Shown here: positions 1-64,000 of the stretch, in pieces | How positions within the stretch are numbered: the stretch's first letter is position 1 | Layout of the letters: every line of letters starts with the position of its first letter | Assembly (NCBI GenBank): GCA_958450365.1 | Contig: CAUEEP010000912.1 | Span: forward strand, 424,501-488,500 | Source: Mesorhabditis belari | Lineage: Eukaryota; Nematoda; Chromadorea; Rhabditida; Rhabditidae | DNA: 64,000 nt | Reading direction: 5' to 3' | Translations under genes and position numbers: made by a program | Notes under the pieces: generated by a model | The model's input: the letters and a program-made list of their open reading frames with translations, nothing else | Told to the model about the DNA's origin: nothing | The model's database searches: none

Positions 1-78
1 ACGCTCGCATTCCAATGTTCACTTTCAAAAGTTCTTTTGTCTCGTTTTTATGAAACAAATCAACGATTGAATATTTCA

Positions 79-181
79 AAGAGTTGGGAAGAAGCGAGAA
101 GTTGAAAAGGCTCATTTGGAGTTGAAGAAGATCAAATACTTGAAGAAAATGCAAGAATTTGATAAAATCCGGTCAAATTAA
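79..181 (+). CDS. Possible terminal exon, charged coiled-coil-like C-terminus
   Basis: A reading frame after a weak acceptor (ATTTCAAAG) encodes about 33 residues, very rich in Lys and Glu with Leu/Ile/Met spacing (for example KKREVEKAHLELKKIKYLKK), and stops at TAA 179-181. This composition suits the last turn of a coiled coil or a charged tail. The rest of the gene would lie left of the window. No family can be named, and a chance open frame cannot be excluded. Confidence 0.35.
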
Positions 182-770
182 CTTCGAAAACGAAGCATGA
201 GAAAGTAATTTTGGCTTTTCTACGCTTTCTTGTGCAATCTTTCAAACTACAAACTACACTGCGTCAACAAAAATCCCCAAATTGTCCACAGAAAAGGCAA
301 AGAAACCGGCTTTTTAGATTGTCATTTTCAGATTTTCAGATTGTTTATTCTGAATTTACTATAACATTGATAAAAATCTTTTTAATTCAAAGAGCAACTC
401 TAAAATATCGGAGCTGGCTCGTTGGACATAAAATTACGCAGCAAATTACTAAAAGAACGCAAAAAAATCGTTTTCTATAGGATTTTTATGTTTGAATAGC
501 CATTCGTGCTGAAAAATGTGCTGAATCCGAAAATAAATAAATTTTTGAAATTCCTAATGGGTCTTGGTTTTCGAGAAATTAAAAAAAAAGCGTTTTTCAG
601 CTTAAATGACCCAATGCAATAACTTGCTTTAAACTGATTTTTAAGAAAAACCGTTTGATCCAATCGATTTCTTGACCCCGAAAGCATCGCGACACAAAAA
701 TTTCAACCAAAAAGCTCTTATTCCGACGCTTTTAGAGTAACATAGACTTTTTAAATAAATTTTTTAAAGT
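182..770. other. Intergenic, no gene seen
   Basis: AT-rich sequence. Short open frames on both strands (211-480 +, 475-687 -) have no recognisable motifs, signal peptides or splice pattern. No repeat structure was noticed. Confidence 0.5.
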
Positions 771-772
771 AT

Positions 773-1140
773 AGAGATTTTCGAAGCTTTATTTGTATTG
801 CGCTTCTTTCAAGATATTAACGGAAATCTTTTTTGCCGCGCTTAGTGACAGGAGACGAAAAGTGGATTCTCGCCCACATACGACAAAACTCACACGCACC
901 ACAATCCACAGCATGGCCTGGGAAGTCTTACCTCACCTTCCTTGTTCTTCAGGTCTTGCCCCATCGGGTTATCATCTTTTTGCGCTCAATGCAACATTCC
1001 CTGGATGGGGAGCATTTTCAAAACGAAGACGACCTCAAAAAGTGGCTCCAAATTGGCTATTGGCTATTTCGACTCGAAACCAAAAATTTTCTACGATAGA
1101 GGAATTCGTGGGAAGTCTCACCTTACCCTTCTTAATCTTT
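773..1140 (+). pseudogene. Mariner transposase relic (copy 1)
   Basis: Two frames together retain the middle and C-terminal landmarks of a mariner transposase: LVTGDEKWI at the first catalytic Asp region, then a stretch resembling the conserved WEVLPHPPYSPDLAPSDYHLF block (here WEVLPHLPCSSGLAPSGYHL), then QHSLDGEHFQNEDDLKKW and a FYDRGI-like tail. The stretch between the first Asp and the SPDLAPSD-like block is deleted and the frame shifts near 990, so it cannot encode an active enzyme. A second, shorter copy follows directly. Confidence 0.75.
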
Positions 1141-1204
1141 TGATCTTGCCCCATCGGATTATCATCTTTTCCGATCAATGCAACATCCTCTGGATGGGGA
1201 GCAT

Positions 1205-1440
1205 TTAAAAAGTATAGAGATTTTCGAAGCTTTATTTGTATTGGGCTTCTTTCGAGACATTAACGGAAAAAGTGGATTCTCGCGCTTTTTTGCCGCGCTT
1301 AGTGACAGGAGACAAACGATTCTCGATTGATTCTCGCCAACATACGACAAAACTTACACGCGCCACTCCACAGCATGGCAAAACATCCACAGCATGGCCT
1401 GGGAAGTCTTACCTCACCCTCCTTATTCTTCAGAACTTTC
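1205..1440 (+). pseudogene. Mariner transposase relic (copy 2, tandem)
   Basis: Repeats the start of the preceding relic (AAAAAGTATAGAGATTTTCG, then the GCGCTTAGTGACAGGAGAC segment and the HSMAWPGK/WEVLPH region), with an internal duplication of CCACAGCATGGC. It is truncated soon after. The two copies lie head to tail 432 bp apart, so this is a local tandem duplication of an already dead element. Confidence 0.7.
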
Positions 1441-1665
1441 ATTCAAAATTAACCAAATTTGTCACTGAAAAAGTTTGCCTCTTTGTGGGAAATTAGCTCA
1501 AATTTGATCATTTTTCAAAGTGCTGGTGGGGAACTTGCTTTATTGGGAATCCAGTTTCCTTTTCCTTCATCAACCGGCAAAACAGGTCAACGGTGGTGTT
1601 CTTTCTTGAGATTTTGACAAGAAGAAGACAAGCTTTTCTTCGCTTTTCTACTATCGAATTTAATT

Positions 1666-3721
1666 ATGCTGAAATATTTCTTTGGTAAGTAAAGCTTGAC
1701 TTCAGATATTCACAGTAGTATTCACAGTAATTTTTAAAGATTTTTATTTCAAAACTTTTCAGTATTGACCCTTCTTTTTGTTTTCTCAAAAGCTGAGAAA
1801 TCAAAAGATAACTATGGACTCAAAAAAGTGATGAAGCCGGAAAGTCTCCGAGTTCATGAAAATGATCAAATTTTGGTAGTTTTTCAAAAATTTAACTAAA
1901 TAACTCAATTTTCAGGATATTTTGGAAGGCGATTCACCCATTGAGCAGAAAATTCGCTTCAAATTTCAAGAGGAGTCAAATGGCCAACTGTGCGATGTTT
2001 GCAAAACTCTGCTAGAATCTGTTTCGGAATACGTCAAAGAACATGAGGTTGATCTGATTATAAGTTACACTAAACTGATCTGACTTGACTATCTGGCTAC
2101 TCAAGGACTGTAGACCTGGTTAGGTTCAGATCTGGACCTGGTTAGGTTCAGGTCTGGACCTGGTTAGGTTCAGGGCTGGACCTGGTCAGGTTCCTGGTCT
2201 GAACCTGGTTTTTGGCTAGAGTTTGTCAGCTAAAGCTTTTGACATGCTTTTTGAAAAATTACTAGAGAAAGGCAAGTACTTGTCGTGGCTTTTTGAAATG
2301 AAACCAAACTCATCTTATAGAAACGGTTGTGCTGAGCTCGAATCTACTTTTAGTTTTTGCCCTCGAGGCCTGTGACGCAAGATATCTAGCTTACAAGTTT
2401 TGGTTGCATTTTTGATCTCTTTTTGAGGCCTCCACGCCCTGCCTTTGCTTTTTATATTAATAAAATCTTTTTGATAATTAAAAAAACGCTTTTTATTGTC
2501 TATAGCCAAGCTTCTCGATTCCTTAAAATAGATAAAACTGTCAAATTTTTAGCTTTTTGGTTTTTGGCTAGACTTTGTTGGCTAAAGTTTTTTTTGACAT
2601 GCTTTTTGAAAACGTTTTTTTTTTAAAACCACATAAACTATCCGTCTTTCTATAGCTTTTTCGAATCTTTGTTAATTGCTTATCCTTAAAATACTCAAAA
2701 TAATGGAATGGAATGCCATAAAAAGTTGAGAGTTAAAAAATAAGTTTAAACAAAACCACACATTCACATTTTGAGAGATAGCGTGAGGGCCCCACATAGA
2801 AATCAGAAATGCAACGAGAACTTCTAAGCTAGATATCTTGTGTTACAGGCTTCGAGGGCAAAAACTAAAAGCAAATTTGAACAGCCGATTCTCTAAGATG
2901 AGTTTGGCGTTTCAAAAAGCCAAGACAATTCTCTAGTAAGTTTTCAAAAAGCATTTCGAAAGCTTTAGCTGACAATGTCTAGCCAAAAACCAGGTCCAGA
3001 CCAAAGTCTGGACCTGGTTTGGTTTGAAGTCTGAGGCTTTGAACAAGCTTTGGCTTCTAGAACCGACGACACTGAAAAATCCATTGGGTTGAGGTCTGGA
3101 GAGCTAGGGGGACACTCAGAAAAGGAAATGAAATCCTGGAAGCTGTTTTGGCAGAACTCTTGGAGTTTCTTGGATTTGTGCGCCAGTGCACCGCTGATAG
3201 GTTTAAATGCGATTTCGAAATCCAAAAACCAGAAATGAAGCTAAAATCAATGAGTTATTGTCCATGAATACAGGTCTACAGGCCTTGAGTAGCCAGATAG
3301 TCAAGTCACACCAGGATAAATTGCCTTTGGAAAAATCCTTTTCCATTTTACACGATTACTTCATTGAGCTTTTTCAAATCTTGAATATTTTGCAATAGTT
3401 TTGCCAACAATGCAAACTTTCTAACTGGATTTAATTGCTAGAAAAGATTAATAACGAACTACAGAACCTAGTTGGCGGTTCACTTTTTGTTCAGCGAAAG
3501 CTTTTTGACTTTGTCGTTTGTTTTATAAAAGCTTCACTGTCAAATTTTAGTCAACGATCCCCGACGCGCTGAACGCTCTTTGTGATGAGCTTTTTCATAC
3601 ACATCAATCGGAAAAAGATCTCTGTGAAGTGATCGTTCAATCTCAACTCAAAAACATCATTGCCTATATTGAAGAGGGGACAAATCCCGATATTGCTTGT
3701 AAAGCTTTGGATTTTTGTTGA
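1666..3721 (+). CDS. Secreted saposin-like (SapB) protein
   Basis: Four exons: 1666-1684, 1763-1875, 1916-2047 and 3551-3721 (stop TGA), giving 144 aa with every junction in phase. A signal peptide (MLKYFFVLTLLFVFSKA) is followed by a short linker. A saposin-B-like domain starts at about residue 75, with the six-cysteine pattern CDVC, LCDELF, DLCEVI, IACKALDFC. Nematode saposin-like proteins (the SPP/caenopore family) are small, secreted, membrane-active antimicrobial or digestive proteins, which fits the size and layout. The function is inferred from the family, not shown. The first two introns are 78 and 40 nt. The third is 1.5 kb because repeats and a transposase relic sit in it. An AATAAA follows 40 nt after the stop. 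Confidence 0.82.
2100..2215. repeat. Tandem repeat, about 22-bp unit, in saposin intron 3
   Basis: Four or so imperfect copies of GACCTGGTTAGGTTCAGGTCTG lie near the 5' end of the intron. A related run in reverse sense (GGTCCAGACCAAAGTCTGG) appears at 2993-3020, so the motif takes part in the larger inverted repeat of this intron. Confidence 0.75.
2206..2992. repeat. Inverted-repeat element in saposin intron 3
   Basis: Left arm 2206-2398 and right arm 2824-2992 are reverse complements with scattered differences (both carry TTTTTGGCTAGA, AGTTTTTGCCCTCGA and AAGATATCTAGCTTA). A third partial copy of the arm start lies at 2560-2620 in direct sense. The arrangement suggests a foldback or MITE-like element inserted in the intron and partly rearranged. 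Confidence 0.7.
2990..3200 (-). pseudogene. Tc1/mariner-superfamily transposase relic
   Basis: On the minus strand a frame contains FCQNSFQDFISFSECPPSSP, directly followed by DLNPMDFSVSSVLEAKAC. This matches the conserved 'PPxSPDLNPxD' block around the third catalytic residue of Tc1/mariner-type transposases. Nothing upstream (HTH, first Asp) was found, so only the C-terminal part remains. A relic at 52868-53098 carries the next block of the same family. Confidence 0.75.
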
Positions 3722-3760
3722 TATGGTTGGCTTAGATTGTACATTAAGATTAAGAAATCG

Positions 3761-3766
3761 AATAAA
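3761..3766 (+). terminator. Poly(A) signal AATAAA of saposin-like gene
   Basis: Canonical hexamer 40 nt after the stop codon, followed by a T-rich stretch. It supports this stop as the true gene end. Confidence 0.6.
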
Positions 3767-3769
3767 CAT

Positions 3770-4055
3770 TTTTTTATAATGGGCTGTTCAGTTGAATTCA
3801 ATTTCAAAACCGTTCAATTCTTTGAATTCTCCCGAAACTCAAAAAACTTGTCAAACGAAGAAAGTGATAAGGACGAGGATACTGAGAAATCTTTGCCGCG
3901 TTTTTTTTTGAGGATTTTCTCGAGTTTTCCAAAACCTAAACCGTCTTAAGCTGCTCATAAACCCAGCGTTCAAATTCTTAGGCTTAACGAAACGAAATAT
4001 ACAAAAGGGAGACCATCAAGAGCGATTGAAATCTTTGAGTCATTGACAAATTCCA
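3770..4055. other. Intergenic spacer
   Basis: Gap between the saposin-like gene and the next start codon. An open frame at 3737-3949 is rich in Ser, Asn and Lys without recognisable features and overlaps the presumed 3' UTR. It is probably not coding. Confidence 0.4.
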
Positions 4056-6430
4056 ATGGTTTTCCTATTCATTTTACTATTAACAACAGCTTTAAACCAA
4101 GTTGAAACGGACGTGAATGTCAAGGAGAATTACACCAATATTGTTACTACAATCTTTTCAAAAAGTTCACCCAGAGTTTTGGAAGCAAAACCAAGACCAA
4201 CAAAACAAACACGAGCACCACAACCGACGACACCAAGGCCACCTGGTGAATAATTGTTTACTTTAGCTTAAAAGCTAAATTCATGGCACTTATTAGCAAC
4301 AATCACAACAGTTGGACTGCACTAAAAAGCCTACTGTTAGAGGTGAAAACCCTAGAAATGGGTAGTACCAGAATTTTTGTCTTTAATAGTAAGAAAAGTG
4401 ATAAGCTTTTGATAAAAGAACATGATTTCAATGTATTGGTTTGACCGGAAAGTCCGTCTTTTTAAAATTTTCATTTATAAAAGAATAATTGGGTGATCAA
4501 TGTGTGATTTGCTTTAAATAAAAAAGATTAACGATTTCATGTAGCTCATTTTTAGGCAAACTTGAATCCGTTTTGAAGCAAAACCGAGCGGAAATTCTTG
4601 TTTTTCGTAAAATCTTTACAATGGACATAGAATGAAATTGGTTGAGTCAATTTCTCTGAGAATTTGTCTATTTGCCTAACCTTTTATGCTCTAACTTTTG
4701 TCTTTTAACACCAAAATAAGTCTCTGTACAAAAAGTGCTCAAATTGGACCCTTGAGTTTCGTCGCTTTTGATTGCTCGACTGACATTTTTCACTTCACAC
4801 CTTTAAAAATATAAACTAACGCGAGCTTTTCATAGTTTCTTTTGTTCAATTTGTTCGATAAATAATAGAACTTTCTGATAAAACAAATCATAGATCGATT
4901 GGTTCAATCAATGGTTCATTATTCATTTCAAAAAGTAACCTTTAAAAAAGCGAAGAAGACTTTCCGGTCAACCTTTTACAAGGTACTTTTTTTGTCTAAA
5001 ATAGCTGTCTAAATAGCTGTCTAAATAGCTGTCTAAATAGCTGTCAAATAGCGCCAAAACGCAATAGGCAAGTTGCAAGTTGTCTAAATAGCTGTCTAAA
5101 TAGCGTCTAAATAGCTGTCTAAATAGCTGTCTAAATAGCCTTCAAAAGAGCTTCAATTTTGATATTCAATTTCTACTCTGGAAAACAAGACAGCACAAGG
5201 CCTTTCAGACAAGACATTTGGTACTGTAGATCTAATCTGGATTGAACATCAATTCATTTTGTATCAGCAACTTCCTCAGTTTATCCAATAACGTTAAAGT
5301 TTACCTAACCGATGCTAAATTTTCGGAATTTCTCATAAATCATCATTTTTCTTTATAAAATTCTTGGTTTAGATAGAAGATTCCGACTGAGCGATGCCGG
5401 GCCTTCTTTTGCCATTCACGGAGTACGATTGAATCGTTTGCAGGTGAAAAGATGTGAAATTGAATCATTTGGAGGTGAAAAGATGTGAAAGTAGTGCTCT
5501 TGTGCCAGAATTTTTAGATTTTCACAAGCATTGGAAAATGGTAGATTAAAAGATTTCTTTGCCTGTAAAGCATTTAAAGTTAAAGAGTTGATTAGATGAT
5601 TGGAAGTCCAAAAGAAAAAATGAATTTGAATCAATGTTCAATGAATTTCTTGGAACATAACATCGAATCTGAAAATTTGAAACAAAAAAAAATATGATTA
5701 AGTAGAAGAAGTCATTTTATGACTGACCAATTTCTTTTCAGGCCTTTCAACTTTTTACAAGTAACCCATCAATCACAGCAAACTTCCTGCTAGACTTTAC
5801 CGTTTATGATTGTGCGGAACCCAGCTCGACTCCCAATCCTACTCTGGTTTATAAATATTTATTCATTAAATGAAAAAATTCAGTTAAATCGATCAGCTCG
5901 ATCGATCACCAATTGCATCGATCAGCTTCCATTTTCTATTGATGAAGAGCCAACTCTGGTGTTTGGTGATTGGGAAGAAGTGTAAGTCTACAGCTTTCGA
6001 CTTTTGACCATATTCATTATAGCTCTTTTGCCTCAAGCAATGATTCCACAAAAGTGAATGGTCACTTTTACACATCGCATGTTGTCCTTGAAAACAAGAA
6101 CCAAATAACCGTTCGCGAGACCAAATTTAACACCGGTGACTGGGGGATTTCGATTCGTCTTGAGCAATGGGTGAATGGTAAGTAGAAGAATGGGAAAACT
6201 ACGAAATTCAAGATATTACAGACACAAGAAAAGTGCTTGTCATTCCCGGAATGCAAAAACATCCAGAAGATTACTTTATTGTTCTTGTCAAGGAGACTTT
6301 CCTCGTCACTATCGTCACTCCATCAACGGTCTTCAGCCCGTATACTATTATGGAAGTGTTTGGACAAGGAATGGTTATGGCTCCGACGGATTGCCCGCTA
6401 TTTCAAGTGGGGTTTGAATCGCAAAACTAA
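4056..6430 (+). CDS. Secreted protein related to the adjacent kinase ectodomain
   Basis: Six exons join in phase: 4056-4245, 5373-5443, 5742-5846, 5884-5981, 6023-6177 and 6222-6430 (stop TAA), for 275 aa. Exon 1 gives a signal peptide (MVFLFILLLTTALNQVET) and a Pro/Thr/Lys-rich linker ending PQPTTPRPP. The rest has few Cys and beta-type blocks such as GPSFAIHG, CIDQLPFSIDEEP and YFIVLVKETFLVTIV. These parallel blocks in the next gene's ectodomain (SPSFAFHA, CEPIKEVPFSINAE, VWYIVVFPNDVP), so the two are probably paralogues. No transmembrane segment follows before the stop. The fold may be a nematode CUB-like module, but I cannot assign it firmly. The stop could also reflect decay of a former receptor. 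Intron 1 (1.1 kb) holds the 12-bp minisatellite. Confidence 0.6.
5001..5141. repeat. 12-bp minisatellite (CTAAATAGCTGT)n
   Basis: About eleven copies of CTAAATAGCTGT, interrupted by a unique 30-bp piece near 5055-5085. Located in intron 1 of the secreted-protein gene. Confidence 0.9.
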
Positions 6431-6513
6431 AGATTTGAAGATTTAGTAATCACTAGATACACCTGAATCACTTTGTAAGTTCATATTTTAGACGGAACTC
6501 ACGTGTACCCGTG

Positions 6514-9500
6514 ATGTGCTTTATTCTGTTTTTGCTGGCGCTGACCCGGGTAAAGTGGAGGATGCAGGAAATCGTTTAGCTGTTGAAACGTTTGTTTACC
6601 CGTTTAGCTGTTGAAAAGTTTGTTTACACAAATAAAAATTTAGAGCTCAAATTTTGAAAGCATCCTCAACGTCGACCGCAACGAGTCTCTTTGCGAACAC
6701 GCAATGCGCTTTTTGCCTCAAGTTCAACTTTAATGGCGGTAAATCGGGAAGAATCACAATAATTTTAATAGTTTACTAGTTAAATGAGATTTTGACCTTT
6801 TCTGACCAAAAAAGAGACGCCTTTTCAACAACTTTGAGAAAAACATGGGCTTCTAGTAAGTTATGTGGACATGGCTCGTTTCTCAATTTGGTCTCCCGAG
6901 TTCAACCCATGGGCATATGATCAACAAGAAAAAGTGGGAAGGATTGGAGGCAATACGTGCAGAGGATCGTGCTTGATATTTTGGTCAAATTGCAAACCAT
7001 GTAAGCAGAAAAATGGAATTTGTAGAACAACGAAAAGGGAAAAAAACAAGGGCTGGATAGGGACAGAAGCAATATTTAAGATTTAACAGAATAGTTAACA
7101 TTTAACAGAATAGTTAACATTTAACAGAATATTTAGCATTGTTCTTCTTAAAATGTACCATGTTGAGTAACAATATTTTAAGCCAACCGATGCACCACTA
7201 CCAAAATTCTCGATAGAAATTCAACAATACATCGACATAAGCTCTATATACGTGACCGGGTATTCGGTTCCGAACTGCAGCTACACAACACCAAAAGAGT
7301 ATATAACGGAGGAGAGAAAGTACGATGTTTTTTTTGTAGTATTTATTGTTAGTTAATTTAGAGTTACTGAAAAGCTTGAAACTTGGACGTTCACAGCACA
7401 ATGTGTAATGGTCAGTTTACTTTCTAACTATGAGATTACTTCCAGTTAAACAACCCATTAGAAGCTTCAAGCAACAGCTTCAGGCAACTCCATTAAGCTT
7501 CAAGTTGAATTGAAATGAAAAAAAGCATCATTTGAAAGCCTGAAGTGTAAATGATTTAAAGCTAGTCCTTTTTAGATTTCCTGGCGACCAAGTGACATCG
7601 ACGAAACCCTCCCTGATACCAGTTTTCTTTTCACCGTTCGTCAACTTCCAGACTGCAAAGCGACTTATCCACTGCTTGATGAGAACTCGCCGAGTTTTGC
7701 CTTTCACGCCTCCGATCTACAAGATTATTCAAGTCTCTTAAAGCCTTAAAAGATACAGATGAAGACATAAAAGATAAAGCATAAAACACAAAGCATAAAA
7801 CAAAAAGCATAAATACTCGGTCAAAGAACTAAACCTAATCAAAGCCAGGTTTTAGCATGGAAAATAAAGCTGGTGACTTAACCAAGTTACTGTCCATTTA
7901 GAAAACAATCCGTTGAGTGCGTTCTGTGTCGAAACATGTACCGGCTGTCAGTTAGAGATAGAATTTGCTTATTATTGCGAGGTTAAGCGTATATCGTAAT
8001 CTTCAATGTTGAAAGTTTAAGCAAATTGATTGCGAACCAATAAAAGAAGTACCGTTTTCGATCAATGCAGAGATATTCTCACATTGGGATCGCGATTGCA
8101 AGAGGAGGTTTGTTTTGAGGGAATCTGCCTTGAAAACGCGAAGAACAGCCAGTTTGGAGACGATTGTCATAAAGCATTAGCTCCAAGATCTTAAGAGCTT
8201 TCAAGTCATGTCCAATTATCGCTTAAACTCAACTCCCCTGAAAGACACTAGAGTTCTCAAAGAGTTAACCAGTTTTCAGAAAACTTCTGATAGACAATTA
8301 AAGCCCAAAATATTTAGTCTCACCTTTCCAAATCAAACAAACGTGATGAGTTGCTTGCTGAGAATTGAATGGAACGGAACTTTGGCTAGAGCTAATGGAA
8401 AATTGGCTCTTGTTTGGGCAGCGAATGCTTCACTTGCGAATCGGAGTGCTTTTCTCGTGACCGTGCCTCAACTCTTTGACGGTATGGCCATTAAGTTGAG
8501 GACTTTCATTTCAGAATACTGTATTAGTTAGTCTTTAGATGACAGATGACAATTTGTACAATCTTTAGATGACAATTTGTACAATCTTTAGATGACAATG
8601 TGTACAATCTTCTTCCGACTTTTGCATCCGAAATTCCCATTCAAGAGTCACAAAATGAAGTCTGGTACATAGTTGTTTTCCCAAATGATGTGCCTGTACG
8701 TGTTTTGAAAGGAATGTATTCGGTTTGGAGATGAAAGCTTTAATAAATCTCTTTACAATAGGATCCAATCAACACTGAGTGCTCATATGATCTCTACATC
8801 CTTTCACCGCATATTACGTCAAATCGTACGGATCACTTTCTCATGTCAATTAAGTAAAATTACTCTACTGTAAAAGGAATCCTGTAACAAAACTATTATC
8901 TAGTGAGAATATCTCGTTTGTCGATTTTTATCTCGAAAGTCGGGTTTACACACTGAAAGTGCCATCCGGATGCTCTCCAATTGTGACCACTGAGCCAACA
9001 AATATCTCTTTGTCAGGTTATAATTTAGGATCATTTACCATGCCATCGGAAATTAACGGTTTGCCATTGTCTGAGTTGTTCCGAGACAGGCTTTATTGAG
9101 TATATTGAGTCTATTGAGTCTATTGAGTCTATCTATTGAGTTCAGAGCGAATTGTGAAGCAGGATCTCTGTTTGGGAACCACAATCATCACCACTTCCGG
9201 ATACCTCAACAAATGGAGTCCCTTTGATGAGGCAGTTCCACTATCGCACCAAGTTACTTGTGGTAAGTCAATCGAAAAATGAGCTTAAACCTGGAACTCG
9301 ACGACTGGAACTGGAACTAACTGTAGCTAAAAATCATTACAGACGACGTTTCATCTCTTCTAATCAAAGTCAACATGCATGCGCTTTTCGATGGAACGCT
9401 CACACTCGCGTTTAATGATACAACTGATGGAGAAATTGATGAGAAGTAAACTTTTGTGGTGCTTAGTAGTTGATCACCTTGTTTTCAGAAGCATTTTGCC

Positions 9501-12500
9501 GGGGGATTACCCCCTGGGTTACGAAATAATTGTGAGCAATGCTACAAGTGTTATGGTAAGTTTTAGGAAGTTTATTGCTTATAGATGATTGAAAGACACA
9601 CACAGCTAAGTTCAGTTAAGACTTGCATTGAAGGCAAGGATTTGCCAGGGTCAAAACCAGGCCAAAACATATCCTATCCTGGTCTTAGTTGTCCAAAGCC
9701 AGTCCAAAGCCAGTCCAAAGACTAACTACATACCTTTAGTCCATCTTAACGATAAAATAATAGCAATAAACTTAAACTTAAACTTTAGGTAAGCTGGGAG
9801 CCGCCTGAAAATGGATCAGTTCATAACGAAACGCAGAATGAAGCGGGCGCCTTTGTTTCGGTTTACATGGAAGAAGCTGAAGAAGAACCACCAAAAAAGC
9901 TCTCATCGAAACTTTGGTATTGGCTTGGACCACTGATTGGGCTCCTCGCCATGACGCCATTTTTTTACATTGGACTTAAAACGGGGTAATGAACCTAGAA
10001 ATCAAAAGGCACCCTTTAAAAGGAATTCTGTACCAACTTTAGTCAACTTTAGCCAGCTATAAGATCAATTAGTTCTTGAAGCTTATAGATCAATTAGTTC
10101 TTCTTGAAGACCTAAGCCTGAGCCTAATTGTGAGCTGGACAAGCCTAGATAAAGTTCAAGGTTAACAAGAACTACAGTGCCTTTTAATCCTTGAACTACA
10201 AAATCAAGCAAAGGTTAAATGTTGACCGATTACAGGCTATTCCACCGTCTGTGTTGCCCTCAAGTCCCATCTCAGGAGAGATGGGTAAAAGTGTGGTCGA
10301 AATTTGAATGGGATATGCAATTGATTGAGTTGGTGATTTCTAGAATAAAAAGTATAGACAAAAACTAACTAAAACTAACTAAAAATAACTAAAATATAGA
10401 CAGATACTGGCCTAAAGTTCAAGTCTAAATCATAGTTTTGCCAAAAATTCAGAGACGGTCGAGATTTCTGGGAAGTGTCGGCGACAAGCTTACAAATGTT
10501 CGAAGACACGCTTGGTGAGGGAGCGTTTGCCGTCGTTTACAAAGGCTTTCTTAAAGGAGTGCCACCTGTTGCAAAAATCTATCCATCGCTTCAGGTAGAT
10601 TTTTGTTGAGTTCGGAAATACCGTTTTCAAGTTCTCCTACTTTCTTTCAATGGAGGGAAATTCTGTGGCTGTAAAGATGACCCGCGAACAGGCAACTGAG
10701 AAAGAAAAGTTTGTTTGAATAAACGAATTTGCATTGTTTTACTAGGTAAATAGCTTCTTTAATCATTTGAAGTCAATAGTTTTTAAAAACAGCAAAACCT
10801 GCAGCAAAACCGGATTTGCAAAATCGACCCTGGATTTGGTTTTTAACCTAGTGCTATCCCTGTCTTGATCAAATACCTTTGGAGTAGCTTATCTATTAGG
10901 TTGGCAAGTTATAAACGATCGTTTTTTGGGTAGTGGCCTTTTTTGAATCTTTGAAAAATGTTTTATTTTAGAACTTTTTCAGGCATTTTAATGCAAGAGT
11001 TGAAAATATTCTATGTAAAATTACGCGTAGATTCTATGATTGCTTGTTGTTTTTCAGCTTAGGTTAATGTATTGTCTTAAAAAGCCAAAAATATGCATTA
11101 AGCGCAACACTATAGATGCCGCACACTGTACTTTATCAATAACACTCACTAGATAAATCATGAAAGAGATCAACAACTGCCGTTGTTTGAAGATCACCGC
11201 ATTCGCGCCAATCAAATAGAAAACGATGTAAACAAGCGTGATTCCAGTGCCAAGAAAGGTGTGCACGAGTTCAAAGGGATTCTGGGAGAGCACTCCTTCA
11301 AGTGTTCTAGAAACTGAGAAATTTGGAAAATTAGACATTAGGTTGGCAAGTTATAAACGATCGTTTTTGGGTAATGTATTTTCTGAAAAAACGGCTTATC
11401 CAATCAAAAAACGGTTTGTTTCATTCAAAAGCCCTCTCCTTAATCTACAAGTTCAAAATCCTGGTTTCTAGCATTCAAAATCCTGGTTTCTAGCTAATAT
11501 ATTTTTGAGTGATTGCATACTTTTTAAAATAAAACGCTTCATCGATTACATAGTTTCCAAAAAATTTCAGAACAATCCGATCGATCGAACCGTTCTCTTT
11601 CTTTTAATCCTTTTTTTTTAAAATCTTGCTTAAATTCAAATGAAAATGGATTAAATTAGCACAAAAGTGCATTTTGAGCCTAATTTGAAAATCAACCTTC
11701 CAAAGATTGGATTGTTCTGAAATTTTGGGAAAATTTATTTATTCATTTATTTATTTATTATTTATTAAAATTTATTCAACATAAAACCATCAATTCATTC
11801 CGAATAATTTCCACTATTATTGACGACTTCTGCCCATTTTACAGGCAATTTGCGGATTCCTCTTTCGTAGTAGGATTTTGGTTTGTGTGTGAGACTCATA
11901 AATCGAGGACTGGAGATGTCCCAGTTTGAGCACTTTCTTCAAAAGAAACCCATTTTAGTGTCATTAGAAGAGTTGTAGAGAATCAAAAAATAGGCTTATA
12001 GCCAAATTTCCAAAAAGATACACTTAGTAGTTTCGCTTAAAATGCAAGTTTTGTGAAAATTCGTAAATTTGGCATTTCTTGAAAACCAGTTTTTGAATCG
12101 TTCTGAAAATTTGGATACTTGATTTTTGATTCTCTACAACTTTTTCATTGACACCAAAATGGGTTTCTTTTGAAGAAAGTGCTCAAACTGTCACATATGA
12201 CAATAGCCAGCAGTTTTCAATTCATCAACCCAATATATACAAAATCCGCAATAACGCCATCTTTTAGAGAAGAATTCCTGGAAGAAATCGAATTCATGAA
12301 ACAACTCGAGTATCATCCGCACCTTTTATCGTTAGTTGCGTGCTCAACTGATCCAAAGTGTCCGCTTATTGTCACTGGGATTTGTGAACTCGGCGATTTG
12401 TTGAGTCTTGTGCGGAAGATCAATCCCAGTCAAGAAGGAGTGGTAATGGTGGGTTGCAAGAAACTAAAATTTCCTTAAAATTCAACGCATAACTCTCTTT

Positions 12501-15500
12501 ATAAGTGGGTAAACCAAAAAAAACTACTTTTGAATATAATATTATTGTACTCTCAGTAGCATAAAAACGAATTATCTTAGAGCTAGCTTTATCCGATATT
12601 TTTGGAAGCCATTGGAAGCTTGACTCTCAACCATTCCGGGCTACCTCAAATCTACTTCAAATTTTCTGTGCTTAGAGTATTGATAGCTAAAAAATTATAA
12701 ACTTAACAGCCCAGCTCAGATTTAGCCTTTTTGCTCGGCCCCATCGGCGCACAATAAGATCCTATTTCATGCATGCCGCTAATATCTCGTTGGCTAAGTG
12801 GTTAGTGCTCTTGCGTCATAGGTAGCTCTTTTGGTATAGGTAACTGGTAGCTCTTTTGACGTGTTCGATCCCCCGTGCCGCTGTGTTCTTTGCTTTTTTG
12901 ATTTTTTTTGTGTCAAATCGTTTTTTAATTAAACAAATTCATTATATGCATTTGAAATTTTGGTCTAACCAAAAGACCGTGAGGATACAAATCACGTTTT
13001 AGAAAAAAAACGAAAAGGATTTATTGATGCGTTATCGCTATTTTAAAATTATTGATAGTTATTGCTAGTTATTGATAGTTATTGCCATTTCAAATTATAT
13101 CATTATAAAGATAATCAATTTGTTGAATTAAAAACCAATTTGACACAAAAAAGAAATAAACGAGCAAAAAGCAAATAAAGCAAGTAGCAAGCAAGCAGCG
13201 AGCAAGCGCCAAGCAAGCAGCAAGCAAGCAAAAAAGCAAAAGATGGCGGCACGGGAGATTGAACCGGTGCAGATTGAACAAAAAGTTGAATATCTTTTTT
13301 TGCTTGAGAATTTAGGAAATGCTGATTACAGATTACAGATTGATTACAGATTCGGAATCACCGTGAAATTCTGCATCAGAAACACTGTTTCCAGCCAAAC
13401 AGTGGGTCTGGTGGGGTTCCCTTGTGAGAGTTCAATAATATTATATTCAAAAGTTCTATTAGGTTGATGCATAAGTCTTTTCGTTCCTTTTCGTCTGCCG
13501 TTTCAAGCCAACAAATGCACCAATTAAACTACGGTTGATTTCATTAGAAAAACCAATTATTTTTCTGCAAAATAACATTAAAACGGGTTTAAAAATATTT
13601 TATGCCTGGATTTTCTTGAGAGTATGAAGTCGGGTAGTCAAAAAGGGCTAACTCGATGATGCGGTTTAGACACCTTAGCTAAAGAAAACCTATCTTCGTG
13701 TCAATAGATAAAAGACAGAGAAAAAAAAGTTTGATATTTCGCCAAAATTTCAGAGAAATTCATTCAGCCAATTTTTCCGTAGAGTTTTTTATAGATTTTT
13801 ACGAAAAAGGCGTTTTTCACTCTCGAATTTGCTTGAAAGTGAACCGAAATTGACTTAAAAAGATGCAAATTGAACAAAAAAACACTTTTTTTATAGAGCA
13901 AACTATAGATTAATTGGTGAATTTGTTACTTTTTAACAGAAGTACGAAAAAAACGAAAAGACTTATGCATCAACCTAATATAATAATAGGGTGGTGCAAA
14001 AGAAACTACCGTTGGGTATCAGCTCTCATTTATCAGAAACGAGCGATGCTAACGGCATTATTTTTTTTATGTTTTGTTCGCATATTTGTTTGCTATTTAT
14101 TTCGACATTTCAATTTTTTGGTTGTTGTTTATTTTATTTTTAAATGCTTATATTTTTTATTTAGATCATGGTCGAGCAAAAGTTTATGCTACGAGCAGCA
14201 TTACTGTTTAACTTCAAAATTGAAAAGTCTGCTGCCGAATCGCATCGTTGTCTCGCAAGGAACCAAAAGAGAAAAGAGGACCAAATTTGTAGAGAAAAGG
14301 AACCAAATTTGTAGAGAAAAGGAACCAAGTCTGCTGCCGAATCGCATCGTTCTCTCTGTGCTGCCTTCGGAGATGGCAGTTTGTCTCTCAGGCAGTGTCA
14401 GACTTGGTTTCAACGATTCCGAGAGGGAGACGAGACTTTGGAAGATTACGAGCACGGTTCGAGGCCAGAAGTCGTGAACGAAGCCAAGCTGAGGGACGTT
14501 CTTCAGGCCGATCCATGCCAATCTGCTCGAAATCTTGCGAAAATATTCCATTGTGATCATGTCACCATCGAATGCCATCTTTTTTTTGAATTTACTGTCA
14601 AATCGGCAGTTTCTTTTGCAATAGTTCTATAATAGATTTAAAAGTTTTTTGTTTACCCACTTATAATGAGAATTATGCTTTGAATTTTAAGGACAGCTTA
14701 TTTCTTGTCACTCTGTATAATCTTGGCAATAGATTAATCGAAAACTAAACTTTAGGATGATTCCTTGGACTTTAATGATCTGGTACCGGTGGCATGGCAA
14801 ATCAGTGATGCTTTGGTAACTTTTTTAGAAATATTGTGTTGTAAACCTACCTGTAGACCTTCCTCTCGAGCAAAATGATCGTTCATCGAGACGTGGCTGC
14901 CAGAAATATTCTTGTGACAAAGAAGAAAATGGCAAAGGTTTAGAAAAAGTCAGTGAGAGATTTAATTCAACCCTATTAGCTCTCTGACTTTGGCCTATGT
15001 CGATCGATAAAAGAAACTGATTTCTTCAAGTCTTATGGAGAGAAATTGCCAATCAAATGGATGGCGCCCGAGTCGATCGAATCGGCTTGTTTCTCGACAA
15101 AGAGCGATGTGTAAGTAAATGGAGAAAGTGAAACATTGAAAGATTCTAGATCAGTTAGAGAATTTAATCAAGGTGTGGCGAATTGCCACTGCTCTGCATT
15201 TAGTCAAAATTCAATACACAAGTTAAAATTCAAAGTTGATGGATAAACTACCGTAATCAGCCACTAGACGATATTCAGTTTTCCGTTTGTCGTAGCTTGT
15301 CTACTTAAAAACCCATTATTTAAGCTTTGTTTTGAGTCAGTTGTGGGCTCCTTTTTCACACGCAAGTGTTGAAGTAATTGTGATAGTGTCAGGTTGCTCC
15401 AGTTTGAAGTTTGCCCTTATTTGGAACCATTTTGGAACCATATTGGAAGGAACCTTATTCGAGCCACATTGGAACCATATTGGAACCATATTGGAACCAT

Positions 15501-16502
15501 ATTGGAACCACATTGGAACCATTTGGAACCAATGGAAGGACCACACCAAGGAACCATATTGGAAAAGGAACCAAGGAACCAATTGAACCAAGGACCAATT
15601 GGACCAATTGGAACCAATTGGAACCAATTGGAGCCATATTGGAACCATATTGGAACCAATTGGAACCACATTGGAACCATTTGGAACCATATTGGAAGGA
15701 ACCTTATTCGAGCCACATTGGAACCACATTGGAACATATTGGAACCATATTGGAACCATATTGGAACCATATTGGAACCATATTGGAACCATATTGGAAC
15801 CATATTGGAACCATATTGGAACCATATTGGAACCATATTGGAACCACATTCGAACCATTTTGGAACCATATTGGAACCATTACTATTTAATAAGGGAAAG
15901 TTTTGATAAATTGTGCGTTTCCAAGACATCTACCATTGAACCACACCGAGATACGGTCTCACAAGAAATTAAAAAAGATCAAAGTATAGATATATTTCTT
16001 ACACAAAGTTTAAATTCAAATTTTTCATTTATGCAAATCTTGAGATGGAGATCAAGCTCAAGGAGTAATAAGTCGATTTCCAGCTGGTCTTTTGGAATTC
16101 TTCTCTTCGAAATGTATTCCTTTGGTGAAACGCCCTATATGTCAATGGATCCCACTGATGTTTTATCGTTTCTGGAAGATGGAAACAGATTAGAACTTTC
16201 AGAATCAACTCCGAAATTGATGTATTTTAACGGTTACAATAGAATCATTTCACTATTGATTGCAGAAGTTCTCTCATCGAGAGTTGTTGGTTGGAGGAAC
16301 CGACAGAACGTCCGGATTTCTCGCACCTTCAAAAGCAATTCTATCAAGAGATGGAATCGAATTCCGAAAAATATGGATATCTTCAGTTCAGGTATTGAAA
16401 ATCTTATTTGGTTCTAATAGGTTTTTTAGCAAAAACTACTATCGTCAAGAACCAGTCAGTGATTTGGATTCAAGCAAGCCGCAAATGGATTTCCATTTCT
16501 GA
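6514..16502 (+). CDS. Receptor tyrosine kinase, single-pass, 866 aa
   Basis: Exons: 6514-6549, 6644-6721, 7183-7319, 7362-7410, 7576-7732, 7902-7981, 8022-8107, 8318-8481, 8592-8695, 8762-8853, 8904-9058, 9146-9262, 9343-9445, 9489-9555, 9789-9985, 10453-10594, 10656-10708, 12268-12442, 14756-14815, 14857-14937, 14980-15110, 16084-16221, 16266-16391, 16430-16502. All phases agree. Signal peptide MCFILFLLALTR; N-glycosylation-rich ectodomain to about residue 514; TM about 515-538 (WYWLGPLIGLLAMTPFFYIG). Kinase domain: LGEGAFAVVYKG at 561 (third loop Gly is Ala), Lys595 in VAVKM, EEFLEEIEFM, HRDVAARN at 694, DFG at 714, KLPIKWMAPE to 742, WSFGILLFEM, and CWLEEPTERPDF. The HRDxAARN and KWMAPE motifs mark a tyrosine kinase; all catalytic residues are present. 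Only one activation-loop Tyr (KSYGEK) is seen. Weak points are exons 1-2 and the acceptor at 10655. The ligand is unknown. Confidence 0.8.
7084..7137. repeat. Short tandem repeat, 20-bp unit
   Basis: About 2.7 copies of TTTAACAGAATAGTTAACAT in a kinase intron. Confidence 0.8.
8533..8611 (+). repeat. Tandem triplication of a splice-acceptor segment
   Basis: TCTTTAGATGACAATTTGTA is present about three times in a row, ending at the acceptor that opens the kinase exon at 8592. Each copy carries its own TTTAG acceptor followed by ATGAC, so up to three acceptors are available. Using an upstream one would add sequence to the exon. Confidence 0.7.
10895..11740. mobile_element. Mariner-like TIR pieces in kinase intron
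   Basis: TTAGGTTGGCAAGTTATAAA (followed by CGATCGTTTTT) occurs at 10898 and again at 11339, both in the same direction. The second is followed by a roughly 400-bp body (GGTTTCTAGCTAATATATTT and so on) that recurs inverted at 62105-62855. TTAGG termini next to TA are typical of mariner-type elements. No intact pair of opposite ends was found here, so these are broken or nested insertions. Confidence 0.65.
11054..11338 (-). pseudogene. Membrane-protein exon fragment between mariner ends
   Basis: A 94-codon open frame on the minus strand encodes hydrophobic segments (TFLGTGITLVYIVFYLIGAN and LLISFMIYLVSVI) separated by FKQRQ, like two or more transmembrane helices of a multi-pass protein. It lies antisense in the kinase intron and is bounded on both sides by TTAGGTTGGCAAG mariner ends, which suggests a captured gene piece. 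The family was not identified. No start or splice context was found. Confidence 0.4.
11740..12232. mobile_element. MITE-like element, inverted copy of 49012-49530
   Basis: The block from TTTATTCAACATAAAACCAT to the terminal AACCCAATA (12232) is the reverse complement of 49012-49500. One end reads TATTGGGTTGATGAATTG with a TA next to it, as in Tc1/mariner MITEs. The internal part is itself repetitive: CTTTCTTCAAAAGAAACCCA occurs twice as an inverted pair. Confidence 0.7.
12788..12890 (+). ncRNA. tRNA-like (SINE-head-like) sequence with internal duplication
   Basis: An A-box-like TGGCTAAGTGGTTAG and a B-box-like GTTCGATCCCCC are spaced like a tRNA stretched by a duplicated GGTAGCTCTTTTG segment. 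It is probably a pseudo-tRNA or SINE head rather than a working tRNA. Confidence 0.5.
13459..13978. mobile_element. Mariner MITE with TA duplication (520 bp)
   Basis: Starts TTAGGTTGATGCATAAGTCT and ends with the exact reverse complement AGACTTATGCATCAACCTAA. TA dinucleotides flank both sides (13457-13458 and 13979-13980). The interior has no transposase frame. Related sequence recurs at 37120-37560, 59000-59450, 60265-60640 and 63630-63985. Confidence 0.88.
13984..14632 (+). mobile_element. Deleted mariner element keeping the HTH region
   Basis: Imperfect terminal repeats (GGTGCAAAAGAAACTACC against the reverse complement of GGCAGTTTCTTTTGCAATAG) bound 650 bp. The frame at about 14381-14585 encodes a mariner N-terminal DNA-binding region: QCQTWFQRFREGDETLEDY, then a short degenerate linker, then LQADPCQSARNLAKIFHCDH. 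The catalytic domain is entirely missing. It sits 5 bp from the previous element. Confidence 0.8.
15172..16010 (+). mobile_element. Dispersed repeat with internal GGAACCATATT minisatellite (copy 1)
   Basis: Unique flanks TGTGGCGAATTGCCACTGCT and so on (15174-15420) and AATAAGGGAAAGTTTTGATA onward (15887-16000) are shared almost base for base with 40578-40840 and 41037-41150. Between the flanks lies the 11-bp minisatellite. The whole unit sits in the kinase intron that separates the APE exon from the WSFG exon. Confidence 0.85.
15420..15890. repeat. 11-bp minisatellite (GGAACCATATT)n, about 470 bp
   Basis: Roughly forty copies of GGAACCATATT with variants (CACATT, ATTTGG, CAATTGG). It opens long frames on both strands (EPYWNHIGTIL-type repeats), which are composition artefacts. 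It is much longer here than in the sister copy at 40845-41035. Confidence 0.95.
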
Positions 16503-16917
16503 ATTTCGCTGTTTGTCGTTTGCTAAAGGTATTAAAGGGCGGTAATAATCGTGGCCGATTCTGACTAAAAACTTTTTTTTTGGAGAAAATTCATTTATTT
16601 CGTGTTTATTTGTTAGATTTATTGCTAAAAATGATAAAAATGAATTGGTAAAGTGAATTTTAGCACAAAATAGAGTTTATTCACATTGATCGTGATCTCG
16701 AAGCCCAAGTATCTTCTGGTAGAATTCGAAGAACCAAAATTGCTTCTTCAACATCGTCACCTTTGTGGTCGGGCACCTGGTGATATAGCAGAATTCTGTA
16801 TCAGCTATGCAATCATTTAATCAAAAAAGTCAAGCTCAACGTTGGCTCAATCAACTCTTAACTCAAAATCGTCATGATTTTCGGCATATGGCCTGTCGGC
16901 ATATGGCTATTTTGTTC

Positions 16918-17200
16918 TAATAGGTTTTTCAGCAAAAACTACTATCGTCAAGAACCAGTCAGTGATTTGGATTCAAGCAAGCCGCAACTGGATTTCCATT
17001 TCTGAATTTCGATGTTTGTCGTTTGCTAAAGGTATTAAAGGGCGGTAATAATCGTGGCCGATTCTGACTAAAAACTTTTTTTTTGGAGAAAATTCATTTA
17101 TTTCTTGTTTATTTGCTAGATTTATTGCTAGAAATGATAAAATTAATTGGGAAAATTAATGTTAGCACAAAAAGAGAGTTTATTCACATTTCGCGTGACC
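16918..17200 (+). pseudogene. Duplicated last exon and 3' region of the kinase gene
   Basis: Repeats 16413-16690 nearly exactly, including the TTTTTCAG acceptor, the tail exon ending DFHF-stop (Met of the original replaced by Leu) and the GGCGGTAATAATCGTGGCCG 3' stretch. Located 500 bp downstream of the original. It could serve as an alternative last exon. Confidence 0.8.
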
Positions 17201-17519
17201 ACCCTTTTAGGGCTTTTTTTCTGAATTTGTATTTTCTTTGAAATCTTGAATCCGAGCAAGCCTCCCGATACAACCTGTGCACTTTTTTTGCGCCTTGATA
17301 CAAGCCTCTTATCAACTACATCACCGGGAATCTTTTAGGCGAGTGTGGGGACGCCTCAAATAAACCAAATATCTTGTTTTGAAAGGCCAGAGTTCATGCG
17401 TTTCTCTAGTGAGTGCTGAAACATTGGGTGAAATTCACCCAGCATTTCGTGGTCGTGTTGCAAATGGTAAACTTAAAGTCGAAGTTTAAACTAAAATACT
17501 CTCATAGCTTATCTTAAAG

Positions 17520-17700
17520 GAGGGAAGGGTAATAATCGTTACCGATTCTCACTACAGACTTTTTTTTTCGAGAAAATTCATTTATTTTGTGTTTGTTTCT
17601 TAGATTTATTGCTAGAAATGATAAAAATAAATTCGCAAAATGAATTTGAGCTCAAAATAGAGTTTGTTCACATTTCGCGTCGCCAACATTTTGAGAGCTT
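17520..17700 (+). repeat. Third copy of the kinase 3' flank
   Basis: GGTAATAATCGTTACCGATT through CACATTTCGCGT repeats the 3' sequence after the kinase stop a third time, more diverged and without the exon. The spacing of the three copies (about 500 and 500-600 bp) suggests stepwise tandem duplication. Confidence 0.75.
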
Positions 17701-17761
17701 TTTTTCTGGATTTTTGATTTTCTTTTGGTCTTAAAGATCGTGACCTCAAAACCCAAGTAAG

Positions 17762-18590
17762 TTGTCAACGTACAAAGAATCAATCAACAATTGTTTGATC
17801 CACTACTGGTTGCACTCGTTTGCAGTTGCGGCCAGGCTAAATTTAGCAGTTTGACGAAACTTGGACTTTAAAATATGAATAACTTTAGGAATCGTACTAC
17901 TAGAGTTTTTTCTTTGAAAGCCCTACCGATCAAGATTCATATTTTTGTGTATATCGTAGAACAAACCGTCTCCGGAGTGAGATCGATCCATCCCGGTTTG
18001 CATGCGCAAATGTAAACTCCATCGTTGCAATCGTTCACGCTTTTCGTTTCTATGAGTTTATTAAATTGTATCCGATATAAAGCAAACCTTTTAGAACTGA
18101 AAAAAGAACAATCAATAGCCTCAAAGTTTTGAATAACATCTAAATGTTGAATCTTGATTGGGAAAAAGGAAATAAAATGATTTTGAGAGGCAATGTTGAT
18201 TTTCTCTTTAAATCTTTCACAAATCAAGGCCAATTATTTGATTGAATCCCTTGTTTCCGCAAATTTTTATTTTCCCCGGTTTAAATGATACAAATTGTTG
18301 ACATGCTGAACTTTCTTGTAAACGATTTTACATTTGCGCATGTAAACCGGGAACGATTGATCTCACTCCGGAGTTTGTTCTACGATATACACAAAAATCT
18401 GAATCTTGATCGGTAGGGCTTTCAAAGAAAAAACTTAGTAGTACGATTCCTAAAGTTATTCATATTTTAAAGTTCAAATTTTGTCAAACTGCTAAATTTA
18501 GCCTGGCCGCAACTGCAAACGAGTGCAACCAGTAATGGATCAAGCAATTGTTGATTGATTCTTTGTACGTTGACAACTTTATCCCTGGCT
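17762..18590. repeat. Inverted repeat, arms about 260 bp, spacer about 300 bp
   Basis: Arms 17762-18025 and 18325-18590 are reverse complements with small indels (shared pieces include ACGTACAAAGAATCAATCAA, GCCAGGCTAAATTTAGCAG and TGTTCTACGATATACACAAA). The left arm contains an EGF-like exon piece that the right arm has partly lost. Confidence 0.85.
17937..18040 (-). pseudogene. EGF-like exon fragment
   Basis: On the minus strand a frame reads SVNDCNDGVYICACKPGW, followed by IDLTPETVC. This is the C-x-C-x-PGW end of an EGF-like repeat. The opposing arm keeps YICACKPG-like sequence with the preceding codons deleted. Only a fragment of a domain is present and no neighbouring exon was recognised. 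Confidence 0.5.
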
Positions 18591-18804
18591 TTGTCAAAAT
18601 TCTGCATTGAATTGAATACATAAAAATGTCCGCTTATTTTCTTGATCCTTGGAGCGCCACTTCTGCATCAGCTGTTAGATCAGTCCCACGCTTTCTGAAA
18701 TTTTTTTGGCTTTACAATTTTAGTTTGAGTTGAAGCAGGATCTACCTTCAATGCTTCTACTACAATAATGGTAGTACTGCCAGGCCAAACCAGTTCAGAA
18801 GCTA

Positions 18805-20148
18805 CCGTAAATACTGTAATTGGACCCCCCCCCCTCTAATAGTACCCCACCCTAGAGGGGGAGGGAAAAAATAATACCCCACCCCCACCTAACGCGTAAT
18901 TACAAACAACGCTTTTAAAGCGGAAAATTTTCAGGTATTTTCAGAAATCGTTTGTATTTTTAATTTTATTCCATAAATTTGGGGTGGCTACTTTGCGCCA
19001 AAGTTTTTTGCGCAGCTCGCCATAACTTCCTTCTAAGTGGGCCAATCTTTATTATTGTAGATCTCAACAAGTGCAACAAAGTAACATCAAAATCATAAAG
19101 AAGACTTAGAAGACTTGAACCACTTAGAAGCCACTTGAACTCGGAGGGGATTGATATCGGTTTGGCTGAATGGATACGGGATCGTCGAGCCGAAAAGAAA
19201 CGGGTGACACGCCGAATTATCTGGAATGAAGCGGCTAATCGATTCGAAAAAGCTGAAATTTCTTTCAAAAGAAGCCATGGCTGGATGGAGTCGTTCTTGA
19301 GGCGTCACCAACTTTCTTTGAGGGCACCAACAACAACTTGTCAAAAGCTGTCGAGCAAATTTGAGAGGCTATCGTCGAGCACATTCTGAGGCTGAACAAG
19401 ACAATCAAAGAAGGCGACTACAAGCCCATTGTTGCTTGCGATGAGACGGCGGTTTGGCTGGATGCTTCGATGAGCAAGTGCACCGAAGCGGTTGGGGCCA
19501 AAGAAGATCGTGTTCTCACCCGCGGCTACGACAAGATGAATATATCCGTGATGCTCACTGCTCGTTCCGATGGGAAAAAGTTACGCCCTTTTGTCGTGGT
19601 GCCTCGGAAAACGATGAACGAAAAAAATCGAGACAAAGTTCCAATCAAAGTTATTGCTCTGTTGGAAAGAGAAGAAAAGCAAGTGCTTCGATAATGAGAT
19701 CACGGCGGAATACTCGTAACGCTCTTCCGGTGGACTTATCTTTAATTATTATCTTTAATATATTGTACAGGCGATGAGAAATGCTCGGACAGAGACAGAA
19801 ATCAAGGACCTCTTGGAGCCGCTCGCATCGACGGGATTTCAAGGACATCGAGGAATTGATGATCAAGAAAATGATAAATTCATTGATTCGGATGTTTCTA
19901 TTGATTTCGCTTGTTAGTTGTTTTTGTTTCGTTTTGCTGTTAAATTTTCAAATGGCTAAAACCAATAAAAACTAAAGAAAAAGTCTGCTTTTGAACAAAT
20001 TATTTGAATGTATCCTGATTTGGCAACTCGAATAGTGGTGTAAAATAGTAACCCACCCTCTAATAGTGCCCCACCCTCTAATAGTACCCCACCCTAGAGG
20101 GGGAGGGAAAAAATAGTACCCCATGGGGTCCAATTACAGTATTTACGG
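18805..20148 (+). mobile_element. pogo/Tc5-type DNA transposon, termini intact
   Basis: Ends are inverted (CCGTAAATACTGTAATTGGA against TCCAATTACAGTATTTACGG) with flanking TA at 18803-18804 and 20149-20150. A G/C-rich subterminal palindrome (CCACCCTAGAGGGGGAGGG) lies inside both ends, with the TAATAGTACCCCACCC motif duplicated on the right. The interior holds a broken transposase. Confidence 0.88.
19135..19694 (+). pseudogene. pogo-family transposase, frameshifted and truncated
   Basis: The first frame (19135-19389) resembles a CENP-B/pogo DNA-binding domain: AEWIRDRRAEKKRVTRRIIW, then SFKRSHGWMESFLRRHQLSLR, matching the conserved 'GWxxxFxxRHxLSLR' region. After a frameshift the catalytic part starts with the first Asp of the DDE/D triad (IVACDETAVWLD), then TRGYDKMNISVMLTA. 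It stops at 19694 before the second and third acidic residues, so no active enzyme is possible. Confidence 0.8.
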
Positions 20149-20289
20149 TAGGTACATGCCTGATTTCTAAGAAAACACAAGTAAAACCTGTAGGTTTCGT
20201 CACACATGGCTTTGTAATTTTTACGGGGCAGGAAACTAGATCCAACTAGGCTTCTAAAAGTTAAAGGGAAGCGCACCAACTTAAGATGA

Positions 20290-20995
20290 GCTTCTGAATC
20301 GAGCATTTGATGCAGAATTCTACGCCGATTCCGAAGCTGCTTCCGTTCTTGCAAAATGGTTTTCTATCAAAAGTTATAGAAAATTTTAAATTTGTAGTTA
20401 AAAATGAAAGTTTCCTCGCCGAAATGGGATCTCCTCATATAGTGGGCTTCTTCAGTGCCAGTCAAAGGTGGATTGGTGTCACAGCGGGTAGAGGGGCTTC
20501 TATACAAAACGATTTCTTCATTTTTCTTGCTTGGGTTCAATTCCAACCTTTGTTTTTTTCTTAGGAAAATTTCATTTTTGGCTACAAATTTAAAAGACTT
20601 ATAATTTTTGATAGAGAGCCATTTTGCAAAAACGGAAAGCAGATTCGGAATCGGCGTGGAATTTGACATCGAATGGTTTGAGTCTCGATCCAAAAGCTCA
20701 TCTTAAATTGGTGCACTTCCCTTGTTAGACACGTTCAGAGGCCAAGTCAGAAGCTTGCTTCTGGACTCGAAAGGCTAGGCCAGAAGCCAAACCAAGGTCG
20801 GTCTGGCTTCCTAACCAAGGTCTGGTCTGGCTTCTTGCCTGATCTGGAACAATCTTCTTGCCTGATCTACCTCTAGCTATGATCTAAAACTCACGATGGA
20901 AGCGCAAGAGTGACAGACATAGCGAGAAGCATCACGATGAGAATGAGGGACGATTGAAAACGCATTTTCGATAAGAATTTCTAAATAACTTTTTC
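20290..20995. repeat. Foldback repeat family A, copy 1
   Basis: Inner inverted arms (CAAAATGGTTTTCTATCAAA at 20354 and the reverse-sense TTTGATAGAGAGCCATTTTG at 20608) with a spacer containing GGGCTTCTATACAAAACGAT. A tail includes GATGGAAGCGCAAGAGTGAC. The whole unit recurs at 21960-22616. Confidence 0.8.
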
Positions 20996-20996
20996 G

Positions 20997-21670
20997 AGAT
21001 AAGCCGACGCAAAGAGGACTTCACTTTCGCTGATCGCTTTTTTAACAAACAAACAACAAGCTTGTCTTTGATTCTTTTAGTCGAAAAATCTTCGGCATGA
21101 CCTTTTTGAACTTTCAATAAAATATTTTGAATTAAAAGTATCAAAATCCTAATCTTTGATTAAGTGTATAACAATTTCTTTTGTAAATCAATGCTATTCC
21201 TAGCTCAACTTTCGTGTTTAGTTAAAGCAAGCTTCCAAAGAGCTTTCAAAAACTTTTAAAATCAACTTTTAATTAAATCAAATGTTAAATCAATCTTTAT
21301 TGGCGCTAAACTTCAAGAGTTACACTTCAAGAACAGTTTGAATTGATAGTTTTTCTTTCAATTTTCATAGATTCAAAAGTTGAGTTCAAGCCGATGCGCC
21401 GAGTACTATTTGAGTGCAAGTCGAGAACAAAAGTAGATAACCACTTCATTTCTAAACTTTTGATTTTTAGCTTTTTAATCGAATCTCGCAGCAATCAGCT
21501 GTGTTTTTTGGTTTGATGACGCTTCAAATAAAGTTTACAATCGTTTTCGTAAAGTTCTATTTCATCAGAACAAAATCTTTTTAAAGAAAAAGTCCAAGAA
21601 AATGATAAGCTCGAATGGTTATTCATAAAAAAAGGCCAAAAAGGAGGAGCGATTTGTTTTTTTTTGCTAT
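20997..21670. repeat. Repeat family B, copy 1
   Basis: GAGATAAGCCGACGCAAAGA to AAAAAGGCCAAAAAGGAGGA, almost identical to 38148-38815. No coding potential was recognised. It directly follows family A copy 1. Confidence 0.8.
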
Positions 21671-21959
21671 AGTAATTTTTTATTCAGTAGAAAATCACAA
21701 AGAATGTGATCGGATCTGGGCGACTGATCTAACAATTTTTAATAGAGAAAAGTGACCAAATGACAGATTCGCCGGAGAGAAGTCGACTAGCGCTCATTCA
21801 AACGCTTGTTAAATGAGTTGTATAAGTCCAATCGGGATGTTTTTGGTAGATAAATGTAGCCAAGATTGAGGACTACAATTCTCTAAATAACACTTGCCAC
21901 TTTTGAAATAAAATAGACATTTCCCAGATACTTTTCCAAAAAGGTGTTGCGGTAATACT

Positions 21960-22616
21960 TGGTAATTCCGAATCTGCTTTCCGTTTTTGCAAAATGCCTC
22001 TCTAACAAAAGTTATCAACATTTTAAATTTGCAGCCAAAAAATGAAATTTTTCTCGCCGAAATGGGATCTTCTTTTATAATGGGCTTCTATAGTGCCAGG
22101 CAAAGGTGGATTGGCGTCATAGTGGGTAGAGGGGCTTCTATACAAAACGATTTCTTCATTTTTCTTGCTTGGGTTCAATTCCATCCTTTGTTTTTTTATT
22201 AGGAAAATTTCATTTTTGGCTACAAATTTAAAAGGTTTATAGCTTTTGATAGAGAGCCATTTTGCAAAAACGGAAAGCAGATTCGGAATCGGCGTAGAAT
22301 TCGGCATCGAATGGTCTGGGTCTCGATCCAAAAGCTCATCTTAAGTTGGTACACTTCCCTTGTTAGACAAGTCCAAGTCAGGAGCTTCCTGACTCCAGAA
22401 GCCAAGTCAAGAGCTTGCTTCTGGACTCTAAATGCTAAGCCAGAAGCCAAACCAAGATCTGGCGCTTTGCCTGCTTGATCTGGAACAACTCTACCTCTAG
22501 CTATGATCTAAAACTCACGATGGAAGCGCAAGAGTGACGGACATAGCGAGAAGCATCACGAGGAGAATGAGGAACGTTTGAAAACGCATTTTCGATAAGA
22601 ATTTCTAAATAACTTT
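21960..22616. repeat. Foldback repeat family A, copy 2
   Basis: Same order of blocks as 20290-20995 with base changes (GGGCTTCTATAGTGCCAGGC, CATCGAATGGTCTGGGTCTC). It ends in the same AAGAATTTCTAAATAACTTT. Direct orientation, 1.6 kb apart. Confidence 0.8.
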
Positions 22617-23396
22617 CACGGTAAAATACTTTAAGCACAAAAGGTTTTTCAGTAAGCAATTTTTAGATTTAGATCTTCTTTGAAACTTTGTTTCCCTTTT
22701 TATATTCGCCCGAAAAGAGTATCAATGATTATATACAATGCCAAATGATATCTTTTTGTCAATTTTTCAAATCAGATCAATCATTTTCGTTTACTGAAAC
22801 AAATCTTTTTAGACTTTTTACGGATCACAGAAAAATTTGAGCATTTTAAAGCTCGCAAAAATGTTTCAGCTGATTAAATATGTTTTACAAAAAATACGGA
22901 AAAGTCTACCAACTTTCAAGTTGCCAATCTAATAGAAAGTTCGGAGACAAGTTAATCAAATTTGCTTAAGCCTTTCTTAAATTCGATAATATAGAACTTT
23001 TATTTAGAGAAGTTGAATTCAATTGGCGTATTAAATATGTTTTATAGAAAATACGAAAAAATGTACTCACTTTCAAGTTGGCAATCTAATAATCCTAAAA
23101 GTTTAGTGAAAAGAAGCTTTTATCTGGTCAGCTACAGCAAAGTCCGCAGTCTGCAGATGTAAGACCAAATTTTATCAATTTACAACAGTTTGTATAGCAA
23201 AGGATTTCTGTAAAAGACAATTTTCTTGTGTTTCTTTTCATCGAAGCAAAGAAATCCGATGAAAACATTAAAAGTTTCCTTTCTGTCTAGTATAAAACTC
23301 TTTCTAGATTAAAATCTGGCGAAAAATCGGGTAAAGGCTTTGGAATGGAAAACCTGATTCTAAATAGTTTATTGATCCTAATTGCAAGCACAAAGG
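22617..23396. other. Intergenic, AT-rich
   Basis: Between family A copy 2 and the left arm of the large inverted repeat. It holds only short repeats (TACTCACTTTCAAGTTGGCA-like pieces at 22910 and 23065) and a 70-bp direct repeat unit (AAAGGCTTTGGAATGGAAAA) that recurs at 23525. No gene seen. Confidence 0.4.
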
Positions 23397-23768
23397 GGCC
23401 TTTCAGGCCGGATTTTTCCGAACCAAACATAACTCCTTCCTTACGTGTATCCCTACGTGTATGTGTGTATGATGAAAGGATACGCATAGCGAAGGAGTCG
23501 TCTTTGATTCAAAGAAATCGGGTAAAGGCTTTGGAATGGAAAACCTGACTCTAAATAGTTTATCGATCCTAATCGCAAGCACAAAGGACAAAAAATTTAC
23601 AACATGAAAAATTAACCTTTAAAATACATTACAAATCCATAGTGAACAAAATACAGCTTTCAACTGAAAATCAGGAATAAATTTTGTGCACTATCATATG
23701 TCATCACCAAAAAAACCTCCAATATGAGCCAGCTTCCGGGGCCGGGCACTAGTCGAACCATGTAGATT

Positions 23769-25261
23769 CTAAAACAATTTTGTAATAAATAGTTTCATCG
23801 AACGTAATCCATATATTAGAGAAATCCATGCTAAAACATACCCAATACTGCCTGGTGCAGAAGCGTCTACCCTAGCATCAACGTCAAGCTGAACGACGTC
23901 CCCATTTGCTCTTTTCAAACGAATCTCGTGATAGTTGGAAGCATTCGCAATCAGTTTAACACCTGACAATCCAAGTAAGTTGCGCAAGAACTAAAAATTG
24001 AACATTTTATCGGGAAAAGTTCGAATTGCTTGAAGGACTATCTAGGCAATCTAGACTAGAATAGTTGAGTCGACCTTGCGGTCCTTTTAAGAAATGCATC
24101 CAAATTATCTTTAGCAAAATAAAAGCGTTAAAAGAGCTCACATTTTGGAGTTCTGCTTTCCCACCAACTGCTCGAAGGTTAATTTCATCAATTTGACGCT
24201 CTGAAGTGTACCAGTTTTGGATCATCCTTAAAACCCCATTAAGAGTGCATCCAGGTCTTTGAAATGCACCGTTATAACTCAAAAGACATAAATTCGACAA
24301 GATCTAAACAATTAATATTATGCGGAGTAAGCCTCGTAGCAAAAATTATTCCTTGACCGTTAAATCAAAACAAACCGTGTCATTTAATGGATCAACCATG
24401 GCCTTGCCTCCAACATCAAACCGAACGTTTTGCAATCCAACCGCATGATTATTGGTGAAAAAATCGCTCGTAACAGGAACATTTTGTTTGTCTCCATTCA
24501 CCTTCATCAGCCTAATTTTGATTTGTTCAATACAAACTTACAAAAATAGTTAGCTGGCGCGTAGGCCTTGTACGGCAAAATACATCCATGAATCTTTCCG
24601 GCGAAAGAGTCGTCTCTTCGATATCACAATATAATTCCTCGCATCGGAATAATTCCTTGCAATTTGCAAACACTTCCCAATCGACGTCCCACTTAAAGAC
24701 ACATTTTAAGTACTAGAAAATACCAGGGAACACTAACCAAAACGAGTCTCTTGAAAGTCACACGCTTTGCCAAATACTCCAAATGGTGCATCAAATTAGT
24801 TGGATCGATTGTTTCCTTATATGAGGTGATTGTTCCAAAGCGATAGGAAAACTACAACCTACGTTTTTGTAACTAACGCAACAATCCTTACCTCGTTCCT
24901 AAAAACACCAAGCCAATTGAAGCAAACGCGAGGAAGTCTTGCTCTGCGCAGCTCGACCCTTCTATAGCAATCCCTTGAGAGTAGTCGAACAGTGCTAAAG
25001 CAAAGATTAGAATTAGAAAACGCAGGCATGAAACTTTTCGATGACGCGTGCAGGAAGTTTCTCAATCACCGCATAGAAAAGGACATCGGGAAGTGTTTCG
25101 AGGAAGTTGACAGAAGAGGTCGGCTGAAACAAAACTGGTACAAAACGTACATTGGGAAGCAATCACAAACTACGATATTTAAAGCGAATTATAGGCTAAA
25201 TGCTTACATTCAGTTGCTCCTTCCTAAGGCTTTCCATGATCTCTGCTGGGTTTATCATCAT
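23769..25261 (-). CDS. F-box-like protein gene, left-arm copy
   Basis: Mirror copy of the right-arm gene at 33355-34850: start MMINPAEIMESLRKEQLN, an F-box-like segment (FLEALPDVLFYAVIEKLPAR), LPRVCFNWLGVFRNE, and later exons with GCTLNGVLRMIQNWYTSERQ and FLRNLLGLSGVKLIANASNY. Compared with the other copy it has NVRFDVGGKAMV where the right has NVCFRNGRGKAMV. Coding blocks are better conserved than introns. F-box proteins recruit substrates to SCF ubiquitin ligases, and nematodes have large fast-evolving F-box families. At least two exon junctions do not close in phase in my reading, so the true structure differs or the gene is decayed. Confidence 0.5.
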
Positions 25262-26228
25262 TGCAAACTACCGTTCTAAAAAAAGCTTGTATAGAAGGGA
25301 CGAGCAAAGAGTTAGATAACTAAAAGAAACGAGATCGTGAGAACAAAGATGAAAAATGGGCAGAGCAAAACCAAAAAGGGTAGTAATCCACGGTTATAAG
25401 GCTTTTGTTTGAGAATAGAGTATTCAATCAAACATCAAAAAGATTCATGTATATTTTTCGCATTAAAGATTAAAAAATTCATGTTATAAAAAGGCGTGCG
25501 GTAAAAGCCCGAGGCATATAAGAATGTTGAACTAAACTGTTCTTAGTCAATTTCTGAATAAACTTGGTAAACCTAAACAATGTACATGTGGAACATCAAA
25601 TCATACTTGAATGAAAAAGCAAGACCTGTATGAAAAAACTTAAGTTGGCCTTAAACTCAAGGATCAAGTGGAACTGTTCTCAACAATTAGATCAACTCGA
25701 CAATTTTGCAAAAATCTTCTGAAAATTATAGATTTAATGAAAATTTTGATTTTAAGAATGCACAATCAACCTTTCGTTTTGGTCCCTCGACCGGTTCTCC
25801 ATTTCATTCACCATTTCTCTCTCGAAATCAAAAGTGTTGAAGCGAAAGCTGTTGTTATTCGTTGACACTCAACGTTCTTGCCGATAATGGATAATATTGT
25901 CTTTTAGTGTACACCGAACTTTTTCCACCCAACCAACGTGCCTTTTCTTCTACGTTTGCGCCAGTTGTGGTCAAATTTATTTGAATGAATATTAAACGAA
26001 ATCAGAAGAAAAATTGATGATTGATAAAATGATTTCCGACTAAACACAACAACTTTTCAAAATTGCTTCACAAAGGTAGGCTCTGGTTAACCCAAATCAA
26101 AAAAGCTTGTTATTTGCATAGACCATAAAGACACCTCATCGATATCGTCTTCAGTGAAACTTCTTGCAAAAAGCGTGTTTGTCAGCAGATCCAAAACAGT
26201 AGCTACAATTTGATTGAGAGCCGATAGT

Positions 26229-26421
26229 AGAGCAAGTGTATCCTAAACAGATATTGATTGACGAGTTTGCTAATGAACAATGCCTGGGCATACGCGATCA
26301 AGTAAAACGCTTGGCCATATCAGCAGCAATGACGTCGGCAGCAACCCAATTTTTCACCATAATTGCTTCGATGAATCTAAAAAATGACATGAGCCTCATC
26401 CAGCTAGCGCGCGAAAAACGG
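26229..26421 (+). CDS. Conserved short frame in left arm (unknown)
   Basis: A frame reading YPKQILIDEFANEQCLGIRD, then KRLAISAAMTSAATQFFTII, is repeated on the opposite strand of the right arm (32510-32325). Only a few, mostly conservative, changes separate the copies (Ala/Val, Gln/Glu, Ile/Met). That pattern suggests a coding exon running toward the core and cut off at the arm edge. No family recognised. Confidence 0.4.
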
Positions 26422-26499
26422 CCAAAAAAGGAGGAAGGGGGGAGGATTTTCGGAAATTTTATTGAGTTTGGGGGAGTTTGGGGGGGCCAAAAAATTTAA

Positions 26500-27015
26500 A
26501 ATAAAAAAAATAAGGATTTAAAATTTTGGGGGGTATTCGAATGACCGCACGAGAGAATGGTGACGAACAAAAAGCACCCAAAATAGCGTTCGCTTTCGAT
26601 GGCTCAACTTTTTCTTCCACTAAATACAATTCATTATAACAGTTCAAGCCTCATTATTCTTTATTAAAAAACGACTCACCAGCCCAGGACGCTAAGTCGA
26701 TCGCTGCTTGCTGGAGAATTTGTTGTGCTGCTTCGATATTCTTCAAGACGATGTGGAAGTCGATCAGTCGCACAGCTTCATCTTTGTTGACCTTCCATTC
26801 AGTTGTCAGCCTGCTTAGCTTACTAAATCGTAAAGTTTAAATAGCTGGATCGCAAACACCAACCGTATTTTTTCACCCCTTTCTTGTACAACCATTCTCC
26901 CGAAGCAGCGCGAACAGTCGACCAGTTGAACCTCCCGGTCGAGCGGCGACCAAATCGGTGAGCATCTTGTCGTATGTGATTCCTTGACCCGTTTCGAGTT
27001 TTCTTAGACTGCTTT
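26500..27015 (-). pseudogene. Partial minus-strand gene truncated at the arm boundary
   Basis: Three frames on the minus strand join in phase: one with CSPIWSPLDREVQLVDCSRC then FGRMVVQERGEKIR; one with SRLTTEWKVNKDEAVRLIDF and IEAAQQILQQAAIDLASWA; and one with VEEKVEPSKANAILGAFCSS then PFSRAVIRIP. The last runs out in low-complexity sequence next to the inverted-repeat arm. A CxxC pair is the only motif seen. The 5' end is cut by the inverted-repeat element at 27018. It is probably a gene fragment interrupted by rearrangement on both sides; its identity is unknown. Confidence 0.45.
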
Positions 27016-27017
27016 CA

Positions 27018-27703
27018 TCGTGGTCACTGATTACATTTGGCTGGGGCTACCACGCAGAAATTTTGAATGCCTTTTAGAAAGTCAAAGTCGCAATGTTTCA
27101 ATTAAGCTGAAAGCTGGTTTTAATTTCTATCAGAGTACGGGTAGCTCCTCTTCAAGCAACGCCGACTGTAGCCTTTACTGCAGCTGGGCTACGGTAGCTA
27201 AACTGATATAGATTGCAGACCCAAAATTTCAGCTAACCGCTGACAAAATGTGATCCAATGAGACAAAATATTTGCGACAATGGGGCGTGGATTTTCTGTT
27301 GTTGTCTTCTGTGCTACCTGTAAGTCGACAAAACCATAAAAATAGCGATCTAGGATTTCCTTTTAAATGAATAGTTTTAAAACAGTAACAGATTATTTGC
27401 TTGTAACTGTTTCAATTCAAGCTATTTACATTGGAATGGGCAAATTTGAATTTAACGACCAGATAAAAAGACATCACTGAACCTTTCAGTCTTCAAAATA
27501 TTCAATTGCTATCCAAACATGGTTGGTTTTTTATATCCTTCTTATTTTCTCATTTTGGCAGTTGCCTTATAAATTGATTTTCACTGTTTATCTTAACAAG
27601 TCTAGTCTCGATATAACGACTCTCGATTCAACGACTTTGACTTTCTAAAAGGCATTCAAAATTTCTGCGTGGCAGCCCCAGCCAAATGTAATCAGTGACC
27701 ACG
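27018..27703. repeat. Inverted-repeat element, arms about 68 bp
   Basis: GTGGTCACTGATTACATTTG to AGAAAGTCAAAGTCG at 27018-27088 is the reverse complement of 27637-27703. The interior is AT-rich and non-coding. It lies just upstream of the membrane/RNase H gene. Confidence 0.8.
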
Positions 27704-27998
27704 TCAGTACAACTCAGGGCAGCTACGCAGAGAATTTGGGGCACATTTTAGGGTCCTTATATCGAAATTTTCGCTCCAGAGCGAGTCGTTATATCGAGTG
27801 TGTTGTGTATTTTGTTAGAAGTGCTTGTAGTTGCTAAATACCAGTACGTTACTTAAAGTTCCCTAGGAATTTAACCGCTGTTTTTTGTGTAGATGCAAAA
27901 TTGTAGCCTTTTTGCTCAAATTTAATCACGACAATTTTTTATCTAAAGCTAAAGTTGTTATAAAGTTAACTTTAACTCTTATTAAAGTTTTTTTGCAG

Positions 27999-30900
27999 CT
28001 CGTTTATCAGTTGCACCTTCTCGGAGTGTTGTTGATCTTGACAACAAATGAAGCTAGTGCTGCTCAGAAGGTAAGTATTTATCGTGTTATTCTAAAGTGT
28101 TGGTAAATATGTTTTTATTCCTTTTTAATTTAGGAATGCACGAAAGGATTTCCGTTCGCTTGTTTTGTTCATCTGTGGGAAAACGAAAATAATGCTGGAA
28201 AAGAGTTCGTTCACGCTTTCAACACTGAAACATTCTTCGAGGCTTATGTAAGTTTTACTGACTTTAAAAACCTCTAATTTTTTAACCAGTAAACTATTCT
28301 TTGACAGAGTATGATGTGTTTCTTTTATTTAGTGCAAAGATGTCGAGAAATGCAATTCGGATTGCCGCACTACCGGAGCAATAGTCAACAAATCTGATGT
28401 CAGAAACAAGGGTTTCGTATTCAGGTGCAACCCGAGGAACCTTTTTTGTGTTGGTTTTTTTCAAATTATCGATTTTTAATCGGTGAATATTTATGTTTTT
28501 AGAACGAAAAGAAGAACGTGGAGTGCATCCCTATTAGAAAGGTGTACCGATTGTCTGAAAAGGGCGTTGCCTCTCAATCACAACCCGCACCCCAAGAACC
28601 CATTGAGAAAACGAGTAAGGAAACCAAGACAACAACGCAAGAATCGCTACCAGCGCTACCAGACGTCAATCGGCAATTTGGTGACTGGATTTTTTAAATT
28701 TGTTAGAGCTTGGGTTTTAGCTCTGCATAAACGGGATAATAGAAGAAAAAGGAAAGTGCCACCTGCACCCGTTCCAAGCAATGGCGATTCATTTGTGCCT
28801 AACCTGGTCGAAATTCAGGTGACTTTTTTTGTCTGTTTGTTACCATATTTACATTTTTAGACAATTGTGCTCCCGATTTGTCGCCGAGAGGACACGGAGA
28901 AAGATTGCATGGCATTGACGAGTGGACGTTTCTGCACCATCAAGGAGGCGGTTATAAGATACCCCTCGCACCAATATCTGCCTTGGAGTGACATAAAAGA
29001 CATTTGTACAGTTGTCGAATCTCCACTGGGAGGTGAAAGTCCGAAGTGAGTGTTTTAAATGCTATGAACATCTTAGAATTTGGCTTTAAAGAATAAAATT
29101 TTGGTAGCCAGCAATAGCTTTTAACTTTAAAGTAGACTTTTAAAGGTTTTTATCGCAAACCTAATTGTAATGTTTTAGATGGTTTGCCGAACACGTGGAA
29201 AATAAAAAGGAAAACCTGGGATCAATGGAAGTTGTATGGGAATACACCGGTTTTCCTTTTGACATAGTCACCAACAAGAGCTCACCGTTTTTGGCACATC
29301 GATTCGATTATGGGACAAAGGTAGCTTAACCTCCTGATTTTAGCACAACTTATGTAGCTGTTATTATAAGTTTTCTTTTTAGAAATGCAGAAAATATGCA
29401 GAGAATACGGAGAACTGTCTGCCGCTTCCAATATGTGATGATGGAAAGCATTTCATCACACACCGCATCCGAATGAGGAACGTTGTGAATCCAAATGACG
29501 GTTACTATGTTGAACGAGGAGAATCCGAGTGCGAAAGGGCATGCGAAGCTTGGGAGTGAGTTTAACGTTTTAACTTACCAGTTAATCACTTACGTTTTGG
29601 GGAGTCGACGCTCGATAATCCATGCCGTATCTTGGACATCGAACATTTGCCACTTCATCGCCAGAACAGTCCACCATATGCCAAGTTTGCAACCCTTGCC
29701 GCTAACCTGCAGAGGCGTAAATTTGGTAAGCGATTTGTGATATAACACTTGATGACCTCTTTTTAGGTTTGACTGGACGCAACGAGATGCCCCATATGCC
29801 TGAAGTCACCACTGAAAAGGCGCCACTTGCCAGACGTGACGCTGCGAACATTCCCACTCGTTATTATGGTCGTCCTATTGATTTGGAAACTGTGAATGTG
29901 AGTTATTTTTATAAGTGTTCGTAAACTAGTGGTTTCGATTTAGGAGGAGGATCGCGCAGCTATAGAATCCAACTACTGGCTCTCGACGAATAGAAACGCG
30001 TTTTATAAGAAATACGGCGACAAGATCAAACTCGCAAAAGCATCAATGTGCACTTCCGATTCGAAAGAGACTGTTTGTTTGAAATTATGTTTAAATTTTA
30101 TTTTCATTTAGTTCTGCCGTTCTCCTCCAACAACTCCAAATCCAAATGCGAACAACACGTGCCATAATTCCACAACGACCGCAAAGGTGGAACAAGAAAG
30201 CAGCAGCTTGCCGTGGTGGACGATTCTGCTAAGTGAATTCGGCGTTTTTGTTTGTTAAACATCCTTTTTTTTAGTCGTGCTTGCTGGTCTTACGGTTACT
30301 TGGTTCGTTGTCCTTCTCGTGTGGTGGAAAGGCTGCTTTGGATTGTCTGAAGGTTTGTTAATTTTTCTCCTCTAGTTTGATTGTTCTCTTTGATAATCGT
30401 TCTTTTCGCTATTATCAATCTTCTTTAGAGAGAAAGACCACAAGAGGGGGGAAAGAAAAAAGGAAAATTTTTCCCTCCCGCCAGGCAAGGAAAAAAAGCA
30501 AGTCCTGGGCAAAAGGAACTACTTTTACCGTCTCTTCTCTATCTGGTGACTCCTCGCATTCAACTCCTCCAGCTCAAGACCGAACTTCTGAAACTAAAGT
30601 AAAATCTTATTTTATTCAAAGGCCTATTTCATTTGTTTAGTTTGTTGTTCGGAACTTGGAAGACTGCTTTTCCCAAGCCATATCTAAGGTAACTTTATAA
30701 AATAGGAAGATGGGAATCGATCTGAAAAATAAAGTCTATAATTAAAAGGGGTTTTATCAATTAATGGTCAATTTTCTTATTTTTAGACTTTGCAAGAGCG
30801 GGCAGAGCTTTGGGAAAAGAAGAAGGACGAGAAAGAATTGGCTGAACGTTTTGGTGGGTTTATTTGTTTTTAGATTTAAACAATTCTAAACTCATGAAGT

Positions 30901-32097
30901 GCTAGTGAATTATAAACTATTTTGTTTGAATGATTTGATATTTTGCTGGTACAATGGCTATTTATTTGTTAATTTTACAGGTTTTCCGACGAAATGGCGA
31001 AGCAAAGACTGTCATCAGCAATTCAACAAGGGCAACATCTATATTTACACCGATGGTTCACGGGCCAATGATAAAACAGGAACGACTGGGATCGGAACGT
31101 TTTATGGAATAGGCCACCCACTGAATTTGTAAGTGTTTTTAACTATAGTAGTGAACAGTAAAACTAGAAAACGACTTTAAATGGTAACTGAATATAGGAG
31201 TTTTTTTAGGAAATAAAATATTGATTGATGTTTGAATGATCTAGTAAAAAGATTTTTAAATACAGTTTTCAAAAATTTTTTTGAGTTTAGAGGTCTAAAC
31301 ATCGGGCCCACGGATCACGCATTTTTTGGGGAATTGCTAGCGATAAATGTCGCTCTGCATCGTCTACTGCTATGGGGAGGATTTGGGTAAGCATTCTTAC
31401 TTGTATAATAGTAATAAATCTTAACAATTTTCCCTATAAGAAGATTTTTGATATTTTAGAAATCGAGATGTCATACTTCGTACCGATTGTGTGAATGTAA
31501 TCATCGCATTGAAGAATGAGGAAGACAGGAAGCTAAATCAGCCTCTGATCGACAAAGACCAGCCGCTTGGCTGGACTTTAAACAGGGACGAAAAAAAACC
31601 GTTGGTCTTTACATTTGGATTTGTTTATAATTTGCGTTTAGGGTGAAGAATCTACATTTCCTTTTGAAACGATTCCCCAAAGTCACCATGCAATGGGTTC
31701 CCAGCCACGTTGGAGATGCAGGAAACGATCATGTAATGCTTTTGAATATGTTCTTTAAGAAATAAATTTATAATTCTTTCTTATTTTTAGGCCGACGCAC
31801 TTGCTCACTATGGTAGGTGTGGTTCTGTAAAGCACTGGAAGCCAGACGTGGATGACGTAAAGAAGAGGGAGCTGGGTAGCAAGTTCTGGCATTCCAGAAA
31901 TGACACGAACATTACATTCGGTAAATTCTTAAATGTTTTTTTGATTTATTTACTGTCTATTTTTAGAAAATCGAAACGTCGACCAGACCAGTCGACCAGA
32001 AGAAGTTGCTTACCCTGAAGATGGTGCGATTCAAAAGATTCTGAAAAAGCAAGAAATTCAAATTGATATTATTCGCGAAATTAATAAGAAGCAATGA
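27999..32097 (+). CDS. Secreted/type-I membrane protein fused to an RNase H domain
   Basis: Twenty-two exons (27999-28070, 28134-28247, 28333-28449, 28503-28680, 28721-28818, 28861-29045, 29179-29320, 29383-29555, 29605-29725, 29767-29897, 29944-30072, 30112-30232, 30275-30352, 30429-30598, 30641-30688, 30787-30853, 30981-31128, 31291-31386, 31460-31600, 31642-31732, 31791-31920, 31967-32097), about 893 codons. All junctions close except 29555/29605 (off by one). Order: hydrophobic signal-like exon (LHLLGVLLILTTNEASA), Cys-rich ectodomain, TM (about 520-545), basic tail (KEKRK, RQARKKSKS), then RNase H. The nuclease has Asp in YTDGS, Glu in FFGELLAI, Asp in LRTDC, His in PSHVGD and Asp in HADALAHYG, the full DEDD+H set of type-1 RNase H. 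Exons from 30429 to 31600 hold no Met codon, which argues against a separate RNase H gene. The start codon was not located. Confidence 0.75.
30981..31920 (+). other. RNase H1-type catalytic domain region
   Basis: Domain-level mark inside the fusion gene (five exons). TGIGTFYGIGHPLNL resembles the GIGVYFGPGHPLN turn of cellular eukaryotic RNase H1 more than retroelement RNase H. The known role of the family is hydrolysis of RNA in RNA:DNA hybrids using two metal ions. Here the domain would face the cytoplasm if the upstream helix acts as a membrane anchor. Confidence 0.8.
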
Positions 32098-32103
32098 AAT
32101 AAA
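32098..32103 (+). terminator. AATAAA poly(A) signal overlapping the stop region
   Basis: Directly after the TGA stop of the fusion gene, followed by T-rich DNA. It supports 32097 as the gene end. Confidence 0.55.
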
Positions 32104-32324
32104 TTTTTATTATATTTTAAAATTTTTTATCATCAACAATCACGCGTGAAAAGAAATCGTGTAAATATGGATTTCCAGCCGTATCACTGAAATTGTCACA
32201 CTTTGTGCCCTCGCAAACGCATCCTTTCTGGCGCACTCATTCATTCTTGATCAGGTGAGTGTGCCAGAGAGCGTGTTTCTCTCAACTGATGCTCGCAAAG
32301 TCTGCGCCAGTCTGTCGTTTTTGA

Positions 32325-32510
32325 TCGTTTTTCGCGCGCTAGCTGGATGAGGCTGATGTCATTTTTTAGATTCATCGAAGCAATCATGGTGAAAAATTGG
32401 GTTGCTGCCGACGTCATTGCTGCTGATATGGCCAAGCGTTTTACTTCATCGCGTATGCCCAGGCATTGTTCATTAACAAACTCGTCAATCAATATCTGTT
32501 TAGGATACAC
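32325..32510 (-). CDS. Conserved short frame in right arm (unknown)
   Basis: Opposite-strand partner of the frame at 26229-26421, with the same length and few substitutions. It runs toward the core and loses similarity exactly at the arm edge, so both copies are likely truncated pieces of one original gene. Confidence 0.4.
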
Positions 32511-35222
32511 TTGCTCTACTATCGGCTCTCAATCAAATTGTAGCTACTGTTTTGGATCTGCTGACAAACACGCTTTTTGCAAGAAGTTTCACTGAAGACG
32601 ATATCGATGAGGTGTCTTTATGGTCTATGCAAATAACAAGCTTTTTTGATTTGGGTTAACCAGAGCCAACCTTTGTGAAGCAATTTTGAAAAGTTGTTGT
32701 GTTTAGTCGGAAATCATTTTATCAATCATCAATTTTTCTTCTGATTTCGTTTAATATTCATTCAAATAAATTTGACCATATACCATAACATATCAAATTT
32801 CTAGCGGCTCTCCTTTTGAAACCTGATCGAAACCGATGCATTTGCATTTTCGTCTTTCACTTTTCCTTGTCTGAAATGAAAATTGAGTTGATTGAATGTC
32901 TTTATTTAACGATTTCCCGAATTTAACTCAATTTCTTCATTCACACATTTCACGACAACATCATAGGGATGCTGATTGTGATTGCGATTGTGTACAAGAG
33001 CTTTCGCTTCAACACCAAATTTCCCGGGGGATAAATCACTTAGTGTTTTTAACTGAAATTTGGATTTCAAACGAGTAGAACCTCCTTTTTCGTATAGACA
33101 CTTTTGATTTCGAGAGAGAAATGGTGAATGAAATGGAGAACCGGTCGAGGGACCAAAACGAAAGGTTGATTGTTGCATTCTTAAAATCAAAATTTTCATT
33201 AAATTTATAATTTTAAGAAGATTTTAAGAAGACTACCCTTTTTGGTTTTGCTCTGCCCATTTTTCATCTTTGTTCTCACGATCTCGTTTCTTTTAGCTAT
33301 CTAACTCTTTGCTCGTCCCTTCTATACAAGCTTTTTTTAGAACGGTAGTTTGCAATGATGATAAACCCAGCCGAGATCATGGAAAGCCTTAGGAAGGAGC
33401 AACTGAATGTAAGCATTTAGCCTATAATTCGCTTTAAATATTGTAGTTTGTGATTGCTTCCCAATGTACGTTTTGTACCAGTTTTGTTTCAGCCGACCTC
33501 TTCTGTCAACTTCCTCGAAGCACTTCCCGATGTCCTTTTCTATGCGGTGATTGAGAAACTTCCTGCACGCGTCATCGAAAAGTTTCATGCCTGCGTTTTC
33601 TAATTCTAATCTTTGCTTTAGCACTGTTCGACTACTCTCAAGGGATTGCTATAGAAGGGTCGAGCTGCGCAGAGCAAGACTTCCTCGCGTTTGTTTCAAT
33701 TGGCTTGATGTTTATAGGAACGAGGTAAGGATTGTTGCGTTAGTTACAGAAACGTAGGTTGTAGTTTTCCTATCGCTTTGGAACAATCATCTCATATGAA
33801 GAAACAATCGATCCAACTAATTTGATGCACCATTTGGAGTATTTGGCAAAGCGTGTGACTTTCAAGAGACTCGTTTTGGTTAGTGTTCCCTGGTGTTTTC
33901 TAGTACTTAAAATGTGTCTTTAAGTGGGACGTCGATTGGGAAGTGTTTGCAAATTGCAAGGAATTATTCCGATGCGAGGAATTATATTGTGATATCGAAG
34001 AGACGACTCTTTCGCCGGAAAGATTCATGGATGTATTTTGCCGTACAAGGCCTACGCACCAGCTAACTATTTTTGTAAGTTTGTATTGAACAAATCAAAA
34101 TTAGCCTGATGAAGGTGAATGGAGACAAACAAAATGTTCCTGTTACGAGCGATTTTTTCACCAATAAGCATGCGGTTGGATTGCAAAATGTTTGCTTTCG
34201 TAATGGAAGAGGCAAGGCCATGGTTGATCCATTAAATGACACGGTTTGTTTTGATTTAACGGTCAAGGAATAATTTTTGCTACGACGCTTACTCCGCATA
34301 ATATTTATTGTTTAGATCTTGTCGAATTTTCGTCTTTTGAGTTTTAACGGTGTATTTCAAAGGCCTGGATGCACTCTTAATGGGGTTTTAAGGATGATGC
34401 AAAACTGGTACACTTCAGAGCGTCAAATTGATGAAATTAACCTTCGAGCAGTTGGTGGGAAAGCAGAACTCCAAAATGTGAGCTCTTTTAACGCTTTTAT
34501 TTTGCTGAAGATAATTTGGATGCATTTCTTAAAAGGACCGCAAGGTCGACTCAACTATTCTAGTCTAGATTGCCTAGATAGTCCTTCAAGCAATTCGAAC
34601 TTTTCCCGATAAAATGTTCAATTTTTAGTTCTTGCGCAACTTACTTGGATTGTCAGGTGTGAAACTGATTGCGAATGCTTACAACTATCATGAGATTCGT
34701 TTGAAAAGAGCAAATGGCGACGTCGTTCAGCTTGACGTTAATGCTAATGTAGACGATTATGCACCAGGCAGTATTGGGTATCTTTTAGCATGGATTTCTC
34801 TAATATATGGATTACGTTCGATGAAACTATTTATTACAAAATTGTTTTAGAATCTACATGGTTCGGCTAGTGCCCGGCCCGGAAGCTGGCTCATATTGGA
34901 GGTTTTTTTGGTGATGGCATATGATAGTGCACAAAATTTATTCCTGATTTTGAGTTGAAAGCTGTATTTTGTTCACTATGGATTTGTAATGTATTTTAAA
35001 GGTTAATTTTTCATGCTGTAAAATTTTTGTCCTTTGTGCTTGCAATTAGGATCAATAAACTATTTAGAATCAGGTTTTCCATTCCAAAGCCTTTACCCGA
35101 TTTCTTTGAATCAAAGACGACTCCTTCGCTATGCGTATCCTTTCATCATACACACATACACGTAGGGATACACGTAAGGAAGGAGTTATGTTTGATTCAG
35201 AAAAATCCGGCCTGAAAGGCCC
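32330..35222. repeat. Right arm of 11.8-kb inverted repeat
   Basis: Pairs with 23397-26424. It ends outside with CCGGCCTGAAAGGCC. No convincing target-site duplication was seen at the outer ends. Confidence 0.92.
33355..34850 (+). CDS. F-box-like protein gene, right-arm copy
   Basis: Readable exons: 33355-33408 (start), about 33493-33587 (F-box-like LPDVLFYAVIEKLPARVIEK), 33622-33724, 33765-33878 (LMHHLEYLAKRVTFKRLVL), 33925-34074 (WDVDWEVFANCKELFRCEEL), about 34105-34254, 34316-34477 and 34629-34850 (stop TAG). Later exons resemble the leucine- and aromatic-rich substrate-binding half of nematode F-box proteins, although I cannot name the associated domain. The junctions into 33622 and 34105 do not close in phase, and one intron would be only 27 nt. 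Either my boundaries are wrong or the gene is damaged. The left-arm copy has the same features, so any damage predates the duplication. Confidence 0.5.
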
Positions 35223-35223
35223 T

Positions 35224-35425
35224 GGAACACACTGCAATCGCGATCAAAGTGAAGTGTTTTTAATTCAAATTTTTTCAAAAGCTTGATAAAAGCTGAATCT
35301 ATCACTCTTAATTGGTGAATGACAAGCCAATTAAAGATATAAATGTAAGAATTTGAAATATTGACTTTAAAAAATGCTTGTTGTTGACACAATTCTTAGT
35401 TTTATCAAGAAGATTGTATTTCTCG
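35224..35425 (-). repeat. Repeat family C copy, inverted
   Basis: Reverse complement of 36873-37075 (CTTCTTGATAAAACTAAGAA to GATTGCAGTGTGTTCCAG). A further direct copy lies at 51757-51960. It abuts the right outer edge of the large inverted repeat. Confidence 0.8.
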
Positions 35426-35937
35426 AGAATGAATTGCTCATCTCGATCGAGAATTTCTCGAGATTATCTCGAGTTTCAGAGAACGAGAAAATTCATTTTC
35501 TGAAAAAACTTTCAATTACTCAAGTCTATTGTTAAATTTCGTACTAAATTTTTCTTACAATTTCTTACAAAGACAAGAATCCACTTTTAACACAAAAAAC
35601 AAAATTTTTCGATTCCAGTGTTTAGTGTAGGAGGAGATGTAGATCGGATTAGCGGAATAGATCATTTTTCTGTTCAGATTTTGATTGAAAAATAGAGAAA
35701 AATTCACAAGATTGGATTGGAATTGGAATATGTATGAAAAATTATAGAAAAAAAAACGTTTAATTAGTGGAAAATTTTGTGTAAACAAGATTAGGGGAGT
35801 TTAATGATATAAAATTGATCAATTTTTGATACTTTTTCATCTAATATCAACAAGAAGAAGACTAGAATTTTATAAAATTAAAACTGGAAAAGCAACTGAA
35901 GTTAAGTTTCAACTTTTTTACGATATTTTTATGTGCC

Positions 35938-36268
35938 GTATTCTCTCTAATAGTAGTGCACCCTGAGCGTACACATTTTATCTGAGTAATCTGACACATT
36001 TTCGGCTTCATATAAGGCGTAACCCTTATTATGGGCCATCTTATGATACCGTATTCTCTCTAATAGTAGTGCACCCTGAGCGTCGTCTAAATTCCTCGAA
36101 ATCTCGAGAACCGCTTGTCAGAACCTATCGATGTGGGGTCGGAAAATGTAGCTGACGACGAGATCTAGTGGAGGATTAGAGTGTTGAGCTTCTGGGAAAA
36201 ATTGGAAACCGGAAAATAGGCATCAACTCGGCTCGGTGCGGTGCACTGCTATTAGAGAAAATACGGTA
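35938..36268. mobile_element. 222-bp MITE (pogo-like ends), copy 1, plus partial end
   Basis: Full copy 36047-36268: ends TACCGTATTCTCTCTAATAG and the inverted CTATTAGAGAAAATACGGTA. A solo end (CCGTATTCTCTCTAATAGTA) lies at 35939. TACCGTA termini and the CTCTAATAGTA motif are shared with the pogo-type element at 18805-20148, so the MITE is probably a non-autonomous relative. Confidence 0.85.
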
Positions 36269-36872
36269 AACATTGTAGCAGACGGACAGACGGACACTGC
36301 TCTTTTATTTTGATTCAAAAACTAAAGAACTACGAATAAAGAAGTCATAAATCATCATAGCTTTTTTATACGAAAGCTCTTTGAGCCGCACACAAATCTT
36401 TTACGGCAAACTGCCAAAATCTTTTCAATTTTTTAGCCATCCTTGAAGTTTAGATTAATCTCAAACAAGAATTTAAAAACCTTTAATATTCTGATGAATA
36501 TTAACGTTAATGTGAATATTAACGTGCTAAAAATGTTAGAAAATAATTTTAAAAGTGTTTATGCTAACATTTATTTAAATAGAAACTCTCTCGTATCAAA
36601 GTCAACAGATTTTGGTGTTTTTATCGTAAAAGTTTCTCGAAAAAGCCCCAGAAAGAGTATCTAATATCAAATTTAGTTGATTTTAATTGAGAAAGAAGCT
36701 TAAAATTTTGTGTAAATTGTTTAATTTGATGCTAAGGATCTGTATAAACATTGGAAGTTGACTAATTTTGGTAGCGTGCCGTCGACCACTTGTGCGAGGC
36801 TTAAAGGACCAACATAAAGTTATGATATACCAACATAAAAAAAGTTATGATGAGCCATTAGCATTAGAAATA

Positions 36873-37110
36873 CAATCTTCTTGATAAAACTAAGAATTTT
36901 GTCAACAACAAGCATTTTTTAAAGTCAATATTTCAAATTCCTACATTTATATCTTTATTTGGCTTGTCATTCACTAATTAAGAGTGATAGATTCAGCTTT
37001 TATCAAGCTTTTGAAAAAGTTTGAATTAAAAACACTTCACTTTGATCGCGATTGCAGTGTGTTCCAGTTTCTAAAACATGTCAACTTTGGAAAGTTACCG
37101 TAATCTTGTC
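36873..37110 (+). repeat. Repeat family C copy, direct
   Basis: Matches 51757-51990 directly and 35224-35425 inverted. It ends with AAAACATGTCAACTTTGGAA before diverging. Confidence 0.8.
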
Positions 37111-37119
37111 TGTTGCTTT

Positions 37120-37560
37120 ATAAATTAAACGTTTACCAATTGATCTACGGTTTTGCGTCAAATAGAAGATATTTAATATACAATTTTCTATCTTTTTATC
37201 TTTTTACGCCAATCTGGGCTCGTTTCCAAGAAAATTCAAGCGCAAGAACTTGTTTTGCGTAAAATTCGATGAAAGGTGATATTAAATGAATTCGCTGAAC
37301 AGTTTATTCTGTAAAATTTGGCTATAAACCCAACTTTTTGTGTTCTATTTTTTATCTATTGACACAAAGGTCGGTTTCTTTGGACAAAAGCGTCTAAATT
37401 GCATCATCGAGGCCTTTTTGGCTGACCGAGTTCGCACCTCCGAACAAAAAAACCAAAAACAAAACATTTCTTAAGATTTGAACGAGCTTTTATAGAAAAA
37501 TATTCGGTTTTTTTCTAATGGAGCAAAGCGTAGGTCAATTGGTGATTTGGTTATCTCTGA
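37120..37560. mobile_element. Decayed mariner MITE relative
   Basis: Shares ordered blocks with 13459-13978 (ACCAATTGATCTACGG, the GACACAAAGGTCGGTTTCTT region, CGTAGGTCAATTGGTG) but the terminal TTAGG ends are lost. Confidence 0.5.
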
Positions 37561-37591
37561 ATAGCTTTTTAAATGAAGTGTCCAGCATAGC

Positions 37592-37861
37592 GGCCAATCT
37601 AATATTAGATTGAGTACTAATTCTTGATAACACTTTTTGTTTCTTGTTTCATCAAAGAGCAAGGCATAGCTGCTTATAAATAATCAGACACGTATGCCCT
37701 AAAAAAAGTTTCCTTGAAGCCCAGTCATTAGATCGGAATGAAACTTTGCTCAAAGTTAGGCAATGCGTGTCTGACTATTTATAAACAGCTATGCCTTGCT
37801 CTTTGATGAAACAAAAAACAAAACGTGTTATCACGAATTAGTACTCAATCTAATACTTTTG
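37592..37861. repeat. Hairpin repeat, arms about 105 bp
   Basis: 37592-37700 and 37760-37861 are reverse complements (AGATTGAGTACTAATTC, ATCAAAGAGCAAGGCATAGC). The right half continues into a unit repeated at 52018-52265. Confidence 0.8.
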
Positions 37862-38147
37862 ATAGCTTCGGTATTCCCCCTGACAGACTAGACCAAAAGT
37901 TAGATTAGAGCAGTTAAACTAAAGGCAAGCTGTACTTTTGTACTTTTAATGGCAAGCCATACTTTGGGCACCCTGCATCTCTGATATCTCTGCAAAATCT
38001 GCGTTTGGAGTATGCTCGTGAGAACTTTTACAATCATAAGCTCCTCAAATGATCAAAGTTCGCTCAGAATAGCAAAATGCTAGAGCAGCACTTTTGCTTA
38101 TAATATCTGAAATTTTGGAACGTGGCTAACTTTTTAGTTGATTGGAT

Positions 38148-38815
38148 TTCGAGATAAGCCGACGCAAAGAGGACTTCACTTTCACTGATCGCTATTTTAG
38201 CAAAATCTTTGATTGTTTTAGTTGAAAAATCTTTGACATGACCTTTTTGAAATTTCAATAAATAATTTTGCATTAAAAGTATCAAACTCCTGATCTTTGA
38301 TTAAGTGTATAACAATTTCTTTTGTAAATTAATGCTATTCCTAGCTCAAGTTTAGTGATTAGTTAAAGCAAGATGCCAAAGAGCTTTCAAAAACTTTTAA
38401 AATCAACTTTTAATTTAATCAAATGTTAAATCAATCTTTATTGGTGCTAAACTTCAAGAGTTACACTTCAAGAACAGTTTGAATTGATAGTTTTTCTTTC
38501 AGTTTTGATAGATTCAAAAGTTGAGTTCAAACCGATGCGTCAAGTACTATTTGAGTGCAACTCGAGAACAAAATTCGATAACCACTTCATTTCTAAACTT
38601 TTGATTTTCAGCTTTTTAATCGAATCTCGCAGTAATCAGCTGTGTTTTTTGGTTTGATGACGCTTCAAATAAAGCTTACAATCGTTTTCGTAAAGTTTTA
38701 TTTCATCAGAACAAAATCTTTTTAAAGAAACAGTCCAAGAAAATGATAAGCTCGAATGGTTATTCATAAAAAAAGGCCAAAAAGGAGGAGCGATTTGTTT
38801 TTTTGGCGATAGTAA
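38148..38815. repeat. Repeat family B, copy 2
   Basis: Near-identical to 20997-21670, same orientation, including the TTTTTGGTTTGATGACGCTT block and the final AAAGGCCAAAAAGGAGGAGC. Confidence 0.85.
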
Positions 38816-39230
38816 ACTCCATGTACTACTAATTCTTTTTGAAATGTCAAGGTCGTTTTGGGTTTTCGAATTGGTAAATGAGCAAGAGTTGTTTTCCTGA
38901 CCATTTTCAATCTCAGCTTTAGCTCGATCAGCTCAGATTTCGTTTGTAGACTTTATAGACTCGAATAAATGGTTTCTAAAACATGAAAGCTTTCGATAAA
39001 TACCCTACGCTTGTCTATTTAGTGTTATTCAATCTATCTGCCATCTTTATCTCCATCGATACTCTTTGTAAACTTGAGGTAAAGCCGGAAAATAGAGTAT
39101 AGAACAAACCTACAGGTAAGATTACGGTAAGATTAGCTTCTAAAAGTTGATATCTTTTAGAAAACGCGCTCATTTTATATCCTCTATCTACCTCAATTTT
39201 TCAAAGATTGTGGGACATTTAATACGCGCC
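38816..39230. other. Intergenic, no gene seen
   Basis: AT-rich, without repeats or coding frames that I can support. Confidence 0.35.
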
Positions 39231-39231
39231 C

Positions 39232-39640
39232 GGTCCCTTTTTCCATTGGCAATCCAACTTTGAACTCAAATATCTTGGTGTTGGGCGATTCAATTTAAAT
39301 ATTCTTGGTATCATTGGATGCGCCGAGTCTTTCTCTGTTGATTGGTAGAAAAACTATTTTAATTGGACGGCCCAACACCAAGATATTTGAGCTCAAAGTT
39401 GGATTGCCAATGGCAAAAAATATAAGCCCCTAAACTCCGCCCCTTTGCCATTGGCAATCCAACTTTTAGCTCCAATATCTTGCTTTTGGACAGTCCAATT
39501 TAAATACCTTTTGTACCAATCGACAGAGAAAAACTCGGCGCATCCAATGATACCAAGACCATTTCAATTGGACAGTCCAACACCAAGATATTTGAGTTCA
39601 AAGTTAGATTGCCAATGGCAAAACGGGTGGAGCGCATATC
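39232..39640. mobile_element. Two adjacent MITEs with CCATTGGCAATCCAACTTTG ends
   Basis: Each unit (about 39240-39420 and 39447-39622) begins CCATTGGCAATCCAACTTT and ends with its inverse AAAGTTGGATTGCCAATGG. The interior has TCTTGGTATCATTGGATGCG once per unit, in opposite directions in the two copies. Related copies lie at 56275-56640. Confidence 0.8.
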
Positions 39641-40577
39641 AAGTGTCCAATAACCAACTTTAAATGCGTTTTTCTTGAATTTTTATAGGCATGGAGTAGA
39701 ATTGAAAAAGGTGTTTCTTAAAATTTAAATTTAAAAACTTTAGCCTTGGCTTGACTTAGAAAATCGGAATAGCCGAGCTTTTAGCTCCAGGTTTACGGTC
39801 ATCAAAACTTGACGTACCTACAAAAATGACACTTCAAAGCCAATTCATTGAAATGATTTACCCTTAAAAAGCCCACCCAAATTCCTCATTTCCAGACCGA
39901 TTAATAAGACAAAGTCCTATCGAAATTTGTGCACAAAATGAACCCAACTTTGACGTTTTTCTTTTCGACAAAATCCATTTCCCGTAAACGTAACGGCTTT
40001 GAGGTCAAATAATCCCAGAAAAACGGGGGATTCTCTCAACAAAGGAGGCTTTTTTGAGTTTTTTGCCTTTGAAACCCCGGGAAGACCATTGAGCAAAACT
40101 GAAAAAGTGAAAATCACCGTTTCAATGATAAAAACAATTTGTGATAAAGGGAAACGGTTATTCTTTGGAAAATTTGATGAAAGATTTATTAGAGAGTTTT
40201 ACCAACAAGTAACATTATTCTATTTTTTTCAATTTACTGGCCTATGATGATTTGGGTACTTCAGTGTCTCTATATTACTAAAGATATCGTAGTTTGTCTT
40301 CTTTAGTTTTCTTTAGACAAGTTTCTGACATTCGAGAATTGTTTGGGGATTAGGGTAACAGTTAATCAAAGGCACAATCACTTTAAGAATCAAGTAAGAA
40401 TTAAGTAAGGATTAAGTTCTCTTCGTTTTCATGTTGATATGTTATATCCGATTTAGATTCTGAGTCCAAATCGGGTATTCGATTCGGCACAACAATAGTT
40501 TTAACAATTGCTGCGTTGGTAAATCACGTTTTGTCATGTTTTTGACAGCTTTTGAAGCGTGCTTGCACTAAATCATT
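39641..40577. other. Intergenic, AT-rich
   Basis: Contains overlapping frames on both strands near 39917-40247 (for example FEFFAFETPGRPLSKTEKVK). They lack family motifs and are probably not genes. Confidence 0.35.
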
Positions 40578-41150
40578 TGTGGCGAATTGCCACTGCTCTG
40601 CAGTTAGTCAAAATTCAATACACAAGTTAAAATTCAAAGTTGATGGATAAACTGCCGTAATCAGCCACTAGACGATATTCAGTTGTCCGTTTTTGATAGC
40701 GTGTGTACTTAGAAACCCATTATTTAAGCTTTGTTTTGAGTCAGTTGTGGGCTCCCTTTCCAATTTATCCCTTTTTTCTCACGCAAGTGTTGAAGTAACT
40801 GTGATAGTGCCAGATTGCTCCAGTTTGAGCGAAGTTTGCCCTTATTTGGAACCATATTGGAACCATATTGGAAGGAACCTTATTCGAACCATATCGGAAC
40901 CATATTGGAACCACATTGGAACCATATTGGAAGGAACCTTATTCGAACCATATCGGAACCATATTGGAACCACATTGGAACCATATTGGAAGGAACCTTA
41001 TTCGAACCACATTGGAACCATATTGGAACCATTACTATTTAATAAGGGAAAGTTTCGATAAATTGTGCGTTTTCAAGACATCTACCATTGAACCACACTG
41101 AGACACGGTCTCACGAGAAATTACAAAGATTAAAATATAAATATATTTCT
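40578..41150 (+). mobile_element. Dispersed repeat with GGAACCATATT minisatellite (copy 2)
   Basis: Same flanks and order as the copy inside the kinase intron, same orientation. Here the array (40845-41035) is a higher-order repeat: blocks of about 66 bp containing GGAAGGAACCTTATTCGAAC are reiterated three times. Confidence 0.85.
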
Positions 41151-42530
41151 TACATCGTTATCAAAAACAAGGTCAGAAGCAAAACCCCATAGCTTTTGCC
41201 GAATTTGTCCATTTTTTAAGTAAAAGTATACTAATTTTTATCATTGATGTCTTCAAATTGTATCAAAAACTATCAAAAACATGATATATCAAAGCAGCAA
41301 TCATTAGAACTATTGTTGAGTCTAAATCGGATAAAAATCTAAATCGGATTTGGCAGATACCTAATCTGAATAAGACACGATACTGTTAGACTTGTTTTAC
41401 TATGCTTATCCTCTACAGTTTTATTTAAAAGCCAATTCCTGGTCGCAAGCCAATTCACGAGCCAGTTACGAGTAAAATGTTCTCATTATTAGATTTCAAA
41501 ACTGTTTACCAGTCAGAAAGTTTGACTCTAGAAGCAATTTTGGTGGAAGAAAAAACCTCGATGAGTAATGATTACCAATCTGGAGTAATGATGAGTAATG
41601 GGTAATGATTATCAATCTAGAGTAATGATGGGTAATGGGTAATGCTTACCAATCTGGAGCATTGATAAGTAATGGGTAATGATTATCAATCTGGAAGCAT
41701 CGGTCCCTAGCAATTTTCAAAAATATTGCTTTCACAAAGTCGTTTATCCGGTAGAAAAGCAGAAAAGCAAAGAAAAAACGATTTTTATCACACAAGTTTT
41801 CCCTTGTTTCCACTATAAAACTCGTGTTTTTTGTGTTTTCGATTTTTCCACCTTTTCCCTTTAATCATTTTTATCTTTTATTCTTTCACAACCAGAAAAA
41901 GGAACACTTCTTTCTTGCAATTTCTTTTTTAGAAAAAAAAGCGATCATGAAATCTGTTTGTTTGAATATTTTGCAAAAAGAACACTTCTTTCCTGCAATT
42001 TTAGGCAATTTTCTCTTTCGTTTTTCCCTAGAAAATGTTTTTCCCTATGATGTGATCTTTTTTTGAATCAATGATCAGACTTTGAAGATGAATCTTTTGA
42101 TTTTGAAAGAAAAGATGAATCTTTTCATGAAAAGATTCAGATTATGAAAGATTTCACATGTTTACATGATTTTACATGATTTTACATTAATTTCTACATG
42201 TTCTTTTACGAAATTTCAAATGTTAACTTTCAATTATATTTGCTTTTGCCAAAACGATTTAAAAGATTGCCAAAAGTCAAAGCTAAACTTCTTTCTAACT
42301 CTTAAAACTCACTCTTAAACTTATGTTTTAAAGTTTTTGCTTTAACTAACTTAAGTTTTAGTTTTTGCTTTAACCATTTGATCTTAAATCTCTTAGACAC
42401 CGCCGCTTGGTCACGGATTTAAAAGAATGTTTCAAAATTGTAAACGGCAGGCAACCTATTCCACTTTTTCGAGATTTCTTCAAAGTTAATCCCAGGGTTA
42501 GCTCAAGGAGAGGTTTGTTGTCACCTTCCG
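41151..42530. other. Intergenic, AT-rich
   Basis: Apart from the small tandem repeat and short TTTACATGATT runs near 42150-42190, nothing recognisable. Confidence 0.35.
41540..41700. repeat. Imperfect tandem repeat, about 40-bp unit
   Basis: GAGTAATGATGAGTAATGGG and variants with TTACCAATCTGG are repeated four times. Confidence 0.75.
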
Positions 42531-42660
42531 CCCACGTCTTGAAGTCTTGAATCATAGGCTGAAGTCCTGAAGCATAGGCTGAAGTCTTGAAGCATAGGCT
42601 GAAGTCTTGAAGCATAGGCTGAAGTCTTGAAGCATAGGCTGAAGTCTTGAAGCAAAAATT
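42531..42660. repeat. 20-bp minisatellite
   Basis: Six copies of GAAGTCTTGAAGCATAGGCT with little variation. The array generates an ASRLQPMLQDF-type frame on the minus strand that should not be read as a gene. Confidence 0.9.
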
Positions 42661-43920
42661 CCTCCGCCGCTTACGGAGGAATTTTTGAAATTTGACTTTT
42701 ACACTTGTTAACATATGAATATTATTATAAAAATTTTGTTATCTTTAAGTGTCTTGTGTTTTGATTAGTCTGATTGACTGATTTATCTGAGCCCATAATT
42801 ATGACGTTCCCTATACTTTAAACTTGGCTTACGGTTATAAATGAAAAGGAGTATTTCGTGTTTTTGCAAACAATGAATCTCGGGGTTGTGATGAGTCCAG
42901 TCTTTTTAGTCGAGTTCATTGTATATTTCACTCCAGATAGATCTATAAAGCTTATCATTTGTAAATCAACTGAACAAACCTTGTTCTTTCGTTCTAGAAA
43001 TTCCAGTCACCTCCAATAAGTTTGTGTTTAACCCTTTTCCAATAAGAACTGCCAGAATTTAGAATCGACTTCCCAGAGTTTTGAGAGGGTTCAATAGTCT
43101 CGAAACCTTTAAATTATCTGTAGATGATCTTGATCTCTAGCTCTAGCTCTAGTGGATTCTTGACGTTATCTGTGCTACCCATATATTATATACATTATAT
43201 CGTGTTGCTTTTCATCGGCCCTTTTCATTTTGGATGTGTATGAATTCATGTGTATTAATCCTAAATCTTGCACACTTTATTTCATGCCCTGAATAAAGTA
43301 TCTATTTAACCAACTTTAAAACTTTAAAGTTCTAGCTTTTTCTTGCTTGAATTTTTCTTTTTGCTTTTTCTAAGCTCAGTTCTTTGAATCATTTTTCAAA
43401 CAAATTTTCTTAAATTTGCTAGAGAATGAAAAAAATGCGTCAAAAAGCTATTGAGCTCTTTATTAATAACTCTGGCAAATCAATAACTAATAAATATCGT
43501 TTATTAGTTATCAATTTGCCTACTAGATCTTTGAAAAGCTTTGGCAAAATCTTTTAAAAAAATCTTTGACACAAACTTTTGCTTTTTGCTTTTTCAGTTT
43601 AGCAAATTTCGTGCTCATTGCTTATCGCTGGAAAACAAGAGGCTGGCTGTCTTTTGGGGGGAATTTTCTAGAAAACACCACGTGGTGCACGCGAGAAATT
43701 TCTGCTCTTTTCACGCAAAAATTGTGAGTGCAGATCGTTCATTTTTTGATCACTTTTTGCATTTGAAATTTTTGGAATTGGAATTTTGAAATTTTTTGGC
43801 TAAATAAGTTTTTTTATGAAATGGATCTCTTTATAATGTAGACCGGGGTTACCGGTGATTGATTTTGCACACACATAATCACAATTTACACATGAAGATC
43901 TAGGGAGTATTCTATCGTTT
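42661..43920. other. Intergenic, no gene seen
   Basis: Includes CTCTAGTGGATTCTTGACGT at 43148-43167, which recurs at 50400. Otherwise unique AT-rich DNA. Confidence 0.35.
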
Positions 43921-44122
43921 GTAGGAGAGGAGAGGATGTAGGAGAGGATGTAGGAGAGGATGTAGGAGTGGATGTAGGAGAGGATGTAGGAGAGGATGTA
44001 GGAGAGGATGTAGAAGAGGATGAGGGGAGGATGTAGGAGAGGATGTAGGAGAGGATGTAGGAGAGGATGTAGAAGAGGATGAGGAGAGGATGTAGAAGAG
44101 GATGAGGAGAGGATGTAGGACG
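43921..44122. repeat. 12-bp minisatellite (GTAGGAGAGGAT)n
   Basis: About sixteen copies with variants (GTAGAAGAGGAT, GAGGGGAGGAT). Strongly purine-rich on the + strand. It ends 15 bp before the body of the 5S-like element. Confidence 0.92.
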
Positions 44123-44254
44123 AGAAGCTTTACATGAGCTTGCGCCTTAGACAAGTCTACCCATTTGGATCCCTGGTTATCCCAATCCGGAGGGGAAGGG
44201 GCCTAGGGGAACCGGTCTTGGGAACCAGTTCACCATATAAGTGCGGTTACCTAC

Positions 44255-44393
44255 AGCACTCGGTTCAGGGAATATATCCCTGACTCATCTGCTGGATTCG
44301 AATCAAAGACTAACCGAGCCCAACGTTACTTAACTTGGCTCTGCAACAGATCTCTGCCCGGATACCACGTTTCAAAGTGACGAGGCCGTAGTC
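44255..44393 (-). ncRNA. 5S rRNA-like sequence (pseudogene or 5S-derived SINE)
   Basis: Read on the minus strand it starts GACTACGGCC (compare GTCTACGGCC of animal 5S), continues through AGCCAAGTTAAGTAACGTTG and GGTTAGT, and ends GTGCTGTAGG, all in the order of a 5S rRNA gene. It is about 20-25 nt longer than the usual 120 nt, with extra bases in the middle and before the 3' end. The internal-promoter-like region is present but altered. More likely a 5S-derived retroposon head than a working rRNA gene; further sequence on its 3' side (44160-44254) may be the SINE body. Confidence 0.65.
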
Positions 44394-45087
44394 GTGACTG
44401 TAGCAAGCAAGCAACGCAAGCTTAACTGTAGTCTACATATCTTTAATCAAATTGAGGCTAAATTTTACTTTTAGATTTTGAGGCTAATCATATTTTTATT
44501 TTCACTTAATCATTTAATTTTCTAGAACGTTTACTAAACGGTTCATAAGCTAAACATAAAAATCATCAACATCATAAATAAACGGTTCATAAACATTAAA
44601 GAACCACAAGCTTTTACATTTACTATGCAAGTAACCCGATCAGTGTTCCAGAAAGAGTGTATTTCTGTTTTTTAAGCTTAAAGTAGAACCTTCTAGTATT
44701 CCTCAATTAACTCTTTTCCAGCTAAAATTCTTCTACTCTGCCAGAGATCAAAATTTGCTCTCTGCTCTGAAATTTGCTTGTAAATATGGCTCACTTTTTG
44801 ATCAGTTTTTCAGCTTTTCAAAGGTCAATTCTCACACATAAATCTTTCTGTTTACGGCTAAGTGGAGCGGATTTTCGAAAGTAGTTCGAGCACATAAAAC
44901 TTTCTGAAAAAACGTCACTCAGAACTTGTGCGTTTTTGCAAAAATCAGTACATAAATGACCGATCTAGCATGAGCATAGCTTTTCATGTTTTCTGTTCTC
45001 TTTAATGCTTTCTGGATGAGACGGTTCCACACGTCTCGACGTGTACGACGTATACGTATACTCCATCTGGAGTAATGGTGATTAAGT

Positions 45088-45235
45088 GCGTTATGGTGTA
45101 ATGGTTAGCACAGTTGTTAGCACAGAGTGAAAGGCTCGAGTCCCGGTGGCGCACTAGTTTTTGATCTGCCCTAGTTCCAACTACCCTACTATTATGAGAA
45201 CTGTCACTCAAAGTTTGATCAGTACAAATGTCTAT
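45088..45235 (+). mobile_element. tRNA-derived SINE, copy 1
   Basis: Starts with an A-box-like TGGTGTAATGGTTAGCACAG and a B-box-like GGCTCGAGTCCCGG. The tail TTTTTGATCTGCCCTAGTTC is shared with the copy at 45303-45390. Confidence 0.65.
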
Positions 45236-45302
45236 TGTCAGCTGTTAGTTACTGTAGCGGTAAGTTTCTAAATAATTTTTATGCTATTTCATCTGCTCAA
45301 TT

Positions 45303-45390
45303 TTAGCACAGTTGCCCGGTGAACGAAAGGTTGCGGATTCGAGCCCAGGCCGCGCACAAGTTTTTGATTTGCCCTAGTTCTAACTACGAG
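45303..45390 (+). mobile_element. tRNA-derived SINE, copy 2 (5'-truncated)
   Basis: B-box-like GGATTCGAGCCCAGG followed by the same GCGCAC-GTTTTTGATTTGCCCTAG tail as copy 1. The A-box half is missing or reduced. Confidence 0.6.
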
Positions 45391-45452
45391 ACATCAGCTA
45401 AGATGTTGGTTCAACTCAGATAGTGGTCAAATGATTTGACGACCTATGGAAA

Positions 45453-45674
45453 TACCATCTTCTCTCTAATAGTAGTGCACCCTGGGCGTCGCCTAAATTG
45501 CTCGAAATCTCGAGACCTGCTTATCAGAACCTATCGATGTGGGGACGGAAAATGTAGCTGACGATGAGATCTAGTGGGGGATTTGAGTGTTGAGCTTCTG
45601 CGAAAACTTAGAAACCGTAAAATAGTCACCAACTCGGCTCGGCCGGGTGCACTACTATTAGAGAAAATACGGTA
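45453..45674. mobile_element. 222-bp MITE, copy 2
   Basis: Same length and order as 36047-36268: TACCATCTTCTCTCTAATAG, AGAACCTATCGATGTGGGG, ACTATTAGAGAAAATACGGTA at the far end. Confidence 0.88.
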
Positions 45675-46281
45675 CGTTGCAAGCTCAAGAATTCCCAGCC
45701 GAATGGTAAGATTTCACGATTTTTATAGATTTAACATGACTAACAGCGAAAATTTTTCGTCACGAGATCTGCAAAAAAGTGCAAACCCAAGCTAATCAAA
45801 AGCGAAAAATATGTGATTCTCGAAATCGCGAAAACTAAAATCTGAACATAGAGAACAGTTGTGGGGGAAAAGGGCATTCCCGAAGGTGATCTTTTTGGAG
45901 AAATTTTTGCTCACGTGCTGTTTTTCCTTTCTCTCTCCAGCTTTTTCCATTTTTTTCCAGCTTTTTCTGATTTGTTTTCACCAAAAACAACATCATAAAG
46001 CTCAACAAAAGACTCTAATTGGCTGAAATTTGTGCAATTTGTGCAATTTTTGCAATTTTTGCAATAAAATTTTCTTTTGTTGCAATTTTTAGAGATTTCC
46101 TTCTTAAATAGTACTTTTTTACTTTTAAAACAAAGCATTCAGAACCAAAAAGTTTCCATCATCCACTAAAGTATCTGTAACTTGTTATTTTTGAGATTCT
46201 AATTCTATTTTCTATTTTTCTTTATTTCATTCTTTTCATATTCTTGTAAACTTTTACAAGCAAATTTTAGATTATAAAAGA

Positions 46282-46362
46282 ATGGCCTTCATGATGCCAG
46301 TGATGCGAAAAGAGTGGGGCACACAACTCTATGGATTTCCGAGAAGGTTTCTTTTAAATTGA
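46282..46362 (+). CDS. Possible first exon of a small nematode protein
   Basis: After an acceptor-like CAAATTTTAG, an ATG opens MAFMMPVMRKEWGTQLYGF followed by PRR and a GTTTCT donor-like site. From memory, several short nematode proteins begin with a similar MAFMMPVxK motif, but this was not checked. A second frame downstream (about 46461-46605, ADFIDRFSQNLKKAIVSF) could belong to it. The exon structure is unresolved. Confidence 0.25.
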   Translation: MAFMMPVMRKEWGTQLYGFPRRFLLN

Positions 46363-46965
46363 CAATAAGATAAGTATCTTCAGTGCATTAGAAAAATGGT
46401 AATCTTGGTAGTAGGAGGTTGAGGTTGAGGTTGAGTACGATGTGTTTGCTTGAAAAGGCTGAATACGTTGTGTTCACTATGCTGACTTTATTGACCGTTT
46501 TAGTCAAAATCTCAAGAAGGCAATAGTGAGTTTTAGCACTTGCGAGCAGAAGAAGCGGAACATTCAACTGAACAAGGTGGCCGCTGCTCAACAATTAGGT
46601 TGGTACTGACTTAACCAAGGCTAAGTTAGAGTGGCTTTCTTTGGATAATGGGCTTCTAAAAGACAACTATTTTGAAAATTACCGTTATCAAGTCACCAGT
46701 TTTCATTCAGTCTTTCATTCGTATTTAATTCAAGTTTTCATTCAAATCACCAGTTTTCATCAGCCCAATTTTGCACCATTCACTGAGCCTTATGAATCCC
46801 CATCGAATAATACCAAAGTTGGTCGATAAAAACTGGCTTTCAACACAGTAGGTTTCTAAATAGAGTGTCCTCCTCGCAAGTAATGCCTTTTTTTTAAAAC
46901 GCATGCTTAGGAAAAATTACCGTAGTTCTAGCGGAAATTATTGCAAAAAAGTTGGCGCAAAAATC

Positions 46966-47167
46966 ACGAGCGCCGCCTTATATACGACTTCTTTTAAAGA
47001 TATTCAATCGTTCAACTAATTTGGTGGCAAATTCCCTTCAAATGTAAAGATATTAAATTTACTCGACGTGTAAAGAGGATTACTCGTAGTTACAAAATTA
47101 ATCGAGCGCCGATTAATCGAGTAAAGAATACTCATGCAAATTTTACTCAAATAGTTACTTACTCATG
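46966..47167 (+). repeat. Direct repeat D, copy 1
   Basis: GCGCCGCCTTATATACGACT to CAAATTTTACTCAAATAGTT; repeated at 47967-48163, 1001 bp downstream. Confidence 0.85.
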
Positions 47168-47256
47168 AGGAACACACTCTAGCAACCACCACGCTTACAC
47201 CTTAATAAAGCCTTGAATGGTTTCCTAATGAATTTGTTTCCTATTATGCCAAGATA

Positions 47257-47768
47257 TTGGGTTAGTGGAAAAGTCCTTTCCGATTTTTTGGGAGAGTACC
47301 TTAAATTTGTCGAATTTTGACGTTTTATAGCTCATCCTAAAGCTGAATTCAAGACGGATCGATTAGTAAAAACCGTTTTGAGATATCTCTTTTCTAAAAG
47401 TTTTTACAGCTATTTTAGTAAAGGGCGGCAGAGCCAAAAAATGGCTGTTTTCACGTTTCGTTAGTTTTCCGTGCAGAAACCTAGGCTAAAAACATGTGTT
47501 TCGTAATCAGCGTCCAAAATAACCCCTAGACACGCATTTTCAGAATCTTAGCAAAAAATTTTTGAAAAATATCGTCACCGGTGGGAGTCGAACCAGCGAC
47601 CCTCAGATCAATAGCCTTTCCGCCGCTTTTCGCGATTTTCCTTCGTTTTTCTCGTTTTTTTTCAGCTTTAGGAATTCAGCTTTAGGATGAGCTATAAAAC
47701 GTCAAAATTGGACAAATTTAAGGTACTCTCCTCCCAGAAAATCGGAAAGAACTTTTCCATCAACCCAA
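47257..47768. mobile_element. Mariner-type MITE with 100-bp TIRs and a tRNA-like core
   Basis: Left TIR TTGGGTTAGTGGAAAAGTCC and so on, matched by the inverted right end GACTTTTCCATCAACCCAA-like sequence. TA flanks at 47255-47256 and 47769-47770. The interior at 47574-47632 (minus strand) reads GGTCGCTGGTTCGACTCCCA, a T-arm/B-box-like piece. Confidence 0.85.
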
Positions 47769-47966
47769 TACAATTCATTCAACAAATCAAATCAATTCAT
47801 TGCTTAATTCAAAAATCAATCAAATCTTAACTAATGAAAGTAACGAGATCTTAGAAGTTCATTGAGTAGTTTTTTAAATGCTCTTTTTCCACTCATTCCG
47901 AGTGCCGCAATTTCTCAATAAGAGGAACATCTCTCAACCCTTGCTGACCTTGAAACTGAATCAGGA

Positions 47967-48180
47967 GCGCCGCCTTATATACGACTCCTTTTAAAGATAT
48001 TCAATCGTTCAATTGATTCGGTGGCAAATTCCCTTCAAATGCAAAGATATTAAATTTACTCGACGTGTAAAGAGGATTACTCGTAGTTACTCGAGCAAAC
48101 AGCGCCGATTAATCGAGTAAAGAATACTGATGCAAATTTTACTCAAGTAGTTACTTACTCGTGAGCACTTACCCATTACT
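47967..48180 (+). repeat. Direct repeat D, copy 2
   Basis: Nearly identical to 46966-47167 with one 20-bp insertion (TACTCGAGCAAACAGCGCCG region). The MITE at 47257-47768 lies between the two copies. Confidence 0.85.
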
Positions 48181-48189
48181 TACTCACTC

Positions 48190-49011
48190 TATTTCTAAAA
48201 TTGATTCCTTTTAGAAAACGCATTGTTCGAGAGCTCTCTAGTCTTGTTAAGGCACGCGTTTAAACGAAAAAAATTGAGAGAAAGTGAGTCAGTGCTCTGA
48301 TAAGCCATTGTCAGCTATTGAAAAGCTCTTGTACAATAAAAATTATGTTTTTGGATTATGCTTTGGATTAAATGCTTATCTCCACAAAGATCCATTGACT
48401 CCAGGAATTGCCAGAATGAAATTTTTGCAATGAAAAGCTCGAAAACCAAGCAATAACGTTGATGAGATGGGCGAAAATTGAAAAGAGGAAAAATGGAGGG
48501 AAATTATTTATTTCCCAGCTTTCATTCAGCTTTCATTCAAAAAAGAATTGCTTTTGGAGATTTGACGTTGCAAAAATTGGGGAAAAAAGTAAATTCCAAA
48601 AATTCATCAAGCACTTTTTCATTGAGCTCGATTTAGCCCTGTCTGCTCATTACTTACTGATACAGTAGACGAAAAAGGCTCACATTTTGTTCAATTTTTC
48701 ATTCATCTTCTTGTTGTTGCCTTAGAGCTGAGTCTTTCAACGTTGGCAAGTTAATTAGAATGTTAGAAAGTCACTTAGAACGTTAGAAAGATCACCTTAA
48801 TCAATCTTTCGCAAGTGATTTCAAAAATCCAGCGCAATCCACACTCTACTCTAGAGCCAGATCAGTGCTCACAGTTCATATTTTCGATTTGATACAATTG
48901 AATTTCGATTTGGCTTACCAGATTGTCACTACTTGATCCACAATCTAGCACAAGGCTTATAATTAGATCTTGTTTCATTAGTCCGATTATTCTTTGGCCC
49001 AGTTTGTTAGA
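48190..49011. other. Intergenic, no gene seen
   Basis: AT-rich. A frame at 48459-48668 has no recognisable feature. Confidence 0.35.
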
Positions 49012-49530
49012 TTATTGGGTTGGTGAATTGAAAACTGCCGGCTATTGTCATATGTGACAGTTTGAGCACTTTCTTCAAAAGAAACCCATTTTGGTGCCAA
49101 TGAAAATGTTGTAGAGAATCAAAAATTAAGCTTATATCCAGATTCTCAGAACGATTCAAAAACTGGTTTTCAAGAAATGCCAAATTTACGAATTTTCACA
49201 AAACTTGCATTTTAAGCGAAACTACTAAGTGTATCTTTTTGGAAATTTGGCTATAAGCCTAATTTTTGATTCTCTACAACTTTTCTATTGACACCAAAAT
49301 GGGTTTCTTTTGAAGAAAGTGCTCAAACTGGGACATATGAACATCTCCAGTCCTCGATTTTTGAGTCTCACACTTGTCTCACACACAAACCAAAATCCTA
49401 CTACGAAAGAATCCGCAAATTGCCTGTAAAATGGGCAGAAGTCGTCAATAATAATGGAAATTATTTCGAATGAATTGATGGTTTTGCGTTGAATAAATTT
49501 TAGTTCAAAGTCCTGCAGTTTTCAATTATT
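49012..49530. mobile_element. MITE-like element, sister of 11740-12232
   Basis: Begins TTGGGTTGGTGAATTGAAAA beside TTA and ends near CTGCAGTTTTCAATTATTAG. The interior contains the inverted pair CTTTCTTCAAAAGAAACCCA / GGGTTTCTTTTGAAGAAAG. Confidence 0.7.
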
Positions 49531-49661
49531 AGGCTATCCAGAAAGTCTTTTCATTTCTTTTCGTACTTCTTTTTAAAACCAACTTTACAAAACTTAAATT
49601 AACTTTACAAATCCAACACTCTTTGCGGGTTTTTCTGGATGTTTTGGGGATGAACGGCTTT

Positions 49662-49908
49662 TGTCGCTGTGGAGCAGTGGATAGCGCGCCGGTCTATCGC
49701 CCATACGATCCGGATTCGACCTCCCCGTGCGACTCGAATTGTGCTTTTTAACAAAATCCAAAAGCACGTTGCACAACTACATGTAATTCCCTATTCAATG
49801 GCACAAAAATCATTGCAAACGGTCCTCTAGAGGCTGAGGAGTAGCGCGCACAGACAGAAAGACGGACAGACAGACGTCTTAGTCCTTTTATATATAGTAG
49901 ATTAGTTT
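49662..49908 (+). mobile_element. tRNA-derived SINE with tRNA-like head and TATATATAGTAGA tail
   Basis: The head (49662-49735) can fold like a tRNA: GTCGC at the 5' end pairs with GCGAC at the 3' end, with A-box-like TGGAGCAGTGG and B-box-like GGATTCGACC. The body runs to AGACGGACAGACAGACG and TTTTATATATAGTAGATTAG. The same tail motif recurs at 57780-57830, 58205-58260 and 59160-59200. Confidence 0.7.
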
Positions 49909-50434
49909 TCTATTATGTTCAAGACTCTGATTATTTTCCAGACTTAAACTTTATCCTTTTTTTCGCAGCATAACAGCATATTTCCTTGGGTTTTCTTTTC
50001 GCGAACATCAATATTCGTTTCCGAAGATAAGGATGTGGCGTAAAATGGAAGCATTCATTTCTTTCTTTCTTTTCTTTCTTCATTTCTTTCAAAAAGGCAA
50101 TAAGAATGAAGCCTTTTTGGTGTAAAAAATGGAACAAGAAATGCCAAAAAATGATCGTCTAGAAACAAATTGCTGCGAAAGCATCGAGATCAATTTTTAG
50201 ATATTTTTTTTTAAGATTTACGTAATATATTGGAATTTTGGTGGTAAAAAAAATCTCATTTAAAGCATTTTTTCTTTTTGTGGGTTCATCTACTATTTTA
50301 AAAAGAACCATTTGGTTTTTTTGGAATATCTAGAAGGTTAAAATCATGAATGAAACACGAGTCCTAGTCATTTTTGACGACTTTAGGTGAACTTGAAGCT
50401 CTAGTGGATTCTTGACGTCATCTGTGCTACCCAT

Positions 50435-51985
50435 AACTAAAAAATTGAAAAGATTTTGGCAGTTTGCCGTCAAAGATTTGTGTGCGGCTCAAAGAGCTTT
50501 TGTATAAAACAAAGCTATGATGATTTATGACTTCTTTATTTGTAGTTCTTTAGTTTTTGAATCAAAATAAAAGAGCAGTGTCCGTCTGTCCGTCTGCTAT
50601 AATGTTTACCGTATTTTCCCTAATAATAGTGCACCGCACCGAGCCGAGTTGATGGCTATTTTACGGTTTCCAATTTTTCCCAGAAGCTTAACACTCTAAC
50701 CCCCCACAAGCTCTCATCGACAGCTACATTTTCCGACCCCACATCGATAGGTTCTGATAAGCGGTTCTCGAGATTTTGAGCAATTTAGACAACGCTCAGG
50801 GTGCGCTAATACTAGAAAGAATACGGTATTCTATATTTTCCTAATTGTAATGTCCTCTCCCCCTCCCTCCGGCCGAGCCGGGTTGATGGCTATTTTGCAA
50901 TTCCCCAGCTTTCACAGAAGCTCAACACTCAAATCCCCTACAAGATCTCATCGACAGCTACATTTTCCGATCCCACATCGATAGGTTCTGATAAGCGGTT
51001 CTTGAGATTTCGAGGAATTTAGGCGACGCTCAGGGTGCACTACTATTAGAGAGATACGGTATCATAGGATGGCCCATAATAAGGGACGCCTTATATGAGG
51101 AAAAGTGTCAGATTACTCAGAAGTGTCGCTCAGGGGCACTATGAGAGAATACGGCACATAAAAATATCGTAAAAAAAGTTGAAACTTAACTTTTCCAGTT
51201 TTAATTTTATAAAATTCTAGTCTTCTTCTTGTTGATATTAGATGAAAAAGCATCAAAAATTGATCAATTTTAAATCATTAAACTCTCCTAATCTTGTTTA
51301 CACAAAATTTTCCACTAATTAAACGTTTTTTTCTATAATTTTTCATAAATATTCCAATTCCAATCCAATCTAGTGGATTTTTCTTTATTTTTCAATCAAA
51401 ATCTGAACAGAAAAATGATCTATTCCGCTAATCCGATCTAGATCTCCTCCTACACTAAGATTGGAATCGAAAAATTTTGTTTTTTGTGTTAAAAGTGGAT
51501 TTTTTCTTTGTTCTTAATCCCCTGATCAACATTTGATTCAATTGAAATCAGGTGACAAGTCTATTTTCTTTTCTTTTTCTTGCTAATTGTAAGAAAAATT
51601 TAGTACGAAATTTAACAATAGACTTGAGTAATTGAAAATTTTGTCAGAAAATGAATTTTCTGATTCTCTGAAAGTTTTTATCATGAAAATCTTTTGAAAA
51701 ACCGGATAATCTCGAGAAATTCTCGATCGAGATGAGCAATTCTCAATCGAGATGAGAAAAATACAATCTTCTTGATAAAACTAAGAATTCTGTCAACAAC
51801 AAGCTTTGTTTTAAGTCAATATTTCAAATTCTTACATTTATATCTTTATTTGATTTGTAAATCACTAATTAAGAGTGGTAGATTCAGCTTTATCAAGCTT
51901 TTGAAAAAATTTGAATTAAAAACACTTCACTTTGATCGATTGCAGTGTGTTCCAGTTTCTAAAACATGTCAACTTTGGAAAGTTA
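50435..51985 (-). repeat. Inverted duplicate of the 35224-36437 segment
   Basis: Order and sequence mirror 35224-36437: TTGCCGTCAAAGATTTGTGT, the GTCCGTCTGTCCGTCTGCTA region, the MITE, the CAAAAATTGATCAATTTTA block, and family C. An extra partial MITE sits at 50874-51061. A segmental duplication of about 1.3 kb is the simplest reading. Confidence 0.8.
50607..50828. mobile_element. 222-bp MITE, copy 3
   Basis: TACCGTATTTTCCCTAATAA to the inverted AGAATACGGTA end, in opposite orientation to copies 1 and 2. The length is identical to the other two full copies. Confidence 0.88.
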
Positions 51986-52017
51986 CCGTAATCTGGTTTC
52001 AAACAAAAGCCTCCTGC

Positions 52018-52330
52018 TTGAAGCCCAGCCATTAGATCGGAATGAAACTTTTCTCAAAGTTAGGCAATGCGTGTCTGATTATTTATAAACAGCTATGCCT
52101 TGCTATTTGATGAAACAAGAAACAAAAAGTGTGATCAAGCATTAGTACTCAATCTAATACTTTTGATAGCTTCGGTATTCCCCCTGACAGACTAGACCAA
52201 AAGCTAGATTAGAGCAGTTAAACTAAAGGCAAGCTGTACTTTTGTACTTTTAATGGCAAGCTGTACTTTTGTACTTTCAATAACAAGCTGTACTTTTGAT
52301 GAGTTGACAAGATTTAGAAACCACAATGTT
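52018..52330 (+). repeat. Repeat shared with 37730-37960
   Basis: TGAAGCCCAGCCATTAGATC to GGCAAGCTGTACTTTTGTAC, followed by a local amplification of AAGCTGTACTTTTG (three copies). Confidence 0.8.
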
Positions 52331-52685
52331 TGATAAGATTCACCTAGAATACTCAGCCAAAGCTTAACTTACAATTGCCGAGGATTTCATGGTATCTTTT
52401 GCTACGGTATTAAATTTTGAATCAACAAAAGCATACTTTGGGCTTGCTTTGTGCCTAAACTTTTGCTTTTAAATCTCACCTTTTACGCCAAACTCTTCCC
52501 ACTTCCACAAAATTTATCACTTTTTTTCATTTCCGGCGCCAAAACTTCCGCAAAGAGCTTTCAGATTTTCCAGATTTTCGAATTTGCAAAAAAAAAAACA
52601 AAAATAGATTTATACTTTCAATCTATAAAAAAATAGCATTTAAAAGTGTTTTTTTTTAATTTTCAAAGATCAAAAATGTCTATAT

Positions 52686-52912
52686 GCAACAGAAATTCCC
52701 CTCTTTTCACTCACCAAAACAGTGCAATTTTTGCGCTTTTCTATCCGCTTGGATGAGCTCAATTTTGTGGAATTTTTTCAACTTTTTCCCAAAAATGTAT
52801 TTTATGATTTTGAAAATTTCCTTTTTCAAATGCTATTTCGAATTGCGATTAGTTCTGATAATGCGATTTACATGAGCAGACTTTTGGAAGCCTCACAACA
52901 AAATTGTGGGTG
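52686..52912 (+). repeat. Direct repeat E, copy 1
   Basis: CAACAGAAATTCCCCTCTTT to CACAACAAAATTGTGGGTGG; second copy at 53405-53650. A relic of transposase lies between them. Confidence 0.85.
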
Positions 52913-53098
52913 GTGTACAGAATATCCCATGGGTGTACAGAATATCCCATGGGTGTACAGGGTATCCCATGCTTTGATGAGCGCCTTCTTCAAACTTTCA
53001 ATATTTTTATGTGTTTTTTGCACATGCCCTGGCTTCAAGAACACTCCAGACTGAGTAATCCATTGGGTTAAGATCGGGTGAGCTGGGTGGCCACTCAT
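52868..53098 (-). pseudogene. Tc1/mariner-superfamily transposase relic
   Basis: The minus-strand frame HPILTQWITQSGVFLKPGHV, then QKTHKNIESLKKALIKAWD, aligns with the C-terminal 'SPDLNPxDYxxWSxLE...KALxKAWDxI' region of such transposases, with the DLNP motif itself mutated by a frame change. The GTGTACAGAATATCCCATGG segment at its end is triplicated. Same family as the relic at 2990-3200. Confidence 0.65.
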
Positions 53099-53404
53099 AA
53101 AACGAGATGAAGAATTAAAGAAATAGCATTATCAGAACTAATTGGCTCACGATGAAAACTAAAGAAACGGAAGTTTGCTGAGTTCCAAGGTACGAGACTC
53201 GACAAACGGTTTCTTTTCTTTTTAAACTTTTATTTGTAAATCTATCTGACCGATGATGCTATTGTTGTGCCATTGTAAGCTATTCAAGAGGACTTGTAGA
53301 GAAAAAAAAGCACAGACGACTCTAAACGGATTTGCTAGAGCATTTTTATATCTTTAGCATAATCGAATTTACTCGTACAATTTACTCGTACTCGAATTTA
53401 CTCT

Positions 53405-53650
53405 TGCAACAGAAATTCCCCTCTTTTCACTCATCAAAACAGTGCAATTTTAGCGTTTTTTTCTTCGCTTGGATGAGCTCAATTTTGTGAAATTTTTTCA
53501 ACTTTTTCAACTTTTTCTCAAAAATGTATTTTATGATTTTGAAAATTTCCTTTTTCAAATGCTATTTTGAATTGCGATTTCCATGATTTACATCATGAGC
53601 AGAGCAGAACATGAGCAGACGAAGCCTCACAACAAAATTATGGGTGGTGT
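53405..53650 (+). repeat. Direct repeat E, copy 2
   Basis: Close copy of 52686-52912 with a duplicated TTTTTCAACTT and a small ACATGAGCAGA rearrangement. Confidence 0.85.
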
Positions 53651-54847
53651 AGTTTAAAATTTGGATTTTAAAAGAAATTTTGAAATTGAAATTTTGAAAT
53701 TTGCCTTCCAGTTGTTACAAAGCTTGCCTTCCAGTTGTTAAAAAGCCTTTAAATACTATTGATCTAATCTAGTGAAGTGAGACAAGTGATTTGGACCTAA
53801 AGATCTTTAGACTTATCAGCTGAATCTTTCATTCCAAACTTGGATGTAGAAAAGCTATGACAATTAGACTTTACAGTATGTTTTAGATATTCAATGAATG
53901 TTAAAAATTGGTGCCAAGATCGTGGTAAGTGGCAAGAGTGGCAAAATAAGTGGCAAGATCGTTTTACTGGAACTAGTTAAAGACCAAAAATCAAGCAAGT
54001 CCATTTAGCACATTTTCCGAACTTTGCCATTTTCACCAAAAATGGAAACTTGACCCCTTTGTCTAGCCGAAATTTTTGTGTTCAAAGCTCTGAACTCACC
54101 TCAGAATTCCGAAAAAAGGTGTTCCCTGCTTTTTCCTTTTGGAAATTCCATTGTCTCGTGGATTTCCTTGTTCACTGCTTTGTGTTTAAAGAGAAAGCTG
54201 GTTCTGAATTTTTTAAGAGAAATCTCTTTTGCCTCTCGAAAAGAAATCTTGTCATTCGTGATGTTTTTCACACCTTTACTTGACAAATTTTAATTCAAAA
54301 AACCTTTTTTGAAGTTTTTGACGGTTGGAAATGTTGCTTTTGGTCGTCAAATGTTGGTTTTTGATTGTTTCTGGGTTGTTTTTTGGTTGTTTTTTGGTTG
54401 TTTTTGGATTTGATTACTAGTTAAAAGGTTTCTAGTCGATGTGAGTTTATCTAGATAATGTAAAACGTATTCCAAGCTTTTGTTTCCGAAAAGAACACGT
54501 TAATGAAGACATTTCTGATTTTCTGATTTTGCTTGAATTTTCTTATCATTAGTCACATAAAGTTGAAAAGAAGCGATTCTTTTGAATAGATCTTTTGCGT
54601 ACAATTTTAGTGATTCTGATTGCAATGGAAACTTATAGTGCAATAATTCCGAACTTTAGAATAGATAATCTAATTTATTAGGTAATCTAACTCGGTAAAG
54701 TGCCTATTTTTGCATTTCTGCATTCCATTATATTGAACATAAACCTTTCTACACTTTCCATAGTCTTTCAAAACTTTCTAACTACTAACTTTTAATTATT
54801 AAGCTGTCCAAATAGTGCAGAATTGTTTACGATAACCTGTCTTAATA
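53651..54847. other. Intergenic, no gene seen
   Basis: Overlapping frames on both strands around 54050-54290 reflect base composition. GGTTGTTTTTTGGTTGTTTT is a small simple repeat near 54370. Confidence 0.35.
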
Positions 54848-55434
54848 TTGGGTTGTTCGGATATAAACAAGCTTTTGCACTGCTTAACTCGTGAGGAAAC
54901 CATTTCCCGCATCTGACCGTCTTTCCAATGGCGTGGAAATGCTCATCAATGGTAGAATTTGAACATAGAAACTGTTGAGCAAGTTCACGCGTCGTTTGAC
55001 ATGGATCCGATTCGATTGCAGCCCTCAAAATAGCGTTGTCTACTGCTTGAGGTAGACAACGATATTCTTGACGAGGGTGTTCATCATCCTCGAGACTTTC
55101 ATCACCGTTCCGAAAGCGTTGGAATCAGGCTCGGCATCGGCTTTCGAACAATACATCATTCCCAAATGCTCTGACCAAATCTCGATGGAATTCCGCGGCT
55201 GTTTTGCCCAGTTTGAAGTCGTAAAGTAGACGCGAACTTGATTTTTGAAGTCGGTCATCTAAAACAAGAAAAAAGATCTTAAAAATAAGAAATTATTCGT
55301 GTAAAAAGATTCCAAATATACACCACGATAACGTACTTTTAGATACAGAAAGACATGTTTTAAAAGAAACTTTAAAAGCTTCCCTCACAACAATAAGTTT
55401 AGCAACGCTTGTTTATATCCGAACCACCTAATAA
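54848..55434 (-). mobile_element. Internally deleted mariner element
   Basis: Ends TTGGGTTGTTCGGATATAAA and the inverted TTTATATCCGAACCACCTAA. The minus-strand transposase relic retains an N-terminal RVYFTTSNWAKQPRNSIEIW stretch, and after a break a second helix-turn-helix region (IESDPCQTTRELAQQFLCSN, then VRCGKWFPHELS), typical of mariner. The catalytic domain is missing. Confidence 0.82.
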
Positions 55435-55589
55435 CAAATGAGAATGTTTGTTCCTATTGAGTTGAGAAAGAGAGGATTTCCCAGTTCTCGAAAGAAAAAG
55501 AATCTATCTAACGGTAAGAATCAATTGCAGGCAGACAGAGTTACTGGTTTAGGTGGCACAAATGTTTTCCCTCTTACCATATTATTGCA

Positions 55590-55677
55590 TTGCATGCAGT
55601 CACCTCTAAAAGCTCCTTTAAAAGCTTCTCTGACAACAATAAGTTTAGTAACTCTTGTTTATATCCGAACAACCTAA
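55590..55677. mobile_element. Solo mariner end
   Basis: CAACAATAAGTTTAGTAACT then TTGTTTATATCCGAACAACC repeats the last 70 bp of the element just upstream, in the same direction, without a partner end. Confidence 0.75.
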
Positions 55678-56270
55678 TAGAGCAGACGAACAGCCTAATA
55701 GAGCCTAATAAACTTAACTCTTAATATCGCATAAGAAACAATTTTTTTCTCATGGCTCAAAGGAAAACAATTTTTCTCTCAAAGTTTAGAAACTTCTATT
55801 TTAAAGTTTACTCCTTCACTGGATTCCCTGAGCATAACAGAGTCTTTTCCTTCCTGAAGGAAACCCTTTAGTTGACGGTTAATTTTGCCGTCCCATCCAC
55901 CAAAGAAAACGACGTGAATGCAAAGAAAAGGAAAAAAAAAACGAGAAAAAGCAATCTTCCTTGCCTTTTTTCTTTTTCCTTCCCGGAAAACCTTGCAAAA
56001 AGCTTCGCCATTTCCTCCAGGTTGGGCACAATTTGGGTTTTTTTCTTCGAGACGAACAAAGCTTTGTTATTTTCCCCCTTCCTCCGTTCAAATGCTCCAC
56101 ATAGTGCCTTTGATTTCACGTCGCCTTTGCATTTTGCACGTTTATACACTTTTTAAGCTTGCGGATCTTATCGAGAAGTAATTTTCGCTAATACCGCGGC
56201 GTCGTTTTTCTAAAAAATGCCGAAAGTTCAAAGATTTTGGGACATTTGATATTTTGCCCCGCTCCGCCCC
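55678..56270. other. Intergenic with overlapping two-strand open frames
   Basis: 55868-56181 is open in several frames on both strands (Lys- and Phe-rich). No motif, signal or splice pattern was found. Treated as non-coding. Confidence 0.35.
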
Positions 56271-56690
56271 GCCCATTTTGCCATTGGCAATCCTACTTTG
56301 AACTCAAATATCTTGGTGTTGGGCTATTCAATTTAAATATTCTTCGTATCATTGCATACGCCAGGTCTTTCTCTGTCGATTGATGCAAAAACTATTATAC
56401 GGGAAACGCTTTATCTACCGATTGTGGGACATTTGATACGCGCCCCGCCCATTTTGCCATTGGCAATCCAACTTTGAACTCAAATATCTTGGTGTTGGAC
56501 TGTCCAATTGAAATGGTCTTGGTATCATTGGATGCGCCGAGTTTTTCTCTGTCGATTGGTACAAAAACTATTTAAATTGAACAGTCCAACGCCAGGATAT
56601 TTGAGCTCAAAGTTGGATTGCCAATGGCAAAGGGGCGGAGTTTAGGGGTTATATGCGCGCCACCAATAACCAACTTCAAATGCGTTTTTC
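56271..56690. mobile_element. MITE cluster related to 39232-39640
   Basis: A broken copy (56281-56400) and a complete one (56455-56632) with CCATTGGCAATCCAACTTTG and its inverse. The interior again has GGTATCATTGGATGCGCCGA. Confidence 0.8.
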
Positions 56691-57035
56691 TTGAAATTTT
56701 TATAGAAATGGAGTAGAATTGAAAAATGTGTGTCTCTTTTAACAATCTTCTTGCTATACTTTGCAAAATTTCCTTTCTTCTAACCATTGTACATTTTACC
56801 GCTTACTAATTTCGATGTACTTGCAAAGTCTTTTTTTCTACAATTCAGTAGAGCCTACTCACCATTAATCTCCAGGAAGGGATTTATCGACTATCTTTTT
56901 GGTGATAAACTTTTGAAGGAGCTTTAGTCCAGAAGCCAACATTTTTCTCATGTAGTCATAAAGCCAAAAGCTTTCCGAATAAATTTTATAAATACCGATT
57001 CTGATCCCAAGAATTCTGATCTGATTCTGATCTAT

Positions 57036-57070
57036 CTGATCTAGGGTTCGATCCCGGCGGCTAGAAAGAT
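57036..57070 (+). other. B-box-like tRNA fragment
   Basis: GATCTAGGGTTCGATCCCGG matches the T-arm of a tRNA, preceded only by a TCTGATC repeat. Probably the stump of a SINE. The rest of 56691-57655 shows nothing recognisable. Confidence 0.4.
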
Positions 57071-57654
57071 TGCTTCTTTTTCCCCATTATTATGGGTTTT
57101 TCTTAACAACATTTGGGTAATAGGAGTAATTAGGGGTAAAAATTTCCTCCTTTATGTTATAATTCATTATTCGTGCTGAATAAATAGACTTTTTATCTTC
57201 ACTATTCTTCACTATCGTCATAAAGTCTATGACAACTTTTGCAATAATCTCAAATTGTAAAAAAACCAGAATCAGAATGATGATAAATCAGAATGTCTTG
57301 TTATCTATTTCCCGAACTTTCTAAACTCTTTTCAGTGCTCAAACCCACGCCACTTAACGCACCAATGCACTTCTCAGCTTTACTAAAGCTGAAAGCTGAT
57401 GCTTCAAACTGATGTTTAAGTAATATTCGAAATAGCAAGTTTTCGAATTCATCTAAATGTTTAGACCAATTAAATCCGAATTCCAATTGGTTGAATCAAT
57501 AAAATGAATATCACCAATCGACTGGCCAAACCTGAAAACCTTCGGAGCCGGAAAGGCGAGGAATTTTTTGAGAACTGGAAATTCTAAGAAATTCTCGGAT
57601 TCAAATTTACAACTAAATATCTCAATACCAGCTGCACTATTCTACCTAGAGGCA

Positions 57655-58270
57655 CTGAGGGCACGTAGTACAAATCTGATTGCAGATTCGGATTCCTCGC
57701 CCCGAAAACCCCCGAGTACAAATTTTCAGCTTTCTAGCTCACTTCATTGTAATTTTACGTTAATTTGTATTGTCGCGTAGGCATGACAGACGGACGGACG
57801 ATTTTTTTATACGTAGTAGATGGTTTATAACCGTTTTTAACGATTTTAGATGAAAACAGGGCCCGTAGTACAAATCTGATTGTAGATTCGGATTCCTCGC
57901 CCCCGAAAACCCCCGAAAACAAATTTTCAGCTTTCTAGCTCACTTCATTGTAATTTAACGTTAATTTGTATTGTCGCGTAGGCGTAACAGACGGACGGAC
58001 GATTTTTTTATACGTAGTAGATGGTTTATAACCGTTTTTTAACGATTTTAGATGAAAACTGGGCCCGTAGTACAAATCTGATTGTAGATTCGGATTCCTC
58101 GCCCCCGAAAACCCCCGAAAACAAATTTTCAGCTTTCTAGCTCACTTCATTGTAATTTTACGTTAATTTGTATTGTACACTTCATTGTAATTTTACCTTA
58201 ATTTCGCGTAGTCATGACAGACGGACGAACGATTTTTTTATATATAGTAGATGGTTTATAACCGTTTTTA
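57655..58270. repeat. About 195-bp tandem repeat, three copies
   Basis: Units contain GTAGTACAAATCTGATTG, CTCACTTCATTGTAATTTTA, GACAGACGGACGGACGATTT and TATACGTAGTAGATGGTTTA. The first copy is a little diverged and the last has an internal CACTTCATTGTAATTTTAC duplication. The unit carries the SINE-tail-like motif, so it may have arisen from an amplified insertion. Confidence 0.88.
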
Positions 58271-58536
58271 ACGGTTTGAGATGAAAACAATGATAATATG
58301 ATAGCAATAAGATAGCAATAAGATTACAATTAGAATGATAAAACTTCAAAAAGATCTTTGCCACTTGTTCTATCATGCAAAACTTAATGTATTCTTCGAA
58401 ATGATAAATAGAATTCAATGCCATTTTTCTATTCAATCCCTACCACAAATCAATGACTCATTTTCAGCTAAACTCAAAAAGATTAAGAAAAGTTTTTTGT
58501 TTTTCTTTTCCCATTTTTTACAACAAATTTCTAATC

Positions 58537-58830
58537 ATCAAATCATCATTCTCTTCCTCTTTGAAACGGATTCTACCAAAAGCATTTATAGAACTTTAAT
58601 TATTACAAAATTTAGGCACTGAGGCAGAAATCGACCGTGAAAAATCCAAATCTTTCTAGCAAATCTCTATTTTTCACGGTCGATTCCTAAAACTCCTTTT
58701 TTAATATTCTCTTTTGTTCCTTTGTTGTTCTCTTTTGTTCCTTTGTTCTCGTGGATCAGAAATTAAACGCAATAATTACCGATCTTTTTGAAAATTTAAG
58801 AATTTGTTCAACAATTTGAATAAACTAAAT
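58537..58830 (+). repeat. Direct repeat F, copy 1 (with hairpin)
   Basis: TCATCATTCTCTTCCTCTTT through CAATAATTACCGATCTTTTT; repeated at 59680-59975. It contains the hairpin AAATCGACCGTGAAAAA / TTTTTCACGGTCGATT. Confidence 0.85.
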
Positions 58831-58999
58831 TTCTCAAGAAATCCTGAATCCTGAAAGTGGCAAGAAATCCTGAAAAAGTAGCCGTTGAAGTGGTCAAATC
58901 TTTCCGTTGTACACCTATTGACAATCAGAACGAAAATGAACAGCTCTACTGTACGGTAGCAGTTGCTCAGTACGTAAAGCACAAGTGTTGAGCTTGAAA

Positions 59000-59450
59000 A
59001 CACGTTCACTCTCGAATTTGCTCGAAATTAAACCCAAAGATTGACTTAAAAAGGTGAAAATTGAACAATAAACACTTTTTATTTAGAGCAAACGATAGGT
59101 TAATTAATGAATTTGTTATTTTTGAACGCAAGTTATTGTTCATTTGTTAAGTTAAGTTAAGACCGACACTACTCTTTTATATATAGTAGACTTTACAGTT
59201 CTAGTTCTAGCACTGACTCTGACTGTTTTTAAAAGACAGTCAACTATGTCATGTCCATAAAAAAACTCAACTCATGTACCTTACTTTGTTCCAAAATTAA
59301 AGCCTGAATACTTTTCATAAAACTTTATAGTATTAAGCTTTTCCGAAAGTCTTTTTGTTCCTTTTCGTGCTTTCGTTTAAAGAAACTTACAGCAACAGAA
59401 CAAAAATCCTTGACCGGACATGTCGCAGAAATACAGAAATTTTGTCCAGA
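59000..59450 (+). repeat. Mariner-MITE-related segment, inverted at 63630-63985
   Basis: CACTCTCGAATTTGCTCGAA to GGACATGTCGCAGAAATACA appears as the reverse complement near the right window edge, with a small GTAAAGGTACAGCTTAATGC insertion there. Confidence 0.8.
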
Positions 59451-59679
59451 CATGTTTTTAGTCTAGGTTTTTAAGGGAAAAACTGACGAAACATCATTTT
59501 TGCACGTTTTAGGGTCTGACCATCACTATTAAAATCTCTGTAAAAATTTTACAACGCAATAAATCAATAAGCGGTTTTTTTTATTGAATTTGCTTGACAA
59601 TTAGCTTTCGAACGAGCTATCACATGTTCAAATTGATTGAGTTTGAGATTCTCTTCATCAAATCAAATCATCATTCTTT

Positions 59680-59975
59680 TCAAATCATCATTCTCTTCCT
59701 CTTTGAAACGGATTCTACCAAAAGCATTTATAGAACTTTATTTATCAAAAAAATTTAGGCACTGAGGCAGAAATCGACCGTGAAAAATCCAAATCTTTCC
59801 AGCAGATCTCTATTTTTCACGGTCGATTCCTAAAACTCCTTTTTTATATTCTCTTTTGTTCCTTTGTTGTTCTCTTTTGTTCCTTTGTTCTCGTGGATCA
59901 GAGATTAAACGCAATAATTACCGATCTTTTTAAAAATTTAAGAATTTGTTCAATGATTTGAACAAACTAAATTTC
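59680..59975 (+). repeat. Direct repeat F, copy 2
   Basis: Same as 58537-58830 at about 1.14 kb spacing, with the same hairpin. Both copies flank the MITE-related segment. Confidence 0.85.
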
Positions 59976-60264
59976 TCTCGTTTATTTTTTGTTTCCGTGT
60001 TCATTTCCAAATTCATTTCTCTTCCCCCCGAGTGTTTCTTCGTCGATTTGGCCAATTTTGATTGTGGAACAGACAGCAACGCAATTTTTGTCTACTTTAG
60101 CAGAACAAATATCTTGAATCCTTTTTAAGTGCATCTTTTAAGTACATCTGTGCTTCCTAAGATGATTTCCCAAAACAAGCTTTTACAGCTTTTACCTTTG
60201 GTACTTCTAAAGTCCAGAAAGTCCAGAAAGCTTCCAGAAAGCTTAAGCTCTCCAGGAAGTTCAG

Positions 60265-60650
60265 TTTGTGTTCCTTTTCGTATTTGCGTTGAAAAATAAC
60301 AAATTCACCAATTAATCTACGGTTTGCTCTGAATAAAAAGTGTTTCTTGTTCAATTTTGAACAAGAAACACTTGTTGCTCTATCTTTTATCTATTGACAC
60401 CAAGATTGGTTTCCATTAGCTAAAGTGTCTTAGCATCATCGAGCTACCCTTTTTGACGACTCGACTTCACGCTCCAGCCATAAGATATTTTAAACCCGCT
60501 TTAATGTTATTTTGCAGAGAAATAATTGGCTTTTCGAATGAAATAAACCGTAGTTCTATTGGTGCATTTATTGGTTTTAAACGGAAGTATGAAAAGGAAC
60601 GAAAAGACTTTCTGAACAGTCTAATAGTACCGCTTTGGAACGAGCGCTTC
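60265..60650. mobile_element. Mariner MITE relative
   Basis: TTCCTTTTCGTATTTGCGTT at one end and CGGAAGTATGAAAAGGAACG at the other. The inner blocks TCACCAATTAATCTACGG, CATCATCGAGCTACCCTTTT and GAAATAATTGGCTTTTCGAA parallel 13459-13978. Confidence 0.65.
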
Positions 60651-60725
60651 GATTGATTTCCATTAGCTAAAGTTTCTTAGCATCATCGAGCTACCCTTTT
60701 TGACGACTCGACTTCACTCTCTCAA

Positions 60726-60945
60726 AAAAAGATCCAGAAAATCAGATCGGATCGGATCTGATCGGGCTAGCCTGATTCGTCGGACGGATTGGATCGGGCT
60801 ATCCCAATCGGGTCGGATCCGATCCGATCCGATCCGATCCAATCCGATCCGATCCAATCCGATCCGATCCGATCCGATCCGATCCGATCCGATCCGATCC
60901 AATCCGATAAAGCCCGATCCGATCCAATCCGATAACCATGTCTAC
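60726..60945. repeat. Pentamer satellite (GATCC)n / (GATCG)n
   Basis: Nearly pure GATCC and AATCC units on the + strand at 60826-60945, with a GATCG-rich lead in the opposite sense (60740-60800). The two halves could fold back on each other. Confidence 0.9.
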
Positions 60946-61364
60946 TATAGACTAAACAAATAGACAAGAACAAATCTACTATAGACTACTATAGACATTC
61001 ATCTCACAAATATCGTTTTATGTGACTCATGCGCATACAATTCATCCAACATTCGCAAAACTTACTGAAAATTCTTCTTGTTTCTTGTTCTTCTCGTTCT
61101 TCTTGTTGTTTCTTCTTGTTTCAAAATTCCAATCATCTTCTTGTTTATTTCACTTTTTCTTTTCCTAGAAATTGACAAATTCCCGTTTTTGCAACTTATA
61201 AAAGACTTATTTCTCTTAATCTCCCAATTCTTTCGCTGTTCTAAAAAAAAAAAAAAAATACCGACTGGGGCTACCAGTGGTGAATTTATCGCATACACGA
61301 AATATATCAATCACAATACAACGACACACACAATACTAGGCTATATCTTAACTTAACCCACGTC

Positions 61365-61620
61365 ATGACAGACGGCTCCCTAACCCTAAGCTCAATGGGG
61401 AACTAAATAGCTTTTTTGGTGGTGAAGGGAAGATGACGATGAAGGAGTGGCTTGTCACTTTAAAGAACTGGGGCCACAACCACCAGACTGCCCTCCAGAA
61501 AACCTCTCAACCCGAAGGGAAAGGAAATCCGAAGGGGGTGACCATGTCGCATGTGGGGTTCGAACCCTCGACCTTCCGATTAAGATAAAAGACACTTAAC
61601 CAGCAGCCACACGGGCTTCT
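61365..61620 (-). mobile_element. tRNA-derived SINE on the minus strand
   Basis: The head at 61545-61617 (minus) reads GCCCGTGTGGCTGCTGGTTA then AGGGTTCGAACCCCACATGC, with A- and B-box-like stretches at normal spacing. The body (GGGGCCACAACCACCAGACT region) runs to GTCATGACAGACGG at 61365. Confidence 0.65.
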
Positions 61621-62099
61621 ATCGTTCTGTAAAAATTTTTACTTCCTTTTTTATTTTGACTTCACAGAGTTCTCATTTTGATCCCATTTTTTCACTTTAT
61701 CAACTGAATAAAGTATTATTCTCATTCTCTTGTCAAGAACTAATCCAATCTAAGAATTAGAAATTCTAAAGGGCAATTCGAACGGAAATGGATCATCAGA
61801 AGTTTGCAGATTAGCTCATTTCTCCCAAAAAATCTACTGAAAATGTGTTTTTCCAATTTTTCAGAAACTTTTTAGAAGGCCAAGTCAGGTTTTTTTCACA
61901 AAAACTACTCAAAATTCTTCTTTCAATCAATTTTCCAGTCTATTTCATTCTTTAATTTCCTAGAAATTGACACAAATTCTCCGCTTTTGCTACTTATAAA
62001 AGATTTCTTACTTAATCTCTTAGGTTTTTCGCTCAAAAATCCACGAGACACTAAATCGTTGGTTTTTTCACTCAAAAAGTCATTGAAACGAATTTTTCA

Positions 62100-63165
62100 T
62101 CAAATATTACGTTGGCAAGTTATAAAGTTTTTTCTGAAATTTTTGGGAAACTATGTAATCGATGAAGCGTTTTATTTTAAAAAGTATGCAATCACTCAAA
62201 CATATATTAGCTAGAAACCAGGATTTTGAATGCTAGAAACGAGGATTTTGAACTTGTAGATTAAGGAGAGGGCTTTTGAATGAAACAAACCGTTTTTTTG
62301 ATTGGATAAGCCGTTTTTTCAGAAAACAGATTACCAAAAAACGATCGTTTATGACTTGCCAACCTAATATAATGTTTACCGTATTTTCTCTAATAGTAGT
62401 GCACCGCACCGAGCCGAGTTGATGCCTATTTTACGGTTTCCAATTTTTCCCAGATGCTCAACACTCAAATCCCCACTAGCTCTCATCGTCAGCAATATTT
62501 TCCGATCCCACATCGATACGTCCTGATAAGCGGTCTTTTAATCTTTTTTTTAATCTTGCTTAAATTCAAATGAAAATGGATTAAATTAGCACAAAAGTGC
62601 ATTTTGAGTCTAATTTGAAAATCAACCGTCCGAAGATTGGATTGTTCTGAAATTTTGGGAAACTATGTAATCGGTGAAGCATTTTATTTTAAAAAGTATG
62701 CAATCACTCAAAAATATATTAGCTAGAAACCAGGATTTTGAACTTGTAGATTAAGGATAGGGCTTTTGAATGAAGCAAACCGTTTTTTTGATTGGATAAG
62801 CCGTTTTTCAGAAAACAGATTTCCCGAAAAACGATCGTTTATAACTTACCAACCTAATAGATAAGCTACTCCAAAGGTATTTGATCAAGACAGGGATAGC
62901 ACTTGGTTAAAAACCAAATCCAGGGTCGATTTTGCAAATCCGGTTTTGCTGCAGGTTTTGCTGTTTTTAAAAACTATTGACTTCAAATTATTAAAGAAGC
63001 TATTTACCTAGTAAAACAATGCAAATTCGTTTATTCAAACAAACTTTTCTTTCTCAGTTGCCTGTTCGCGGTTTTGAATCGAGCAAACCGTTTTTTGATT
63101 GGATAAGCCGTTTTTTCAGAAAACAGATTACCAAAAAACGATCGTTTATAACTTGCCAACCTAAT
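62100..63165. mobile_element. Cluster of mariner-like ends with captured kinase sequence
   Basis: AACGATCGTTTATAACTTGC then CAACCTAATA-type ends occur at about 62340, 62830 and 63135, all in the same direction. The copies of the GGATTTTGAACTTGTAGATT body match 11339-11740 inverted. A partial 222-bp MITE (62377-62533) has inserted between them. Confidence 0.75.
62824..63070 (-). pseudogene. Fragment of the receptor kinase gene
   Basis: The reverse complement is nearly identical to 10683-10930: codons REQATEKEK of the beta-3 exon, the adjoining intron start, and the mariner end inserted in that intron. No other part of the kinase is nearby, and mariner ends lie on both sides. Confidence 0.85.
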
Positions 63166-63630
63166 ATTTGATGGAAAATTCGTTTGAATGAATTTTTGAG
63201 CGAAAAAAACTAACGATTTAGTCACTATTTTTATCTCATCAATGAATTTTTCCAAGTTTTAATTTAAAAAAAAACCTTTTTCAGCACCTCGGAAAGATCT
63301 CGAATTTCCTGACTGATTAGCGTAATTTTTGGGCCGTTTTCCGTTTCTTTTTCGGAATTTTCTGCTTTATTCCAACATTTTTCCCCGCCAAAAACATCAA
63401 AAATCCTTTGGGATTCGGGAAATTCTATTTTTAATTTTAAAAATTTCAATAAAGGTCATTAGAAATGATTTCTAAGCGTTTTTTCTTCAGCCTTGATTAC
63501 CCATTTCCGAGAAAAGTGTTCCAATTGGAAATTTGTGATTTTTTTTTGTCCTTTTTATCTTTTCAATGGTGCATTTTCATTCTTATTTATTCGAATTTGT
63601 TTTAAAGTTTAAAATTTATAGTTTACTACA
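63166..63630. other. Intergenic, no gene seen
   Basis: A minus-strand frame at 63264-63449 is Lys/Glu-rich and without motifs. Otherwise AT-rich. Confidence 0.35.
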
Positions 63631-63985
63631 CAAAATTTCTGTATTTCTGCGACATGTCCGGTCAGGGATTTTTATTCTGCTGCTGTAAGTTTCTTTGAAA
63701 GAAAGCACGAAAAGGAACGCACGAAAAGCACGAAAAGACTTAATACTAATGCTGTAAAGGTACAGCTTAATGCTGTAAAGTTTTATGAACAGTATTCAGG
63801 CTTTAATTTTGGAAAAATAACTTAACTTAACAAATGAACAATAACTTGCGTTGGAAAATAACAAATTTACCAATTAACCTATCATTTGCTCGAAATAAAA
63901 AGTGTTTATTGTTCAATTTTCACCTTTTAAGTCAATCTTTGGGTTTAATTTCAAGCAAATTCGAGAGTAGAGTGTGCTCCTTGTT
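63630..63985 (-). repeat. Inverted partner of 59000-59450
   Basis: Ends inside the window at CTCTCGAATTTGC read in reverse. It contains local amplification of GAAAGCACGAAAAGG and AATGCTGTAAAG. Confidence 0.8.
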
Positions 63986-64000
63986 GACAGACAATTTGTC

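Follow-up and report, generated by a model that had tools for sequence, protein, structure and literature searches.

A candidate membrane-tethered RNase H1-type protein in Mesorhabditis belari and the fast-diverging RNase H family from which it may derive

In the free-living nematode Mesorhabditis belari, positions 27999-32097 of the window (the whole 64,000-nucleotide stretch analysed here, on contig C689 of the 207.6 Mb assembly that was also the genome searched) would constitute, with a probability of roughly 0.55, a single gene encoding a type I single-pass membrane protein. This protein would bear a cytosolic RNase H1-type domain able to cut the RNA of hybrids, and would have originated when a receptor-like gene gained an RNase H; more tentatively, it may take part in a genetic conflict. 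At the level of sequence this reading is supported by the ordered exons, a transmembrane (TM) helix, an active site with all its residues, the absence of any internal ATG, and the presence of the TM, linker and RNase H parts at a second locus. RNase H1 enzymes are normally nuclear, mitochondrial or parts of reverse transcriptases, and the inner face of a membrane, the location predicted here, would be an unusual place for an RNase H. If true, an RNase H1 fixed to the membrane behind an ectodomain would suggest that cells police RNA-DNA hybrids at membranes, and it would make a convenient model for studying how receptors acquire catalytic tails.

Exon chain and the case for a single gene

The rebuilt exon chain comprises 22 predicted GT-AG exons that lead from a Cys-rich ectodomain through a TM helix and a basic tail into the RNase H domain, and every predicted junction is in phase except one (29555 to 29582), in agreement with the sequence-only reading of this DNA. 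The features are the following:

23396-26452, minus strand: left arm of an interrupted inverted repeat, with an F-box-named gene (aligned pieces 96-98% complementary)
27519-27521, plus strand: annotated start-codon exon (ATG directly followed by GT), probable but weak; P0001 starts M-LVYQ, and this is the sole such ATG in 27200-27999
27999-28070, plus strand: signal-like hydrophobic exon, LVYQLHLLGVLLILTTNEASA, from its sequence and splice borders
28134-29555, plus strand: Cys-rich ectodomain exons (28134-28247, 28333-28449, 28503-28680, 28721-28818, 28861-29045, 29179-29320, 29383-29555), with 78% amino acid identity to a paralogue on contig C550
29556-29725, plus strand: stretch of the junction that does not close with the obvious sites; it can close in phase from donor 29501 to 29582, or from 29555 to acceptor 29670
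29767-30232, plus strand: stalk exons (29767-29897, 29944-30072, 30112-30232)
30275-30352, plus strand: TM exon with the bulk of the helix, from hydropathy and the AlphaFold helix (512-539); P0001 514-535 starts within 30112-30232
30429-30688, plus strand: linker exons (30429-30598, 30641-30688), basic, Ser-rich, predicted cytosolic from charge; recurring in C154
30787-31920, plus strand: RNase H exons (30787-30853, 30981-31128, 31291-31386, 31460-31600, 31642-31732, 31791-31920)
31967-32097, plus strand: C-terminal exon and stop, from the exon chain
32294-35222, plus strand: right arm of the interrupted inverted repeat (96-98% complementarity in aligned pieces)

All parts are joined as a single protein in P0001, a public 883-residue M. 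belari entry ("unnamed protein product, partial") that matches the spliced model built here at 98% across its full length and carries PF00075, the public gene models being perhaps purely automatic. The ATG-only exon at 27519-27521 appears to be the start taken by the annotation and is a candidate start codon. The gene finder used here was trained on the window gene itself and over-extends both ends, and its outer exons were ignored. Rfam at gathering thresholds gave no match within the window.

With the obvious sites the 29555-29582 junction is out of phase and, among the options tried, it closes with donor 29501, the choice of the public annotation (P0001), or with acceptor 29670, the choice of the gene finder; an unusual splice would be needed. 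The sequence at this junction is identical in the window, in its allele on contig C40 and in an inverted C40 copy, which makes a one-off assembly error unlikely, and the C550 paralogue has an AG at the site where the window and both C40 copies lack it. Across window positions 26082-35038 the allele (C40, 301-310 kb) is 98.9% identical, with substitutions at 7 of 2611 exon bases and 4 of 1483 intron bases, so that no faster exon change is seen between alleles, and with indels at 28442, 30219-30221, 31554 and 31590. The single-base indels of C40, at the equivalents of 28442, 31554 and 31590, sit in A or T runs (one just 3 long) and may be assembly errors. The public protein of this allele, P0003, joins the TM and RNase H parts, its model ending within the RNase H domain. 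The inverted copy (L054, C40:295.0-297.6 kb) is an extra one on the other haplotype, in which a partial ectodomain, the TM region and linker pieces were found, with no RNase H match.

These observations bear on the unlikely, if still serious, alternative that the locus is a recent chimera in decay, with the fusion present in DNA and no working protein made. The indels and truncated public model of the C40 allele, the unusual junction common to all three copies examined and the lack of an RNase H match in the inverted copy would fit such decay. However, the window copy is open save at that junction and retains a complete active site, the TM and RNase H unit is also open at C154, a second locus described below, and the position of the C40 indels in A/T runs again leaves room for assembly errors.

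It is improbable that a receptor gene and an RNase H gene were merely merged by annotation, even though there are stand-alone paralogues of the RNase H half and, at C550, a paralogue of the receptor half without an RNase H. Met residues occur in P0001 at positions 1, 211, 272, 334, 398, 401, 469 and 783, and the Met-free span from 469 to 783 covers the TM helix and three of the four catalytic residues (D663, E702 and D729). A separate RNase H started at an ATG is therefore unlikely, since its next Met would be 783 and it would be left without those three residues. Moreover, unspliced back-reading from the linker and RNase H exons met an in-frame stop and no ATG in all six exons tested. The earlier statements that no Met lies between the TM and most of the RNase H domain, and that an independent start is unlikely, were thus borne out, a non-ATG start being conceivable in the window gene. 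The C154 copy, unlike the window, has a Met just ahead of the first catalytic Asp, so that a separate RNase H start would be possible there. A single predicted gene spanning the TM and RNase H parts is supported because the chain is open and in phase without an internal ATG, because one public protein joins these parts (as do the public models of both alleles) and because exon order and phases, including those of the linker exons, are the same at the diverged second locus.

RNase H domain, ectodomain and topology

The RNase H part of P0001 matches the Pfam family RNase_H (PF00075) with an E value of 1.2e-14 and 55 bits, against a cut-off of 25.8, and holds the complete set of catalytic residues (D663, E702, D729, D799 and the active-site H789, P0001 numbering), as the sequence-only reading had proposed. 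All five of these positions are invariant across the six family members aligned, C154 included. The predicted structure shows an RNase H fold, which is a model, and the closest solved relative is human RNase H1, both by sequence and by fold. AlphaFold run with eight sequences gave a usable RNase H domain and no usable ectodomain, and with P0001 alone (mean pLDDT 34.5) only the TM helix was gained. The hybrid-binding domain PF01693 was absent from Pfam scans of P0001 and its parts, no reverse transcriptase polymerase family was found among the Pfam matches of P0001 at E up to 10, and the RNase H-like family RVT_3 matched under its cut-off. Elsewhere in the genome PF01693 matches were seen on C570, C19 and C544; three of them lie at C570:755-759 kb, possibly an ordinary RNase H1 locus.

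Rapid divergence of the domain away from its active site could suggest that the fold serves in the receptor as a binding module without catalysis, a reading that is quite improbable in view of the four acidic residues and the His being kept in the window and invariant in the six members.

The ectodomain counts 489 residues, with 19 Cys and 4 sequons, and is preceded by the signal-like leader exon (27999-28070), the first Met being uncertain. The TM helix corresponds to P0001 514-535 (best 19-residue Kyte-Doolittle mean 2.88), AlphaFold placing a helix at 512-539 within a block of pLDDT 84-92, and a net charge of +10 follows over the next 50 residues; one TM helix with a basic flank is the pattern of a type I single-pass membrane protein. 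The RNase H side is predicted to be cytosolic from charge alone; of the membrane-tethered, cytoplasm-facing enzyme first envisaged, the single gene with TM and RNase H is supported and the facing is predicted. HMM and structure searches placed the RNase H half; for the ectodomain no convincing relative was found in Pfam to E 10 or in a PDB sequence search to E 1. Rows for TraV and a SwaI-like family in Pfam were weak and under their own cut-offs, and were set aside.

In the proposed mechanism, a C550-like receptor gene would have acquired its RNase H exons from one gene of an expanded RNase H family, the product being a type I protein with a single TM helix whose RNase H1-type domain faces the cytosol and would there cleave the RNA strand of RNA-DNA hybrids.

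Relatives in the genome and divergence of the RNase H exons

A genome search with the TM/linker part considered 16 candidates, of which 14 matched at E up to 1: C689 itself, the C40 allele, the inverted C40 copy, C677/C154/C155, C550, and weak matches on C554 and C548. C677 and C154 are about 99% alike, C155 being known from the TM/linker match alone. In both C677 and C154, DNA resembling window 27424-27645 leads into the stalk and TM exon, the linker and the RNase H, and in C154 the stalk, TM, linker and RNase H parts are open over 11 exons. From the stalk onward the junction phases are 1,1,0,0,1,2,2,2,0,1 in the window and 1,1,1,0,0,1,2,2,2,0,1 in C154, where a short additional exon is present. 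At C677/C154 neither the genome search nor the fetched regions showed an ectodomain match, and this copy may have lost its ectodomain after the fusion. Rates were taken from C154, as the frame of C677 breaks at an exon one base longer than that of C154. The C550 paralogue shares the TM exon of the window gene, and its tail reads to a stop about 70 residues past the TM helix, a stop shown by direct read-through that the gene finder overruns; neither the fetched C550 stretch nor the genome search showed an RNase H match at this locus.

The RNase H query gave 42 matches in the genome, and an array of stand-alone RNase H genes was noted at C690:643-722 kb, in at least eight places. Neither this expanded, fast-diverging family nor the receptor paralogue without RNase H had been known to the sequence-only reading. 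No TM helix was found outside the RNase H domain in 6 paralogues (rough models; no 19-residue mean above 1.6), which represent 6 of 8 further RNase H regions fetched (C690 twice, C701, C24, C652 and C544, with C210 and C708 left out); in C544 the mean reaches 2.0 solely inside the RNase H domain. On C210 and C708 (L063, L064), RNase H-like exons with the first catalytic motif THAS adjoin an F-box/WD40-like gene in rough models. In the stand-alone paralogues C701 and C24 the RNase H exons and their introns correspond to those of the window, as does the intron ahead of exon 30787, similarity beginning near 30733 in blastn and, in a MAFFT alignment with C701, including the donor of that intron. 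Because this intron is shared, the join would lie at or upstream of exon 30641-30688. A receptor gene probably captured one member of the expanded family.

When the window is compared with C154, 421 of 648 RNase H coding positions are identical (65%), against 378 of 416 (91%) in five introns; fourfold sites differ at 18 of 46 and intron bases at 38 of 416 (Fisher p 5e-7). C701 and C24, a pair with no sequence in common with the former, differ at 9 of 77 fourfold sites and 15 of 453 intron bases (p 0.004), and the four cross pairs among these sequences go in the same direction. In the C690/C133 group, where 6 of 11 loci were compared, all with one reference, fourfold differences exceed intron differences in 6 of 6: 8/58 against 13/291 in L031 (p 0.013), 9/48 against 15/288 in L030 (p 0.003), 8/54 against 24/292 in L032 (p 0.13, not significant), and 4-5 of 75 against 14-15 of 291 in L025-L027, with hardly any excess (p 0.56-0.77). 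All these p values are uncorrected and come from small counts and pairs that share sequences. Counting all exon sites, 19% (L031), 22% (L032) and 26% (L030) are different, against 4.5-8.2% in introns. For the family's more diverged pairs, the difference at silent sites is three to four times that in introns. The pairs with this pattern are window 30787-31920 with L058, L061 and L062, and L060 with L030-L032.

The two controls were normal, with 17/111 against 56/471 for the ectodomain of the window and C550 (p 0.34), and 16/82 against 62/388 for the neighbouring F-box-named gene of the window and C677 (p 0.42). The stalk and TM of the window and C154 show few silent changes (2/19). For the RNase H of this last pair dN is 0.36 and introns differ by 9%, while dN/dS (NG86) is about 0.30, with dS possibly inflated. 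The yardsticks disagree: a dN/dS of 0.30 reads as constraint, whereas measured against introns replacement outpaces neutral change. A slower change of introns than of silent sites has also been reported for snake venom enzymes and MHC genes. Possible causes are gene conversion that preserves intron similarity as exons diverge under selection, selection favouring change at all exon sites, as small RNAs targeting spliced messages would impose, and constraint on introns. The cause of such silent-site divergence within a gene family is a separate, testable question. The rde-3 mutants of C. elegans accumulate rnh-1.3 RNA, suggesting that this RNase H gene is subject to RNA silencing (PMC11717427).

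Genetic conflict and comparison with known systems

Because this RNase H family has outpaced its own introns in divergence with its active site intact, the protein may more probably serve a genetic conflict, as a weapon or shield (against hybrids that retroelements or viruses make close to membranes, for instance), than act as a housekeeping enzyme, a weaker inference drawn from the divergence statistics alone. The fullest version is tentative and easier to doubt than to accept: a receptor-type protein with an active cytosolic RNase H1 from an arms-race family, the first membrane-tethered RNase H1, its exons pushed apart even at silent sites while introns stay alike, perhaps by small RNAs reading spliced messages.

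The window gene sits between the large inverted-repeat arms, with F-box-named genes on both sides and also near the C677 copy. The F-box name of P0002 is that of UniRef, Pfam finding no F-box domain in it at E up to 0.1. In M. belari females arise by gynogenesis (PMC7433073). A toxin-antidote pair, with the RNase H membrane protein as toxin and the flanking F-box genes as antidote, recalls the rapidly evolving F-box antidotes of C. tropicalis (PMC12680543), but is very improbable: C677 and the window seem to be copies of a single block, so that the F-box linkage counts once, and both the missing Pfam domain and the gynogenetic origin of females speak against it.

The same fusion was looked for outside M. 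belari and none was found in the protein collection searched, in which the whole protein gave 2 hits, the RNase H region 1 and a six-member alignment 7; this search filters on shared 5-residue words and scores part of the candidates, so distant relatives may escape. The six hits from other sources (P0004-P0009) are RNase H proteins 148-420 residues long, in none of which a 19-residue hydropathy mean exceeds 1.51. Literature searches gave nothing on membrane-bound RNase H or on RNase H in Mesorhabditis. The sequence itself is already public as an unnamed entry; its architecture and recurrence seem undescribed within those searches.

Among known systems, C. elegans RNH-1.3 is a nematode protein with a predicted RNase H1 domain, with no TM fusion mentioned in the portion of PMC11717427 covering it. 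The C550 protein of M. belari shares the 78% identical ectodomain and the same TM exon, and differs in its short tail without an RNase H match. The RNase H of reverse transcriptases has the same fold, whereas the M. belari protein has no polymerase match, matches it more weakly in sequence than RNase H1, and is encoded by a multi-exon gene. Human RNASEH1 (PDB 2qkb, 2qk9) shares the fold, the D-E-D-D and His residues and the GHPLN stretch, at 25% identity over 144 residues; in contrast to it, the M. belari protein has no hybrid-binding domain match and carries its RNase H behind a TM helix and an ectodomain.
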